A stretch of 51,176 nucleotides of DNA, from contig QZIR01000032.1 of NCBI GenBank assembly GCA_003604975.1, forward strand, positions 1-51,176. Direction: 5' to 3'. Positions 1 through 51,176 of this stretch are shown here, one piece after another (position 1 is the first letter of the stretch; each line of letters starts with the position of its first letter). Position numbers and translations under genes: made by a program. This DNA is from Desulforudis sp. Its GTDB lineage: Bacteria > Bacillota > Desulfotomaculia > Desulfotomaculales > Desulforudaceae. The notes under the pieces were generated by a model. That model saw only the letters and a program-made list of their open reading frames with translations. It made no database searches and was not told the origin of the DNA.

Positions 1-99
1 CTACATTCTGAGCGATTTATAAAACGACCCCTTGATTCTACTGGGTTTGCGCCGACGAAAGGGCTAAAACCGGGGGTTTGCTGTCAAACTTGAGTTTGA

Positions 100-922
100 G
101 TCGGGTAGGATGAGACCATTTCTGGTCCCATCCCCCTAAGAACCGAGCGTGAAAGTTTTCCTTCACTCGGCTCAGACCTTTCTAAGACGCATCTTAGTGC
201 ATCCGGCTTTGATACTATCTCCGCCTTCGCGATACTAGCCTGCAGTCTCCTAACATTGTGTCGGGAGCCGCACAAACTGCTGGGTATCGCCGGGCGGAGC
301 GTTACGGCTCCGGAGCCGGTGACCTGCAGCTTCCATCTTGCATTGCCCCCTTTGGAGTTTTCAGGTTTTCTCGCGATGAAAGACCACGCGGAAGTCTGCT
401 CCCTTTCGGGCGGGGCATCAGCCCCTATCCGTCTCATTACAAGACGGCGTTCGCTTTCTCCGCGTTCCCTTACCCGCACGCCCAACAGCGTCCCTTGCGG
501 TTCGCTTGCCTTTCGGCGGGTGTACGGGCTTACCGTGTTCCGCGCAATTAACAGGATGGGTTAGGCCCCGTCTATCCCCCGGCGGCGTTTTGGCCCCTGT
601 GACACAATACCCTAGTGTGTCATCCCTGCCGCTTCTCAAACCTGTCAGCAGATTTGGCTTGTTCGACGTCACGAGGTTTATCAACGGTTCACTTGCGTTG
701 GCCGTACCACCCGAGCCTGGCTCCCTTCCGCGTTCTGCTCGCAGATTCGACTATGCCTTGCGGTTTCGTCTTGCCCTTGCGGGATGGGCTACATTGTCCC
801 GCCAGCTTCCCACCGGGCCATTGCTGGTCCGTCAGGTGGCGGTAGGCTACCGATGAGGGGACATCGGGTCTTATCCTGGTGTTTCCAGTTAAGACAGTTA
901 ATTACACGACTTCACGTCGCAC
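100..922 (-). mobile_element. ORF-less group II intron
   Basis: Read on the minus strand, the element starts with the consensus GUGCGAC at 922-916. It ends in a textbook domain V (173-139: GAGCCGAG...CTCGGTTC lower stem, two-base bulge, short capped upper stem) and a domain VI (about 137-103) with a bulged A in a CCTACCC context. The last base is placed at about 100 (..CCCGAC). The interior has domain-I-like text but no reverse transcriptase/maturase ORF; at about 823 nt there is no room for one. A possible EBS1, GGGATA (578-573), matches IBS1 TATCCC at 928-923, the last six exon bases. Splicing or mobility would need a maturase from elsewhere. The 3' boundary is less certain than the 5' one. 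Confidence 0.82.
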
Positions 923-1093
923 GGGATACTCGTCGGCCCATCTACCGGCGTCTTCGGCTCTCCAATCGAAGACCTGATCCTGATAATGCTCCGTGACACC
1001 CAGAGCTTCCTGACGGAAGTCTTCCGCCAGGAGCTGAACGTCTTCCGCGTTAAGGTTTTCTTTCCGCACCAGTATGCAGTGCAGTACATGCAT
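923..1093 (-). pseudogene. 5' exon of a hypothetical gene interrupted by the group II intron
   Basis: The ORF starts MHVLHCILVRKENLNAEDV and reads up to GRWADEYP exactly at the intron's GUGCGAC. It aligns well with the first ~65 residues of the intact protein encoded at 6466-7122 (MHALHCVLVRFEN..., ...GRWADDYPHCG). After the intron the frame does not resume the paralogue's sequence (HCGVILG); it gives about 11 residues and a stop. The gene therefore looks truncated, or its 3' exon was lost or rearranged. Its SD (GAGGAGG near 1140) lies unusually far upstream, with a GGGGCC/GGCCCC hairpin in between. Function is unknown. Confidence 0.7.
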
Positions 1094-1171
1094 TGGCGCA
1101 GGGGCCGGGCGCGGCGGCCTGGCCCCTTTCACCTCCTCTGAAAAGTTTTTAGTCCGGCCAAGCTGCCGGCT

Positions 1172-1243
1172 TCAGCGGCAGATGTCGGTGAAACCGCACA
1201 GGTGCACCAGTTTTTCCGACCCGCAACGACACGGGCGAGACAT
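1172..1243 (-). CDS. Possible tiny SEC-C-like cysteine-rich peptide or gene remnant
   Basis: A 23-residue ORF encodes MSRPCRCGSEKLVHLCGFTD followed by ICR. The CxCGSxK...C spacing recalls the zinc-binding SEC-C motif that usually ends longer proteins. No good Shine-Dalgarno precedes it, and it lies between the end of iscB1 and the interrupted gene. It may be the surviving C-terminus of a lost gene. Only the cysteine pattern supports it. Confidence 0.25.
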   Translation of the reverse strand: MSRPCRCGSEKLVHLCGFTDICR

Positions 1244-1327
1244 TACCGGGTCAGGGGTGCGGCCGTTCCAGCGAACAGCGGCCTTTTGGCCCCTTCCTGA
1301 TGGTCGAGTAGTGGAGTACTATTTAAT

Positions 1328-2737
1328 TCACCCGCCGGGAAGTCCCCGTCCTGAGCCTTCCTTGTTTGCGAAGCGAGAGCGAAGGGCGGGGATGAAAGGC
1401 GGGCCTGGTTTTTCCTGGTTCCAGGCTCCAAAGAAAAGCCCTTTTGCATAACGGTATGGCTGAATCTGATCAATCCGAACCGGCTTGGACAACCCACCCA
1501 ACCGGATATATGCACCCAGGTTTTGTATGCCTTTGGAAATATACTTTTCTCCGGTATACTTAACAACATCGCCAGGCTGGATAGGGTACCTTTGCTTGCG
1601 TATACTCCGGCGACCCCTGGACAATTTTTCACCGCGGTACTGCCGAAGGTTCTCGCCATCTAATTTCCGGTTACGGGTACGTCTGCCGCTGTTTAGCTCT
1701 TGGCCACCAGCTCTCTCACCAGTGCGAATGTCAATGTGTTTCGAAGCGTAGAAATATTCCAGCGAACGGTTATTACGGCGCATTTGTCTTACTTCAAACT
1801 GTATGGTTCTCGCCTGGTTGGTGCCTCCAGCAATGCAGAAGGCATCATTAATATGGCTTTTCTCCAACCTCAAAGCTATCCTCCGAGATTTTGTAATATA
1901 ACCGTAAGTGTGCCTGCATCCCAGGGTGTTTACCAGTCGCCACCGGACGGTTGTCATGAATGTCTCCGGTTTGAAAGACTTCACACACGGTTCCCAGCCG
2001 TACAGGAACCTGCCTTCCTTATGGTTCTCAGACCGGTGGCATTTGTCGCACAGGGTTGTCAAATTTCCGGGACGGTCGGTGCGGTCTCTCTTCCAATACC
2101 CAATATGGTGGACTTCCAATACTTTTTCTTTCGATTTGTTCTTACAGTCAGGGTTCTGGCACTGGTGACCATCCCGATGTAAGATATACTCCCGCAAGTT
2201 CCAGTATCCGGCTTGCTCTCCTTGCTGATATTCTTTTCCTTGGATACCTGGATTTTTGATTGCCTGAATATCAAAGCCGGCTACTTGAACCTCTATTTCT
2301 GTGACTGGCAAAATGGTTTTGATTTTTTCTATCAACCGAATGTGAGAATCCAGTTTGTGCCGGATACTCGGGGCTAGCCAGCCTTCTGGTTTCTTTCGGT
2401 TATCAAACCGTGGCGCTCTGTAACGCAACTGGTTCCGGCGCTGCCGGCGGTACATCACCCTTTTTGTGTTACGCTCTACTTGACCAGTTATTAGCCGGCA
2501 CTCGCCAACGATTAGTTCTTTCTTTGCGGTTACGCCTGAGAACCCTATAGTCTGATACCCGGAGTCTATACCAAGGGTTACCGACTGGGTGTAACCTGTT
2601 GTCTCATAGGTTAGCTTGATGGTGAACGGCATGGTGGTTACCACAATAGCCCTGCCGTCTTTTAGCATCCGTCGAACCTTGCCATATCGTTCTGTCGGCA
2701 TCAGGGGTCTGCCGTCTTTGTTTAGTACATATACCAC
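1328..2737 (-). CDS. iscB: IscB RNA-guided HNH/RuvC nuclease (copy 1)
   Basis: A 469-residue IscB with all expected parts: PLMP segment (residues 11-14), RuvC-I GIDSG (Asp58), arginine-rich bridge (~98-107), RuvC-II Glu near 149, HNH with Cys pairs CQNPDC/CDKC and catalytic LEVHH (209-211), Asn225 and His234, and RuvC-III KSHINDA (His295, Asp298). A basic C-terminal domain of ~150 residues follows. IscB, the ancestor of Cas9, uses a HEARO/omega RNA to cut DNA and travels in IS200/IS605-type elements. The start is GTG, preceded by AAAGGAG eight bases upstream. Its RNA lies directly upstream (2760-3015). All catalytic residues are present, so it is predicted active as a double-strand nuclease. 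No transposase is encoded nearby. Confidence 0.93.
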   Translation of the reverse strand: MVYVLNKDGRPLMPTERYGKVRRMLKDGRAIVVTTMPFTIKLTYETTGYTQSVTLGIDSGYQTIGFSGVTAKKELIVGECRLITGQVERNTKRVMYRRQRRNQLRYRAPRFDNRKKPEGWLAPSIRHKLDSHIRLIEKIKTILPVTEIEVQVAGFDIQAIKNPGIQGKEYQQGEQAGYWNLREYILHRDGHQCQNPDCKNKSKEKVLEVHHIGYWKRDRTDRPGNLTTLCDKCHRSENHKEGRFLYGWEPCVKSFKPETFMTTVRWRLVNTLGCRHTYGYITKSRRIALRLEKSHINDAFCIAGGTNQARTIQFEVRQMRRNNRSLEYFYASKHIDIRTGERAGGQELNSGRRTRNRKLDGENLRQYRGEKLSRGRRSIRKQRYPIQPGDVVKYTGEKYISKGIQNLGAYIRLGGLSKPVRIDQIQPYRYAKGLFFGAWNQEKPGPPFIPALRSRFANKEGSGRGLPGG

Positions 2738-2759
2738 GATGATCTCCTTTCGGAAATAA

Positions 2760-3015
2760 GTCTGCCTTGCGGCAGTAGGTCCACTTCGCCAATGTTACGC
2801 CAGGTTTTTGCCAGCAACACTTCTCCTACCTCTCAGAGATGTTTAGCCACTGGCCGCAGTGTATGGGACGTGTGGAGTATCCCATGGTGCCTATGTCATT
2901 CCGGCGTAACGTAGCCCGATGGCGGGATTATCCCGCCCTGGCTGAGGCTAATCAACCGGGCTTACAGGTTTCCCTATAAGCCCCTTCCTAGCGGAGCTAG
3001 GAAGGGGTAGTTGAC
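2760..3015 (-). ncRNA. HEARO/omega RNA of iscB copy 1
   Basis: The minus strand starts with GUCAACUACCCC, then a perfect 12-bp hairpin (3007-2981, stem CCCCTTCCTAGC), further hairpins, and a long-range stem pairing 2910-2901 (GTTACGCCGG) with 2803-2794 (CTGGCGTAAC), followed by ACAUUGGCGAAG. The same layout recurs upstream of the other two iscB genes. In IscB systems the guide lies just 5' of the scaffold. Here that is the sequence immediately upstream of 3015, which is the 3' coding end of radC. The 3' end of the RNA is an estimate. Confidence 0.78.
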
Positions 3016-3731
3016 TCGCCGTCCATCAACCCCTCCGCCTTGAGACTTACCCACCGGCCATCGCCGATGACAATGTGGTCCAAAACAGGAACCCCCATCA
3101 ACTCCCCGGCATCCACCAGCCTTTTGGTCAGCTGAATGTCCTGCCGGCTGGGCGTTGGATCACCCGAGGGGTGGTTGTGGGCCACGATCACCGCCGCCGC
3201 GGAGTGGGCCACCGCCGCTTTGAACAATTCCCGCGGATGGACTGAGGACGAGTTCAGAGTGCCGACGCTGACCGTTTTCACGGCGAGAACGCGGTTCTTG
3301 GTATTTAGAAACATCGCAACGAAGTGTTCCCGATCCAGACCACGGAGTTGGGGTTCCAGGATTTCAGCTGCGTCCTCCGAGTTTTTGACGGTCACCTTGG
3401 CCCCGGCCCGGCGCTTGGCGAGCCTTCTGCCGAGCTCCAAGGCCGCGGCCAACCGGACGGCTCTTCTTCGGGAGCCGACGATCCCGGCGAGTTCCCCAAC
3501 CGTCGCCTGGCTTAAACGATCTCCTAGGACAATGACCCGGCCCGCGACGTCTTGGGCGGATTGTTTTTTCGTTTCTCCAACGATGAGCGCGACAAGCTCC
3601 ACATCGGAGAGTGTCTGTGGGCCTTCTCTTTGGATCCGGGTTTCGGGCCGATAGGATTCCGGGAGTTCCCGAAAACTGAAGGGTTTGTGACTCCAGAAAA
3701 CCTGCTGTTTCATGGCATGCGGCCAAGCCAC
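2997..3731 (-). CDS. radC: RadC family JAB-domain protein
   Basis: A 244-residue protein with an N-terminal helix-hairpin-helix-like region (~40-105) and a C-terminal JAMM/MPN+ domain with HNHPSGDPTPSRQD: zinc ligands His185, His187 and Asp198. RadC (DUF2466) is common on mobile elements; its biochemical role is unsettled despite the DNA-repair name. The last six codons (ESTTPS) and the stop lie inside the first hairpin of the IscB1 HEARO RNA, so the IscB element replaced or added the extreme C-terminus. Translation may begin at the GTG used here or at the ATG 15 bases downstream (MKQQVFW); neither has a clear Shine-Dalgarno. It belongs to the DNA-metabolism block transcribed from the right. 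Confidence 0.9.
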   Translation of the reverse strand: MAWPHAMKQQVFWSHKPFSFRELPESYRPETRIQREGPQTLSDVELVALIVGETKKQSAQDVAGRVIVLGDRLSQATVGELAGIVGSRRRAVRLAAALELGRRLAKRRAGAKVTVKNSEDAAEILEPQLRGLDREHFVAMFLNTKNRVLAVKTVSVGTLNSSSVHPRELFKAAVAHSAAAVIVAHNHPSGDPTPSRQDIQLTKRLVDAGELMGVPVLDHIVIGDGRWVSLKAEGLMDGESTTPS

Positions 3732-3847
3732 AGGAGGAGCGGGCCCGCCGCCCGCTCACATCCCTGCGGGCGGCCGCCCACCTCCTTTGGAAACTTTTTA
3801 CCGGCCGGGCAGAGCGATTAACCCTGCCGATCGGCCATCTCCTCGAC

Positions 3848-4103
3848 CTACTGGTAGATCGCGTTTTCGATGTCGTCGTAAGACGCGAACGGGTCCGCGC
3901 TCATGTAGAACGCATGCCCCCGGCCCTCGTGGGCCAACAGGCTACCAGTGCCCGGAGTGACGCGGCCAGCACCGCGCCATTTTCCGTCACTGTCGACTTC
4001 GGCCAGCACGCGTCAGCCGGCGGGGGCCAAACGGACGGCTCAAGATTTCCTTTTTGTGCTGCCGAAGCACGGCAGCGGCGGTTTGATAGCTGATCACTTT
4101 CAT
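3848..4103 (-). pseudogene. Small gene behind leader A, probably frameshifted
   Basis: Two overlapping short reading frames together look like one ~85-residue protein. The first (3987-4103, 38 aa) starts MKVISYQTAAAVLRQHKKEI after AAAGGAGGG and ends prematurely at TGA. The second (3848-4009, 53 aa, possible GTG start) reads VLAEVDSDGKW...HAFYMSADPFASYDDIENAIYQ with protein-like composition. A single missing base near 4009 would join them at ...RRLTR/VLAEV. Alternatives are programmed frameshifting or two coupled microproteins. The SD is so close to the ATG that the GTG two codons on may be the true start. No family recognised. The gene is preceded by leader A. Confidence 0.5.
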
Positions 4104-4114
4104 CCCTCCTTTCG

Positions 4115-4345
4115 CCGGGGCCTGGACGGCCACCGGATAATAGTGACCGCCTTGCCCAGGCGGAGGGTGCGCGAACCCGCGCGAAACTTTATTAAAACCG
4201 GAGCCAATGGCTCCAGTCAGACTAAGTTTTTAAAGGACTACGCAAAGCAGCTAACTGGTTTACGTCCGGTCCCTCCGGGACCGGCAAGTTGAATCTTTAC
4301 GTCCGGTCCCTCCGGGATCGGCAAAGCGACTGAAAACTCTTTGGG
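4115..4345 (-). promoter_or_regulatory. Leader A: tandem hairpins, terminator and conserved hairpin pair
   Basis: In the order of transcription (minus strand): the motif CAGTCGCTTTGCC; two copies of a hairpin with stem CCGGTCCC and GGA loop (4321-4303 and 4284-4266), each followed by ACGTAAA; a terminator-like hairpin GGAGCC-ATT-GGCTCC with GGTTTTAAT (4214-4190); then a conserved block (4165-4115) holding a CCGCC/GGCGG hairpin, the linker TCACTATTAT and a CCGG-GGCC hairpin. The block ends just before the AAAGGAGGG ribosome site. The same modules in the same order recur at 14658-14960 before an unrelated gene. I do not recognise a known riboswitch class; a cis-regulatory or antitermination element is inferred. 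No strong promoter is visible for this copy. Confidence 0.7.
4190..4214 (-). terminator. Intrinsic terminator inside leader A
   Basis: Minus strand: a six-base-pair hairpin GGAGCC-ATT-GGCTCC followed by GGTTTTAATAAAG. It lies between the tandem hairpins and the gene, where an attenuator would sit. The short stem and mixed U-tract make it moderate in strength. Confidence 0.5.
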
Positions 4346-4455
4346 ATCCCCCGCCGCAACCGTGGCATTATCCACGGCTGGGGCCGGGGCCGGAAATGAT
4401 CCGGCCCGACAGGAGGGCCAGCCGCCCGCGTAAATTCTGCGGGCGGCCACCCACC

Positions 4456-5586
4456 TTAAGCTTCTTTTCTGCCCACGGCCACCTCCATGGTAACCGTCCT
4501 CGTGATGGTCACCGGCACGCCGTCCAGGAGCAGGGTCACCGACGACACTTCTTTTCTGTGGAGCTTTAGAAGCACGTCGTCTATCCCTTTCCCCTGGGCA
4601 TGGAGCCAGGTGGCCCTCCGTGGGGAGAACCCCTGCTTTTTCAGCTCTGCGACGAACTCTCGCGCCTGGTTTTCGGCCTCGCTTTTCCGCAGGTCCGCGT
4701 CGAAGGCGATTACCGGGGTCTTCGCGCCGACCGCGTTCAGAACGTCCAGGGCCGCCTTCCAGGCCGCGGCCCCGCCGGAGCCGACGAAGCGGCTGTCCAT
4801 CAGGTGCGCGGCCACGTCGGCCTTCAGGGGGCCCTCCGTGACCCACACCCCGGTTCCGCTGCCGGCGCAGTGCGCCGGGCTGCCGGGGGAGGCGCCGTTT
4901 GGTTTCCCGTGGCTTGAAAACCAGAGATATTTCCCGTTTCCGGAGTCGTCGCACCGCACTTTGAGGGCCTGGATCAGGCCCTCGGGAGCGCGGACCGGAA
5001 TCAGATAGCCGGCCGGGCCGAAGAAGTCCCAGTAAGGGCCGTAGCGACCGCTCCTGGTAAAGAATCCGGGCACCCCCTCCAGGGAATGCTCCCGGACCAG
5101 CCACCGGCAGATCTTCCACCGGTGGCGAGCGTCTTCGGGGACAGACCGGTACCCGTTCCTGCGGATTGACTCCTCGTCCAGTCCCCGGCGCAGGAGGTCG
5201 TCCTTGTGCGACGGGTAGAGGGATAGAACAGAAAGAAAAGCCCGGTAGACTTCATTGCGGTGCTCGACCGGCGCCAGGCCGTCCGGGTTCCGGGACGCCC
5301 TGGGGGGCTCCGGAACGGGTTCGTCCAGGCCAAGCATCTGTCTGGCCTCCCGGCCGTCAACGCCGCGGAGCCTCCTGGCCAGACCGACTAAACCGCCCTC
5401 CTCCCCGCACCGGTGGCACTTCCAGTGCCCCGTCGCGGCGTTCAGATAGAAGTGCCCCTTGTCGGGGTGTTTTCGAGAATCCCCGCAGAAGGGGCACCGG
5501 AAGATCCTTTCTTCGCCGGGGCCGTTCTTGGTGAATTTAAGCCCCAACCGAACAGCGACGGAGACAGGATCAACAGCCGTAGCCAA
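4456..5586 (-). CDS. Primase-like protein: CHC2-type zinc finger plus toprim domain
   Basis: A 376-residue protein. The N-terminus has a zinc ribbon of the primase CHC2 type (CPFCGDS...HWKCHRCGEEGG, ~residues 31-65). The central/C-terminal part has a toprim-like segment (WVTEGPLKADVAAHL, the Glu of motif I; later VIAFDADL with DxD), as in DUF3854/phage P4-type primases. The layout indicates priming of replication of the mobile element. No helicase domain is fused; the protein is short compared with DnaG and lacks its helicase-binding region. Its start overlaps the end of the upstream HAD-like gene by 17 bases, so the two are probably translationally coupled. Confidence 0.83.
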   Translation of the reverse strand: MATAVDPVSVAVRLGLKFTKNGPGEERIFRCPFCGDSRKHPDKGHFYLNAATGHWKCHRCGEEGGLVGLARRLRGVDGREARQMLGLDEPVPEPPRASRNPDGLAPVEHRNEVYRAFLSVLSLYPSHKDDLLRRGLDEESIRRNGYRSVPEDARHRWKICRWLVREHSLEGVPGFFTRSGRYGPYWDFFGPAGYLIPVRAPEGLIQALKVRCDDSGNGKYLWFSSHGKPNGASPGSPAHCAGSGTGVWVTEGPLKADVAAHLMDSRFVGSGGAAAWKAALDVLNAVGAKTPVIAFDADLRKSEAENQAREFVAELKKQGFSPRRATWLHAQGKGIDDVLLKLHRKEVSSVTLLLDGVPVTITRTVTMEVAVGRKEA

Positions 5587-6067
5587 CTTCCATCACCCCC
5601 GCCACCCGGACGGCGTTGGGCTCGTCCAGGCTTCGGTTGTACGGCCAGTCCGGGTAGAGAACGGCGATCCCGGACCTGGCATAGAGCCTTATCGCCTCCG
5701 GGTCGTCATCCAAGGCCAGCGCTGCGCCCAACTTTTGGGCCACGGCCAGCTTCTCCCGCGCATCGGCGCAGAAAAAGACCGGACCATCGGGGAAGCCGTG
5801 GAGCTTGAGCCACCGTTTGGTGACAAGCTCCGCATCCCGGGGGCGGCAGGTGGCGTAGGCCAGACCGCCCAGTTTTTCGGATAGTCCCCGCAGGCACTCC
5901 ACCGCTCCCGGGATGGGGTCGGCCTTCTGGAAGACCATCAGGCCGGTCCCCGACGGCCAGAAGCCCTTCGGGATCGGAGCCGGGTAAACGCCCCGTGGCA
6001 CTTCGAAGACGCGGTGCAGGTAGCCGTTGACATCGGCGAGTGTATTGCAGATGTCGGATATGACCAT
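5570..6067 (-). CDS. HAD-superfamily phosphatase (5'-nucleotidase-like)
   Basis: A 165-residue protein with the HAD signature: motif I ISDICNTLAD (nucleophile Asp5, but DxC in place of the usual DxD general acid), motif II Thr in AYATCRP, and motif IV ALDDDPEA. It resembles small deoxynucleotidase-like HAD enzymes often carried by phages and plasmids for nucleotide pools. The altered second Asp of motif I could lower hydrolytic activity; this is inference. ATG start with GAGGAGG seven bases upstream. A strong hairpin pair lies just before the SD (see 6082-6127). Confidence 0.75.
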   Translation of the reverse strand: MVISDICNTLADVNGYLHRVFEVPRGVYPAPIPKGFWPSGTGLMVFQKADPIPGAVECLRGLSEKLGGLAYATCRPRDAELVTKRWLKLHGFPDGPVFFCADAREKLAVAQKLGAALALDDDPEAIRLYARSGIAVLYPDWPYNRSLDEPNAVRVAGVMEVGYGC

Positions 6068-6081
6068 CTTTAAACCTCCTC

Positions 6082-6127
6082 ATCTCCCCGGGCCGCCCCG
6101 GGAGATTTAATAATCTCCCCGGGGCGG
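6082..6127 (-). promoter_or_regulatory. Alternative-hairpin leader before the HAD-like gene
   Basis: Minus strand: a central ATCTCCCGGGG segment can pair with an upstream CCGGGGAGAT (hairpin around TATTAA) or with a downstream CCCGGGGAGAT that abuts the GAGGAGG ribosome site. The two pairings exclude each other. A second leader with the same design is at 6404-6452. This suggests a translational switch; the signal, if any, is unknown. Confidence 0.5.
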
Positions 6128-6136
6128 AAGGGTTAG

Positions 6137-6337
6137 CTAACCCAGGGCCTTCTTGATCTCTTCCTCGGTCAACTTTTCCCCGGCGGCGCACCTCCGGAGT
6201 AGTTCATCGAGAGTCGCCACGTGAGGAAAAGCCAACACCGCAAGCTTGTTCCAAGCTTCGGCGGAGATCAAGAAGGCACCGAAGCTCCCAACGTAAGGGA
6301 TGGAAGATTCGATAGCTTCTTTATACTGCCGCTTCAT
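6137..6337 (-). CDS. Small hypothetical protein
   Basis: A 66-residue protein beginning MKRQYKEAIESSIPYVGSFG, with an acidic, helical C-terminus (LDELLRRCAAGEKLTEEEIK). No family recognised. Its ATG overlaps the end of a 21-codon ORF (6321-6386) that has a strong Shine-Dalgarno, so it is likely translated by coupling to that ORF rather than from its own ribosome site. No membrane segment; probably cytoplasmic. Confidence 0.55.
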   Translation of the reverse strand: MKRQYKEAIESSIPYVGSFGAFLISAEAWNKLAVLAFPHVATLDELLRRCAAGEKLTEEEIKKALG

Positions 6338-6386
6338 ATGCGGCTAGCTGTTGGCGGAGATTGGCAAGTTCTGTTTGTTGCTCCAT
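6321..6386 (-). CDS. 21-codon ORF with strong ribosome site
   Basis: It encodes MEQQTELANLRQQLAAYEAA then V and a stop. It is preceded by AAGGAGG at good spacing and follows a hairpin leader (6404-6452). It overlaps the next gene's start by 17 bases, which fits a coupling leader peptide. A frameshift that split one longer gene is the alternative. Confidence 0.4.
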   Translation of the reverse strand: MEQQTELANLRQQLAAYEAAV

Positions 6387-6403
6387 TTTTCTTCGCCTCC
6401 TTT

Positions 6404-6452
6404 TCTCCCGGGCCGCGCCTCGGGAGACATTGTGGTCTCCCCCCGGCGCGGC
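6404..6452 (-). promoter_or_regulatory. Second alternative-hairpin leader
   Basis: Minus strand: GGGAGAC-CACAAT-GTCTCCC extended by flanking GCCGCGCC/GGCGCGGC gives a strong hairpin. The inner TCTCCCG can instead pair with CGGGAGA next to AAGGAGG. The organisation matches 6082-6127, but the stem sequences differ, so the structure seems to be conserved rather than only the sequence. Confidence 0.48.
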
Positions 6453-6465
6453 GGGGCGGAAGAGA

Positions 6466-7122
6466 TTAATAGTGGTAATTCAAGAACACCAGAGCATACC
6501 ATTCGGGATGCTTTCTGGCGTTTTCTAGCGTCTCGGACGAAATTCGGGATGAATAATCCGGCACGCTGTAGAACTGCGAGTCGAACGTGTACTCTCCGAT
6601 AGCCGGGCGCAGGGCATCAACAAGCCGGTATACAAGATGGCCCAGCTCGTGAGTGCCGTCCCAAATTCTTCGAATGTTGTCCGGAGTGATGGTCGGCAAC
6701 GGCAACGGAACAGCGGACCAGAATTGTCCACCAATTGTTACACTGCCATTCAGCGGATTATCGAAGATGGTATAGCCACCGGCTTCGATTTCTTGCCTGG
6801 TGCGCCAGCCCCAATCGCGACCGATGCACCACTCAAAATTTTCCAGAGCTGCTTCGAGCGGCTTGTTACGCCACTCTTCCAGAGCGTTCAGAAAGCGCTC
6901 CGGGTCTTTGTAGCCAAGGATTACCCCACAGTGAGGGTAATCATCGGCCCACCGGCCGGCATTTTCGCGACGCCAGTCAAAGACACGGCCTTCATGGTTC
7001 TTGGTGGCATCGAGGGCTTCCTGGCGGAAGTCTTCCACCAGGAGCTGAACGTCTTCCGCGTCGAAGGATTCGCCTTTTTGGATGTTTTCAAACCGCACCA
7101 ATACGCAGTGCAGTGCGTGCAT
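6466..7122 (-). CDS. Conserved hypothetical protein, paralogue of the intron-interrupted gene
   Basis: A 218-residue soluble protein starting MHALHCVLVRFENIQKGESF. A segment THELGHLVYRLVDAL (~residues 150-165) has a HExxH-like HELGH, so a zinc hydrolase fold is possible but unproven. Its N-terminus is clearly related to the truncated gene at 923-1093. No in-frame alternative start was found. The nearest good SD (GAGGAGG) is ~46 bases upstream of the ATG, and a 10-bp hairpin (GCAGTAGGCC/GGCCTGCTGC) fills the gap, as at the paralogue. Family not recognised. Confidence 0.65.
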   Translation of the reverse strand: MHALHCVLVRFENIQKGESFDAEDVQLLVEDFRQEALDATKNHEGRVFDWRRENAGRWADDYPHCGVILGYKDPERFLNALEEWRNKPLEAALENFEWCIGRDWGWRTRQEIEAGGYTIFDNPLNGSVTIGGQFWSAVPLPLPTITPDNIRRIWDGTHELGHLVYRLVDALRPAIGEYTFDSQFYSVPDYSSRISSETLENARKHPEWYALVFLNYHY

Positions 7123-7207
7123 TCGATAGGGCGCAGCAGGCCCCCGGCGGCCTACTGTGCCAACACCTCCTCGTGCCGGATTTACAGGCCGGTCGGGCGG
7201 CTTATGT

Positions 7208-8293
7208 TTAACTTGAGCCGGTTTTAGCTACGTGCCGGAAGTCTTCTTTGTGCTGGAGAGATGCCCCGAGGGCACGGATTCTCTCTCCGTCCCAGCCGAG
7301 CTTCTTGAGCCCGGCGGCGGTCAGGGAGAGAATCTTGAAGGGGTCAACCCCCTCATGCTCCATGGCCGCGACGGCCTTTTTTAGTGATTCCTGCGGCCAC
7401 TTCCAGTAGTTGGAAGGAGCGATCCGGAACTCCCTGGAGTCAACCGTCACGGGGCCGTGCCGTTCGACCCAGCCCCGAAGGCGGCCTTTTAAGATATCCG
7501 CGGCTGTCTCTAGGCGCAGGATTTCACGTCCCAGGGTGGCAGCTTCGTCGTAGCCGCGGACGAAATCCGGGACGTTGATCTCTTTCCCGGTACAGCTGTC
7601 CGCCCAGCCGCAGTAAAGACAGGCGGCTCCGGGCGCAGCCGGGAAGAGTTCCTTTCGGTCGCCCCCGTTCTGGAGGGCGTAGAGCCGCTCACGGATGTCG
7701 ACGGCGGTCTCATAAGCCCAATCTCTGGCAGCGGCAATCCCGTCTTCCGGGGTGTAAAGGTGCTCCCGGACCTCGCCGGTACGGAGAAACACCAACTTCC
7801 CGCGGACGGGCTTCCCGGTCTTCTCGTGGAGCCAACCGGCGTACAGCCCCAGCTGGTGTGTGTCCAGGGGATTGTACGCCTTCCGGTTCGTCTTCCAGTC
7901 GACCAGGAGAACTTCCAGACCGTCCAGCCAGAAGTCCAGGTAGCCCTGGATCTCTGGCCCGAAAGGATCTTCCGGGTCCAGGGGCATCTGGAAGCGCTCC
8001 TCGACGCTTCCACCCCAGTTCACCAGCCGGCGCACCAATGGCTGGCACGCCAGGCCGAACACTTCATCCGGGTCGATCTTCACCGGGGCCACGTCGGCCG
8101 CAACGCCGGACATGGCCCGGAAGAACGATTCGTCGTCCCGGCCGGCGGTCAAGGCCGCTTCGATGACGGCGTGGACAGCGCCGCCCAGAACCAAAGGTTC
8201 GGTGGGCGGCTCCGTGTGGCCCAAGACATACTGGTTATAAAAGGCCGCCGGACAACGGAACTTATCCAGGCGGCTGTAAGAGAAGATTTGCAT
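7208..8293 (-). CDS. RecB/Cas4-like PD-(D/E)XK nuclease with iron-sulfur cysteines
   Basis: A 361-residue protein of the PDDEXK_1 group: N-terminal YSRLDKFRCPAAF with Cys14, a His in GAVHAVIEAAL, core GYLDFWLDG...VLLVDWKTNRKAY (Asp, then D-x-K), QLGLYAGWL, and C-terminal CLYCGWADSC. One N-terminal plus three C-terminal cysteines match the 4Fe-4S staple of AddB and Cas4-type nucleases. Expected to resect DNA ends. It sits in the same run as Bet annealase and SSB, so it may supply the 5'-3' exonuclease of a Red-like recombination pathway. No cas1/cas2 is present, so a CRISPR role is unlikely. Confidence 0.85.
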   Translation of the reverse strand: MQIFSYSRLDKFRCPAAFYNQYVLGHTEPPTEPLVLGGAVHAVIEAALTAGRDDESFFRAMSGVAADVAPVKIDPDEVFGLACQPLVRRLVNWGGSVEERFQMPLDPEDPFGPEIQGYLDFWLDGLEVLLVDWKTNRKAYNPLDTHQLGLYAGWLHEKTGKPVRGKLVFLRTGEVREHLYTPEDGIAAARDWAYETAVDIRERLYALQNGGDRKELFPAAPGAACLYCGWADSCTGKEINVPDFVRGYDEAATLGREILRLETAADILKGRLRGWVERHGPVTVDSREFRIAPSNYWKWPQESLKKAVAAMEHEGVDPFKILSLTAAGLKKLGWDGERIRALGASLQHKEDFRHVAKTGSS

Positions 8294-8333
8294 TTACAAC
8301 GCTCCTTTTTACGCGGGCTGAAGATAGCGACCA

Positions 8334-10481
8334 TCAGCCCGTTATGACTTTTTTAAACACCCGGCCCAAGACAACCGGGAGGCGGTCGACTTGGTGGACG
8401 TAGACCAGGTGATTGTACATCGCCCTGGCCCTGGGAAGGTCGCACTCGTCCCCGAAGTAGATCCCGATGACCCCGACCCCAGCCCTCTCCGCTTCGCGCA
8501 CGGCGCGGGCGGTGTCCGTAAAGGCAGCCGCGCCGCGATACCGGGAGTCGTAGTCGTCGTTCGGGAGCCCGTCGGACAGCACGACCAGAACCTTTTTGGG
8601 CTCCGGGCGCGCCGCCAGCTCCCGGGCGGCCACTCTAATCGAATACCCGTCCCGGTTGGCACCGTTGACCTTCAGGCCGGCTATCCCGGCGCCGTCGCTC
8701 CGGGCCCAGTCCACGGCCCGGCGGTGCAGCGCCACTTTGTCGGGCATCGCCGAAAACCCGACGACGCAATGCGCCACCTTCAGCGCGTTGCACATTTCGT
8801 GCAGTGCGCAAGTAGCGCTGCGCGCGTGCTCTATTTTTCTTCTCCGCTCCATCGATCCTGAGCAGTCCATCAGGAGGCAGACCGCCAGGGCGGGAACGTC
8901 GCCCGGCTCCTCTGTGCGACAAAACAATTCCAAGTCCGGAAGCCGGACCTTCCACAGCGCCCCGGGATCCAGGCGGCCCTTCTTTAGGGCGCGTCTGGGA
9001 ACGGAACGCTGGTACTCCAGCGTCTTCCTGATTTCGTCCACCAGGCGGCGGATCAGGCCAGCCTGATTTCGGACCAGGTTCTGGTACGACGGATCAGGAT
9101 GCGCAACTTCGGTTACCAGGCGCACGCCATGGTGGATGTCCCGGCCCAGCTCTTTCGCGACCCGGTCGAAGTCAAAATCGGGGGCCGCTTCCCGCTCCCG
9201 AAGCTTTTCCTCGCGCTCGACGCCGCTTTCGACCCTGGCAAGCTCTTCTTCGGCGCTTTCCAGGAGGGCTTCGAGCTCCGGGTCCAAGTCGGGCTCTTCC
9301 GGCGGGTCAAAGTCGTCACCCCGGGGATGACCGCCTTGACGATCGCCACCCGGAGCATCGGAGCCGTCTTCCCCGGGTTCCCCGCCGGAATCGCCGGAGG
9401 CGCCGTCTTCCGGTTTCGGAGCGGACTCTTCCGGTTCTAGACCAGAGCCGTCGGCTTCCGGAGCGGATTCTTCCGGTTCCGGACCGGGCTCGCCGGAAGG
9501 CTCCTCTTGCTCAGGGTCCCCGGGTTTCTCGCCATCCGACCGTTCTCCGGTTTCCGGCTCCGGAGCGGATTCTTCCGGCTCTGGGCTGGAGTCACCGGCT
9601 CCCGGATCGGATCCTTCCGGTTCCGGACCAAGTCCATCGGCTTCCGGCTCTTTCGTCTTCGGATCGCTGGAAGGCTCTTTCTGTTCAGAATCCCCGGGCT
9701 TTCCCTCCGGTTCCATTTCGGAGCCTTCCGGAGCTTTTTCGGGAGGCTTGCCCGGTTCGGGCTCTCTCACCCTTCGAGGGTCCAGCGGGCCTTCCAGAGC
9801 AGGCCGGGGCGTTGACGTCCCCGGCATTGGAGGAGGCGGCGGAACGGACACCCCGGGGTAGGTTGCTTCAGCAAGCTTGTGAATTTCCTCGGCCTGCCGG
9901 AGCACCCCCCAGGTGTCTCCAAGAACCCTTGCCCGGTCGACGAAAGGCCTGCACTTTTCGATCAGGCTTTTCTCTTCCGGGCCCAGGGCGTCCGGCACAA
10001 CCCCAGCGACCGCATAGGCGCAGAGCCCTTTTAGAAATGCATCTGCGCCCTCGTCCCAGTCGGTCCGGTTCTTCGAGATATACTCATTCACGAACCGGAA
10101 CCAGAGCAGGGTCCCCGGGTAGGCGTTGGCCGTCGCGCGCTCGACGCGGGCGTCTTCCAAAATGTTTACGATGTTTTGGAAGAGCGGCCCGCGGGAGACA
10201 GCTTCCTCCCAGGCGCTTTTGTCCGTGAACAGGATGTGCCCGGCCTCGTGGGCGCACCCCGCTTTTATTGCCACCCAGCGCTCCGCTTTAGATGCGGGGA
10301 CGCCGGGGACGATGCACTCATCCTGGTCCAAGTCGCGGACCGTGATGGCCGTCAGGTCGGTATGAAATCCGGACCCGAAGTGGACCAGGATGCTGTTCGC
10401 ATCCGTGAGTGCACGCGCCAAGGTTTGAAGGCGCGTGCGCTTTCTTTCCGTGCGCTTTCTTTCTTTGAGGATTGCGGACAT
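8334..10481 (-). CDS. VWA-domain protein with metallopeptidase-like N-terminus (CobT-like)
   Basis: A 715-residue protein. The N-terminal ~200 residues contain HEAGH (78-82) and ILEDARVER, a pattern seen in CobT-like and related VWA proteins and reminiscent of zinc peptidases. Residues ~215-410 are a very acidic, Pro/Glu-rich repeat linker (PEPEESAPEPE-like units), probably disordered. The C-terminal domain is a von Willebrand A fold with MIDAS MDCSGSM. Its start overlaps the stop of the MoxR-type ATPase gene in TAATG. Such AAA+/VWA pairs act as metal-dependent remodelling or chelatase-like machines. A cobalt chelatase role is unlikely here, as no cobalamin genes are present. Confidence 0.82.
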   Translation of the reverse strand: MSAILKERKRTERKRTRLQTLARALTDANSILVHFGSGFHTDLTAITVRDLDQDECIVPGVPASKAERWVAIKAGCAHEAGHILFTDKSAWEEAVSRGPLFQNIVNILEDARVERATANAYPGTLLWFRFVNEYISKNRTDWDEGADAFLKGLCAYAVAGVVPDALGPEEKSLIEKCRPFVDRARVLGDTWGVLRQAEEIHKLAEATYPGVSVPPPPPMPGTSTPRPALEGPLDPRRVREPEPGKPPEKAPEGSEMEPEGKPGDSEQKEPSSDPKTKEPEADGLGPEPEGSDPGAGDSSPEPEESAPEPETGERSDGEKPGDPEQEEPSGEPGPEPEESAPEADGSGLEPEESAPKPEDGASGDSGGEPGEDGSDAPGGDRQGGHPRGDDFDPPEEPDLDPELEALLESAEEELARVESGVEREEKLREREAAPDFDFDRVAKELGRDIHHGVRLVTEVAHPDPSYQNLVRNQAGLIRRLVDEIRKTLEYQRSVPRRALKKGRLDPGALWKVRLPDLELFCRTEEPGDVPALAVCLLMDCSGSMERRRKIEHARSATCALHEMCNALKVAHCVVGFSAMPDKVALHRRAVDWARSDGAGIAGLKVNGANRDGYSIRVAARELAARPEPKKVLVVLSDGLPNDDYDSRYRGAAAFTDTARAVREAERAGVGVIGIYFGDECDLPRARAMYNHLVYVHQVDRLPVVLGRVFKKVITG

Positions 10482-11908
10482 TACGACACCCCCTTCACGC
10501 AGGCGTCTATGACGTCCCCGATCTGGTCGGCCTCGTACCGGTCGCCCAATCCTTCGGTGAGCACGGACTGGGCCGCGGACTTTAAGGGGCCGACTCCGTC
10601 ATGGTACTCCCGGACGGCCCGGATGAGAGCGCGAACGGAGAGCACCCTTTCGGAAAGGTCCCCGTTCTCCACCCGGGCGGCCAACTTATGAAAGAGGCCG
10701 GCCAGCTGCTGCGCCGTGTCGGCGGAGCAGCCCGTATCCCTGACCAGGAGGTCCGCAAGGGATCCATCCGGAAGATGGGGCACCTGGACGGACCGGAAGC
10801 GGTCTTGGAACGCCTCATTCAGCTCTTTGGTTCCGGCGTAGCCGTAGTTCATGCAGGCTACCAGCCGGAACGACTCCGGGGCCTTCACCGTACCTAGCCC
10901 CGGGACGGAAAGCGTCTTCTGCCAATCCAGGAGGCCGTGAAGGAGCGAGGTCACTTCGGGGACAACCATATTTATTTCGTCCACGACGATCATTTCCCCG
11001 GCCTGGACGGCCTGGAGCAGGAGCCCGGGCTCGAAGGCCACGCGAAGCTGCGCCCCGCGGAGCCTTTGAAGCACGTCCCCGATCTCCACACCGGCCTGCT
11101 TGGCCGCGGCCCGGAGTTTCGCTTCGGTCACCAGGTCCAGACCCTGCTCGGAAGGGACGAGCGTCTTGGAGCCGAGCAGATACTCGGCGTTGACGTCGAC
11201 CCCGCCGAAGAGCTTGCTCAACGGCAGGTGCAGAACGGCCGCCAGGGTCTCGGCCAGGGTGGACTTGCCCGACCCCTTGGGGCCGATGAGAAGCGGCGCC
11301 TCCCACTGAACCCCGTTTTCCCCGTAGACCAGGGACGCCACGGCGGCGACCAGCTCTCTACCGCTCGCCACGTAGCGCGGGCGCGGAACCCGGGCGGCCT
11401 GCTCCGGGGCGAGCCGGGCCTTTTGAACTTCCCGGAACCGGAGCACCTTCTCCAGGACCCTGGGCGGCAGTTTGTACTCTGCCAGCCAGGCGTCATCCGG
11501 AGGGAGTTCCGCCGGAGGGAGTTCCGGCGGAGTTTCTTTAGGTTCCGGCTCCGGCCCGCCCAGGGCGACAAGCTGAAAGTCACCCGGGCGGCCGAGTTGC
11601 TTATTGGTTATGTCCCGCAGGCCCGAAAGCGTGTCAGGGAAAAAGTCCGGAACGACGTCGACATCCCAGGGGAAACCCCATCCGGCGGCTTCGACCGCGG
11701 CGGCGAGGTGCCAACACGGCCTGTTGCTCTGCACGGCTTTACAGACGTGCCAGATGCGGAACTGGTCCAGGTCCGCAATAACGAGGTCCCGATGGCCCCC
11801 GGTCTTCGAGGTGTACTCGACGACCAGGTGGGAGCGGTTTCTGGCGATGCCCGACACCAGGGGCTTGTTCTCGTGGAACTTGCCCTGGTTCTTGGGCCAA
11901 ACTTTCAT
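10481..11908 (-). CDS. MoxR-family AAA+ ATPase with N-terminal SWIM-like zinc domain
   Basis: A 475-residue protein. The N-terminus (~1-80) resembles a degenerate SWIM zinc finger (IWHVCKAVQSNRPCWH: His54, Cys56, Cys65, His67), a fold that binds DNA or protein. The ATPase follows: Walker A GPKGSGKS (208-215), Walker B MIVVDEIN, and a MoxR/CbbQ-like arrangement. RBS AGGAGG before ATG. It forms a one-base-overlap pair with the VWA gene downstream, the classic MoxR/VWA partnership. The SWIM fusion is unusual for a MoxR protein. Target unknown; placement in the recombination/replication operon suggests remodelling of a nucleoprotein complex. Confidence 0.82.
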   Translation of the reverse strand: MKVWPKNQGKFHENKPLVSGIARNRSHLVVEYTSKTGGHRDLVIADLDQFRIWHVCKAVQSNRPCWHLAAAVEAAGWGFPWDVDVVPDFFPDTLSGLRDITNKQLGRPGDFQLVALGGPEPEPKETPPELPPAELPPDDAWLAEYKLPPRVLEKVLRFREVQKARLAPEQAARVPRPRYVASGRELVAAVASLVYGENGVQWEAPLLIGPKGSGKSTLAETLAAVLHLPLSKLFGGVDVNAEYLLGSKTLVPSEQGLDLVTEAKLRAAAKQAGVEIGDVLQRLRGAQLRVAFEPGLLLQAVQAGEMIVVDEINMVVPEVTSLLHGLLDWQKTLSVPGLGTVKAPESFRLVACMNYGYAGTKELNEAFQDRFRSVQVPHLPDGSLADLLVRDTGCSADTAQQLAGLFHKLAARVENGDLSERVLSVRALIRAVREYHDGVGPLKSAAQSVLTEGLGDRYEADQIGDVIDACVKGVS

Positions 11909-11929
11909 GATTTTGATCCCTCCTGAAAG

Positions 11930-11973
11930 AAAAAGGGGACAGGCTCCCGCTTTAAGGGAACCTGCCCCTTTTT
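11930..11973 (-). terminator. Strong intrinsic terminator between bet and the MoxR gene
   Basis: A long hairpin (AAAAAGGGGCAGG...CCTGTCCCCTTTTT) with A and T tracts on both sides, so it can act in either direction. On the minus strand it would separate bet from the MoxR/VWA pair unless it is read through. Confidence 0.8.
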
Positions 11974-11989
11974 AAGGTTTTTGGAACTG

Positions 11990-13192
11990 TTAGGCCGCCC
12001 GGTCGACGTAGAGAACGGTCTTGCCGTTCTCCTCCACCATCCGGGCGGGGATTTCGACCTCCTGGCCATCCTGGAAACCGGCCACGGTCTCCAGGCCGCC
12101 GTCCACGCCGGCGACCACCACCTGGCGGCCGTCATTCGTCCGGGCGTAGACCCAGACGATTTCTCTCAGAGTGCCGCCGAAGTCCTTCTTGCCCCTCTTA
12201 GGGGCGGACTTGACGGTCACCTTCGCCGTCAGCTCCTGGGCGGTTTGGGCGGCAGGTTCGGGTTTGGTTTCGGAGATGATTTCAAACTCCTCCACCTTAA
12301 CCCGGGTCCCGGATTTGGTTTTGGCCCGGAGACCATTTATCCGGAGAACTTGACCCTCCTGGAGGGTCTCTACCGGGCCGACCAGGGTCAGGCCCGTATC
12401 GGTTAGCACGTCGAAGGCCTGAACTTCCCAGCCCCGGGACTTTTTCTCCGGGGCGGCCGCAATGATCACCTGCCCTTCGTAGGGCTCGGGAGGCTCGGGT
12501 TCCTTTGCGGTCTTCTCCGAGGGTTCCGGCACGGTGTCCGCTCCGGAACTCGCCGGGCCGGGGGATTCCTGGGCAGGAGCTTCTTGAACGGGTGCCGGTT
12601 CCGACGCGACCACAGGCTCCGCGACATCCACAGGCTGGCGAACATGCAGCACGGACTCTGCATCTGCCTGCTGCATCTCGTCGTCTGTATAGATGCCGCT
12701 CAATTCCGCCGGAAACGCTTTCCGGAGGGCCAGAGCCTCGGCGCACTTTGAGAGCTGGTTTCGGGGCATTTTTTGCCACATGCGTAACGGTTGCTCCTTG
12801 GAGTTGGTCTGGACGTACTCATTCCAGTACGCCACAGCCGACACTTCGAACCAGCGGTCGCCTACCCGCTTCATGACGTAGGCGACGGCCGAGAAGATCT
12901 TGTCGCCTCGCTCGGCGATTTCCGGGGCTCTCCCGGGCGCGTACAAGCCGGTCCGGTCCGCCACGGCCCGGAAGCCATCGATTCCGGTCTGGATGGACCA
13001 GGATGACTCCCACTGGGCTGTCTCTTTGTTCCACCGCTTGCGCTCAAGCAGGTGGATCTGGTTGGTGAGCGGGTCCAAGCCCGCTCTCTTGGCCTGGTAG
13101 ACGAACAACCGAAGCTGTTCCTCTGGGGCCGCAGGATACAGTTTTTTGAGCAGGTCCACCTGCTCTGAAGCTAGGCCGAACCATTTTTCCAT
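11990..13192 (-). CDS. bet: Bet/RecT-family single-strand annealing protein with C-terminal extension
   Basis: A 400-residue protein whose first ~190 residues match phage recombination protein Bet: FVYQAKRAGLDPLTNQIHLL, SWSIQTGIDGFRAVADRTGLY, and the late block LSKCAEALALRKAFPAELSGIY. It anneals complementary strands on SSB-coated DNA. After a Pro/Glu/Ala-rich linker (~200-260) there is a beta-rich extension of ~140 residues (residues ~262-400) of unknown role, not typical of lambda Red beta. ATG start with AGGAGGGG. ssb lies directly upstream and a RecB-like nuclease further downstream, giving a self-contained recombination kit. Confidence 0.88.
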   Translation of the reverse strand: MEKWFGLASEQVDLLKKLYPAAPEEQLRLFVYQAKRAGLDPLTNQIHLLERKRWNKETAQWESSWSIQTGIDGFRAVADRTGLYAPGRAPEIAERGDKIFSAVAYVMKRVGDRWFEVSAVAYWNEYVQTNSKEQPLRMWQKMPRNQLSKCAEALALRKAFPAELSGIYTDDEMQQADAESVLHVRQPVDVAEPVVASEPAPVQEAPAQESPGPASSGADTVPEPSEKTAKEPEPPEPYEGQVIIAAAPEKKSRGWEVQAFDVLTDTGLTLVGPVETLQEGQVLRINGLRAKTKSGTRVKVEEFEIISETKPEPAAQTAQELTAKVTVKSAPKRGKKDFGGTLREIVWVYARTNDGRQVVVAGVDGGLETVAGFQDGQEVEIPARMVEENGKTVLYVDRAA

Positions 13193-13235
13193 AATACCCC
13201 TCCTGTTCCCGGCGCTTGCCGGGGATTTTTGAAAA

Positions 13236-13265
13236 TTAAGGGGAGCGGAAAACCGCTCCCCTTAA
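13236..13265 (-). terminator. Terminator after ssb
   Basis: Minus strand AAGGGGAGCGG-TTTT-CCGCTCCCCTT followed by AATTTTC. An 11-bp stem with a U-rich tail. It lies between ssb and bet, so read-through or a separate promoter is needed for bet. Confidence 0.75.
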
Positions 13266-13268
13266 AAC

Positions 13269-13282
13269 GGGTATGCGCATAC
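13269..13282. repeat. GTATGCGCATAC palindrome, copy 1
   Basis: The 12-bp palindrome GTATGCGCATAC (13271-13282) overlaps the ssb stop codon. Two other copies, with longer arms, lie at 15704-15715 and 20391-20402. About 0.003 copies of a given 12-mer would be expected by chance in 51 kb on one strand. Confidence 0.7.
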
Positions 13283-13689
13283 TAGAACGGAATCGGCTCA
13301 TCGTCCCCGCCAACCCAAGGGTCTTCCGGCAGGGGCGGCGGCTCAACCCCGCCCGGAGCGTCGTTCTTTTTGCCATCGGGCATGAAGACGACGCGCTGGG
13401 CGACGATCTCAGCGGCCTTGCGCCGCACTCCCTGGCTGTCGTCGTAGGACCGGATTTGCAGCCGGCCCTGGACGGTGACCAGACGGCCCTTAGCCAAGTA
13501 CTTGGCGACGCTTTCCGCCTGGTCGCGCCAAACGACCACATCAACAAAGTCGGTCTGCTTCTTGCCGCTGGTGTCCGCGAACCCGCGGTCCACCGCGATG
13601 GTGAAACGGGTGACCGGAGTGCCCTGCGCCGTGTAGTTCATTTCCGGGTCACGCACAAGACGGCCGATGAGAATGCACGAATTAAGCAT
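13282..13689 (-). CDS. ssb: Single-stranded DNA-binding protein
   Basis: A 135-residue OB-fold SSB beginning MLNSCILIGRLVRDPEMNYT, with the conserved GTPVTRFTIAVDR, FVDVVVW and GRLVTVQGRLQIRSY blocks and the acidic C-terminal tip DDEPIPF that recruits partner proteins. The start is set by AAGGAGG nine bases before this ATG; a longer frame upstream lacks a ribosome site. It coats single strands during element replication and supports the Bet annealase encoded next. A GC-rich hairpin precedes the SD. Confidence 0.95.
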   Translation of the reverse strand: MLNSCILIGRLVRDPEMNYTAQGTPVTRFTIAVDRGFADTSGKKQTDFVDVVVWRDQAESVAKYLAKGRLVTVQGRLQIRSYDDSQGVRRKAAEIVAQRVVFMPDGKKNDAPGGVEPPPLPEDPWVGGDDEPIPF

Positions 13690-13760
13690 TTCTAGACTAC
13701 CTCCTTGACTTTTTGGATTGGTTTCCGCCGCCGGGGCGGCGGCAGAATTGTGATGCTCAG

Positions 13761-14288
13761 TTAACAAACCGCCCGACGAAGCATCAGGCGGCAGTTGGCA
13801 GCCGACAGCCTCTCCAGCAGGGAGAGATTCAGTTTCCGGAGGACACGCAGCTGGCTCTGCAATCGCTCCACTTCCATCTGCAGGAAGTAGGGATCAACAG
13901 AGCTCACTTCCTCCGGGGGTGGCTCGGGCGCGGTTTTACGGTACTCCCAGGCGGCGCGGTAGACGTCCCTGGATGTCCAACTTTCTCTGTCCGCCCGGCG
14001 AACTAAAGCCACCGGATCCAGAGTTCTCATAAGGACCCGGTGAGCTTCAAAAGACAGTTTCGGGCTCCGGGCCCCCGGGGGGTAAACCCGGGCCGTCTCC
14101 ACTAACTCCCGTACCCTTCCGGCCGTGGAACCGACGACGGCGGCGACTAACCTGCAGTCTAGCCCATCATCGCACACCTGGAGGCAGACGTCAGCCCGCG
14201 CCCAGACCTTCTCGCTTCCCTCCAGGGAAGCGGCGGCATCCCAGGCGGCCTGAACGCGCAGCAAGGCGTTCAGGGTTCTAGAATCCAC
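13761..14288 (-). CDS. Hypothetical protein, possible helix-turn-helix
   Basis: A 175-residue protein starting at GTG (MDSRTLNALLRVQAAWDAAA) with GAGGAGG seven bases upstream. A segment LVAAVVGSTAGRVRELVETARVYP resembles a helix-turn-helix. The C-terminus is a coiled-coil-like leucine/arginine helix (MEVERLQSQLRVLRKLNLSL). It could be a small DNA-binding regulator of the ssb-bet operon, but no family is recognised. Confidence 0.65.
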   Translation of the reverse strand: MDSRTLNALLRVQAAWDAAASLEGSEKVWARADVCLQVCDDGLDCRLVAAVVGSTAGRVRELVETARVYPPGARSPKLSFEAHRVLMRTLDPVALVRRADRESWTSRDVYRAAWEYRKTAPEPPPEEVSSVDPYFLQMEVERLQSQLRVLRKLNLSLLERLSAANCRLMLRRAVC

Positions 14289-14415
14289 GCAATCACCTCC
14301 TCAAGCGGCACTGGGGCCCCTGCTTTTAGGCATGGGAAGGAAAGTGCCGCAGATTTTTGTACCCCCTTGCAGGGGTGGGGAGCAGAAACTTGCTCCGCTG
14401 GAAATGGAGAGCCGC

Positions 14416-14637
14416 CTACGCGATCCTGTAGACCACGCAAAGCGGCTCGTCTTTCCGGAAGCGCCGCACGGTGGTGGCAATTCCAGTCTTTTGGAGTTCC
14501 CGGGCGCGTTTGTGCGCCCATTCGTCCCCCGGCGACACGGTGTCGCGGCGGGGAGACTTTGTGTTTCCCTGCGCCGCCCGGAGCGTGGCCGGGACGGCCA
14601 GAAGCTGCCGGATCTGCATCTGCTGCCGGATCTGCAT
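14416..14637 (-). CDS. Small hypothetical protein behind leader B
   Basis: A 73-residue basic protein, MQIRQQMQIRQLLAVPATLR..., with an internal repeat MQIRQ(Q/L). The C-terminal part (ELQKTGIATTVRRFRKDEPL) looks like a small alpha/beta fold. ATG start with AAAGGAGGG and good spacing. It is the first gene of the ssb-bet run and is preceded by the 320-nt leader B. It does not resemble the small gene behind leader A, although the leaders match. No family recognised. Confidence 0.65.
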   Translation of the reverse strand: MQIRQQMQIRQLLAVPATLRAAQGNTKSPRRDTVSPGDEWAHKRARELQKTGIATTVRRFRKDEPLCVVYRIA

Positions 14638-14657
14638 CTTTCGATCCCTCCTTTAAA

Positions 14658-14960
14658 CCGGGGCCTGGACGGCCACCGGATAATAGTGACCGCCCACCCA
14701 GGCGGAGGATAAGTATTGGACATTTTTTTGGAGACAAACACAAAAAGCCCACACTGACGGCTTTGTTCCGTCAAACGAGGGCTTTTGGGCATATCCTCAC
14801 CCGACCCGAAGGTCAGGTGCTACTTGATTTTAGTCTGGTGAACAGCCAGGGCTTGGCCCCAGCATCTTGCGTCCGATCCCTCCGGGACCGGCAGAATAAC
14901 TAGCCTTTTACGTCCGATCCCTCCGGGACCGGCAAAGCGACTGAAAAACCTTTGGGTTTT
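14658..14960 (-). promoter_or_regulatory. Leader B: second copy of the tandem-hairpin leader
   Basis: Minus strand, in order: CAGTCGCTTTGCC; two CCGGTCCC-GGA-GGGATCGG hairpins (14932-14914 and 14891-14873), each followed by ACGYAA; about 80 bases; a strong intrinsic terminator (14788-14740); then the conserved block 14708-14658, which matches leader A 4165-4115 almost base for base, with hairpins CCGCC/GGCGG and CCGG-GGCC and the linker TCACTATTAT; then AAAGGAGGG. G-U pairs replace G-C pairs in the tandem stems relative to leader A, so pairing is kept. Likely a cis-acting RNA controlling entry into the ssb-bet operon. Confidence 0.75.
14740..14788 (-). terminator. Intrinsic terminator inside leader B
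   Basis: Minus strand CAAAAGCCC...TGACGG-AACAAAG-CCGTCA...GGGCTTTTTG followed by TGTTTGT. Two stacked stems and a U-tract make a convincing terminator. It lies upstream of the first gene of its operon, so transcription must read through it for the gene to be expressed. Confidence 0.78.
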
Positions 14961-14984
14961 TACTTACAAGCGATGCCTACCAAG

Positions 14985-15013
14985 AGAATACCGCAACGAC
15001 TGTCTCCTGTCAA
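14985..15013 (-). promoter_or_regulatory. Sigma-70-type promoter of leader B
   Basis: Minus strand: TTGACA (15013-15008), a 17-base spacer and TATTCT (14990-14985). The -35 is perfect and the spacer optimal. Transcription would start near 14978 and run into leader B. It sits just past the stop codon of the gene at 15021. Confidence 0.75.
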
Positions 15014-15020
15014 GAGAAAA

Positions 15021-15671
15021 TTACCCTGTCGCCGTACTTTTGGCGCACAAACTCGCCCCGGAGGACAGCCGGGCAAGAAAGCTCTCCCGATCCGGAGTGC
15101 CGTCGGGCAGGTAGAAGCACTCTTCCAGGGGCCGGTTGATCAGGTCATGGTCAGCGGTCATGCGAACCGGGTACCCCGGAAGAGGGGTGAGGGTTTCGCA
15201 GACCACGACCGACGGGTGCCGCAGGTGGGAGTGCAGGAGCGGCGCGTAATCCCCGTCCCGAAGGACAATTACTTGAAAGTGCCGGCCCATGACCGTGAGT
15301 ACAGGAAAGGGTTCGGCCGGCGTTAGATAACACGGGACGCACTCCCGCAACCGGACGAAGAGCTGGGCCAGGGCCAGTTGCCGCAACCCTTGGTCCGGTT
15401 CGAAGCGGGGGTGAGTGCTGTAAATGTTGAGCCTGATGTTGCCGTCCAAAACGTGCCTGGCCATGAACCCGGCGGCGGCCAGGGACTTTAACCTGGCCTG
15501 ACCCTTCCCCTTTGGCCAGAAGCGTTCCAGGGTGAGGGCGGCGGCGGCGCCGCAAGAGCTTAACACCGTTTGCGCCAGGATTTCGCGCGGGGTGAGGCAT
15601 GGGAAGAAGCGGGGCCGGAAAGGCACAGATGTGACAGTGTAGTTGTTGCTCAGGGAAAAGGGGGATTTCAC
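15021..15671 (-). CDS. Hypothetical protein, possible winged-helix
   Basis: A 216-residue protein from GTG (MKSPFSLSNNYTVTSVPFRP), chosen because AGGAGG lies nine bases upstream; a longer frame would run through a terminator palindrome. Residues ~25-70 (TPREILAQTVLSSCGAAAALTLERFW...RLKSLAAAGFMARHVL) resemble the winged helix of replication-relaxation proteins such as the one at 22379, but the match is weak. No catalytic motif seen. Its SD begins immediately after the U-tract of a terminator, so expression may depend on read-through. Confidence 0.6.
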   Translation of the reverse strand: MKSPFSLSNNYTVTSVPFRPRFFPCLTPREILAQTVLSSCGAAAALTLERFWPKGKGQARLKSLAAAGFMARHVLDGNIRLNIYSTHPRFEPDQGLRQLALAQLFVRLRECVPCYLTPAEPFPVLTVMGRHFQVIVLRDGDYAPLLHSHLRHPSVVVCETLTPLPGYPVRMTADHDLINRPLEECFYLPDGTPDRESFLARLSSGASLCAKSTATG

Positions 15672-15694
15672 GGAATACACCTCCTGGAAAGAAA

Positions 15695-15724
15695 AATAAC
15701 CGGGTATGCGCATACCCGGTTATT
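15695..15724 (-). terminator. Palindromic terminator with GTATGCGCATAC core, copy 2
   Basis: A perfect 30-bp palindrome whose core is CCGGGTATGCGCATACCCGG, extended by AATAA/TTATT. On the minus strand it is followed by TTATTTTTCTTT, so it can serve as the terminator of the HEPN gene. It is directly followed by the SD of the next gene. The core is shared with 13271 and 20391. Confidence 0.7.
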
Positions 15725-15790
15725 GAAGGCCAGCCAATGTGTCTTCCTTCCATCCTGAGAAATCAACCTACTGTTTGCAAATTCTTGCTA

Positions 15791-17229
15791 TCAAGCGGGT
15801 AAAAAGATCCCCTTTCTGTAGGCACGGGTAGGCCATCCAACATCCCCGTAGTCCGTGTACTCACCTTCATAACCAATTGCCCCGAATATCAAAAGGTATG
15901 CCAACGCGAGAACTTGATTACAAAGAGTGAAATGCTCCTGAAGGGATTCCGGATTCAAGTATTCGGCATGCGCTGCGGAATGACGAATTTTCTTCCAAGC
16001 TGCTTTGTGGTGATCGGTAATCAAACCCCTATGAATCAGCGCCTTCATTTTGTCTTCGGCCGATGAGCCAGCCATATTACCAAGAACCCCGCTCACCCGT
16101 TTCCCAATATTTGACTTGAATTGCTGTTGCTCAATCAGTTCTCCCAAGGACTTCAACTCGCTTAAGAACGTTTCGTCTGGCATCCCATATTGTGCGTACT
16201 CGGCCTTCAAAATTGCTTCCACGGCAACGCCGATGGTTAATGCTTGTGCTTCGATTGATGACTCCAGGGACACTATGATTGAGTGTATGGCTCTGGATAG
16301 GGGGTGCCTTTCTTCGCCTGTTTTCTTGCAGATATGCTGAAGGTAGGAATCAAACAAGCGCCAATAGGACCCTGTATCATTGATCAGATGCGCGGAAAGC
16401 GGTGGACAACTTGAGTCTCTAAACCCCTTAAACGCCGGATTCCTGATGGTAATCTCGAGTTGATTATCTATTCCAACTTCGGAAATAATGCTCCGCAGTG
16501 GTTTCGCAAGCAGAAACTCAAGCGCATCCGTGATTCGGTCGGTAAAATGCGGCGGCAGTGATGGGTGATCGCAGTAAGCCACTGCATTGAAGCAAGTGTC
16601 GTCGTTATAAACCTCAAACTCGGCGAGCGCGGTGCTCACTCTTGCACGATTGGAATGATGACTCCGCCGTACTTCTCTGTCACCCACCTTAACACGCGTT
16701 TCGGTCGTACTGTTATACGGAACGTTATGCTTGCCTGGATAACGCAAGTGCACAAAAGACCTCTTGCCCGGGCCGGCACGCTCGGTTCTCTGTATGATCT
16801 CGTGGAGCATACCAGTGACAACAACTCCCGATCCTTGAGTCCTACTCGGCAAGACACGGGAGGTGGACCAGACACGGCCATAAAGGTCTTGTGCTTCAAG
16901 AGTGAAATATCTTTCTGGTGGAATAATTTGTCCTGGTGAATCTGGCTTATTAAATTCGTCGAACACCGCTTTGACATCAGGAGCCCTATCTGAAAACAAC
17001 TTGAACATTAAGTTCCCACGTTCATCCTGAGATATTGTTCCGGGACCTGAATGGATGTCGGGATCATCGTCCCGGTTCTGACGCAGGAGCATGCTGGTGC
17101 AGTCCAGCAAAAACTTGCCCAAGGCAATAGCTTCAAGCTCTTGGGCGGCAATGTAAGTTCTTGCGGTGAAGCTGTTACGTATCATTTGCGCTAAGCACAT
17201 CTTTCCGGCGGAAAGTTGTATCCCTTTCA
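15791..17229 (-). CDS. HEPN-type protein, possible defence RNase
   Basis: A ~479-residue protein (start MKGIQLSAGKMCLAQMIRNS; earlier in-frame starts exist and no clear SD is seen). The C-terminal ~180 residues are helical and contain KKIRHSAAHAEYL, an R-x4-H motif typical of HEPN ribonucleases; the region recalls ApeA-like HEPN domains. The N-terminal ~250 residues are a beta-rich domain I do not recognise. Composition is visibly more AT-rich than its neighbours, suggesting recent acquisition. A role in abortive infection is plausible, but no antitoxin partner is obvious; the protein could carry its own sensor domain. Confidence 0.6.
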
Positions 17230-17349
17230 TTTTATCCCAGCCGGATTTCGAAAGCGAGCACATTCGGAAGGAAACCGTTGTCGAAGGGCGGAGATGGTAG
17301 ACAGCGCGTGGCCGACAAGAACCACGTGGGAATCGGCCCTTCTGAAAGT

Positions 17350-17382
17350 GTGAGCCCCCGGTTTTTTCGGGGGCTCTTTGCA
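17350..17382 (-). terminator. Terminator after the S1-domain gene
   Basis: Minus strand GAGCCCCCG-AAAAAA-CCGGGGGCTC immediately after the stop codon. The nine-plus base-pair stem is strong; the trailing U-tract is weak on this strand and better on the plus strand (CTCTTTG). Confidence 0.65.
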
Positions 17383-18231
17383 TCAGCCAACGGCGCGACG
17401 AAGCACTCTGATGGGCGTGCCCCTGATCCTCCCCGCGGGCCGGCCGCTGTCTACCTTTGTGTCGATCCTGTCGACGACAAAAGCAACCTCGTCGCCCTTC
17501 CGGGGGACTTCGCTGCGAAAGTGGCGCAGCAAAGCGTTGACGCCAGGCTCAAGCGCAACGAAGATCCCGAAGTTCGTGACGCCGGTCACGACGCCGCGGT
17601 AGAAGGCGTTTTTGGCGTACCTCCTGGTGGCGTCCGGCCAGGGGTTCGGAATCAGGTCCTTGATAGAAACTATGAGCCTTTGCTTTTCCCGGTCCAGCTC
17701 TTTGATTTTTACGTCAAAGCTCTCGCCGGGCTGGATGACGTCGACGATCTCGTCCACCCATCCGTAGGAGATTTCGGACGCGGGAAGAATGCCCTCGACG
17801 CCGCCGATTTCGACAACCACGGCCTTGCCATGGACCCTCCTGGCGATGCAGGTCTTGACGTCCCCTTCTTTGAGTTCCGGCCAGGTGCGGGAGGAGAGCC
17901 GCTCCAGCGCCGCCTTTCGGGACGCCAGGAACCACTCGTTGTTCAGGTCGATGTTGGTGACCACGAAGTCAAGCTCCTGGCCAAGAAGGCCCAGAAGGCG
18001 ACTACGGGTGGCGGCCTTGCCAGGTCCGGGGTCAACCCCCGACTCCTGGAGAGGGATCAGGCCCTTGACGCGCTCCTTACCCACCACCAGGCACAAGACC
18101 TTCTCTTCACCGTCGCGGAAGCGCAGGGCGTGCTCCTCGACGCCGATCACCGGCCATTTCAGGGCGCTCCGGTTCTGGCGGGAGGCGTAAACCTCCGGCC
18201 ACACGTTCGTGAAAAACTCTTTTTTCTCCAA
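17383..18231 (-). CDS. S1 RNA-binding domain protein (RpsA-like)
   Basis: A 282-residue protein with a fairly clear S1 domain at ~115-190 (GDVKTCIARRVHGKAVVVEIGG...ILPASEISYGWVDE...FDVKIKELDREKQRLIVSIKD) and a second at ~208-272 (FYRGVVTGVTNFGIFVALEPGVNALLRH). The N-terminal 110 residues may be a third, degenerate repeat. It resembles a shortened ribosomal protein S1/YugI. It would bind single-stranded RNA, perhaps structured leaders of the element or host mRNAs. ATG start with AAAGGAG. Its presence on a mobile element is unusual but not unique. Confidence 0.82.
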   Translation of the reverse strand: MEKKEFFTNVWPEVYASRQNRSALKWPVIGVEEHALRFRDGEEKVLCLVVGKERVKGLIPLQESGVDPGPGKAATRSRLLGLLGQELDFVVTNIDLNNEWFLASRKAALERLSSRTWPELKEGDVKTCIARRVHGKAVVVEIGGVEGILPASEISYGWVDEIVDVIQPGESFDVKIKELDREKQRLIVSIKDLIPNPWPDATRRYAKNAFYRGVVTGVTNFGIFVALEPGVNALLRHFRSEVPRKGDEVAFVVDRIDTKVDSGRPAGRIRGTPIRVLRRAVG

Positions 18232-18255
18232 GGGTATCGCTCCTTTCGCAAGTTT

Positions 18256-18810
18256 TTAGCCAAGGTTGTCGAGGGTGGATTCCAATGAGCACAGGTTTTT
18301 CTTTTTGACCAGAAAGAACGCCGTCCCGGAGCCGCGCACAGCGACCCTGCGCACCGGCACCCCGGGGTAGGCGGCCACTCTCTTCAGGTCGGCGGATCTG
18401 GGCACAAAGATCCTGGACGGGAATATTTCCTCCGGCCAGGCGCCGAAAACCGATCCGGATTTCAGGTCCGCGAAAACGTACAGGACGTGCCGTCCGTTCC
18501 GGTTCCAGATTTTCGCCGCTTCCCAAGCATCCAGCTCGACGGAGAAGTTTGGGCTGCCGCCCGCTTCACTCTTGATTTCGAGGAGCAGCGCTTTTTTTCC
18601 GGGAATGACCGCCACCTGGTCCGGACGGTACCGGAGCATTTTGCTGGTGCCGTTGCCGATGAAGCGCAGTTCTTTATGAAGAACCGGGGAGAGTTCGCCG
18701 CCGGAGGGATGGAGCTTGATGCCCCGGCCCGCCAAAACCGCTCTGACCGCTTCCAGCGCCAATTTGTCGTGCTGTTTGATGCGTTCAGCAAATCCGGGCA
18801 TCTCAGGCAT
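18256..18810 (-). CDS. PD-(D/E)XK-type protein, possible restriction or resolvase nuclease
   Basis: A 184-residue protein with YRPDQVAVIPGKKALLLEIKS: Asp64 and E78-x-K80 give a PD-(D/E)XK signature. The overall length fits a stand-alone restriction-like or Holliday-junction-resolvase-like nuclease. Its start overlaps the end of the methyltransferase gene by eight bases, so the two are translated together. The pair may be a small restriction-modification or modification-dependent system. Specificity cannot be read from sequence. Confidence 0.62.
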   Translation of the reverse strand: MPEMPGFAERIKQHDKLALEAVRAVLAGRGIKLHPSGGELSPVLHKELRFIGNGTSKMLRYRPDQVAVIPGKKALLLEIKSEAGGSPNFSVELDAWEAAKIWNRNGRHVLYVFADLKSGSVFGAWPEEIFPSRIFVPRSADLKRVAAYPGVPVRRVAVRGSGTAFFLVKKKNLCSLESTLDNLG

Positions 18811-19819
18811 TCCCCTTCCGGTAAACCAAAAGGTCGCGGTGGAGTTTCAGTAAGTACTTCCCCTTCCTGGCCTGGGCAACGTCAAAACCGGAAACCTGCT
18901 GAGTCGTGTAAGGCACAATCACCCGGTTCAGGTAGGCGAACCCGGCTTTGTTCAGGATTCCGGCAAACTCCAGGGCATGGTCGCGCACCATCCCGTTTTC
19001 CTGGGTCGGACCGACGATGAACGCTATATGGCCCCCGTCCCGCAGGGCGTCGAAGGCACGGCGGAAAACCTGGAACATGCCGTCATAGAAGTCATTCAAG
19101 GGCATGTTCGCCAAGTTGCGCTCCCCTTTGTACTCGCCCCGCTTTTGTTTCCAGTAGGGAGGGTCCAGGAAGACCAGGGACGCAAACCCGGGCTCCATGG
19201 GCCACTCGTCCAGGGCGTTGTGCCGCCTGATGTCGGGGCGTACCGGCTCGACGTCGAAGGCCAGGACGCGGCGCTTCATGGCCCTGCACACGCCCACCGC
19301 GCCGCCGCCGCCGGCCATGGGGTCGATCACCAGGTCGTCCTGGTCGGTGGAGTAGCACAGGGTGTTGAACACGATGCCTGCCGGGATGTTGCCAGGGTGC
19401 TCAATCCCGAACCTTTCGTCCCGGCGGTCGAACTTCCAGATTGTGAAAACCTGGGGCTCGTAACCGAAGTCGGCCATCAGTTCTTGATCTGTGAGTTGGA
19501 CGGATTTCAGAATCGCCATGGCGCGCTCGAGGGCCTTGTCGGGTTGACTGTCAAAGGTGCCAGCCCAGACTTTTTCAACCAATTCCTGGTATTCTTTGGG
19601 CACGTCCCTGACTGCATCAGGAAAAACGTCCACGGGGTCATCTGAGCCGGCAAACACAGCGGCGATTTTTCTGTTCAGGTCCCAGCGGTTTCTGGCCCTG
19701 GAACACCAGGAAGCCGCGTCTTTTTCCTTCCACTTCGCGGGGTTGAGTGCGATCTCCGACACGATGTCCAACTTGAGGTCGTCCCGAGGCAGGGCGCAGA
19801 TGTGGCGGAACCAGCGCAC
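18803..19819 (-). CDS. N6/N4-type DNA methyltransferase
   Basis: A 338-residue S-adenosylmethionine-dependent methylase: SAM motif VIDPMAGGGG (164-173) and catalytic DPPY (219-222). A 150-residue helical N-terminus may be the target recognition region. The DPPY-type motif with this order indicates an amino-methylating enzyme (N6-adenine or N4-cytosine). GTG start. It overlaps the nuclease-like gene downstream. A cluster of TTATCACCG repeats lies directly upstream (19845-19921) and could control it. Confidence 0.85.
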   Translation of the reverse strand: MRWFRHICALPRDDLKLDIVSEIALNPAKWKEKDAASWCSRARNRWDLNRKIAAVFAGSDDPVDVFPDAVRDVPKEYQELVEKVWAGTFDSQPDKALERAMAILKSVQLTDQELMADFGYEPQVFTIWKFDRRDERFGIEHPGNIPAGIVFNTLCYSTDQDDLVIDPMAGGGGAVGVCRAMKRRVLAFDVEPVRPDIRRHNALDEWPMEPGFASLVFLDPPYWKQKRGEYKGERNLANMPLNDFYDGMFQVFRRAFDALRDGGHIAFIVGPTQENGMVRDHALEFAGILNKAGFAYLNRVIVPYTTQQVSGFDVAQARKGKYLLKLHRDLLVYRKGNA

Positions 19820-19844
19820 AGACCAATGCCTATCCAGAATATGT

Positions 19845-19921
19845 TTATCACCGCGGTGATAACCCGTTTATCACCGTGTCTTCGGTTTCGTTTATCACCG
19901 AATTTCGAATTATGGTGATAA
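19845..19921. repeat. TTATCACCG iteron-like cluster
   Basis: It contains the perfect palindrome TTATCACCGCGGTGATAA (19845-19862), direct copies TTATCACCG at 19868 and 19892, and an inverted GGTGATAA at 19914-19921, giving five half-sites in 77 bases. They overlap the 3' codons of the ParB-like gene and lie ~26 bases before the methyltransferase start. This looks like an operator or a ParB-type binding array. Confidence 0.65.
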
Positions 19922-20357
19922 TGCTCGGCAACAGGTCCGCTATTTGTCTGTAATCACTCACTTTTGGCTGGCTCCAGCCCAACTTTTCCGCCACTTTTTC
20001 CTGCATGCCCAACTGTTTATACAGCCATTTCACTAGAAAGGCCCGATCCAGAAAGTCCCAGGGCTGGACCCCTTCAGCGGCGCCCTGCGCCTCGAGGGCG
20101 ATGTCCACCGGATCGGCATCCCGGTCCACGACCAGGGCGGGCACGGCGGGAATGCCGATGTCCAGGAGAACTCTCAGGCGATGGTTGCCGTCGATGACGT
20201 TGTAGCCGCTCCCATTGGGCTGCACGATCAGGGCGTAGGCCGGGATGTAACCGTGCTTCTGAATGCTGTTTTTCAGAGATTCCAATCGCGCGGGGACAAT
20301 TTCCCGCAGATCCAGGGGATGTAGGGCTTTGACCTGAACGATTTGCGCAGTCTGCAC
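19848..20357 (-). CDS. ParB/sulfiredoxin-fold protein with helix-turn-helix
   Basis: A 169-residue protein from GTG (MQTAQIVQVKALHPLDLREI), chosen for AGGAGG eleven bases upstream. The N-terminal ParB-like fold has the key box VIDGNHRLRVLL (~residues 52-63). The C-terminal segment (KQLGMQEKVAEKLGWSQPKV) is a ParB-type helix-turn-helix. It may bind the element's DNA, act as a CTPase/nuclease-like ParB, or regulate the downstream methylase. The C-terminus is encoded by the TTATCACCG repeats, giving the repeated residues VIN. No ParA lies next to it, so partition is probably handled by the ParM locus. Confidence 0.8.
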   Translation of the reverse strand: MQTAQIVQVKALHPLDLREIVPARLESLKNSIQKHGYIPAYALIVQPNGSGYNVIDGNHRLRVLLDIGIPAVPALVVDRDADPVDIALEAQGAAEGVQPWDFLDRAFLVKWLYKQLGMQEKVAEKLGWSQPKVSDYRQIADLLPSIITIIRNSVINETEDTVINGLSPR

Positions 20358-20375
20358 TGCAAAAACCACCTCCTG

Positions 20376-20412
20376 AAAAACAGAAGCCGGGTATGCGCAT
20401 ACCCGGTCTGTT
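20376..20412 (-). terminator. Palindromic terminator with GTATGCGCATAC core, copy 3
   Basis: CCGGGTATGCGCATACCCGG (20406-20387) flanked by ACAGA/CTTCTGT and followed on the minus strand by TTTTTC. It lies between the coupling-protein gene and the ParB-like gene, whose SD starts a few bases after the U-tract. Confidence 0.7.
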
Positions 20413-20434
20413 GTGAAAAGTCCGCTCAGGGGAT

Positions 20435-22375
20435 CTATGGCCGGTCGCTCTGGTCCTGCTGGAACTCGTCGTCCAACTCCGGGGCGAACGGGTCCCGGAA
20501 GGGATCAAAAGGGTCTTCCGCCAATTCGGCGTCATCTTCAGAGTGTTCTTTCTTTTTCTTGGTCTTTCTGTTAGATTTTTCCACATGCGGCACAGGACAC
20601 CCGGGGTACTCCACCACGACTTCCGGGGGCGTTTCGTCCAGGTGGGCCGGGGAGTAAACCACGCTTCCCAGCGCAGCGGCGTCCGGGAGGGAGCCGCCCT
20701 CCGGGTGCCTGGTGAAGTCCAGCTTGTCGATCAAAGCCGGGGGGAAACCGGCGAGACAGAGGATCGCCTTCCCCCGGTCCAGGCGCAGGATCTCGTCCAG
20801 GTTGAGAAGATTGCGCGGAGACGGCGAGTGACCCAGCGTCACGGGGTCGAAGGCGGTGACCTTGTGCCGCCTACTCACGCGGTTCACCGTGCCCACGCCC
20901 AAAAGGTCAGAAAAGTACCTCGCGGTCATGGGCTCGTTGGCCCCGAACAGGAGCCTGGAGTCACAGCAGGAAATGACCTCCTGCCACTCGTCGTCCGGGT
21001 AGCGGTTTTTAAGCTGGGCCACGGACTGGGTGATCAGAACGCAGCTCAAGCCCCGGGAGCGGACGGTGGCGATGCGCTTTTTGAAGTCGGGGATTGAGCC
21101 GATGTTGCAAAACTCGTCCAGGATGAAGTTCACCCGCATCGGACAGGGACCGCCCTTCGAGTCCGCCAGACGGGTCAGCTTGATGAATAGGAAGGTGAAG
21201 AACAGGCTGGCCAAAAAGTCGAAGGTGGTGTCCGTGTCCGAAACGATCCCGAAATAGGCGCACTTCTCAAGGCCGGGACGCTTTAAGTCTATGTCGCTGG
21301 TGGAAGTGAGCCTTTTCACCTCGGTGTTCTGGACGACCTGTAGCCTGGTCCCAAGGCCGATGATCACCCCGCCCTTGACGGGCTTGTCGGCCTGGGAGAA
21401 GACGTTGTACGGGGCTTTCGCAGGGTGGTCGGGCGCAAGGGAGCCGAAGGTCAGGTCCAGGCGGTCCAGGCTCCCACAGGAAAGGATGCCATAGAGAGAC
21501 TCCAGGTTCCTGTGCTCCGGGGGCATCTCGTTGACCACGTAGAGAGCCAGGGCTTTTAAGAGGTTCTGCTCCGCCCTGGTCCAAAAGGGGTCGCCGCCCA
21601 TTTTCCGGATGCCGGGGACGGCGGTGTTCGCGATAACCACCTCAGAGAACAACTGCGCGTCCAGCCCGGTCTGGATTTCCGCCAGGGGGTTCCAGCGGTC
21701 GGAGCGGTGCATTTCCACCAGGTTGAAGACGTTCACCCCGTAGCCGCGGGACTGGAGGTAGCCCAGCGCGTAGCGCAGGATTTCTCCCTTGGGGTCGGTG
21801 ATGACGCAGGACTCGCCGGAAACCACGGCCTGGAGGATGTTCGGGATCACCAGGCCCCGCGTCTTGCGGGAGCCGGGAGAGCCGAAGACAATGACGTTGC
21901 GGTTCAGGTCGGAATCGTGAAGGCGCACGGGGTCGCCTTCCATCGTCCCGAAGAGAAAGCCGGGACCATGACCAAAAGACAAGACTTTTTCGGCAGTGTT
22001 TCTATCAAGCCAACGGGATGTGCCGCAGGATGGGTCGCGCATAAAGTCCACATCATCTCTGGGGTTGAAGGTGTCCGGGAACCTGGCCCGGAGCTGAAGG
22101 TAGTACCAGTAGCCGAAGAAACCGAAGACCAGGTTCAGGCCCAGCCACCAGGGCAGCGTGCCCTGGAAGGGCACGGTCACGGCGGCCAGGAGGGGGTTTT
22201 GAAAGCAACGCACGGCCAGTTCGTAGTTCGCAAAGAGGACCGTGAACGACCCCGGGAGCCAGGCGCTCAGGACGTAAAGCGACAGGGCGACAGCCAGGCG
22301 GCGCAGGCGGCGGCGGTGAAGCACTCTCCCGGCACGGTGATAGGCGGCTTTGAGCCGCAGGGCGTTGACACCCAA
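20435..22375 (-). CDS. VirD4/TraG-type conjugative coupling ATPase
   Basis: A 646-residue type IV coupling protein. The N-terminal ~95 residues hold two membrane segments (LAVALSLYVLSAWL...; WWLGLNLVFGFFGYWYYL). The ATPase has Walker A GSPGSRKT (165-172) and Walker B FILDEFCNIG, followed by IATVRSRGLSCVLITQSVAQL, all typical of VirD4/TraG/TraD. It brings the relaxase-DNA complex to the mating channel. The acidic C-terminus (~610-646) may contact substrate. TTG start just after the replication-relaxation gene's stop. No relaxase or VirB-type channel genes are in the window. Confidence 0.92.
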   Translation of the reverse strand: MGVNALRLKAAYHRAGRVLHRRRLRRLAVALSLYVLSAWLPGSFTVLFANYELAVRCFQNPLLAAVTVPFQGTLPWWLGLNLVFGFFGYWYYLQLRARFPDTFNPRDDVDFMRDPSCGTSRWLDRNTAEKVLSFGHGPGFLFGTMEGDPVRLHDSDLNRNVIVFGSPGSRKTRGLVIPNILQAVVSGESCVITDPKGEILRYALGYLQSRGYGVNVFNLVEMHRSDRWNPLAEIQTGLDAQLFSEVVIANTAVPGIRKMGGDPFWTRAEQNLLKALALYVVNEMPPEHRNLESLYGILSCGSLDRLDLTFGSLAPDHPAKAPYNVFSQADKPVKGGVIIGLGTRLQVVQNTEVKRLTSTSDIDLKRPGLEKCAYFGIVSDTDTTFDFLASLFFTFLFIKLTRLADSKGGPCPMRVNFILDEFCNIGSIPDFKKRIATVRSRGLSCVLITQSVAQLKNRYPDDEWQEVISCCDSRLLFGANEPMTARYFSDLLGVGTVNRVSRRHKVTAFDPVTLGHSPSPRNLLNLDEILRLDRGKAILCLAGFPPALIDKLDFTRHPEGGSLPDAAALGSVVYSPAHLDETPPEVVVEYPGCPVPHVEKSNRKTKKKKEHSEDDAELAEDPFDPFRDPFAPELDDEFQQDQSDRP

Positions 22376-22378
22376 GGC

Positions 22379-23269
22379 CTACACCGCCTTCCTGCCAATC
22401 AGCTTTTCGGGCATGACCACCAGTTTGAGTTTTGGAAAGGTTTCAGCCAGCTGTTCCTTTTGGCGGGGCAGGCATACCCCCACGCAGGTTCGGCCCTCCA
22501 ACTCCTGAACGCGCTCCAGGTAATCCTGGAGGTGCTTCTGCTTGGCCAAGTCGTTGTCCACCAAAATACTGATATAGGTGTCCCCGTGCTCCAGGTCGGC
22601 GAGGGGGCGGCCGCAGGGGCTGAAGCGCGGATACCTGGAGCGGATGAGGGCGTAAATGTCGTCCCGGCGGTTCAACAAGTCAAGGCCGTTCGGGTAGGAG
22701 AGCAGGAGCAGCGATTCCAGTCCGCAGGGGTCACTGCCGAACTGCGCAGCGACCTTTTCGGCAGCGTGAAACACGACGGCGCGGGTGATGCCGTAGCGGG
22801 GCAGGCCGCCAATTTCCTGGCGCAATTTCATCACGTTCGTGTCGTGGACATTGGACGGCAACAGATAGGCCGCGTACTGCACGCCGTCTCTGGCGATGAC
22901 GGCACCGAAGCGGGCAAACGAAACGGCCTGCACCCGTCGCTTGTACTCGCTGGCGAACACGAACTCCCAGTTATCCTTCAGAGCAAAATACATCCTGGCG
23001 AACTCCGCCAGCTTGCTCCGTTGCTTACCGTCCCGCACCGGCACCACCTTCGCGCCCGGCATCACCTCCCGCAACCCCTTCTGCGCGATCTCCACATACC
23101 CCTTCCTGCGCAAGAGATAACCCCTCTCGCTCAGTACCCTGACCCGCGCCCGGTAATAGTCTTTCACCCCGTACACCCTGGCCACATCGTTAATTTCCAG
23201 CACCCGACACCGCACCAAAAGCGAAAACAGCTCCATGTCCCTGTCCGTCAACTCTTTCTGCCTGCCCAA
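22379..23269 (-). CDS. Replication-relaxation family protein
   Basis: A 296-residue protein with an N-terminal winged helix (LTDRDMELFSLLVRCRVLEI...RVRVLSERGYLLRRKG) and a long alpha/beta C-terminal region, matching replication-relaxation proteins of Gram-positive conjugative plasmids and ICEs, which nearly always neighbour a TraG/VirD4 gene, as here. These proteins are thought to act at oriT or in plasmid replication. The stop is four bases from the coupling-protein start. It follows a 220-bp structured intergenic region (23270-23490). Confidence 0.82.
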   Translation of the reverse strand: MGRQKELTDRDMELFSLLVRCRVLEINDVARVYGVKDYYRARVRVLSERGYLLRRKGYVEIAQKGLREVMPGAKVVPVRDGKQRSKLAEFARMYFALKDNWEFVFASEYKRRVQAVSFARFGAVIARDGVQYAAYLLPSNVHDTNVMKLRQEIGGLPRYGITRAVVFHAAEKVAAQFGSDPCGLESLLLLSYPNGLDLLNRRDDIYALIRSRYPRFSPCGRPLADLEHGDTYISILVDNDLAKQKHLQDYLERVQELEGRTCVGVCLPRQKEQLAETFPKLKLVVMPEKLIGRKAV

Positions 23270-23490
23270 GAATAAGTCACCACCTTCAAAACGGACTGAA
23301 TGACGCTTAACCTAAACAGCGCAAATCTGCGATATAATCGCGGCTGCCGTCTGGGCGTCCGGGGTAAAGCCTTGTCCCCGTTGGCTTTCGCCCGCCAGGA
23401 TTTGTATCCGGGCGGGAGATGAATTACACCATCCGCAACTGTAAAGCAGCAAAGATCCCTTCTGCGATACAAATCCGAGCGAAAACCTTC
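23270..23490 (-). other. Structured intergenic region with predicted H-type pseudoknot
   Basis: No convincing gene. Minus strand: a hairpin CCCGCC-C-GGAT-ACAA-ATCC-T-GGCGGG, then AAAGCC...CGGGG...GGCTTT...CCCCG (about 23398-23366), in which the two stems interlock as a pseudoknot enclosed by GGGCG/CGCCC. Because the pairing is symmetric, the plus-strand transcript could fold too; a TATAAT at 23333 points rightward but lacks a good -35. It could be the 5' leader of the transfer genes, a ncRNA or part of oriT. Confidence 0.45.
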
Positions 23491-23492
23491 TA

Positions 23493-24083
23493 CTATATTA
23501 AGCCGCAGTGATGGTCGGCTGGGTTGCTGGCTGTTTTTAGCACGACTTCTATTTTCTGGTGCAACGGGACCAGCGCGATCTCGGTCCGCGGGCGCTCCTT
23601 GTCGTACTTCCCGGTTACCATCAATGTGAGATACTGCCAGCTGTCGTCGGGGATCACCCGGGCGCAGACCAGGCCGTCGATTAGGTACTTAAAGGCACGG
23701 TTGTCAATGTCCCAGCGGGTATCCAGGTAGTGGTAGACCGTGATGTGGCACAGGGCCTTCTCAAATGTGGGATTTGCGCCCTTGGTTTCCCGCAGGGTCT
23801 GGATGGCATCTATGATGGACTGGCACCAGCCCACCCTCATCAGCGAGTTCTTCACCCCGCTCACGTGGCGCGGCAGGACGTCGTTCACGACGATCTTCAG
23901 GGTTTTTCCGTCGTAGTCAGCCCGGGCTATGTTGGTACGCTCGCTCTTGTCGAGCACGTCCCAGTGCTCCATCTCCCTCTGTATCTTGTACAACTCCTCC
24001 AGGATTTGGAGACGCAAGTTCTCGATCTGTGCGTAGCTTTTCTCCAGGAATTCTTTTGTGCAGCCGATGGTGATTGCCAACAC
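23493..24083 (-). CDS. RusA-like Holliday junction resolvase
   Basis: A 196-residue protein. The C-terminal ~90 residues carry the RusA pattern WDIDNRAFKYLIDGLVCARVIPDDSWQYL, with acidic residues spaced as in the metal site of RusA (D-x-D-N, D, D-D). The N-terminal ~70 residues form a coiled-coil-like helix (EFLEKSYAQIENLRLQILEE) not usual in phage RusA (~120 aa). Predicted to cut four-way junctions during element recombination or replication. ATG/TTG start region preceded by AAGGAGGCGAAGG. Confidence 0.72.
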   Translation of the reverse strand: MLAITIGCTKEFLEKSYAQIENLRLQILEELYKIQREMEHWDVLDKSERTNIARADYDGKTLKIVVNDVLPRHVSGVKNSLMRVGWCQSIIDAIQTLRETKGANPTFEKALCHITVYHYLDTRWDIDNRAFKYLIDGLVCARVIPDDSWQYLTLMVTGKYDKERPRTEIALVPLHQKIEVVLKTASNPADHHCGLI

Positions 24084-24113
24084 CTTCGCCTCCTTGCAGT
24101 TTTGCCCCGGTGG

Positions 24114-24536
24114 TTAGGCGGACCGGAGCATTTGGTTTTCTACCTCAACCGCCACCTTGTCATTAAAGAAAGTCACCACGACCTTGCTTCTTTCCGGCCC
24201 GGCGTGCTTGACCGTACCAATCAGCCCCATCAACGGCCCGCCCAGGATTTCCACCCGGTCGCCTTGTTTGAAGGGGGTGAATTGGCCGGCGCTGTCCATC
24301 ATTCCGGCGATTTCGGCCCAGGACACCTGTCCTATCACGCGGTGCCAGGTGGCCAACCCCCTCAGATACGGCTCGGGCCACATGTCGGATTCGATAAAGA
24401 CATATCCGGAGAGAGAGTCCTGGATGGTCAGGACCTGCCCGACCTTCCCGGCCAACCCGTTGTTTTTCTGTTTTTCCAAGTATTTCTTAACTTTGTTTTC
24501 GTGACGCGTAGTCACTTGTACGGCATACCAGTGCAT
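24114..24536 (-). CDS. NusG paralogue (specialised antitermination factor)
   Basis: A 140-residue protein with an NGN domain (MHWYAVQVTTRHENKVKKYL..., ~1-85) and a KOW domain (FKQGDRVEILGGPLMGLIGT..., ~88-130). It is shorter and more divergent than housekeeping NusG and sits in the conjugation/partition block, as do LoaP, ActX and UpxY-like paralogues that modify RNA polymerase at selected operons. The window contains at least two leaders with hairpins ahead of terminators and several terminators placed directly before ribosome sites; these are natural candidate targets. Antitermination is inferred from family and context. Confidence 0.85.
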   Translation of the reverse strand: MHWYAVQVTTRHENKVKKYLEKQKNNGLAGKVGQVLTIQDSLSGYVFIESDMWPEPYLRGLATWHRVIGQVSWAEIAGMMDSAGQFTPFKQGDRVEILGGPLMGLIGTVKHAGPERSKVVVTFFNDKVAVEVENQMLRSA

Positions 24537-24557
24537 GTCGCATCTTCCCCATCAAAA

Positions 24558-24899
24558 TCAAATATCAATGTTGAATGTCTCGGCGAGGCTCTTCAAAAAC
24601 TTGTCCCCGCCTTCCCCTCCGGCCCCGCCATCTTGGCCCGTCTCTTCTTTTTTTGAAAGCCGAATGTCCGCCAACCGGCCCTCGATCCGCGACAGGCGGC
24701 TTTCAATCGCCTCCATGTGTTCCTCCAGTGCCGCCGTCAAATCCAAGGCTTGCCGTATCCAGTTGGCGCGGGTCTTCGGCGGCAGGCCAAAGACCGGATG
24801 GTTGTCCGGTATCCATAAATCCAGTCGCCTCAAGCCTTTGCGCACGATTTTCGCCCCTTCTGTACGGACAGTTTCGCCGATTTTTATTTCGCCGCGCAA
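24558..24899 (-). CDS. ParR candidate (ribbon-helix-helix-like adaptor)
   Basis: A 113-residue protein (TTG start, weak SD). The segment RRLDLWIPDNHP...TRANWIRQALDL fits a ribbon-helix-helix DNA-binding fold. It is followed by a coiled coil (AALEEHMEAIESRLSRIEGRL) and a Gly-rich, flexible stretch. Small size, position right after a ParM-like gene and the repeat array between them match ParR, the adaptor that links parC DNA to ParM filaments. Identity rests mostly on context. Confidence 0.6.
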   Translation of the reverse strand: MRGEIKIGETVRTEGAKIVRKGLRRLDLWIPDNHPVFGLPPKTRANWIRQALDLTAALEEHMEAIESRLSRIEGRLADIRLSKKEETGQDGGAGGEGGDKFLKSLAETFNIDI

Positions 24900-25052
24900 C
24901 TTTGTACGGACAAGCCCTTCCAGAATTGCTGCTCAAGCCTTATGTTTCCTGGGTTTTTGCTGTCCGTACAACAATAACTCCCGTTGTACGGACAAGCCCT
25001 TCTGAAATTGCCGCTCAAGCCTTATGTTTCCTGGGTTTTTGTTGTCCGTACA
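24861..25052. repeat. parC-like centromere array (TGTACGGACA repeats)
   Basis: Five copies of TGTACGGACA occur: direct at 24861, 24903 and 24985, and inverted (TGTCCGTACA) at 24961 and 25043. The last four bound two ~69-bp direct repeats (24902-24970 and 24984-25052) with few differences. The array spans the parM 3' end, the short intergenic gap and the start of the ParR candidate. Arrays of this kind are ParR binding sites and often also the operator of the par operon. Confidence 0.75.
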
Positions 25053-26080
25053 GCGCCTTTGACCGTACCGGCACCCTGCAGCATCCGGAGAAACCCGGCG
25101 GCATTGGCGTAAACCGGGTCGGAGACGGTCTCCACGGCCCCCAACTCTTGTTTCAGCACGTCCCCGAAGATCAGTGCGCCGCCGCCGGTCAGGGTCACCA
25201 CCGCCAGGTTGTCCACGCGGTCGCCCCACTCGGCGGCGACCGTCCGGGCGATCTGGCGGGCCACTCTTTCCCTGGCCTCTTCCAGCACGTCCACCAGCTC
25301 CACCGGCCTGCCTCTGTACAGGACGCTTTTCCCGTTGGCGGCCGCGAACAACACTTCTCCGTAACGCCGGGGCGGAAGAGGCGCTCCCGTCCGGGCCTGG
25401 TATGCCTCGGCCAGAGCGCGCTGCACCAGGTGGGTGCCGAGCTCGAAACTGCCGTGGGCCCCGGGGAGCGGCACCAAGGACCCGCTCCTGGGTTCAAACA
25501 GCAGGTAGTCGGTCGTGTAGCACCCTATATCCAGAAGCCCCACGTACCCGTTCGCCGGCAAATTGACGTTCGCGGCGAAGGCGGCGCCCACCCCTTGCGG
25601 GATTACAACCACCCTGGAAAACGTGATGTGCCTTTCCGGTCCATCGCCCACCGACACCCACGCGGACAACTCTTCGAGCCTGCGGCGAAGCGCGTCCCTC
25701 TGGCTCGCGTAGTAGGCCAGGGGCAGCCCCGCAGCAAGCTCGGCGCAGTCCGCGCCCAGAAGGTATGCGGCGGTCAGCAGCAACACATCGTGGATCTCGG
25801 GAGGCTTTTCCCGGCTCAGGGTTGCCGTTGCGCTCAAGACCCGCAGAGCGGCTTCGCCGACCAGATGCCGGCGGGCGGACTCCTTTTGGCTGAAGAAGGG
25901 GCGCACCGACACCCGGTGCTCCACGCCGCGTCCGAACAAGCCGTTCAGCGGGCTTTCGTCTCCGGGAGCCACCACCGAAGGAAAGGAAGCCTTGGCTCCT
26001 CCGTCCGACATCGCCTTGACGTGCGAGTAGCCCACGTCCACGGCGATGGTTTTGCGGCTATAAACAATAGGGGTATTCAA
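25022..26080 (-). CDS. parM: ParM/StbA-like actin ATPase for plasmid partition
   Basis: A 352-residue actin-fold protein: phosphate-1 motif IAVDVGYSHVKAM, phosphate-2 motif GLLDIGCYTTDYLLF and adenosine motif TLTGGGALIFG. It polymerises into filaments that push plasmid copies apart. The TTG start (MNTPIVYSRKTIAVDVG) is set by GGAGG nine bases upstream. The last codons (VRTTKTQET) lie inside a centromere-like repeat. The upstream HD-GYP gene overlaps its start. This type of actin is common on large plasmids and some phages of Bacillota. Confidence 0.87.
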   Translation of the reverse strand: MNTPIVYSRKTIAVDVGYSHVKAMSDGGAKASFPSVVAPGDESPLNGLFGRGVEHRVSVRPFFSQKESARRHLVGEAALRVLSATATLSREKPPEIHDVLLLTAAYLLGADCAELAAGLPLAYYASQRDALRRRLEELSAWVSVGDGPERHITFSRVVVIPQGVGAAFAANVNLPANGYVGLLDIGCYTTDYLLFEPRSGSLVPLPGAHGSFELGTHLVQRALAEAYQARTGAPLPPRRYGEVLFAAANGKSVLYRGRPVELVDVLEEARERVARQIARTVAAEWGDRVDNLAVVTLTGGGALIFGDVLKQELGAVETVSDPVYANAAGFLRMLQGAGTVKGAVRTTKTQET

Positions 26081-26663
26081 TCCGAAACACCTCCGATGAG
26101 TTGCGGAGCCGCTCCAGGGCTGCGAGCGCCTCCGGGCTATGTCCGTTTCCGGCCAGCACACCAAGCGCTTCACGCGCAGGCATGGGCACTGGGCGGTAGG
26201 GCCTTTTCTCCGTCATGGCGACGTACACCTCAACCGCGATCACGATGCGGCTGAGCGGGTGGACATCCCTGATTCCCGTGGGGTATCCGTTGCCGTGCTC
26301 ATGGTGCTCCCGTATGATGCGCAGGACAGTTTCGTCGCAGCAGCACCCCCGTTCTTCGGCCAGCTTCGCGCCGACCAGGGGATGCACCCTGATGATCTGC
26401 CAGTCGGCGTCGTCCAGGGCGCTCTTGCTCACGAGGTACCTGGGCCACGTGACTTTGCCCAGGTCGTGAAGGAATCCCCCCGCTTGGAGTGCCTGGCATT
26501 CCCGACCCGAAAGGCCCAGTTGCAAACCGATCTGCAGCGCCAGATCCGCAACCGCCAGGGAGTGCTGGAACAGGCACTCGCTCCACTCCCGCATCCGGTC
26601 GGCCGCCTTCCACCAGCGGGGGTTCCGGTACAAGTGCTGCAGCGTGTCGCCGTTAATGAGCAT
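26058..26663 (-). CDS. HD-GYP-like phosphohydrolase
   Basis: A 201-residue single-domain protein: metal-binding His34, HD pair HDLGK (66-70), HPLVGAKL, and the HD-GYP hallmark HHEHGNGYP (120-128). HD-GYP enzymes hydrolyse cyclic di-GMP; with no receiver domain, it may act constitutively or on another cyclic nucleotide. ATG start with AAAGGAG. It overlaps parM. Lowering c-di-GMP could link plasmid carriage to pilus or motility control; this is speculation. Confidence 0.82.
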   Translation of the reverse strand: MLINGDTLQHLYRNPRWWKAADRMREWSECLFQHSLAVADLALQIGLQLGLSGRECQALQAGGFLHDLGKVTWPRYLVSKSALDDADWQIIRVHPLVGAKLAEERGCCCDETVLRIIREHHEHGNGYPTGIRDVHPLSRIVIAVEVYVAMTEKRPYRPVPMPAREALGVLAGNGHSPEALAALERLRNSSEVFRIEYPYCL

Positions 26664-26863
26664 GACACATGTCTCCTTTCTGTTGGTTTCTCACCGCCCG
26701 CCGGGTTTTCCGGCGCGCCTGCTGGTAGTTGACCGTCTCTACGTAGCTCCGGCGCTTCCGCTGGGCCACCCCTATGGGGCCGTTGTTGCGCGGACTGCGT
26801 GCGGCCGTTCCGGCGCGCCCATCTGCCCTACCTTCCTTCGTTATTGTGCACCTGAAAACAGCA
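26664..26863. other. Intergenic region, nothing recognised
   Basis: About 200 GC-rich bases between the HD-GYP gene and the terminator of the secreted DUF6273-like gene. No credible ORF, promoter or repeat was found beyond short GC-rich inverted repeats near 26695-26715 (CCCGCCGGG...CCGGCG). Confidence 0.4.
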
Positions 26864-26895
26864 GGCCCGGCTCTCTCAGAGAGCCGGGCCGATTG
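26864..26895 (-). terminator. Terminator of the DUF6273-like gene
   Basis: A 12-bp-stem hairpin GGCCCGGCTCTC...GAGAGCCGGGCC, followed on the minus strand by TGCTGTTTTC. It lies shortly after the gene's stop codon. Confidence 0.7.
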
Positions 26896-26916
26896 CTTCC
26901 GAAGTTGAAGGTTTGC

Positions 26917-28023
26917 CTACAACCGGAATGCGATCATCCGCCCGGTTGCCGTGGCCCCGGAAGCATTTCTGACTTCCACCTGGATCGTGTTCACCCCTAC
27001 GGTTAGTCCGGACACGGAAAGGGAGTTGTCGACCGATGCCCACCCCGTCCAGGTGCCGCCCTCGCGCCGGGCGCGGAACTCGGTGGCGCCGGAGGCGTCC
27101 ACAACTACGGTGAAGGATGATGTGGTGGTGGCCGTGGCGCCGTTTAGGCCTTGAACACGGTTGATCTGAGGGCCGACGGAGGCTTGGATGTTGTTCACCA
27201 TGTTCTTTACGTTGTTGATTTCGGTGAGGGCCTGGTTGGCCCGGTCGCGCGCCTCTTTGGCTAGGGTGGCGGCCGACTTGCTCTCCGCGGAGTCCCAGAC
27301 CCGGGCGGAGGCGGTGTCGGCCGCATTTTTCGCGTCCACAGCCGCCGTCTTCGCCGCGTTCGTGGCTCTGTAAAGGTCCCCGTACTTACGGTAGTGAGCA
27401 GCCAGATAGTCCGCCGGGTCTGTGGTTATCCTGAATTTTCCAACTTCGCGACGGAGGACCGTATCAGATTTCAGATTAAAAGCGGGGCGCACGCCGAAGG
27501 AGTAGGAAACGAACTCGCCAAAGACGTAACCGTTAGAGTCAACGTAGAAGGCGTAGTGGAAGGAGCCGCTGGATTCGAACGGCGAGCGCGTCCAATATAT
27601 TTCGGTTCTCAACTCCCCTAGAAATACATAGCCGACCGAGTTATATGAGAAACCATCCGTGACATCGATTAAAGATGGGGCGCTAACATTGGTGATAAAT
27701 TCCGCTATCGAAAAGGACAAACTGTCGATCTTCGATTTCAGGGTAGATGTGTTGTAGTTGTTGTTTGCTCCGAAGATGCTATAGGAACCGTGGTTAGATG
27801 TCAGCACCAACCGAGGAGACTGCCCCGACCGCACCACCACAGCCTCGCGGGCCACATTGGTGGCCCCGTTGCCACTAACCGTGAAGCCGGTCAAGATCGC
27901 GCCCACCGGGAGGTCCTCGGCGAAGATTACGTCGCCGTCAGAGTATTCCGCGTGGGCTGTCGGAGCAAACAAAACCATTACAAACAGCAAGGTCACAAGG
28001 CTTAATAGAATGCCCTTTCGCAT
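26917..28023 (-). CDS. Secreted DUF6273-like protein with coiled coil and Ig-like tail
   Basis: A 368-residue exported protein. Signal peptide MRKGILLSLVTLLFVMVLFA..., cleaved near AHA-EY (residue ~25). Residues ~30-200 hold a domain with IYWTRSPFES...FGVRPAFNL, the hallmark of DUF6273, often in surface proteins of Bacillota. Residues ~215-290 are an Ala-rich coiled coil; the last ~80 form an Ig-like beta domain. Strong SD (AAGGAGG). Base composition in the middle is more AT-rich than neighbours. Probably a cell-surface or pilus-associated protein; ligand unknown. Confidence 0.72.
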   Translation of the reverse strand: MRKGILLSLVTLLFVMVLFAPTAHAEYSDGDVIFAEDLPVGAILTGFTVSGNGATNVAREAVVVRSGQSPRLVLTSNHGSYSIFGANNNYNTSTLKSKIDSLSFSIAEFITNVSAPSLIDVTDGFSYNSVGYVFLGELRTEIYWTRSPFESSGSFHYAFYVDSNGYVFGEFVSYSFGVRPAFNLKSDTVLRREVGKFRITTDPADYLAAHYRKYGDLYRATNAAKTAAVDAKNAADTASARVWDSAESKSAATLAKEARDRANQALTEINNVKNMVNNIQASVGPQINRVQGLNGATATTTSSFTVVVDASGATEFRARREGGTWTGWASVDNSLSVSGLTVGVNTIQVEVRNASGATATGRMIAFRL

Positions 28024-28165
28024 CTGTGTTCCTCCTTCTGAAAATGGTCGTTCTTCCTAGTATCCGTGCAACTCCAACCTTTACTGTACACAGGTTTAGT
28101 TTCACTTCAGGCATTACCCCTAGCCTCAAAACCGTGTCTTTTGCCCACCCCCTTGTTGGCATTTG

Positions 28166-28903
28166 TTAGTGCCGCCGAGCAGCGTATATCCCTTCAGCAC
28201 GCCAGACCAGCGCGGTTTTGACGGTCATTCGCAGGTACCGGTACAGCAGCCCGGCGTAGCGCATTTTGCTCCGTCCGCCCTGCCGGGCGGTCAGGCGCAG
28301 GGGAACTTCGGCCACCCAGATCCCCTTCCCGAGCCTGCGCAGGATTTCTCCCTGGACTTCAAACCCGGCCGGCAGCCCTTCAAGCCGCCCGATCACCTCC
28401 CTCCTGTAGGCCCGAAATCCCGAAGTCCCGTCGCACACCGGCCAGCCCATCAGTCTTCCTAAAACAAGGTTGCCGACAATGCTGGCCGCCTGACGCCACC
28501 TGGGAACGCCGTCCATGCCCCCTCCCGGGACGTACCGAGATGCGACGACCACGTCGGCCCCATTCTGAATTGCCGCGACCATCTTGGGGATCAGGCCGGG
28601 ATCGTGCGTCCCGTCGGCGTCCATGGTGACGATCACGTCCCCTTTGGCGGCCCGGAAGCCGGTTTCGAGCCCCGCGCCCAGTCCCCGGTTCATGGGGTGT
28701 TTCAGGACCACCAGGTTCCCGTATTCCTGGCGGAGACGCTCCAGGATGGCGTGAGTGCCGTCCGTGCTGCCGTCGTCGACTATGACCACTTCCAGGTCTT
28801 TAAAGGCTCCTTCCATGGCATTTTGGACGCCCCTGACAAAAGACTCAATGACTTCTTCCTCGCTGAACGCCGGGGCCACGATACTCACGCAAATGTCCCG
28901 CAA
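28166..28903 (-). CDS. Family 2 glycosyltransferase (polyprenyl-phosphate sugar synthase)
   Basis: A 245-residue GT2 enzyme: VSIVAPAFSEEEVIESFVRG, VDDGSTDGT, nucleotide/metal motif TMDADGTHDP, and the dolichol-phosphate mannosyltransferase-like RYVPGGGM and DGTSGFRAYRR. No C-terminal membrane segments. It loads a sugar onto a polyprenyl phosphate carrier. The neighbours, a four-helix SMR/ArnE-like protein and a GT39-like membrane transferase, suggest a three-gene pathway that flips the lipid-linked sugar and transfers it to an extracytoplasmic protein, perhaps the pilus. Confidence 0.88.
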   Translation of the reverse strand: MRDICVSIVAPAFSEEEVIESFVRGVQNAMEGAFKDLEVVIVDDGSTDGTHAILERLRQEYGNLVVLKHPMNRGLGAGLETGFRAAKGDVIVTMDADGTHDPGLIPKMVAAIQNGADVVVASRYVPGGGMDGVPRWRQAASIVGNLVLGRLMGWPVCDGTSGFRAYRREVIGRLEGLPAGFEVQGEILRRLGKGIWVAEVPLRLTARQGGRSKMRYAGLLYRYLRMTVKTALVWRAEGIYAARRH

Positions 28904-28922
28904 GAGCTTTCCCTCCTTCTCT

Positions 28923-29273
28923 TTAATTGTTGACCAAGTACACGCCGAAGCCGATCAGGGCGATGCCGCCCCATTGCTCCAGGCTCAGAACGTCCCCCTT
29001 GAGCGCCCACGCCGCCAAGGCAACCAGGGCGTAGGTCAACCCGGCCGCCGGCACCGCCACCCCCACCGGGCGCGAAGCCAGCCACGGCAGGAAGCAGACC
29101 ATGCTCAGAAAAAAGCAACCTATCCCCAAAACCACAAAGGGATCAAGCAGGGCATTAAGACCGGCCCCGCTGCGGGTCACCCCGGCCTTGGCGAGCAGGT
29201 GCCCCGCGGCGGCCAGGGTGACGGACAGGAAAAGATACATGTAGATCAACCTTTCCACGCTCCCGTCTCCCAA
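28923..29273 (-). CDS. Small four-helix transporter, ArnE/SMR-like flippase subunit
   Basis: A 116-residue integral membrane protein with four predicted helices (IYMYLFLSVTLAAAGHLL; PFVVLGIGCFFLSMVCFLPW; PVGVAVPAAGLTYALVALAAW; WGGIALIGFGVYLVN). It has the size and pattern of EamA/SMR-type subunits such as ArnE that flip polyprenyl-linked sugars. It overlaps the upstream membrane glycosyltransferase by 28 bases and precedes the GT2 gene, so it probably moves the GT2 product across the membrane. A drug-efflux role is the alternative. Confidence 0.72.
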   Translation of the reverse strand: MGDGSVERLIYMYLFLSVTLAAAGHLLAKAGVTRSGAGLNALLDPFVVLGIGCFFLSMVCFLPWLASRPVGVAVPAAGLTYALVALAAWALKGDVLSLEQWGGIALIGFGVYLVNN

Positions 29274-30733
29274 ATCGCAATCTCGTCATTTTCGTAGGCC
29301 GGCAGGGCGTTCGGTATCGGCAGCTCCCGGTCGATCTTTTTAACAATGACCGCCCACCTGGTGGGCGGGGGTTCTTTGCCCTCAAACGCGGGCTTTACCA
29401 ATTTCTCTTTATTTGCGAAATCCAGCGTCTCGGTCGGGTGGCCCACCCAGGGCCGGGGGTGAAGGATATACATCGGAACAAAGCTCCCCGCCGCCCACGA
29501 GCACAGCACCGCGTCGTCCGGGCCGCTTTCGGCCTCCAGCCATTTCAGGCCCTCGACCACCGCCTTGGGGTGGTAGGTGTCCGCGTGCGGGATCACGACC
29601 GTGCCGAGCATCGTCAGGCCGTGCGCGCAGCACAGGACCACTGCTGCAACGGCCGCCAGCTTGTGCCGCGCGGGAGCGACCCGCTCCGCGAACCGCGCGA
29701 CGTGTGGGGCCGCCAGGAGCCCCACGGGCAGGCTGATGAAAAAGGCGAACTCCCGGCTGTTGGGGATCGGGGCAAAGAATAGGAGAGCGGCCGCGGTCAT
29801 CAACCAGGCGGCGCAGACCTTCTCGACCTCGCTCCCGCGGCGCAGAACCCACGCCAGCGACCCCCAGGCCAGCACTCCCGCGATTCCGTAGGTGAAGCAC
29901 AACCGGATCAGGCCTTCCCACCACAAGGCGTCGTACCCGGTCTGGGCCCGCCACTCCTGGAGCCACGGGGTCTGGATGTACGCGATCAGCTGGGGGACGA
30001 CCACGGGCGCGGACGCGATTCCCGCCCAGGCCGCGATTGTCAAGGCAAGCCGCAGTTTCGCGCGGTCGAAGCACACGGCGTGGACCACCGGAATAACGGG
30101 GAAAAGCGCCAGCAGGAAAGGGTGCACTGGGCCCAGGCCGGCGCCGGCCAGCGCGGCCAAAAGCGGAACGCTGCGCCCGGACAGATAGGCGTGGAAAAGA
30201 GCGAGCACAGCCAAGAAGTCCACCAGGTAGTGCGGAAAGCCCAGGATGCCCATGTAGGCCGCGTGGCCCTGCACGAAGTGCTCGTAGACCCACAGTTCCT
30301 CGCCGAACAGCTTGAAAAAGCCGAAGGATGCGAACAGGCCCAGGGCGCAGGCAACGGCCGGCTGCGCGGAATATCTCCGGCAGAAGAGCCACCAGCAGAT
30401 CAGCGCCGCCGCTCCCAAGGCGCTGCGGGCCAGGTGGAAAACCCAGACGGTGGACAGCCCGGTCCACTCGGAGAGATGACCGAGAAACAGGTAGAACCCG
30501 TAGATCGGAACTGATTCGGTCGGCTCCGGAGTGTACCGGTTGGCGTAGGTCCAGTGCCCTGCCTTTCCCCACTCCATCTTGGCGATGAAGGTCACGTAGT
30601 CTTCATAACCCACCAGGTGGCCCGTGGGAACGTGGTCTTCGGGCGTCGCCGCGAGCTGAATCAGCCACGGGGTCAACAAAACCAGGAAAAGCAGCAGCCA
30701 GGCAACTAATAAGTACAGGCGGTCTTTCTTGAT
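29246..30733 (-). CDS. GT39-like integral membrane glycosyltransferase
   Basis: A ~495-residue protein with about ten hydrophobic helices and an N-terminal acidic motif after the first helix (LAATPEDHVPTGHLVGYEDY), typical of GT-C enzymes that use lipid-linked sugars. A soluble C-terminal domain of ~100 residues follows. Start problem: AGGAGGGG sits eight bases before an ATC codon (30733), which gives the natural N-terminus xKKDRLYLLVAWLLLFLVLL. No ATG/GTG/TTG is in frame until the TTG codons ~50 bases further on, with the last at 30679. So the start is an unusual ATC, a mutated start, or internal. Probably glycosylates surface or pilus proteins. Confidence 0.7.
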   Translation of the reverse strand: MKKDRLYLLVAWLLLFLVLLTPWLIQLAATPEDHVPTGHLVGYEDYVTFIAKMEWGKAGHWTYANRYTPEPTESVPIYGFYLFLGHLSEWTGLSTVWVFHLARSALGAAALICWWLFCRRYSAQPAVACALGLFASFGFFKLFGEELWVYEHFVQGHAAYMGILGFPHYLVDFLAVLALFHAYLSGRSVPLLAALAGAGLGPVHPFLLALFPVIPVVHAVCFDRAKLRLALTIAAWAGIASAPVVVPQLIAYIQTPWLQEWRAQTGYDALWWEGLIRLCFTYGIAGVLAWGSLAWVLRRGSEVEKVCAAWLMTAAALLFFAPIPNSREFAFFISLPVGLLAAPHVARFAERVAPARHKLAAVAAVVLCCAHGLTMLGTVVIPHADTYHPKAVVEGLKWLEAESGPDDAVLCSWAAGSFVPMYILHPRPWVGHPTETLDFANKEKLVKPAFEGKEPPPTRWAVIVKKIDRELPIPNALPAYENDEIAIWETGAWKG

Positions 30734-30800
30734 TTCTCACCCCTCCTCTTTGTTTTGTCTGAAGCCCTCCAATAATTAAGGCCCGGCGCCTGGCCGGGCC

Positions 30801-32918
30801 TTAATCCCTTCCCCTTAGGACCACAAAGTAGTCGTTCAGCACCGTGCCTTCGGTGCGCACCACGCCCGCCGCGTAAGGCGGCGCCCTGAACGTCGGGTTC
30901 AGTGTCGAGGCCGTGCCCGACCAGTCCATCTGCACGACCGTCCCCGTGGGGCAGTCCTCCAGGCTGGCCGAGGTCCAAAAGTCCACGGTGAACCGGTTCA
31001 CTTTGCTGCCCCAGGGATTGAGGTTTGATATGTCACCCGTGCTGGCCTGAAAGGTCCGGTAGGGGAATCTCGGCGTCACCGCCGTCAGCGGCCCCACGCT
31101 GTCCACAATCAGGGTGACCTTCGCCCCGGCCTTCGCCTTTGGCAGATTAACTTCGGCCATGCCCGGCGGGATCACGATGTGGGTCGCGGGGTTAGCGGGA
31201 ACCGGCGACGTTTGACCCGGGGGCGGGCTGGCTATCTCGGCGATTCTAGGGCGCTCGAAGGCCGTCACGCAGAAGTCGGCGTAGTTCGACCAGGCGGACT
31301 CCAAATCCGACGAGTCCCACACCTTCACCCGCACTTTGAATTCATACTCCCCGGCGCTCCATAAAGGGCCGGTCTGGTCCGGAGCCGCGCTGGTGGGCAC
31401 GGTGTACGAGGTGGACCCGGACAGCACCTTCCCGGTATCCAGCACGAGCGTCAAATTGGGTCTCACGATCTGCACCTGGTAGGCGGTCTGGTAGTCGCCG
31501 GAGTCCGGGTCGGAGAAGGTCCAGCTCAACGCGGGCGTCGTCGTCGGGTGGCAGGCCGGCCCGCCCGGGTTCACCGCCGGCGAGTGCGGCGGGCGGGCCA
31601 CGTCCAGGCGCACAGCCACGCCGCCCGGCACGAGGGCCCTGATCCTGGGCGTGTCCGCCGACGTCCTCGACAGCTCGGCCCGCCAGCGCACACTGGTACC
31701 GGCCGGCACGTCGGTCCAGAGCTGCGTATTGTTCACTCCGGGCGCCGCGCTGTCAGCCGTTCCAATGCTGGTCCAGGTTCCGCCGTTGTTGGGAGAGACC
31801 TCCAGGACGGTGCCGGAAGCCGTCCCGCGCACGCGCCAGCGCTTGACCCAGTTCGTCCCGTCCGCCGTCACGGACCAGGTGACTGTCGTTCCATTAGGCA
31901 GGCTGTGGGCCGCCCTGACCCGGACCTTTGACGCCGGACTTTCGGGATTGAAGCCGACCGACTCCACCGAGGCGCCGGACGCAAAGGAGCCCACCGAAGA
32001 CAGGCCCGGAACAGAGATCGTCACGGGCGCGTCAAACGACGACCCGTTCCAGCGGTAGTACCTGACCTGATCGCCGTCCGCCACCAGGCGGTCGTGGGAC
32101 CCGGGCCGTAGGGCCACGCTGGTCGGCGCCGAAAGGCCGCTGGTGATGGAGAGAAATGAGTTGTAGACCATGGCCGATCCGCTGAACGAGTAGTGTTTCA
32201 CCTGGTTCCCGTCGATCACCGCCACGTCGAAGCCGTCCCCCGCCGCGACGGCCTTGGGCGCCGTCAGGCCCGTTATCGCCAGCGCCGGCGCTTCAACCTT
32301 GGAAGAGCCCGTCGACAGGAAATAGCGCACGCGGTTCGGCTCCAGCACCACCATGTTGTTACTGTCCTGAAACAGCGCCAGGGCCACGGGGTTCGTGAAG
32401 GACACCGAGGGCTCCAGCGCCGAGTTGCGGCTCTGCCCGGTGTACACGTGAACCTGGCTTCCCACTATACCGGCGGTGTCCAGGTCTCTGACCCCCAGGG
32501 CGGCCACGCCGGCGAGGCCGGCCACCGCCAGGGCCGGGTTGTTCAACATCGCCGAGCCGGTGAAGGAATAGCGGCGCAGGCTGTCCCCCTCCGCCACCAC
32601 GACATCCGGGAAAGGAGCGGGGGCGGCGACCGCCGTCGGGTTGGATACGGGACCGACTCTAAGGATGGTGTTCTCAACCCACTGCGTTCCGGTGTAGCTA
32701 AAGTGTTTGACTTCGGTGGGAGTGAGCACGGCAAAGTCAGGGCTATCGTCAGGCCAGAAGGCTACCGTATTGGGCGCGGACCTGGGCAGCCGTATTTCTC
32801 TGTTAGTGGTATCAACCACAGCTGAGGTGGCTGCGGCATTGATAGTCGTGGGTGTGTCTGATGTCCCAATGGTGTAGTCCCATGACGAGGCCGCGGCCGG
32901 AACCTGGACTAGTAGCAA
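30801..32918 (-). CDS. Secreted beta-propeller-like protein with fibronectin-like domains
   Basis: A protein of ~705 residues or more. The true N-terminus is probably upstream, since in-frame codons before 32918 encode a hydrophobic signal (RFIVLLILLLLVQVPAAASS), but only CTG/ATT/TTG starts are available. Residues ~60-290 hold about five repeats of the type V-x-x-Y-S-F-(S/T)-G-S-x-M, each ~45 long, suggesting a beta-propeller. The rest is beta-sandwich: ~300-430, an Fn3-like PHSPAVNPGGPACHPTTTPA... region at ~445-560, and a tail. No catalytic motif. Likely an adhesin or pilus-associated surface protein. Confidence 0.7.
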   Translation of the reverse strand: MLLVQVPAAASSWDYTIGTSDTPTTINAAATSAVVDTTNREIRLPRSAPNTVAFWPDDSPDFAVLTPTEVKHFSYTGTQWVENTILRVGPVSNPTAVAAPAPFPDVVVAEGDSLRRYSFTGSAMLNNPALAVAGLAGVAALGVRDLDTAGIVGSQVHVYTGQSRNSALEPSVSFTNPVALALFQDSNNMVVLEPNRVRYFLSTGSSKVEAPALAITGLTAPKAVAAGDGFDVAVIDGNQVKHYSFSGSAMVYNSFLSITSGLSAPTSVALRPGSHDRLVADGDQVRYYRWNGSSFDAPVTISVPGLSSVGSFASGASVESVGFNPESPASKVRVRAAHSLPNGTTVTWSVTADGTNWVKRWRVRGTASGTVLEVSPNNGGTWTSIGTADSAAPGVNNTQLWTDVPAGTSVRWRAELSRTSADTPRIRALVPGGVAVRLDVARPPHSPAVNPGGPACHPTTTPALSWTFSDPDSGDYQTAYQVQIVRPNLTLVLDTGKVLSGSTSYTVPTSAAPDQTGPLWSAGEYEFKVRVKVWDSSDLESAWSNYADFCVTAFERPRIAEIASPPPGQTSPVPANPATHIVIPPGMAEVNLPKAKAGAKVTLIVDSVGPLTAVTPRFPYRTFQASTGDISNLNPWGSKVNRFTVDFWTSASLEDCPTGTVVQMDWSGTASTLNPTFRAPPYAAGVVRTEGTVLNDYFVVLRGRD

Positions 32919-32981
32919 TAGAATAAGCAGTACAATAAATCTAATCGTGATCAGCAGACATCACCTCTTTTTCCTGATGAA

Positions 32982-33698
32982 TCAGGCCGGGTAGACAAGT
33001 ACCAATTTCCAGCCCTCTCCGGTGCGGTATGCAAACGCCTGTACCGCGGCATCCCGGTCGTCCGCCTTGTAGGAGTACCTGGCCACGGCCCGCTTGCCGC
33101 CCGACCACAGAACCTCAACATCTACTTTCTCGAACGCATTTATCACACTGCCGTGGCCCAGTACCGGCGCCGCCTGTTCGTGTGCCCTCCGCGCCGGGCC
33201 GGCCAGGAAGCGGCCCGCCCCGGCATAATCCCCCCGGGCCAGGGCCGCCAGGTACGATTCCATCACTTCCCGCAGGTCCGCGGACTTACGAAAACCCCAA
33301 CCGAAAACGGGCAAACCCGCATCCACCATGTGTGTCACAACCCAACCCCGCTCGGCGCGAACAAGATCAATGTCGTACCAGCCCACGTCATGGGTGCCGT
33401 CGGCCAGCACCACTTCGAGGGCCGCCTGAACTCTTGCCCACTTGTCGCTTCGTGCCACCACAGATACGTTCAGGTCGACCACTTCGGCCTTTGGGAGAGA
33501 AGGCTGGCGCGCCAGGTCCCACGCCACGCGCCCCGAAGCAAGCTCCCTTGCCTTGGGCAAATCCCCCGCGCAGAGAGCCGTCAGGAACCGCTCCGCCGCG
33601 TGCACGGATGGATGGGGCGTAAGCCCAATCCAGGCCGCGACGCCCACGGCGGTTAACAGGAACGCTCCCGGCAAAACCCACAACCACAACCGCTTCAC
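32982..33698 (-). CDS. Membrane-anchored NTF2-like protein
   Basis: A 238-residue protein. The N-terminal membrane anchor (MKRLWLWVLPGAFLLTAVGV) is followed by two similar ~95-residue units, each starting with an alpha-helical AERFLTALCAGDLPKARELA / MESYLAALARGDYAGAGRFL and ending in beta strands. This is typical of NTF2-like folds such as TcpC-type conjugation proteins or DUF4878. It faces the outside. It overlaps the gene upstream by four bases. Function unknown; it could be a structural part of the secretion or pilus machinery. Confidence 0.62.
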   Translation of the reverse strand: MKRLWLWVLPGAFLLTAVGVAAWIGLTPHPSVHAAERFLTALCAGDLPKARELASGRVAWDLARQPSLPKAEVVDLNVSVVARSDKWARVQAALEVVLADGTHDVGWYDIDLVRAERGWVVTHMVDAGLPVFGWGFRKSADLREVMESYLAALARGDYAGAGRFLAGPARRAHEQAAPVLGHGSVINAFEKVDVEVLWSGGKRAVARYSYKADDRDAAVQAFAYRTGEGWKLVLVYPA

Positions 33699-34462
33699 GG
33701 CTGCCGCTCCCGAACAACCGCGGACAGTTCGTTCAGCAGAGACTGGGCCTTGCCGAATTTGCCGACAAGCTCGTCGGCGGCAGTCGCGCAGTCTCTCATG
33801 GTCTCCTCCGCGGCCTGCAATTTCACCAATACATCGCGCCAGGAGCGTTCGCCTTTTTCGATTTCCTCCACCAGCATCTGGGCCATCCGAAGCGATTCCC
33901 TGACCTGCTCGAGGTTTCGGCCGACTGCCGGAGAAGCCGGGTCAACCCGGGCGTGGTCTTCTTCCAGGTCTCCTTGCGGGTTGCCCGCTCGCTCGTCAAC
34001 AGCCTTTTGACCATCCGGATCAAGGCCCTCCTGGACGCCCAGCGCTTCTTCCGGGTTGCCATCGGCATGTTCCCCGGCCCCGGACGCTTCTCCCGCGTCT
34101 CCTCGTTCTTTGTCGGCGTCAACCCACGAAGGCTCGTCGGCAAGCACGCCTTCCGCTTTCTCACCGGCCGCCGGCTCCGCAATTGGTTCGTCCCCCGTGG
34201 ATTGCTCTTCAACTTTAGGCTTTCCCCAATGCTCAGTTCTGAAGGCCCTGGTCATTTCCTCCGCGCTGCGCATGCTTGCGCCCTCCTTTTGGTTTGTTTT
34301 TTTGGATACCCATCCGACGAGCCCGGCCGCCACGGCCCCAACGGCCGCGGACGCGCCGTGAGCCGCCTGCAGAGTTTGCTGCATCGAATCGGGCGCCTGC
34401 TGAGTAAGGGCGCAAAACACGCCCGTCCCGACAACTCCGCCCACAAATGGCAGGTAAAGCAT
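33695..34462 (-). CDS. Hypothetical protein with acidic linker and C-terminal coiled coil
   Basis: A 255-residue protein. The first ~50 residues include two short hydrophobic stretches (LPFVGGVVGTGVFCALT; ASAAVGAVAAGLVGWVS), suggesting membrane insertion. Residues ~85-185 are acidic and Gly/Glu/Ala-rich, probably disordered. The C-terminal ~70 residues (LEQVRESLRMAQMLVEEIEK...) are coiled coil. No family recognised. It lies in the pilus operon between TadE-like genes and surface proteins, so a cytoplasmic or envelope accessory role is possible. Confidence 0.6.
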   Translation of the reverse strand: MLYLPFVGGVVGTGVFCALTQQAPDSMQQTLQAAHGASAAVGAVAAGLVGWVSKKTNQKEGASMRSAEEMTRAFRTEHWGKPKVEEQSTGDEPIAEPAAGEKAEGVLADEPSWVDADKERGDAGEASGAGEHADGNPEEALGVQEGLDPDGQKAVDERAGNPQGDLEEDHARVDPASPAVGRNLEQVRESLRMAQMLVEEIEKGERSWRDVLVKLQAAEETMRDCATAADELVGKFGKAQSLLNELSAVVRERQP

Positions 34463-34480
34463 TTGCCTATCCGAGCCTCC

Positions 34481-35149
34481 TCAACGGTAAACGATTTCAG
34501 ATGCCATCCAGCGGGTGGCCTGCAGGTTCCCGCTCCCGATCACCTTTCTCAAGTCGGCCCTGATCCAGGCCACGCAGCCGGGACCCCTTAATGTCACCCT
34601 GGCCACCGCCGCCCCGGAGGGCACCTGGTCAATGTCCCCGTAACCCCGGATCGAAAAGATGCAGGGAAACCCGAGGTCCATCATGCCGTGCTGCTGCAGC
34701 GTCTCGCCGTCAAAACGGTACGCTCTGCTTCCGGGCGCTCCGCCGGAGGCGTAGACATTGTCGCCGTTGTAGACCACCAGGATGTACTGCGGCCTGCTTC
34801 TAAGGGGAGAGTTTTCGCTGGGCGCCATGGTGTTCCGGTCCAGGCGGAGGGTGTCCGCGAGAACCCCCCGAAACGCCGCGTGCGCGTTATCGGCGTGCAC
34901 TCTGGCGTCCCCCGCGGCCTGGGAACCCGGCGCCACCTGGTAGTTCGCGGCCTTGACGGCGGCCTCCAGGCTGTCTTTAAGATCATAGTCCGCATTGGTC
35001 ACGGCCTGCGTCACGCCCGTAACCATGAGCCACACCATCACCAAGACGGGAATCACGAACAGCGCGAACACCGTTGCCCAACCGCCTTGATCAAGGGTTA
35101 ACCCTTTCGCTGATAACCACGGTTTCCACCGCAATGCGCCACGAGTCAC
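34481..35149 (-). CDS. TadE/TadG-like pilus minor protein
   Basis: A 222-residue protein. Near the N-terminus, DQGGWATVFALFVIPVLVMVWLM is the single hydrophobic helix of TadE/TadG-like pseudopilins, here without the usual conserved Glu at position 5. The remaining ~170 residues are extracytoplasmic beta structure with only two cysteines. The real start may be internal (e.g. at LTLDQGG). It overlaps the upstream tadE-like gene. Probable minor pilin or pilus-assembly anchor. Confidence 0.66.
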   Translation of the reverse strand: MTRGALRWKPWLSAKGLTLDQGGWATVFALFVIPVLVMVWLMVTGVTQAVTNADYDLKDSLEAAVKAANYQVAPGSQAAGDARVHADNAHAAFRGVLADTLRLDRNTMAPSENSPLRSRPQYILVVYNGDNVYASGGAPGSRAYRFDGETLQQHGMMDLGFPCIFSIRGYGDIDQVPSGAAVARVTLRGPGCVAWIRADLRKVIGSGNLQATRWMASEIVYR

Positions 35150-35522
35150 CGGCGGCTTTCCCCCCTATCAAACCACCCACTCTGAACGGGCGGTAGTCTG
35201 TTTTGCAGACGATCCGGATCGGGATCATGCTGGCGGACGGGTCGTTGGTTCTCAAGATGCGGGACTGCCCGGCCGACTCGCGCCGCGTGTCGAAGGTCTC
35301 GACCGCCAGCCCCACCTGGGCGAACTTGTCCCGGATGGCCGTTTCGTCCGCCGTGGACAGGCGCCCCTCGTAGCGCACCCTGTCCGCCGTCTGCTTCAGA
35401 AGGTGCTTGGCAGTTTGGTGTTGCGTCATGGTGAGCGCCGCGTCCGTGCCCGCAAACGCCAGGAACGCGATGATCAGAAAGACCATCATGAACTCCACCA
35501 GGGCGCTTCCCCGTTCTCCTAG
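35091..35522 (-). CDS. TadE-like minor pilin
   Basis: A protein of ~143 residues with the TadE signature ERGSALVEFMMVFLIIAFLA: a Gly/Ser boundary, Glu at +5 and one membrane helix, then a beta-rich domain. The start is uncertain. AGGAGG overlaps the end of the pilin gene upstream, but no ATG/GTG/TTG sits at the right distance before the ERGS motif, and the in-frame frame continues upstream through that gene. It belongs to the second half of the Tad locus. Confidence 0.72.
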   Translation of the reverse strand, partial: LGERGSALVEFMMVFLIIAFLAFAGTDAALTMTQHQTAKHLLKQTADRVRYEGRLSTADETAIRDKFAQVGLAVETFDTRRESAGQSRILRTNDPSASMIPIRIVCKTDYRPFRVGGLIGGKAAGDSWRIAVETVVISERVNP

Positions 35523-35695
35523 CCTCCTGTACCCTGAACGCGGGTTACGTTGTCCACCATGTTGTTGTGGGCGTTCCGCAGGACCGGAACCAGCGTCTCC
35601 CGGACCGCGAAGGCCACAACGGCCATGAGCGCAAGGCCGATCAGGTACTCGACGACGCTCCCGCCTCTCTGGTCCCGCATTAACCTGAGCCACAC
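35519..35695 (-). CDS. flp: Flp-type pilin (copy 3)
   Basis: A 58-residue protein (GTG start, MWLRLMRDQRGGSVVEYLIG) with a class-III pilin signal: basic leader, Gly-Gly-Ser, Glu in VVEYLIG, and one hydrophobic helix LALMAVVAFAV. It differs from the duplicated pilins at 37.3-37.7 kb and could be a minor Flp subunit. SD AAAGGGGGG six bases upstream. Its stop overlaps the SD of the TadE-like gene. Processing by the A24-type peptidase at 41.5 kb is expected. Confidence 0.75.
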   Translation of the reverse strand: MWLRLMRDQRGGSVVEYLIGLALMAVVAFAVRETLVPVLRNAHNNMVDNVTRVQGTGG

Positions 35696-35738
35696 GCATC
35701 ATCCCCCCTTTCAAGTCATTATCAACCACTATCAGCAC

Positions 35739-36902
35739 CTACCAAACCAGCACGTAAGCCAAGCCGCGCGGACGATGCAGAAGCTTCGCCTTCGAGTACG
35801 ACACCTCAAAGTTGCTGTCACTCGCCGTCCGCAGAGTTACGGCCCGCGCCTTCAGGCTTCTCACACAACCGAACACGACCTTTCCCGCACGCACGGCCCG
35901 CACTATGTCCCAGTGCCGCAAACCGCTCCTTTCCTCGCAGGTCTTCGTGGGGTTGCCCTCCCACTTCCGCCTGCGGAGCGGGTAGATCAAGTGCTCTGGC
36001 CCGAAAAACTTCAGCGGCTTGCTGGGAGGGAACAGGGATGCCGCGTTGCTCACGTGCGACTTGGGAAGATTCAGCGACTCCCGCCACTCCTTCGTCTGCC
36101 AGCCCTTACACGTCCGCACTTCACCAAACCGGGACAGCAGGGCCAGCAGGTACATCTTGCCCTGCGCCGCGTGGGTCACCCAAGCGAAGGTCTTACCCTT
36201 CCTGTCCAGGTGGGCGTCACCCGCGTGGAGCTTCCGGTGACACTCCTCACACAGCGCAACCTGGTTCACCGGTGTATCAGAGCCGCCCTTCGACCGCGGA
36301 ACCAGGTGGTGCCGCTGCAGTTTCTTCGCGGAGCCGCACAAGACGCAAGCACCGTCCCGATTCAGCACTTTCTCCCGGGTGCTTTCACCTGGCAGGGATG
36401 GGTTCTTCACCCCTGCCGAAACAATCTCTACGTCCACGCCGGAAATGGGCGCTACCTTCGCCAGGTCAGATAGGACGCGGCATATGGCTTCCTTTTTCTG
36501 CCGGATGCTCGGGAAGGGGGTCGCTTGCTTCCTGTTCCGGTTCCGGCACGACCGGTGGCGCACGATACGGTAGCGGCGGTTCCGGCGGTACCCCCGCCGG
36601 AGAGTAAGAAGGCGTACCACGTCCCCGCGCTGAACCAAAACGCTGCGGAAGACCACTTCGCCCGTGTGTTCGTTGACCAGCGCAATTCCGACTTTCTTCG
36701 ATCCGTCATCCACCTTAGCTCGCAGAGAGCCGACGGGATTCGGAACCGCATACTTGAGCCTTATCGCGAACGGCATCCCGCGCTCCACCACGGCATTTCC
36801 GGACTTGAGAAGCTTTCGCGCCCGCGCCGGGTGGCAGGGCAAGAGCGGCTTTCCTTCCGCGTCCACGACAAAAATCTTCGGATAATTGAAAAAGACGGCC
36901 AT
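35739..36902 (-). CDS. iscB: IscB-type nuclease (copy 2), RuvC-III aspartate replaced
   Basis: A 387-residue IscB: PLLP variant of the PLMP segment (19-22), RuvC-I KVDDGSKKVGIALV (Asp65), Arg-rich bridge (~103-124), RuvC-II Glu159, HNH CVLCG...QRHHLVPRSKGG...CEECHRKLH (His198/199, Asn213, His222). The RuvC-III block reads KSHVSNAASL where the other two copies have KSHINDA and KSHANDA. The catalytic Asp is therefore Asn286, which predicts loss of RuvC cleavage and a nickase through HNH. ATG start in GGAGGCTGGCCTTAGATG. It is inserted within the Tad operon between two flp genes. Short C-terminal domain. Confidence 0.88.
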   Translation of the reverse strand: MAVFFNYPKIFVVDAEGKPLLPCHPARARKLLKSGNAVVERGMPFAIRLKYAVPNPVGSLRAKVDDGSKKVGIALVNEHTGEVVFRSVLVQRGDVVRLLTLRRGYRRNRRYRIVRHRSCRNRNRKQATPFPSIRQKKEAICRVLSDLAKVAPISGVDVEIVSAGVKNPSLPGESTREKVLNRDGACVLCGSAKKLQRHHLVPRSKGGSDTPVNQVALCEECHRKLHAGDAHLDRKGKTFAWVTHAAQGKMYLLALLSRFGEVRTCKGWQTKEWRESLNLPKSHVSNAASLFPPSKPLKFFGPEHLIYPLRRRKWEGNPTKTCEERSGLRHWDIVRAVRAGKVVFGCVRSLKARAVTLRTASDSNFEVSYSKAKLLHRPRGLAYVLVW

Positions 36903-36924
36903 CTAAGGCCAGCCTCCTCTCAGG

Positions 36925-37170
36925 TTTCTCTGCTCCTTGACAATGTGCCGGGGCCTCTGACGACCCGCAAGGTGTTCACCAACTGTCTCGAAGAGACCAG
37001 GTTCCGTCCCCGCGGGCCGGCAGCGTCCGGGGCTGGAGCAAGACCCCGGAGTGCCCGCCTTCCGGCAACCCCGGCACGTAGGGGGACTCCTCACCTTCCC
37101 CGTCGCCGGGGATTCGGCTTACGCTTTCACGCCCCCTCAGTCTCAGAGCCACAGTAAAACTGTCAGGTTA
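36925..37170 (-). ncRNA. HEARO/omega RNA of iscB copy 2
   Basis: The minus strand shows the layout shared by all copies: several GC-rich hairpins (e.g. CCCCGGCGACGGGG), a long-range stem 37077-37069 (GTGCCGGGG) with 36953-36945 (CCCCGGCAC), then ACAUUG before the gene. The loop sequences differ widely from copies 1 and 3, so structure rather than sequence is conserved. The 5' end, hence the guide, is uncertain; it lies close to 37160-37180. Confidence 0.68.
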
Positions 37171-37221
37171 ACGCAAAATGTTAGAACCTAATGGCTTTAC
37201 CGAAGCTCCTTTTACTTTGAT

Positions 37222-37258
37222 TGAAAAACAATCAGGCCGGGTTTCCCCGGCCTGATTG
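37222..37258 (-). terminator. Terminator after the flp pair
   Basis: Minus strand CAATCAGGCCGGG-GAAA-CCCGGCCTGATTG followed by TTTTTC, a very strong intrinsic terminator. It can lower expression of downstream pilus genes relative to the pilins. A degenerate copy of its right arm at 37508-37530 shows that it was included in the pilin duplication. Confidence 0.9.
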
Positions 37259-37267
37259 CCGCATTTT

Positions 37268-37456
37268 CTACGTAAACGTGGGGTTCAGCCTGGTCTGTAC
37301 GCCGGTGCCAATCGAGTTGGCGCCGGTCCTGACGCCGCCTCCGAAGGTGGTAGTGGCCACCCACGCCACGCTGGCGATGACTGTGATGTAGAGCAGCGAC
37401 TCCACGATCGACGCGCCGCGCTCGTCCCTGAGAATGGCCTTGAACATCTGCTTCAT
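37268..37456 (-). CDS. flp: Flp-type pilin (copy 2)
   Basis: A 62-residue protein MKQMFKAILRDERGASIVES..., with class-III pilin leader (RDERGA), Glu at +5 of the mature protein and hydrophobic helix LLYITVIASVAWVATT. A GTG four codons earlier is possible. It differs from copy 1 at only a few positions (F/L, I/L, F/W) and lies within the same ~271-bp tandem duplication. Likely the major pilin subunit of the Tad pilus, exported and cleaved after Gly. Confidence 0.85.
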   Translation of the reverse strand: MKQMFKAILRDERGASIVESLLYITVIASVAWVATTTFGGGVRTGANSIGTGVQTRLNPTFT

Positions 37457-37538
37457 CGGGTGCTTCACATCCTTTCATAAAAAATCAGCGGGACACTGAA
37501 GAACTGACCGGGTTTCCCCGGCCTGATTGCCGTCCTTC

Positions 37539-37727
37539 CTACGTCCACGTGGGGTTCAACCTGGTCTGTACACCGGTGCCGAGCGAGTTGGCGCCGGTTC
37601 TCACGCCGCCTCCGAGGGTGGTAGTGGCCACCCACGCCACGCTGGCGATGACCGTGATGTAGAGCAGCGACTCCACGATCGACGCGCCGCGCTCGTCCCT
37701 GAGAATGGCCTTGAATATTTGCTTCAT
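37539..37727 (-). CDS. flp: Flp-type pilin (copy 1)
   Basis: A 62-residue protein MKQIFKAILRDERGASIVES..., nearly identical to copy 2 downstream. SD AAAGGAGG is better than that of copy 2 (AAAGGA), so this copy is probably the more highly translated. It follows tadC and lacks an intact terminator of its own. Single hydrophobic helix; assembled into the thin Flp fibre. Confidence 0.87.
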   Translation of the reverse strand: MKQIFKAILRDERGASIVESLLYITVIASVAWVATTTLGGGVRTGANSLGTGVQTRLNPTWT

Positions 37728-37810
37728 CGGATGTTTCACCTCCTTTCATGAAAGTCTGTGGGGCACTGAAGAACTGGACCGGGTTTTCGCCGCCGCTTTG
37801 CGGGAACCGC

Positions 37811-38539
37811 CTAAAACACTGTGAGCATTTGGCTCAGGCGGCTGAGCACAACCATCATCAGCGGCCCGAGCACCAGTCCGACGACCCCAAGCACCGGCAG
37901 CATCCGGAAGACCGCGAAGGCCAACGGGCGGCTGGCGGCTTGACTTCGCACCAAGGCCCGGCGCAGGCTCTGCAGTTGCTTCGATCCTTCCTCCATTGCC
38001 CCGCCGAGCCTGCCCGACCCCATCTCCTGCACCTGCATCAAAAGTGAGACCAAGGTGTCCGCCTCGGGCAGGTTGATGGCCTGCCGCAGCGTTTCCAGCG
38101 CCTGTATTGGGCTTCGATCCCAAATCTCCAAACAGCGGGCGACGTGCGGCGCGAGCGCGGGCGTCATCGGCATGGCCCCGCGCAATGAGGCGGGGAGCGT
38201 GTATCCCGCGCGCAGTCCCAGCTCCACCAGGAGATACAGCACCGCCGTCTCCCGCAAGCGCCGCATCTTCCGGCCGTGGGCGCTGGCCAGAATGAACACG
38301 TGGCCCACTATCCCCCCGGCAACGGCTCCAAAAACGATGGTATTAAACCCGTATTGTCCTTGAGTGAGCAGGGTCGCCGCCACCACCCCGCCGGCGACCC
38401 AGGGAGCATACCTGCTGTCGCTTGCGGGGCGTATTTTCAGCGGCGGCGCTTTGATTCGGGGCGCCTTCGGCCGCTTGTGCGCCAGCAAGAGCCACGTCAG
38501 GGCGAAGACCACCCCCGCGATGCCTACGGACATCAGCAT
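37811..38539 (-). CDS. tadC: Pilus inner-membrane protein TadC
   Basis: A 242-residue GspF/TadC-type platform protein with a membrane helix at the N-terminus (VGIAGVVFALTWLLLA), a pair near 45-85, a cytoplasmic helical domain (RETAVLYLLVELGLRAGYTL...LETLRQAINLPEADTL) and C-terminal helices (FAVFRMLPVLGVVGLVLGPLMMVVL). The ATG is set by GGAGG eight bases upstream. With TadB it forms the membrane platform driven by TadA. Confidence 0.88.
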   Translation of the reverse strand: MLMSVGIAGVVFALTWLLLAHKRPKAPRIKAPPLKIRPASDSRYAPWVAGGVVAATLLTQGQYGFNTIVFGAVAGGIVGHVFILASAHGRKMRRLRETAVLYLLVELGLRAGYTLPASLRGAMPMTPALAPHVARCLEIWDRSPIQALETLRQAINLPEADTLVSLLMQVQEMGSGRLGGAMEEGSKQLQSLRRALVRSQAASRPLAFAVFRMLPVLGVVGLVLGPLMMVVLSRLSQMLTVF

Positions 38540-38543
38540 TTTA

Positions 38544-39452
38544 TTACCTCCCCGCCCCGGCGCCGAGCCGGTCGAACAGAACTCCGACCAAGGGGGCCGA
38601 CAGGCACATGCAGGCCACAAGGCGGCCCGTGGGATGGTGAACCAGATAAGAGTAGGTCTCGGGAACAATCTTCAGCATCAAAAGCAGCACGGGAATCATG
38701 AAGGCGACCGCAACGACCGACATCAGCCTTTCTCCCGAAAGACTGGCCTTCTCGCTGTTGATGTCGTCGAGCTGTGATGTTATGTGCTCGGCCAACCACC
38801 AGAGGATGTGGCGCATGCTGGAGTCGTCGGCCAGCACGCGCAGACCTTGAACGAATATTCGACCATACTCGAAGTCCAGGTCCTTGTACATCTGGCCGAA
38901 GACGTGATCGTAGGACTTGCCCGCGAGAAAACCGTTGGCCGCCTTTTCAAACACGCCCTTGAGGGGCTGGTCAAGTTTGTCGGTGACGTGGATTATGGCC
39001 CGGTTCACCTGGGGCGTCCCGGCGTGTTCAGCGGCCACGAGCCTAACGGCCGGCCCGAGCTGGGCCAAAAGTTTGTTCCGGAGGGCCTGGATCCGGTTTC
39101 GCAAAAAGTGCTCCGGCACCACCACGGCGGTGAGCGCGAGGATTCCGAACGCCACCGGGTTTCTGAGCAGCACGATCCCTACGAGAAAGGCTACGGCCAT
39201 CAGGGCCGCGACCAGGGCGAAGTAGTGAATGAACTTAAACCGGACCCGGCTCCGGCCGAGGCCCTCCTCCACGTGCGCGGCCCACCGCTCGAACCACGGG
39301 GGCAGGCCGGCGACGCGCCTTATGGCCGCCTTTCTGCGCACGTCCTGCACCTTTCCCCTGCGACCGGAGACGAACTGGTGGACCAAGGTGACCGCCGCGA
39401 ACACGAACAGCGCGGCTCCCGCAGCGATTCCGTACTCTACGATTGCCCCCAC
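38544..39452 (-). CDS. tadB: Pilus inner-membrane protein TadB
   Basis: A 302-residue platform protein from GTG (MGAIVEYGIAAGAALFVFAA), whose start overlaps the tadA stop. Helices at the N-terminus, ~65-110 and the C-terminus flank the T2SF domain (LLAQLGPAVRLVAAEHAGTP...VFEKAANGFLAGKSYDHVF). Paralogous with TadC four bases downstream. Confidence 0.88.
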   Translation of the reverse strand: MGAIVEYGIAAGAALFVFAAVTLVHQFVSGRRGKVQDVRRKAAIRRVAGLPPWFERWAAHVEEGLGRSRVRFKFIHYFALVAALMAVAFLVGIVLLRNPVAFGILALTAVVVPEHFLRNRIQALRNKLLAQLGPAVRLVAAEHAGTPQVNRAIIHVTDKLDQPLKGVFEKAANGFLAGKSYDHVFGQMYKDLDFEYGRIFVQGLRVLADDSSMRHILWWLAEHITSQLDDINSEKASLSGERLMSVVAVAFMIPVLLLMLKIVPETYSYLVHHPTGRLVACMCLSAPLVGVLFDRLGAGAGR

Positions 39453-40771
39453 CCCATTTCTCTGGCTGCGGCCAGGGTCAGACCGTGCCTGCGCATCTTG
39501 GCCAGCAGGCCCTCCGACAGCGGGTTCGGAAAAACCCACCCGCCGGCGAAGTAGTCTTCCGCCCCGGGCGCCCACACCGCCAGGTCGCTGAATTCCACCA
39601 TTTCCCCGGACGGCCAGATTTCGGTCACCCGGACGATTTTCTTGATCCCCCGCGTGGGGTTGTTGACCATCTGGACGATCACGTTGAAGGCGCCGGCCAC
39701 CATGGTCTTGGCGATGTGCAGGGGGATGTTGGCCCCCTCCTGGATCACCATTTTGGCCGTGCCCTCGACGGCCGCTTCGGGCGAGGAGAAGTGCCCCGTG
39801 GCCATCGAGCCGTCGCAGCCCCGCGAGGCGGCGTTGATCGCCTCCCGGGCCTCGCCGTGGCCCCGGAACTCGCCGACGATCAGCATGTCGCCCGAATACC
39901 GGAGACTGTGAATGAAGATGCGCTCCATGGAGGCGCCGGTGTTTTTGTGCTCCTCGAACTCCACGATGTCCCGCTCCGGGTAGTGCCGCCGCAGGTTAAG
40001 CTCCCGGTCCGTCTCAATCACTACGATCCGCCGGTTGGGGTCGGTCTCCCGCACCAGCCGGCGCAGGAGATGGGACTTGCCGCTGTTCATGCCTCCGGCG
40101 ATCAATATATTCACCCCGTGCCGGGCGAAGCAGGCCAGCATCTCCCACAACGGCATGTTCAGGGTCCCTCGCGCGCACAGGTTCTCCGGAGTCATTTCGA
40201 AGGTGTCGTGCTTTCTGAGCACGAACGACCAGTGCTCCGTCACCGGCGGACAGGTTGCCGTGACCCGTGTTCCGTCCTTGCGCATGGATTCGGCCAGGGG
40301 GTTGCTCTGGTCCAACCCCACCGCCTGGTCGTGCAGGAACAGGCGGCGGACGATGGTCCTGATCTGGTCCTCGCTTTCAAAGTGAACCGGCGCCCGCTCG
40401 TTCCGGCCGCGGCGCACCACCCAGACCCCATGGGGGCCGGGACCGTTGACCCGGATCTCGTCCATGTCGGGATCGTGATAGATGTCTTCAAGAATGCCCA
40501 GTCCCCACACCATCTTGTAGATGTCGCGGGCCAGCAAATCGGTGGGGTGCCCGTCCAGAGACAACTCCTCCGCGGCAAGCGTCTCCGCGATGACGCCCAC
40601 AAGGTGCTCCTTGGCACCCGGCCTGCCGCTGTAAACGTCCCGGATTGCTTCTTGGCGGCGGCGCGCTTCCTCGTCGCCCCAGTGAGGCGCGGTTATCGTG
40701 TTTTGAATGTGTTCGGTGATTTCACCGAACGTCTCAGGTTTGCCCTCCTTCTGCCGCCGAAACACCTTCAT
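39437..40771 (-). CDS. tadA: Tad pilus assembly ATPase
   Basis: A 444-residue CpaF/TadA secretion ATPase starting MKVFRRQKEGKPETFGEITE (SD GGGGGG). It has Walker A GGMNSGKS (~residue 231), an Asp box with RIVVIETDRELNLRRHYPERD, and Walker B MLIVGEFRGHGE. A hexameric motor in the cytoplasm that powers Flp assembly. A longer upstream frame overlaps cpaB and is not needed. Confidence 0.92.
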   Translation of the reverse strand: MKVFRRQKEGKPETFGEITEHIQNTITAPHWGDEEARRRQEAIRDVYSGRPGAKEHLVGVIAETLAAEELSLDGHPTDLLARDIYKMVWGLGILEDIYHDPDMDEIRVNGPGPHGVWVVRRGRNERAPVHFESEDQIRTIVRRLFLHDQAVGLDQSNPLAESMRKDGTRVTATCPPVTEHWSFVLRKHDTFEMTPENLCARGTLNMPLWEMLACFARHGVNILIAGGMNSGKSHLLRRLVRETDPNRRIVVIETDRELNLRRHYPERDIVEFEEHKNTGASMERIFIHSLRYSGDMLIVGEFRGHGEAREAINAASRGCDGSMATGHFSSPEAAVEGTAKMVIQEGANIPLHIAKTMVAGAFNVIVQMVNNPTRGIKKIVRVTEIWPSGEMVEFSDLAVWAPGAEDYFAGGWVFPNPLSEGLLAKMRRHGLTLAAAREMGWGQS

Positions 40772-41480
40772 TCCCCCCTTCGACTGAAGTCGAGGGTGAT
40801 TGACCCGGAGGAGCCGCAGTCCCTCCAGGGCGGAACTTGCGCACCAGGACGTACTCGCGGTTGTCGGGCAGCGCACCCCGCACCACCCAGGGCACTTCGC
40901 CGGGCTTCAGGGAGAGCTTCACCGCGGCCGGCGCGCCGGGAGCCTGAAGCGCCCCTTTCCGCGACAGCTCGTTCCCCTGAGCGTCCAGAACCGCGACCAC
41001 CACGGCGTCCACTGCGACAGGCGCCCGGGCGCCCGCCCAGGGAGTTTCGTCGCGCAGGAAGTACACGTCCACCAAATCGCTGGCGGATACTCCGCCGGAG
41101 CGGGTAACGTCCATGGTTATGGTCACTTCCTGCCTGTCGGGCGGGTTGGGTCCCAGGCGCTTTAAGTGTATCTGTTCACCTTCATAAGTGGTGGACAGAG
41201 CCACCTTTCCCACCGCATCCGAAAAATTGCGGGCGGTTTCCGGGTGGTCGCCGCCCGGGCGCACTTTTTGCACAGCCAGGTCCGCTTCGGAGACCAGGGC
41301 GTACTGGGGAATTGCGCGCTTGGCGACCACCACCTCCACGTAGCGCGCGTCCTCATCCGCCGATTGCTGGAAATAGTACAGGCTGACGGCAAACACAACC
41401 GCGGACACCGCCAGCGCGACCAGCGGCACCCAGGGCACCTTTCGCTCTTCGAAGCGGTTTTTTCCAAAGAATCTTAACAA
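40734..41480 (-). CDS. cpaB: CpaB/RcpC-like pilus protein
   Basis: A 248-residue protein: one membrane helix (VPWVPLVALAVSAVVFAVSL), then a SAF domain (YVEVVVAKRAIPQYALVSEADL...) and a beta domain (VTITMDVTRSGGVSASDLVDVYF) as in CpaB/RcpC, which ends in a Ser/Gly-rich tail. It acts on the outer side of the membrane in Flp pilus biogenesis. Its end overlaps the start of tadA by 38 bases. Confidence 0.87.
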   Translation of the reverse strand: MLRFFGKNRFEERKVPWVPLVALAVSAVVFAVSLYYFQQSADEDARYVEVVVAKRAIPQYALVSEADLAVQKVRPGGDHPETARNFSDAVGKVALSTTYEGEQIHLKRLGPNPPDRQEVTITMDVTRSGGVSASDLVDVYFLRDETPWAGARAPVAVDAVVVAVLDAQGNELSRKGALQAPGAPAAVKLSLKPGEVPWVVRGALPDNREYVLVRKFRPGGTAAPPGQSPSTSVEGGNEGVSAAEGGQT

Positions 41481-41496
41481 CGGTTTTTACCTCCCT

Positions 41497-42027
41497 CTAT
41501 GAAAACGTGGCCAGCGCCCAGACCGCCCAGGCCGCCAGGGCCAGACAGGTGCCGAACGGAACGGCTTCCCTTGGTATTGGAGCCGCAATGTCATCCGGCA
41601 GCTTTGACACGCTGGCCGCTCCCTGCACGTTGAGCACGAACCTGAGAAAAAGCCCCCGGAACAAGTCTGCCGCCCATTCTCGCAGCCGCCCGGCCTTGAC
41701 GAGCTTGCCCAGCCCCCAGCAAACCCCGATCAGACAACCGAGCAGTATAACCGGGAACACTCCGGACAGCCCGAACCACGCTCCCAAGCCCGCCAGGAAC
41801 TTGACGTCGCCGCCGCCCATGCCGCCGATCGCAAAGCAGACGAATCCGATCAGGAAAGCAACTCCGGCGCCAGCCAGGGCGTCCGCTACATTGTCCTGAT
41901 AAACGGCGTAAGCGATTCCGGTCAAGAACATTGGTATGGTGATGACGTTTGGAACCCAGTGGCGCTTATAATCCGTGTAGGCAATGACGGCGGTTGGCAC
42001 CAAACAGCCAAAAAGAATCGGCCACAT
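41497..42027 (-). CDS. cpaA: Prepilin peptidase, A24 family (CpaA/TadV)
   Basis: A 176-residue membrane protein with six predicted helices. The two catalytic aspartates are in YTDYKRHWVPN and in GGMGGGDVKFLAG (GxGD motif). It removes the leader from Flp and TadE-like pilins encoded nearby. Its size fits the short, methylase-less CpaA type. Confidence 0.9.
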   Translation of the reverse strand: MWPILFGCLVPTAVIAYTDYKRHWVPNVITIPMFLTGIAYAVYQDNVADALAGAGVAFLIGFVCFAIGGMGGGDVKFLAGLGAWFGLSGVFPVILLGCLIGVCWGLGKLVKAGRLREWAADLFRGLFLRFVLNVQGAASVSKLPDDIAAPIPREAVPFGTCLALAAWAVWALATFS

Positions 42028-42110
42028 AAAATGCGCGGCACCGCAACAGGGCGCCGCTCCCTCCCTTCGGGTCTATTGATCATAGAATACAGCCCAGGAT
42101 AAACTGTGGT

Positions 42111-43112
42111 TTATGGAACATGTGCCATTGCATCTAGCACGCTTGCCGCCCCAACAACGGTACGCAATTCTCCATCGTGCCAGAGCAAGGCAGGCACACC
42201 TTCCGCCGGCGGTTCAAGCACGTGATACACTGGACCCAACAGTGAAGCCTTCTCCTGGCTCCGCTGAATCTCTGCCTGCAGATTGTTCCGGTCCCTGAAG
42301 TACGTCGCCACCGGCACCGGGCGTCTTTCGGGCGGCATCTTGATTGCTTCCGAGAGAGCCCTGTCGCATGAAGAACACCACCAGGAGAAGAGCAGCGCCG
42401 GCCGTTCCCGCAGATTCAACTGCACGACCGTTCCGCGGGCGTCGAACGCCAGCAGAACCGGTTCCGGCCCTTCCTGTTTTGGCGACGGCTCAGGGACAGG
42501 TTTTTCGGGGTGTGCGGCTGGTTTAGCAGGTTCATCCGCGGGCACAGGCTCCCGGAAATCGGCAGCAGTTTGCGCTGAATGAGTGCCGGCCCGGAACTCC
42601 CCGGCGGCTTCCTGCCGCAAGGCGTCCAACACTTCCGCAAGGTCCGGTTCCCGCTGGGTATGCGCATAGCCGAACATTGCCGGCGCAAGCACAATCGCAA
42701 TCGCGGGCAGAGAAAACAGGAACGCGTAACGGCGCGCGACAAGCGGAGACAGTCTCACCGTGAACGCCGCCACGGCCAGCCCGAGGGCCAGAAACGCCAG
42801 GTGCAGACAGAGCAGGCAGGAGATCCCGTTCCGGATCAGAATTGCGACGAGATAAGCATGCACCCCCACGCCCACAAGCATGGCCGCCCGCAGCGGCCAG
42901 ACCGCCCCTGCGGCGAAAAGGCCAGCCACCACCGCATAAAAGACGGCGCCCCAAACTCCCCAGGGGTAACCCAGAAATGCGTAGTGGACTGTTTGCCCAC
43001 AGGCATCAGTGATGCACAAGCCCGCAGACGTGAAGTAAGACAGCCCCGCCGCGTAGAGGGCGAGGGCTGTGTAGAGCGCAGGGCTTTGAAAGACGCAGCG
43101 CAAATAAGACAC
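42111..43112 (-). CDS. VKOR-thioredoxin fusion (disulfide-forming oxidoreductase)
   Basis: A 333-residue protein. The N-terminal four-helix VKOR domain has Cys33/Cys38 (CITDAC), the conserved LGYPWGVWG and redox CxxC Cys99/Cys102 (SCLLC). A flexible linker (~160-215) leads to a thioredoxin-like domain with WWCSSC (Cys246/Cys249). VKOR draws electrons from the thioredoxin domain to quinones, so the protein forms disulfides outside the membrane. It lies in the Tad locus next to two very cysteine-rich pilin-like proteins, its probable substrates. Confidence 0.88.
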   Translation of the reverse strand: MSYLRCVFQSPALYTALALYAAGLSYFTSAGLCITDACGQTVHYAFLGYPWGVWGAVFYAVVAGLFAAGAVWPLRAAMLVGVGVHAYLVAILIRNGISCLLCLHLAFLALGLAVAAFTVRLSPLVARRYAFLFSLPAIAIVLAPAMFGYAHTQREPDLAEVLDALRQEAAGEFRAGTHSAQTAADFREPVPADEPAKPAAHPEKPVPEPSPKQEGPEPVLLAFDARGTVVQLNLRERPALLFSWWCSSCDRALSEAIKMPPERRPVPVATYFRDRNNLQAEIQRSQEKASLLGPVYHVLEPPAEGVPALLWHDGELRTVVGAASVLDAMAHVP

Positions 43113-43122
43113 CCCCAGAAAT

Positions 43123-43311
43123 TTAGCTAAAGTATCCCAGATGCCACATCGCCCCGGCGATGAGTCCGGTCAGGCCCAGCATGGTCAAGAAAAGCTCGGA
43201 ATTTAGGCGCAGATTGGCCAGCAACAGGAAAAGCACAAGCACGGAAACGCCGCAGGAAACAGTGGCCCTCCAACTGTTTAGTGCGTCCCAGATGACGAAG
43301 TGCAGGTCCAC
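43123..43311 (-). CDS. Small two-helix membrane protein
   Basis: A 62-residue protein with hydrophobic segments SCGVSVLVLFLLLANL and LFLTMLGLTGLIAGAMWHLG. No family recognised. It lies between the VKOR fusion and the TadG-like gene, with short gaps on both sides, so it is part of the pilus operon. Confidence 0.6.
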   Translation of the reverse strand: MDLHFVIWDALNSWRATVSCGVSVLVLFLLLANLRLNSELFLTMLGLTGLIAGAMWHLGYFS

Positions 43312-43323
43312 AATGTTAACCGC

Positions 43324-44037
43324 CTAGTTGCAGGCGTCCGCTGGCGCAGGATTTCTCCCAAGCCGGTAACCGCCTTCGATCCGCTCGTAGAAGGTCGCCG
43401 CCTGCCCGCACTTTGCGGTGGCGAGAGACTCAATGTTCGCAATCTTCAAGAATGTCGTGTCCATTGTTCCTGACGCCCGAACCTGTACCGAGGGTGAGCG
43501 AGGGCCGGACTGGAACCAGTTGACTTCTCTGCTGGTCATGGCCCCTCCGGCCTCCGGGCGCATGAACCGGGGCCAGTTCATGTCCAGGGTCTGCAGGGCC
43601 ACGGTCCCCGTGCTTGACGGGTACTCAATCCAGCGCCGCTGGATGCCATAGAACCCGTCGCAGCAGGTGCCCCGCCGCCAGCCGCCCTGATCAATAAGGC
43701 GCCTTTCCGTCCCGGTGATCGAATAGGACGGGTTGCAGACGCAGCAGCACCAGCAATTGTCCTCATCGCAACACGTCTCACAGTACCCGTCCTGAACGGT
43801 GATCGTGACGTAGCGCTGCGCCTCAAGCGAGCCGGCGAGAGCGGCGGCGTCCACCGCCGTCCGAAGGTCCTCCCTGGCGACCCACAGCCGGGCAAAGTCG
43901 GTCGCCAACCCGGCGAAAAGAAGCAGGACGGAAACCGTCAGGACGGTGAACAGGAGAGCGTAGCCCCTCTCGTCACTTACCAAGACGGCTCTCTTCGGAA
44001 GTGCTTTGTGTCGCTCATCGTGATGTGGTTTTCCCAT
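43324..44037 (-). CDS. TadG-like minor pilin with cysteine-rich insert
   Basis: A 237-residue protein. SDERGYALLFTVLTVSVLLL is a TadG-type N-terminal signal/helix. The next segment (ATDFARLWVAREDLRTAVDAAALAGSLEA) is the TadG/DUF2134 hallmark. It is followed by CETCCDEDNCWCCCVC (residues 86-101, eight cysteines) and four more cysteines (two at TCCDG, one at TAKCG, one at DACN). So dense a cysteine cluster is rare in this family. It may be locked by disulfides made by the adjacent VKOR fusion, or bind metal. It overlaps the TadE-like gene upstream. Confidence 0.82.
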   Translation of the reverse strand: MGKPHHDERHKALPKRAVLVSDERGYALLFTVLTVSVLLLFAGLATDFARLWVAREDLRTAVDAAALAGSLEAQRYVTITVQDGYCETCCDEDNCWCCCVCNPSYSITGTERRLIDQGGWRRGTCCDGFYGIQRRWIEYPSSTGTVALQTLDMNWPRFMRPEAGGAMTSREVNWFQSGPRSPSVQVRASGTMDTTFLKIANIESLATAKCGQAATFYERIEGGYRLGRNPAPADACN

Positions 44038-44408
44038 GGCGAACCTCCTAACATACCTGCCACGAACGGCAGGGCGATGGGCGACCTGCAGGTGACGGTG
44101 GCGGTGTAGACATTCGCGCCGGCGGTGATCGAAACCGCCGCCCGGTCGGCGCCGATCCCGGCGCGGCCCAAGACTTCATGTCCGGTTTGTATACCGGACT
44201 GCGCGCTGTCGGTGATTGCGGCCGTTCTTCCCGCTTCGCGCACGGCGGCCGCTACAGCCATCCGGTCCTTGAAGACAAGGCCCAGGTTGCAGATCCCGGC
44301 CCAGATGATGATGAGCAAAATGCAGCTGATGACAAATTCCAGGAGCACGGGGCCGCGTTCGTCTTTACAGAGCTTGCCCATCAAGGACACCCCCCCTGAC
44401 AGCCGCAC
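43977..44408 (-). CDS. TadE-like minor pilin
   Basis: A 143-residue protein (possible later start MGKLCKDERGPVLLEFVISC) with TadE features: KDERGPVLLEF, with Glu +5, one helix (ISCILLIIIWAGICNLGLVF), then AAAVREAGRTAA typical of TadE. Its C-terminus overlaps the TadG-like start by ~60 bases. Assumed to be a membrane-anchored pseudopilin of the Tad system. Confidence 0.8.
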   Translation of the reverse strand: MRLSGGVSLMGKLCKDERGPVLLEFVISCILLIIIWAGICNLGLVFKDRMAVAAAVREAGRTAAITDSAQSGIQTGHEVLGRAGIGADRAAVSITAGANVYTATVTCRSPIALPFVAGMLGGSPWENHITMSDTKHFRREPSW

Positions 44409-44851
44409 CAGTCGCAGACGTTCGGCGGCGTTGTAAGAATGTTCCGGTGCCGGTACTCGACGTAGTGGCCGGTCTCTTCGGTCAGAGAGATGCTCGGAGA
44501 CCAGGGGCTCTGCCCCAGCAGAACGGGGAATCCGGGAGCGGAAACGGACGTGGTGTAATTCACCCTGGAGCCCACCCGGAGATTGCCGACGGTCGGGGCG
44601 TTTGCCGTGACCGTGGCGGTGCCGTTCAAAAGACCGATGCGGAGAATTTCTTCCCCCCTGGCCCTGGCCGCGCCCGCGTTTCCAGTCGTGGCAGCGGTAT
44701 AAGCCGCTTCGCGGGCCGCCGCGGACGCCACGATGTTGTTGTTCAGCAGGATCGCGAAGTTGACGATGCCCAGAAATAGGGCGATGAGCAGCGGGAATAT
44801 GAGGGTGAATTCGAGAATGGCGGAACCGTTTTCATTACTTGCGATGCGCAT
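44381..44851 (-). CDS. TadE-like minor pilin with Cys-rich C-terminus
   Basis: A 156-residue protein from ATG (MRIASNENGSAILEFTLIFP; SD AGAAAGGGATG is modest). TadE helix (AILEFTLIFPLLIALFLGIV) and AAREAAYTAATTG. The C-terminus ends CDWCGCQGGCP, four Cys in eleven residues, again unusual. First gene of the Tad run as seen here. Upstream lies an IS605-type hairpin end, so the operon promoter may have been affected by the insertion. Confidence 0.82.
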   Translation of the reverse strand: MRIASNENGSAILEFTLIFPLLIALFLGIVNFAILLNNNIVASAAAREAAYTAATTGNAGAARARGEEILRIGLLNGTATVTANAPTVGNLRVGSRVNYTTSVSAPGFPVLLGQSPWSPSISLTEETGHYVEYRHRNILTTPPNVCDWCGCQGGCP

Positions 44852-44894
44852 GGTATCATCCCTTTCTGGCGAATTGAACCTCCCCCTGATTGAC

Positions 44895-44924
44895 GTCCTC
44901 CCCCGAATGAATTCGGGGGATTCC
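44895..44924 (+). repeat. IS605-type end hairpin (right-end-like)
   Basis: GTCCTCCCC then the palindrome CCCCCGAATGAATTCGGGGG and GATTCC. The same palindrome occurs in opposite orientation at 50816-50843. Such imperfect palindromes mark the ends of IS200/IS605 elements and are recognised by Y1 transposases. It faces the hairpin at 45017-45047. Confidence 0.7.
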
Positions 44925-44945
44925 CGGGAATTCCGTGCCTTGCGG

Positions 44946-45004
44946 TCACGCCCGGGTCTGGTTGGGATTCGCCTCCGGTCGCACATTTCTGCCAACCATC
45001 AAGA
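44946..45004 (-). pseudogene. Possible TnpB 3' remnant
   Basis: A short in-frame stretch ILMVGRNVRPEANPNQTRA ends with TGA, followed by TGACCGCAAGGCACGGAATTCCCGGGAATCC and an IS605-type palindrome. This order of text resembles the 3' ends of TnpB genes with their reRNA, but only the last ~20 codons remain. Weak evidence. Confidence 0.3.
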
Positions 45005-45016
45005 TATTACCCGCAG

Positions 45017-45047
45017 GATTCCTCCGGCTTTAGCCGGGGGAGGAATG
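45017..45047 (-). repeat. IS605-type end hairpin after the orphan HEARO RNA
   Basis: Minus strand ATTCCTCCCCCGGCTAAAGC with closing arm GCCGGAGGAATCC. It resembles the ends at 50816-50843 and 49354-49384. With the HEARO RNA it would define a ~300-bp non-coding element (45017-45318). Confidence 0.65.
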
Positions 45048-45084
45048 CGGCAATTCACTGCATCCTCCCCGGTTTATCAGCCGG

Positions 45085-45318
45085 TGCCGATACACGGCCT
45101 CCTCTCGGAGTAATTGTCGCCTCGGCGTTGTCCGCGGGGCTTAGGCTGGTCTTGGTCAGCCGCGGCATTGAGCGGTTCTGCCTCACATAGTCCGGGCTGG
45201 CGAAACACCCGGAAGTGATTGGATAGCCCCGCGGACCTCTGCGGGCTGTCAGGCCGCCTAGTCAGCCAGTTTCCCCTGCCCCCGCCAGGGCAAGCCCCTC
45301 ACTTCAGTGAGGGGTGGT
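45085..45318 (-). ncRNA. Orphan HEARO-like RNA without an iscB gene
   Basis: Minus strand: GUCAACCACCCC and hairpin CCCCTCACTGAAGTGAGGGG at the 5' end, as in copy 1; internal hairpins; a perfect 10-bp long-range stem 45232-45223 (CCGCGGGGCT) with 45141-45132 (AGCCCCGCGG); then CGACAAUUACUCCGAGAGGAGG, close to the corresponding CACAAUCACUCCGAAACGAGG of copy 3. No IscB ORF follows, only ~40 bases and an end hairpin. It may be driven in trans by IscB3. Its guide would derive from sequence just above 45318. Confidence 0.7.
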
Positions 45319-45521
45319 TGACGGCTCTTCCAAAACGGCTCCACAAACAGGTTGTTTGGGCGGTTAACCAGCGAAAATCGTTGGCCCTACACGCCCGCAA
45401 ACCCCGAAAACGAACTCCGTTGAATTCTCTCTGGTATCGTTTTGTCTGGACTTTTTCGCCCTACAAAGGCAGCCAATGTTCGGTCGATCAGGGAAGCAGT
45501 GATGCCAAGAAGTCTTTCTGA
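45319..45521. other. Intergenic flank, nothing recognised
   Basis: About 200 bases between the orphan HEARO RNA and the terminator of the metalloprotease gene. No credible ORF, promoter or repeat seen. The part adjacent to 45318 would supply the guide of the orphan RNA. Confidence 0.4.
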
Positions 45522-45561
45522 AATTCAAAACGCGGGGCAGCCCTCCCGCCACCCCGCGTAT
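45522..45561 (-). terminator. Terminator of the metalloprotease gene
   Basis: Minus strand ACGCGGGG...CCCCGCGT followed by TTTGAATTT, ~20 bases after the stop codon. An eight-bp GC stem and U-rich tail. Confidence 0.8.
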
Positions 45562-45579
45562 CTCCTGCCGGCCCGGATG

Positions 45580-48234
45580 TTAGTGCACACAGGCCACCGT
45601 CTTCCCCTGATTGGCTGTCTTGATCCCTAGCTCGACGGCCAGCTTTTTGAAGTATCCCGCGTCTGCCCAGTTGAACCGGTATTCTTCGACCACCGGTTCA
45701 TCGCCGGCTCCATGCGGAGCCTGGAAGATAAACTCCCGTGCGCCTTCGGCGAACCGCTCCCAAATTGCACGCTCGTCCTTAAGCCCGGTTAGTTTTCGAT
45801 AATGGTCCCGCTCTTCATCCGTCAGAACAGCAAACCAAATCCAGTGCCCAAGCTCATGCGCCAGCGTCGCCGCAAATACGTCCGGCGAGTCGAAAGCCCC
45901 GGCGGACAATGTAATTTGGCTGTTTCCGGTTTTAGGATCGTAATAATAAAACGCTTTTGGCTGCCCCAGCCGCATCCGGCTTGCCAAGTCCCCGCCGTAT
46001 ACGTGCAAGATCGGAGGTGGTATCCATCGATCCCCCCGCCACCAAGGCAGCCGGACATCCTCAATGAGCCGCAATCCCTTCGTCATTGAACACAGCCAAA
46101 TGTTCACCGGTGTCGCAATCTCCCACCGCTCGGAACGAAAATGCTGATTCAGCATAATATCGAGATCATGCACACCCCAGCTATCCCCCTGCTCCCCCCC
46201 AATGCTGATATCCGTGAAAGCTGGAGTTCTTGTCGGGGTTGCAACTGTGGAAATCAGATTGACGAATACCTTGCCTTCGCTCCCCCGAATCTCGTGACTC
46301 AATTTGGAATCGCCCGCATCGTACTGCACCGGGGCCTGCACCGGGATCGTGACCGACCTGGTGTTGTTCGCCGGAACACAGTCTTCGATTCCCACCGGCC
46401 AAGCGCTGCCCTGGTAGGCGTGGCTGCCGGGATCGTTCAGCGTCACTACCTGGTTGATGGTCCTGGATTCGCCGCGGGCCAGATTGATGGTCTGGTCGTA
46501 GTTCAAACCGGGACCGGTGATCCTGACCCGCACCGGAATGCTCCCCGCGGGGCCGTCGTTGGCCCGGGTGACCACGGCGGCTACTTTGGTGGTGTCCCCG
46601 GTGTATCTCACGCCGTCCGGGGACCTGGACATGGCGATCCGCACGTCGGTGCAGGGTTGGCCAATCAGAGCTTCCGCCCGGTTGTTGGACCAGTCTTTGT
46701 CGTGGGATACGCTGATCGGGTTGATTCGGGCGATAACCTTCTGGCTGTTCGCCTGGACGGTGAAGCTGTAGCGGTACTCCTTCACGTCCCCGGGTTGGAA
46801 CACGACATGGCCCTGCGCGTTCGGCGCGTCCGCCGGGTCGACGGGCTGTAGGTTGATCACGTGTTCGCTTCCCGCCAAGTGGTGCAGTCTCAGCCAGGCG
46901 GTCTCGGCCTGCGGGTGGTCGTCGTTGAGCTTGTAGCGCACAGTGCCCGTGAGCGCTTGGCCCGCCTGGGCTTCGAAGCGGTCCGGAATGAGTTCCACGG
47001 AGAAGTCGGGCAGGACGATGCTGGTCGGAACAACAACCTTGGTGTAGTTGTTCAGCAGGTACCATTCACTCCGATCCCGATACCTATTGAACCGGTCCGG
47101 CAACAGGATGTTGCCGGTCGAATTGACCTCGGCATCCAGAGTAATTTCGGATTTGGAGTATCCCTCGGGCAGGCTCCAATCGAACTCGACGACGGTTTCC
47201 CCCTGGCCGATCCGGACCATGAAGACGTTAAGGGCTTCGCCATCAAACCCCGCCCGGCGGAACTCAACCGGCCGGATCAGCTTGCCGTCCACAGCGATCC
47301 CGGCCGGGACGTCATACTGCTCGGACAGCGTGAGATTTTTGACCTCCACGGCCCCGAAAAAATCCCTGGCCGCCGGATCGGTCAGGATGGATTCATGCAC
47401 CCCGCCCACGATGCGCAGCGTTCCGCGGTAGGTCTCCCCCGGTTTGGCCAGTTCCGTGCCCGGGTCCAGGTAGACCGGCACGATCTCACCGTGATAGACC
47501 GGGAAATCCACGACCTTGAAGTCGGGAAGGACATGCCATTGAATGGCGATGGTGTCGTAGAAGATGCCGCCCAGGTCGGAGCGGTTGTGCCAGTGGCGCA
47601 CCGCACCGGCGACGCCCGGCCTGGGTTCGGCCAAGACCTTGAAGTAGCGGTTCAAGGTCTCTTTGTTGAATTTCCCCCCGGCGAAGGCCGGGTTGTGGTA
47701 GAACGCCTTCAGGCCGGGGAACTCGGGGTCGGCGAAGCCCAAGAGTTTGTGGTACTCGGCCAGGGCGGCCATGATGACTTCCCAGGTATAGTCGGAGATG
47801 GGCAGATTCTCCGTATCTGTGAGATCTTGATCCCACGGCTCTTCGATCATCTTCCGGTCCGACGGAGGCACGTGGTGGGTCGCGTCAATAGGGAACCATT
47901 CGCTGGAGAACAGGTCACCCTGTCCGGTGTAGCCCAGATAGCGCGGCTCCTGGTTGGGTCTTCCGACGTTGACCCCGTTGTCCGACTGCCAGCAGGTTTT
48001 GGTGGACTTCCAGTCGTTCCCGGGAACCTGGGTCGGCAGGCCGTAGACAAGCTGGTTGCTCCGGTCCAGGCGGGCCTTAACCGTTATGAACTCGCCGCCA
48101 ACTCGGATAGTCCGCTCCGCCGGCAAGTTCCCAGCGGCCAAAAGGTCCTCCAGCAAACCGGCGTGTGCCGGGGAAAGGGAAAGCCCTGCGAACAGGGCTG
48201 TGACAAAGATGACACACAATATTCTTTTGAGCAT
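45580..48234 (-). CDS. Secreted HExxH metalloprotease-like protein
   Basis: An 884-residue exported protein. Signal peptide MLKRILCVIFVTALFAGLSL, cut near AHA. The long central part is beta-sandwich, including CARDB-like segments (~410-690). The C-terminal ~180 residues hold LAHELGHWIWF, zinc motif HELGH at 793-797, with possible third ligand Glu826/Glu830 (IWERFAEGAREF), like a gluzincin. Probably digests or processes surface proteins outside the cell. It shares an operon with the copper amine oxidase N-domain gene upstream. No sortase or anchor motif at the C-terminus. Confidence 0.72.
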   Translation of the reverse strand: MLKRILCVIFVTALFAGLSLSPAHAGLLEDLLAAGNLPAERTIRVGGEFITVKARLDRSNQLVYGLPTQVPGNDWKSTKTCWQSDNGVNVGRPNQEPRYLGYTGQGDLFSSEWFPIDATHHVPPSDRKMIEEPWDQDLTDTENLPISDYTWEVIMAALAEYHKLLGFADPEFPGLKAFYHNPAFAGGKFNKETLNRYFKVLAEPRPGVAGAVRHWHNRSDLGGIFYDTIAIQWHVLPDFKVVDFPVYHGEIVPVYLDPGTELAKPGETYRGTLRIVGGVHESILTDPAARDFFGAVEVKNLTLSEQYDVPAGIAVDGKLIRPVEFRRAGFDGEALNVFMVRIGQGETVVEFDWSLPEGYSKSEITLDAEVNSTGNILLPDRFNRYRDRSEWYLLNNYTKVVVPTSIVLPDFSVELIPDRFEAQAGQALTGTVRYKLNDDHPQAETAWLRLHHLAGSEHVINLQPVDPADAPNAQGHVVFQPGDVKEYRYSFTVQANSQKVIARINPISVSHDKDWSNNRAEALIGQPCTDVRIAMSRSPDGVRYTGDTTKVAAVVTRANDGPAGSIPVRVRITGPGLNYDQTINLARGESRTINQVVTLNDPGSHAYQGSAWPVGIEDCVPANNTRSVTIPVQAPVQYDAGDSKLSHEIRGSEGKVFVNLISTVATPTRTPAFTDISIGGEQGDSWGVHDLDIMLNQHFRSERWEIATPVNIWLCSMTKGLRLIEDVRLPWWRGDRWIPPPILHVYGGDLASRMRLGQPKAFYYYDPKTGNSQITLSAGAFDSPDVFAATLAHELGHWIWFAVLTDEERDHYRKLTGLKDERAIWERFAEGAREFIFQAPHGAGDEPVVEEYRFNWADAGYFKKLAVELGIKTANQGKTVACVH

Positions 48235-48248
48235 TTGTGTCTGACCTC

Positions 48249-49136
48249 CTAGTAAATGATCGCCAAGGACACGAAGTTGCCGCCGCCCGACTGGAGCATA
48301 ACGCGCTGGCCGTTCAGGTGGTAGTTCACCGATTCGTGCCGTTCAGACCCGCCGCTGGCCCGCCTGATGTCGGCCATCTCCTTGGCTTTGGCCATGATCT
48401 CCGGGATCTTCGGGTGGCCCGGGAAAAAGCCGTCCAGCGTCTTCTGGATCGGCGTCAAGTCCACTTTAACCTCCCGGATGTCAGGCAGTATCCTGGCCCA
48501 AGCGATGCTGACCCGGATTGACCCGCCCTCGGTCCAGCTCAAGGTGACGTGGCTCCGGTCCTTGTTGGCGAAAGTCTCTTCGCGCGGCGGGATATAATGC
48601 CAGGTCTTAACGACCGGATCCTGAGTCATGGTCACGCCGTGGATCCGCTCCAGCCTGGCCACGTCCGCGGGCTTGCCCGGCTTGGGAGTCACGCCGTCGT
48701 AGATCAGCACCCGACCGTTACCGCTGCCCACGGGAGCAGCCCACTCCACGGCCGCGCCCAGGACTTCGGACACGAACCGCAACGGCACCACGGTTCGGCT
48801 GTTGACCAGCATGGCGGGGGCGTCGATGGTGGCGGTCTTGCCGTCCACCAGGACGATGTTGGTGCCGATGCGCATTTCGATCTTCTTGCCGCCTCTTACG
48901 ACGATGGCTGTCTGCTTCGAGTCGTCCCAGTCCACCACGGCACCCAGGGCTTCGGACACAAACCGTAGCGGCACGTAGGTCCGGCTGGCCTTGGTGTCGA
49001 TGAAGGGCTTCTGATCCGGGAACACCACCGGGTTGTCGTTGACGAACACGTCCACCTTGTGGTTGTAGCCGGCGGAAGCCGGCACGGCCAGAATGAGGAC
49101 AAACACCGCGATCAAAAGCACCGCGAGTTTCTTCAA
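48249..49136 (-). CDS. Secreted copper amine oxidase N-terminal domain protein
   Basis: A 295-residue protein from TTG (MKKLAVLLIAVFVLILAVPA), chosen for the AGGGGG-type SD eight bases upstream; it has a signal peptide cut near ASA. Residues ~25-140 have the two-repeat Cu_amine_oxidN1 fold: VFVNDNPVVFPDQKPFIDTK...RTYVPLRFVSEALGAVVDWD and TVVPLRFVSEVLGAAVEW. This domain is a cell-wall-associated module in Clostridia and is not an oxidase by itself. The C-terminal ~140 residues are unassigned. It precedes the metalloprotease with a 14-base gap. Confidence 0.85.
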   Translation of the reverse strand: MKKLAVLLIAVFVLILAVPASAGYNHKVDVFVNDNPVVFPDQKPFIDTKASRTYVPLRFVSEALGAVVDWDDSKQTAIVVRGGKKIEMRIGTNIVLVDGKTATIDAPAMLVNSRTVVPLRFVSEVLGAAVEWAAPVGSGNGRVLIYDGVTPKPGKPADVARLERIHGVTMTQDPVVKTWHYIPPREETFANKDRSHVTLSWTEGGSIRVSIAWARILPDIREVKVDLTPIQKTLDGFFPGHPKIPEIMAKAKEMADIRRASGGSERHESVNYHLNGQRVMLQSGGGNFVSLAIIY

Positions 49137-49212
49137 GGTTATCAGCCCCCTTTGATGAATTTCAGATAGCCATTTATTAGACAAAGTTTGCCATGTGGTT
49201 GTTCCCTATGGC

Positions 49213-49240
49213 ATTATAGCCCCCTTTCCCAAATCCTGAA
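49213..49240 (-). promoter_or_regulatory. Promoter of the copper amine oxidase/metalloprotease operon
   Basis: Minus strand: TTCAGG (49240-49235), a 16-base spacer and a consensus TATAAT (49218-49213). The transcript would start near 49206, ~70 bases before the TTG start. The -35 is weak but the -10 is perfect. Upstream, GGCCCGAAGGGCC could be the tail of an iscB3 terminator. Confidence 0.65.
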
Positions 49241-49353
49241 GGACGGCCCTTCGGGCCTTCTTGGCCGTGCCGCCCGCACGGACTCCAGCGTCCGGGCGGG
49301 ACCGGCTTCCCACGCAACCCCTTTCCGCACTTTTCAGGAAATCTTTACGGTAC

Positions 49354-49384
49354 GGAACCCTCTCAATTTATTGAGGGGAGGAGT
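49354..49384 (-). repeat. IS605-type end hairpin after iscB copy 3
   Basis: Minus strand ACTCCTCCCCTCAATAAATT with closing arm GAGAGGGTTCC, located at the iscB3 stop codon. It matches the pattern CCTCCCC-hairpin-GGTTCC of the other ends. It probably marks the right end of the third IscB element. Confidence 0.65.
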
Positions 49385-50787
49385 GCCGTCTTTTGCGGTA
49401 TCCAGCACCGCCCCCGCCCCTTCTGCGCTGTGCGCAGAGATGCCGGGCGCCGCTGCGTAAACTGGCACTTTCGCCCCTCCTTTCGTTCGCAAAACAATAT
49501 TTTTACCTGGCCGTCGCTCATGAGTGAGATGACTTTTACCAGCCACCCCTCTTTTGTGCATACCAGGTCGCCCTTCTCGAAGAGTTTATTCCTGTACGGA
49601 AGATTGCTTGTGTCCTGATCCCGCCAAATGCGCCGGCTCTTCACCACCACCGGGTTTCCGGCTTCGTCGACGTACACCGCTTCGTTGACCGCAAACGGCT
49701 CGTTCAAGGCTTTCCTGCCGGGCAGAAGATCATGGTTGAACTCTCTTTCGGCTTTGAGCTTTTTGTAGTACTCACTCCGAACGTGGCGGCGGTAACTCCG
49801 GTTCTTTTTGTTGGCCCCCTGGTCGTGGTCGTCGACTTTCATGCGCTCCGGGTCCACGCCGGGCTGCCGGCCGGCGGCAGCGCGATAATGCGCCACGCCG
49901 GGGTTGGCGTTGAACAATTTCCGGTTACAGTGCCGCTTCCGGTATTCCACCCGGTAAGTCACGGGAGACAAGCGCAGCGGCACAGTGCCGCGAGCACCCA
50001 AGGCTACGGCGTCGTTTGCATGGCTCTTGGGAAGGCTTAGGGCGTAGCGCTTGGCTTTGGTTTCATGGCCGTAGCGAATCTCGACCGGGAGGCCCAGAGA
50101 CCTTAGTTTCTGTTCCAACAGGTACCGGCCGTGCATGCAACGGCCAGCCGCACGGGGATCAGGATAACGGTCCGGATCGAAGACCAAGGACAGTTTTTCT
50201 GTCACCACCGACGTGTGGCACTTTTCGCACAGGGTTCCCTGGATGTCGTAGCGATTGGTGCCACCGCTTTTGCGGGCCTTAAAATGGTGAATGCAGGCGT
50301 TTTCTTTGGTCACCGGATCGCCGCAGCAAAGACACCGGTAACCGTCGCGCCGCAGAATCGCCAAGCGGCGTTTCTGGCTCCGCGAATCGGCCCTGATGCC
50401 GGACGAAAGGCCGTTTTGGTAGCCTTTGCCTTTCACGCCGGGCCTGCGTTCCTTCACCAGGTCGATCTTGACCGGCTCAAGGATGATTCTGCTCACCGGA
50501 AACCAGCGCAACGCGCTTTTTACAGCGTTAACCTTGGCCTGCACGTCGGCGCGTATGCTCGGCGGGTACTCCTGGCCGCGACGATAGGCTATCTTGGATT
50601 CTCCTTGCTTGCCGCGTTTCTTGTTGCGACGATTGCGACGGGAGGCGCGAAGGGCTCTGCGATCCGCTAACGCGCCGCTGATCTCACGGCCGCGGGGCTT
50701 ACCTTCGGCGGCCAGGTTGGCGCGGTCTTGGGTTTTGCAGCGCTCCACCACGCCCAAACCAAAGGTTTCGCCGTCGTCCAGGATCAA
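49363..50787 (-). CDS. iscB: IscB-type nuclease (copy 3), lacking the PLMP segment
   Basis: A 474-residue protein from TTG. It begins almost at RuvC-I (ILDDGETFGLGVVE), then an Arg-rich bridge (LADRRALRASRRNRRNKKR), RuvC-II IILEPVKIDLV, HNH (CLCCGDP...CIHHFKARKSGGTNRYD...CEKCH) and RuvC-III LPKSHANDAVAL, all catalytic residues present. A long basic C-terminal domain follows. The PLMP domain of copies 1 and 2 is missing. The frame is open upstream for ~14 more codons, up to an end hairpin (50816-50843), but shows no PLMP. A 51-codon ORF (50857-51009) sits between the hairpin and the RNA. Start and completeness are uncertain. Confidence 0.82.
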   Translation of the reverse strand: MILDDGETFGLGVVERCKTQDRANLAAEGKPRGREISGALADRRALRASRRNRRNKKRGKQGESKIAYRRGQEYPPSIRADVQAKVNAVKSALRWFPVSRIILEPVKIDLVKERRPGVKGKGYQNGLSSGIRADSRSQKRRLAILRRDGYRCLCCGDPVTKENACIHHFKARKSGGTNRYDIQGTLCEKCHTSVVTEKLSLVFDPDRYPDPRAAGRCMHGRYLLEQKLRSLGLPVEIRYGHETKAKRYALSLPKSHANDAVALGARGTVPLRLSPVTYRVEYRKRHCNRKLFNANPGVAHYRAAAGRQPGVDPERMKVDDHDQGANKKNRSYRRHVRSEYYKKLKAEREFNHDLLPGRKALNEPFAVNEAVYVDEAGNPVVVKSRRIWRDQDTSNLPYRNKLFEKGDLVCTKEGWLVKVISLMSDGQVKILFCERKEGRKCQFTQRRPASLRTAQKGRGRCWIPQKTALLPSIN

Positions 50788-50815
50788 AACGGTTTCATAA
50801 CAATTGCGGCGTGGA

Positions 50816-50843
50816 GACCCCCGAATTCATTCGGGGGAGGAAA
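50816..50843 (-). repeat. IS605-type end hairpin just upstream of iscB copy 3
   Basis: Minus strand ATTTCCTCC then the palindrome CCCCCGAATGAATTCGGGGG and GTC. It has right-end character although it lies between the HEARO RNA and iscB3. This suggests a nested or composite element. Confidence 0.65.
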
Positions 50844-50856
50844 TGCCGCTTACACC

Positions 50857-51009
50857 TCCCAGATTAGAGAATCGGCATTTTGAGTCTTCCGAAGCCGGTT
50901 GATACCGGCCCCGCTGTACAGTTCCTTCCCTGACCAATCGGCGATCCGCGCCGCGCCGCGGCTGAACAGGGTTTTGTTGATTGCGTAGGCTAACAAGAAG
51001 CCCACCTCG
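50857..51009 (-). CDS. Small ORF between HEARO RNA and iscB copy 3
   Basis: A 51-codon ORF from GTG (MGFLLAYAINKTLFSRGAAR...GINRLRKTQNADSLIWEV). The likely SD is AACGAGG directly upstream. Composition is protein-like and no homologue is recognised. It could be a stand-alone peptide or a relic of the lost N-terminal part of the nuclease; it shows no PLMP motif. Coordinates of the start are approximate. Confidence 0.4.
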
Positions 51010-51014
51010 TTTCG

Positions 51015-51176
51015 GAGTGATTGTGCCCTTCGCCAATGTTATCCCGGTTTGTCACGCCCGCCACACTGTCCCTACCCCGCGGGGCTGTTTAATGACGGGC
51101 CACAGGGTCCGGAGCTAGGGCTACACCCCGGAGTGTGATGACCGGGATAACGTGGGCCGCGAAGGCCCCCGCCGGA
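51015..51176 (-). ncRNA. HEARO/omega RNA of iscB copy 3 (partial at window edge)
   Basis: Minus strand: the perfect 10-bp long-range stem 51151-51142 (GTTATCCCGG) with 51047-51038 (CCGGGATAAC), then ACAUUGGCGAAGGGCACAAU; the ACAUUGGCGAAG block is identical to copy 1. Inside are hairpins such as CCCCGCGGGG. The 5' end and guide lie beyond the window. Confidence 0.7.

Follow-up and report, generated by a model that had tools for sequence, protein, structure and literature searches.

In the lambda nut boxB/N and HK022 put systems, short hairpins lie near the promoter and differ between related elements. The leaders that we describe here resemble them in both respects, although no N-like peptide was identified here and the terminators are intrinsic ones of the Bacillota type. 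The LoaP system of Bacillus velezensis combines a NusG paralogue with a small hairpin of the dfn/mln leader, an intrinsic terminator, and a long operon: LoaP binds the leader hairpin, which is required, and the polymerase then passes a NusA-enhanced terminator (PMC12691694). Antitermination by conAn takes place at the start of the long conjugative operons of pLS20-type plasmids from Gram-positive bacteria, which contain internal terminators, and the presence of terminators within a long operon is regarded as a sign of processive antitermination (PMC8955417). Finally, solitary CRISPR-repeat units, the Racr, constitute RNA anti-CRISPRs, and one of them, RacrIC1, is known to be directed against type I-C (PMC10651486).

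The window that we analysed, i.e., the whole stretch of 51,176 nucleotides, is one complete contig (C20) of a 3.1-Mb genome. It encodes a conjugative element, with a VirD4 protein of the CD1115 family, Tad/type II-IV secretion proteins, an ALP-type actin, a NusG paralogue, and an S1-domain protein. Like the LoaP system, this element combines a NusG paralogue carrying NGN and KOW domains, encoded near the target operon, with small leader hairpins and a long operon. An intrinsic terminator stands between the hairpins and the first gene in leader B of the window and in most leaders found at the start of an operon; a canonical one is missing from leader A and from most of its counterparts. Unlike LoaP, which uses one UNCG hairpin, the present elements carry tandem hairpins with GGA, GC-NNNN-GC, or CTTYTAAG apexes depending on their type, and the only UUCG loop is that of a CRISPR-like hairpin in leader B. 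Furthermore, the elements are here conjugative and an extra block is predicted to hide the ribosome-binding site (RBS). As with conAn, a leader stands at the start of a long conjugative operon with internal terminators, but here the NusG paralogue is encoded several kb upstream and leaders are found at more than one operon. Judged from sequence, these tandem-hairpin leaders with element-specific sequence are a real and undescribed family and, as to their function, we infer that they are best seen as a variant of hairpin-directed antitermination.

Anatomy of the Two Leaders

Leader A (4345-4104, minus strand) precedes a small gene and then RadC, while leader B (15013-14646, minus strand) precedes a 73-aa gene (14416..14637, minus strand) and the SSB/RecT/AAA/VWA operon. 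A homologue of the 73-aa protein, 74% identical, follows the leader of the related element G004. Downstream of leader B, the genes run 73-aa gene, SSB-like, RecT, AAA, VWA, PDDEXK, NT5C-like, and DUF3854, followed by leader A and RadC, and all the element genes listed, from the secretion genes through RadC, are on the minus strand. The small gene located after leader A (4103-3848, minus strand) looks frameshifted: MKVISYQTAAAVL... stops, and a plausible continuation, MLAEVDSDGKWRGAG..., is found in another frame. Common to the two leaders are a flank, a pair of GGA-loop hairpins, and an almost identical block that ends with the RBS. An earlier note on this DNA had described five modules in the same order, and we recovered all of them in both leaders, at the coordinates that it gave.

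The full hairpin unit, TTTGC-CGGTCCC-GGA-GGGACCG-GAC-GTAAA, is longer than had been drawn in this note: the upper stem is followed by a bulge of 3 nt and by a lower stem (TTTRC/GYAAA). In leader B, the first hairpin with its lower stem (B1) spans 14906..14936 (core hairpin at 14932-14914) and the second (B2) spans 14873..14891. In leader A, the corresponding hairpins, with their lower stems, are located at 4295..4325 (A1, core at 4321-4303) and 4258..4288 (A2, core at 4284-4266); all four are on the minus strand and have a GGA triloop. The spacing of the paired hairpins, announced as 37-41 bases, is 37 nt in leader A and 41 nt in leader B, and the single mismatch noticed in the first hairpin of copy A corresponds to an A.C in A1, with a G.U in leader B. 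When at most one mismatch is allowed, the GGA hairpin motif is found at four sites in the 3.1-Mb genome, all of them in leaders A and B, and the block GGCGGTCACTATTATCCGGTGGCC is matched genome-wide by the two leaders only. The folding of both full leaders beats all shuffles (z -5.4 and -3.9). For the window, the fold of lowest energy is one in which the two identical hairpins pair with each other, and the local hairpins are the minimum-energy fold in the relatives G004, G112, and G014. We infer that, in the window, these local hairpins would be favoured by co-transcriptional folding.

The promoter proposed for leader B, TTGACA-17-TATTCT, was located at 14985..15013 (minus strand; 10/12 in a consensus scan), and similar TTGACA promoters can be read by eye upstream of the leaders of G004, G014, and G112. 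The terminator claimed for each copy is clear in leader B, where an intrinsic one is detected by a terminator scan (14744..14785, minus strand). By contrast, that of leader A (4193..4216, minus strand) is a weak terminator-like hairpin, seen by eye as an 8-bp stem followed by TTTT and rejected by this stricter scan. Inside the operon itself, an intrinsic terminator occupies the gap between RecT and AAA (11936..11968, minus strand), and a terminator-like hairpin can be read in the sequence between SSB and RecT (about 13232..13265, minus strand).

Related Leaders and Covariation of the Hairpins

Using the VWA protein as an operon marker in 113 genomes of the same order, we found relatives on about 10 other contigs. 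Tandem hairpins are present at the same syntenic positions, and with similar spacing, in about nine conjugative elements of this order. These positions are before the SSB/RecT/AAA/VWA operon (leader B') and after the DUF3854 gene (leader A'), in a gene order that is kept: ALP - NusG - 196 aa - 296 aa - VirD4 ... S1 - 15021-type gene - leader B' - SSB - RecT - AAA - VWA - PDDEXK - DUF3854 - leader A'. The leaders located at operon starts mostly run promoter, tandem hairpins, intrinsic terminator, and RBS. The duplication seen in the window is real as regards its two copies, but these represent one type within a leader family of related conjugative elements and not mainly a two-copy duplication.

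The hairpin loops are type-specific among the elements. The GGA type is found in the window and, as one copy, in G021; the GC-NNNN-GC tetraloop type in G014 and in C65, a second element of the same genome as the window; and the CTTYTAAG type in G025 (two leaders, each with three copies), G112, G061 (five leaders), G060, and G090, where the hairpins are seen as single copies. G004 carries a near variant of the latter type and joins the types, since it associates the flank of the window (TTTTTTAGTCACTTTACCGG...CGGGCGCAAG) with a CTTTATGA apex and has both its downstream block and its first gene in common with the window. The lower stem of G021 is TTTTAC/GTAAAA, so that one pair occurs as G.U, as G-C (in B2), and as A-U. 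A fourth type was found in G055 (L057 6650-6380, 12878, and 19396-19320, minus strand), in the form of seven covarying hairpins accompanied by terminators; their outer stems covary around GATG-CCAC-ACGA-GTGG-GAAC, and they have no match in Rfam.

Among 14 hairpins of the CTTYTAAG type, 93.5% of the cells of the proposed stem are paired and five pairs are changed on both sides, counts that come from related sequences and do not represent independent events. None of 500 shuffles reaches any of the five covariation measures, and slid partners give at most 50%. This result holds with 33 model matches, for which the alignment is fitted to the model. We also built a covariance model (R1) without the window sequence and used it in a search space of 511 kb. 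R1 recovers A2 (18.5 bits, E 0.015), G021 (16.9 bits, E 0.05), B1 (13.9 bits, E 0.54), and A1 (12.2 bits, E 2.2), and misses B2; only A2 and G021 are individually distinct, B1 and A1 being at background score yet exactly on the hairpins. The earlier note had argued that selection has kept the modules, and had staked this view on the existence of further homologues with compensatory changes; such homologues were indeed found.

Its other proposal, that of an undescribed cis-regulatory leader, agrees with our Rfam search, in which no family, EAR included, reaches its gathering score in the leaders. In the phylum-wide search, R1 gives just scattered weak matches near background outside the order. 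Public collections of genomes and viral contigs, scanned for exact patterns, returned one chance match inside a coding gene and none in viral contigs; a search of a plasmid collection returned no similar leader and only distant relatives of the AAA protein; and a search of a literature collection found no such tandem-hairpin leader system.

A NusG Paralogue as Candidate Partner

The NusG paralogue of the window, a 140-aa protein with NGN and KOW domains (24114..24536, minus strand; Pfam NusG and KOW both over the cut-off), is our proposed antitermination factor. Paralogues of the same clade are kept in the same place in the window, G014, G025, G060, G061, G090, and G112, and nine genomes of the order contain one at E <1e-20. 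The window protein is related to LoaP, but with the LoaP family model NF033641 it reaches 39.3 bits, far below the cut-off of 125. The paralogue and the R1-type hairpins co-occur (P 2e-6, window left out), which shows membership of one system only, because both are linked on one element. More tellingly, the hairpin types match the NusG subclades (tree support 82-85, no branch starred). The gene is also present in G005, where its product is 69% identical, and in G011; the predicted GGA hairpins were not found in G005, where the element survives as a fragment only. No paralogue was found in the syntenic G055 nor in G111, and the rule that NusG-less elements lack hairpins is wrong for G055, which carries tandem hairpins. 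A third NusG-family host protein (G000:C29:28789-29067), common to G001, is distinct from both the housekeeping NusG and the element paralogue.

Because LoaP binds a leader hairpin and lets the polymerase pass a terminator, and because the NusG subclades match the hairpin types, we propose that the leaders serve as loading sites in a LoaP-like system of processive antitermination with element-specific hairpins, a proposal whose chances we consider evenly balanced. Once RNA polymerase has left the leader B promoter, the tandem hairpins would fold and recruit the element's own NusG paralogue, and the polymerase would then pass the terminator of the leader and those located inside the SSB-RecT-AAA-VWA operon. 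At leader A, placed after DUF3854, the last gene of the operon, the factor would be loaded again for the set of genes that follows, and stray transcription would be halted at the terminators. The anatomy of the leaders, their homologues, the covariation, the synteny of the NusG gene, the terminators, and the predicted RBS pairing were all obtained by computation. The synteny, the covariation, the recovery by R1, the terminators of the leaders and of the operon, and the match between NusG and hairpin types argue for this proposal. The main objection comes from the covarying tandem hairpins of G055, an element without the paralogue, as is G111; the mostly terminator-free A' leaders also speak against it. 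If antitermination by the NusG paralogue is correct, these elements would form a second group, carried by mobile elements and with several distinguishable hairpin types, i.e., a natural experiment on RNA reading by NusG paralogues, and would be a source of orthogonal protein-RNA pairs.

G055, which has no NusG paralogue yet retains terminators and its seven covarying hairpins, rather favours RNA-only processive antitermination (put-, EAR- or conAn2-like), in which the hairpins act in cis on the polymerase with no dedicated element protein, and RNA-based antitermination systems are known (PMC8955417). This mechanism nevertheless appears unlikely to us, since the paralogue is kept in most of these elements, the hairpin types follow its subclades, and neither EAR nor the others gives an Rfam match in the leaders.

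A Predicted Fold over the Ribosome-Binding Site

The shared block is located at 14646..14708 in leader B and at 4104..4167 in leader A (both on the minus strand) and ends in AAAGGAGGG (14654-14646 and 4112-4104, respectively). The nearly identical block of the earlier note is thus present, but the two small hairpins drawn in it correspond to an alternative form; the predicted fold is one long hairpin, which pairs CCTCC with the RBS GGAGG. This long RBS-pairing hairpin, CCTCC...AAAGGAGGG, is predicted in the window (twice), in G021, and in G004. Opening the RBS requires 4.5-10 kcal/mol, and the ensemble leaves the RBS ~30% unpaired. The two-hairpin form, for its part, shows in G021 a compensatory change from G-C to C-G. 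That the RBS region can adopt either of two mutually exclusive folds suggests, in these models, a translational control, and the block would add a second layer to antitermination by sequestering the first RBS in a hairpin. Homologues of the block exist in G021 and G004, and it is missing from most relatives; in leader A' of G090, an RBS pairing is readable by eye. The earlier note had seen neither this RBS-hiding fold, nor the NusG paralogue as likely partner, nor the solitary CRISPR repeat described below.

A block predicted to hide the RBS, together with A' leaders mostly devoid of terminators, would also suit another RNA-binding protein of the element, e.g., the S1-domain protein, binding the hairpins and controlling translation or mRNA stability and not termination. 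The S1 gene, encoded just upstream of leader B (17383..18231, minus strand), is present in all elements with that region, including the NusG-less G055 and G111. We consider this quite improbable, since in operon-start leaders a terminator stands between the hairpins and the RBS, and the usual target of S1 domains is single-stranded RNA, which they bind with low specificity. A metabolite riboswitch, or another attenuator using the whole leader, could account for a flank, a terminator, and an RBS-hiding block kept together in one leader, but is highly implausible: its ligand-binding core would be expected to stay fixed, whereas the short repeated hairpin loops differ between elements whose operons encode the same DNA-processing proteins, and Rfam gives no match. 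Just as implausible are palindromes serving as DNA operators of a repressor, for although at one position the two arms in the window change separately (A.C in A1, G.U in B), like half-sites, both arms change together around a constant apex in relatives, the arms differ among tandem copies of one leader, and the palindromes fall inside the predicted transcript.

A Solitary CRISPR Repeat in Leader B

Between B2 and the terminator, leader B contains GTAGCACCTGACCTTCGGGTCGGGTGAGGAT (14793..14823, minus strand), a solitary hairpin resembling a CRISPR repeat. A type I-C CRISPR-Cas locus, with Cas3, Cas5c, Cas8c, Cas7c, Cas4, and Cas1, is present in the same genome, and its array (C25:42941-45884) contains about 42 copies of ATAGCGCCCGGCCTTCGGGTCGGGTGAGGATTGAAAC. 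The window mimic is identical to this host repeat at 28 of 37 positions, 20 of them contiguous, and the best score among 74 other locus-strands is 25. Its 9-bp stem is kept with all nine pairs, every stem change keeping the pairing, and the 3' end of the repeat (TTGAAAC) is missing. The second element of the genome, on C65, carries a fuller copy (L053 12466-12430, minus strand), with 31/37 identity, including ATTGAAAC, and it passes the Rfam threshold of CRISPR-DR9. As in the Racr, of which RacrIC1 is an example (PMC10651486), a single repeat carried by a mobile element matches the repeat of the host I-C system in both sequence and stem structure. In contrast to them, the copy of leader B is part of an mRNA leader, where it stands between the tandem hairpins and the terminator, and is devoid of the 3' TTGAAAC.

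The solitary repeats of the window and of the C65 element are thus candidate RNA anti-CRISPRs, and the copy of leader B may, by its sequence, blunt host immunity. Its UUCG loop also resembles the UNCG hairpin of LoaP, an analogy that would point to a transcriptional role. Comparison of the host array spacers with the elements gave nothing convincing among the matches listed.

Antitermination by the NusG paralogue can be extended to a system in which rapidly diverging NusG paralogues would read private hairpin codes, each element would antiterminate only its own operons (compare the lambdoid boxB/N), and a CRISPR-repeat decoy, in one leader, would link an anti-CRISPR RNA to the element's transcript. 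We put this extended reading forward tentatively and with some doubt. If true, the decoy would tie counter-defence to the transcription control of a conjugative element.

Other Repeated Features of the Element

The element contains a repeated palindrome, GGGTATGCGCATACCC, at 15724-15695 and 20406-20387, with a partial copy at about 13281, and GTACGCGCGTAC-like palindromes lie close to the leaders of relatives; these palindromes may be the operator of a regulator acting on the whole element. The element also contains two HEARO RNAs and two RRXRR-HNH proteins (window 2775-3015, 51018-51176, 1328-2737, and 35739-36902), and further HEARO copies adjoin leader B' of G025.
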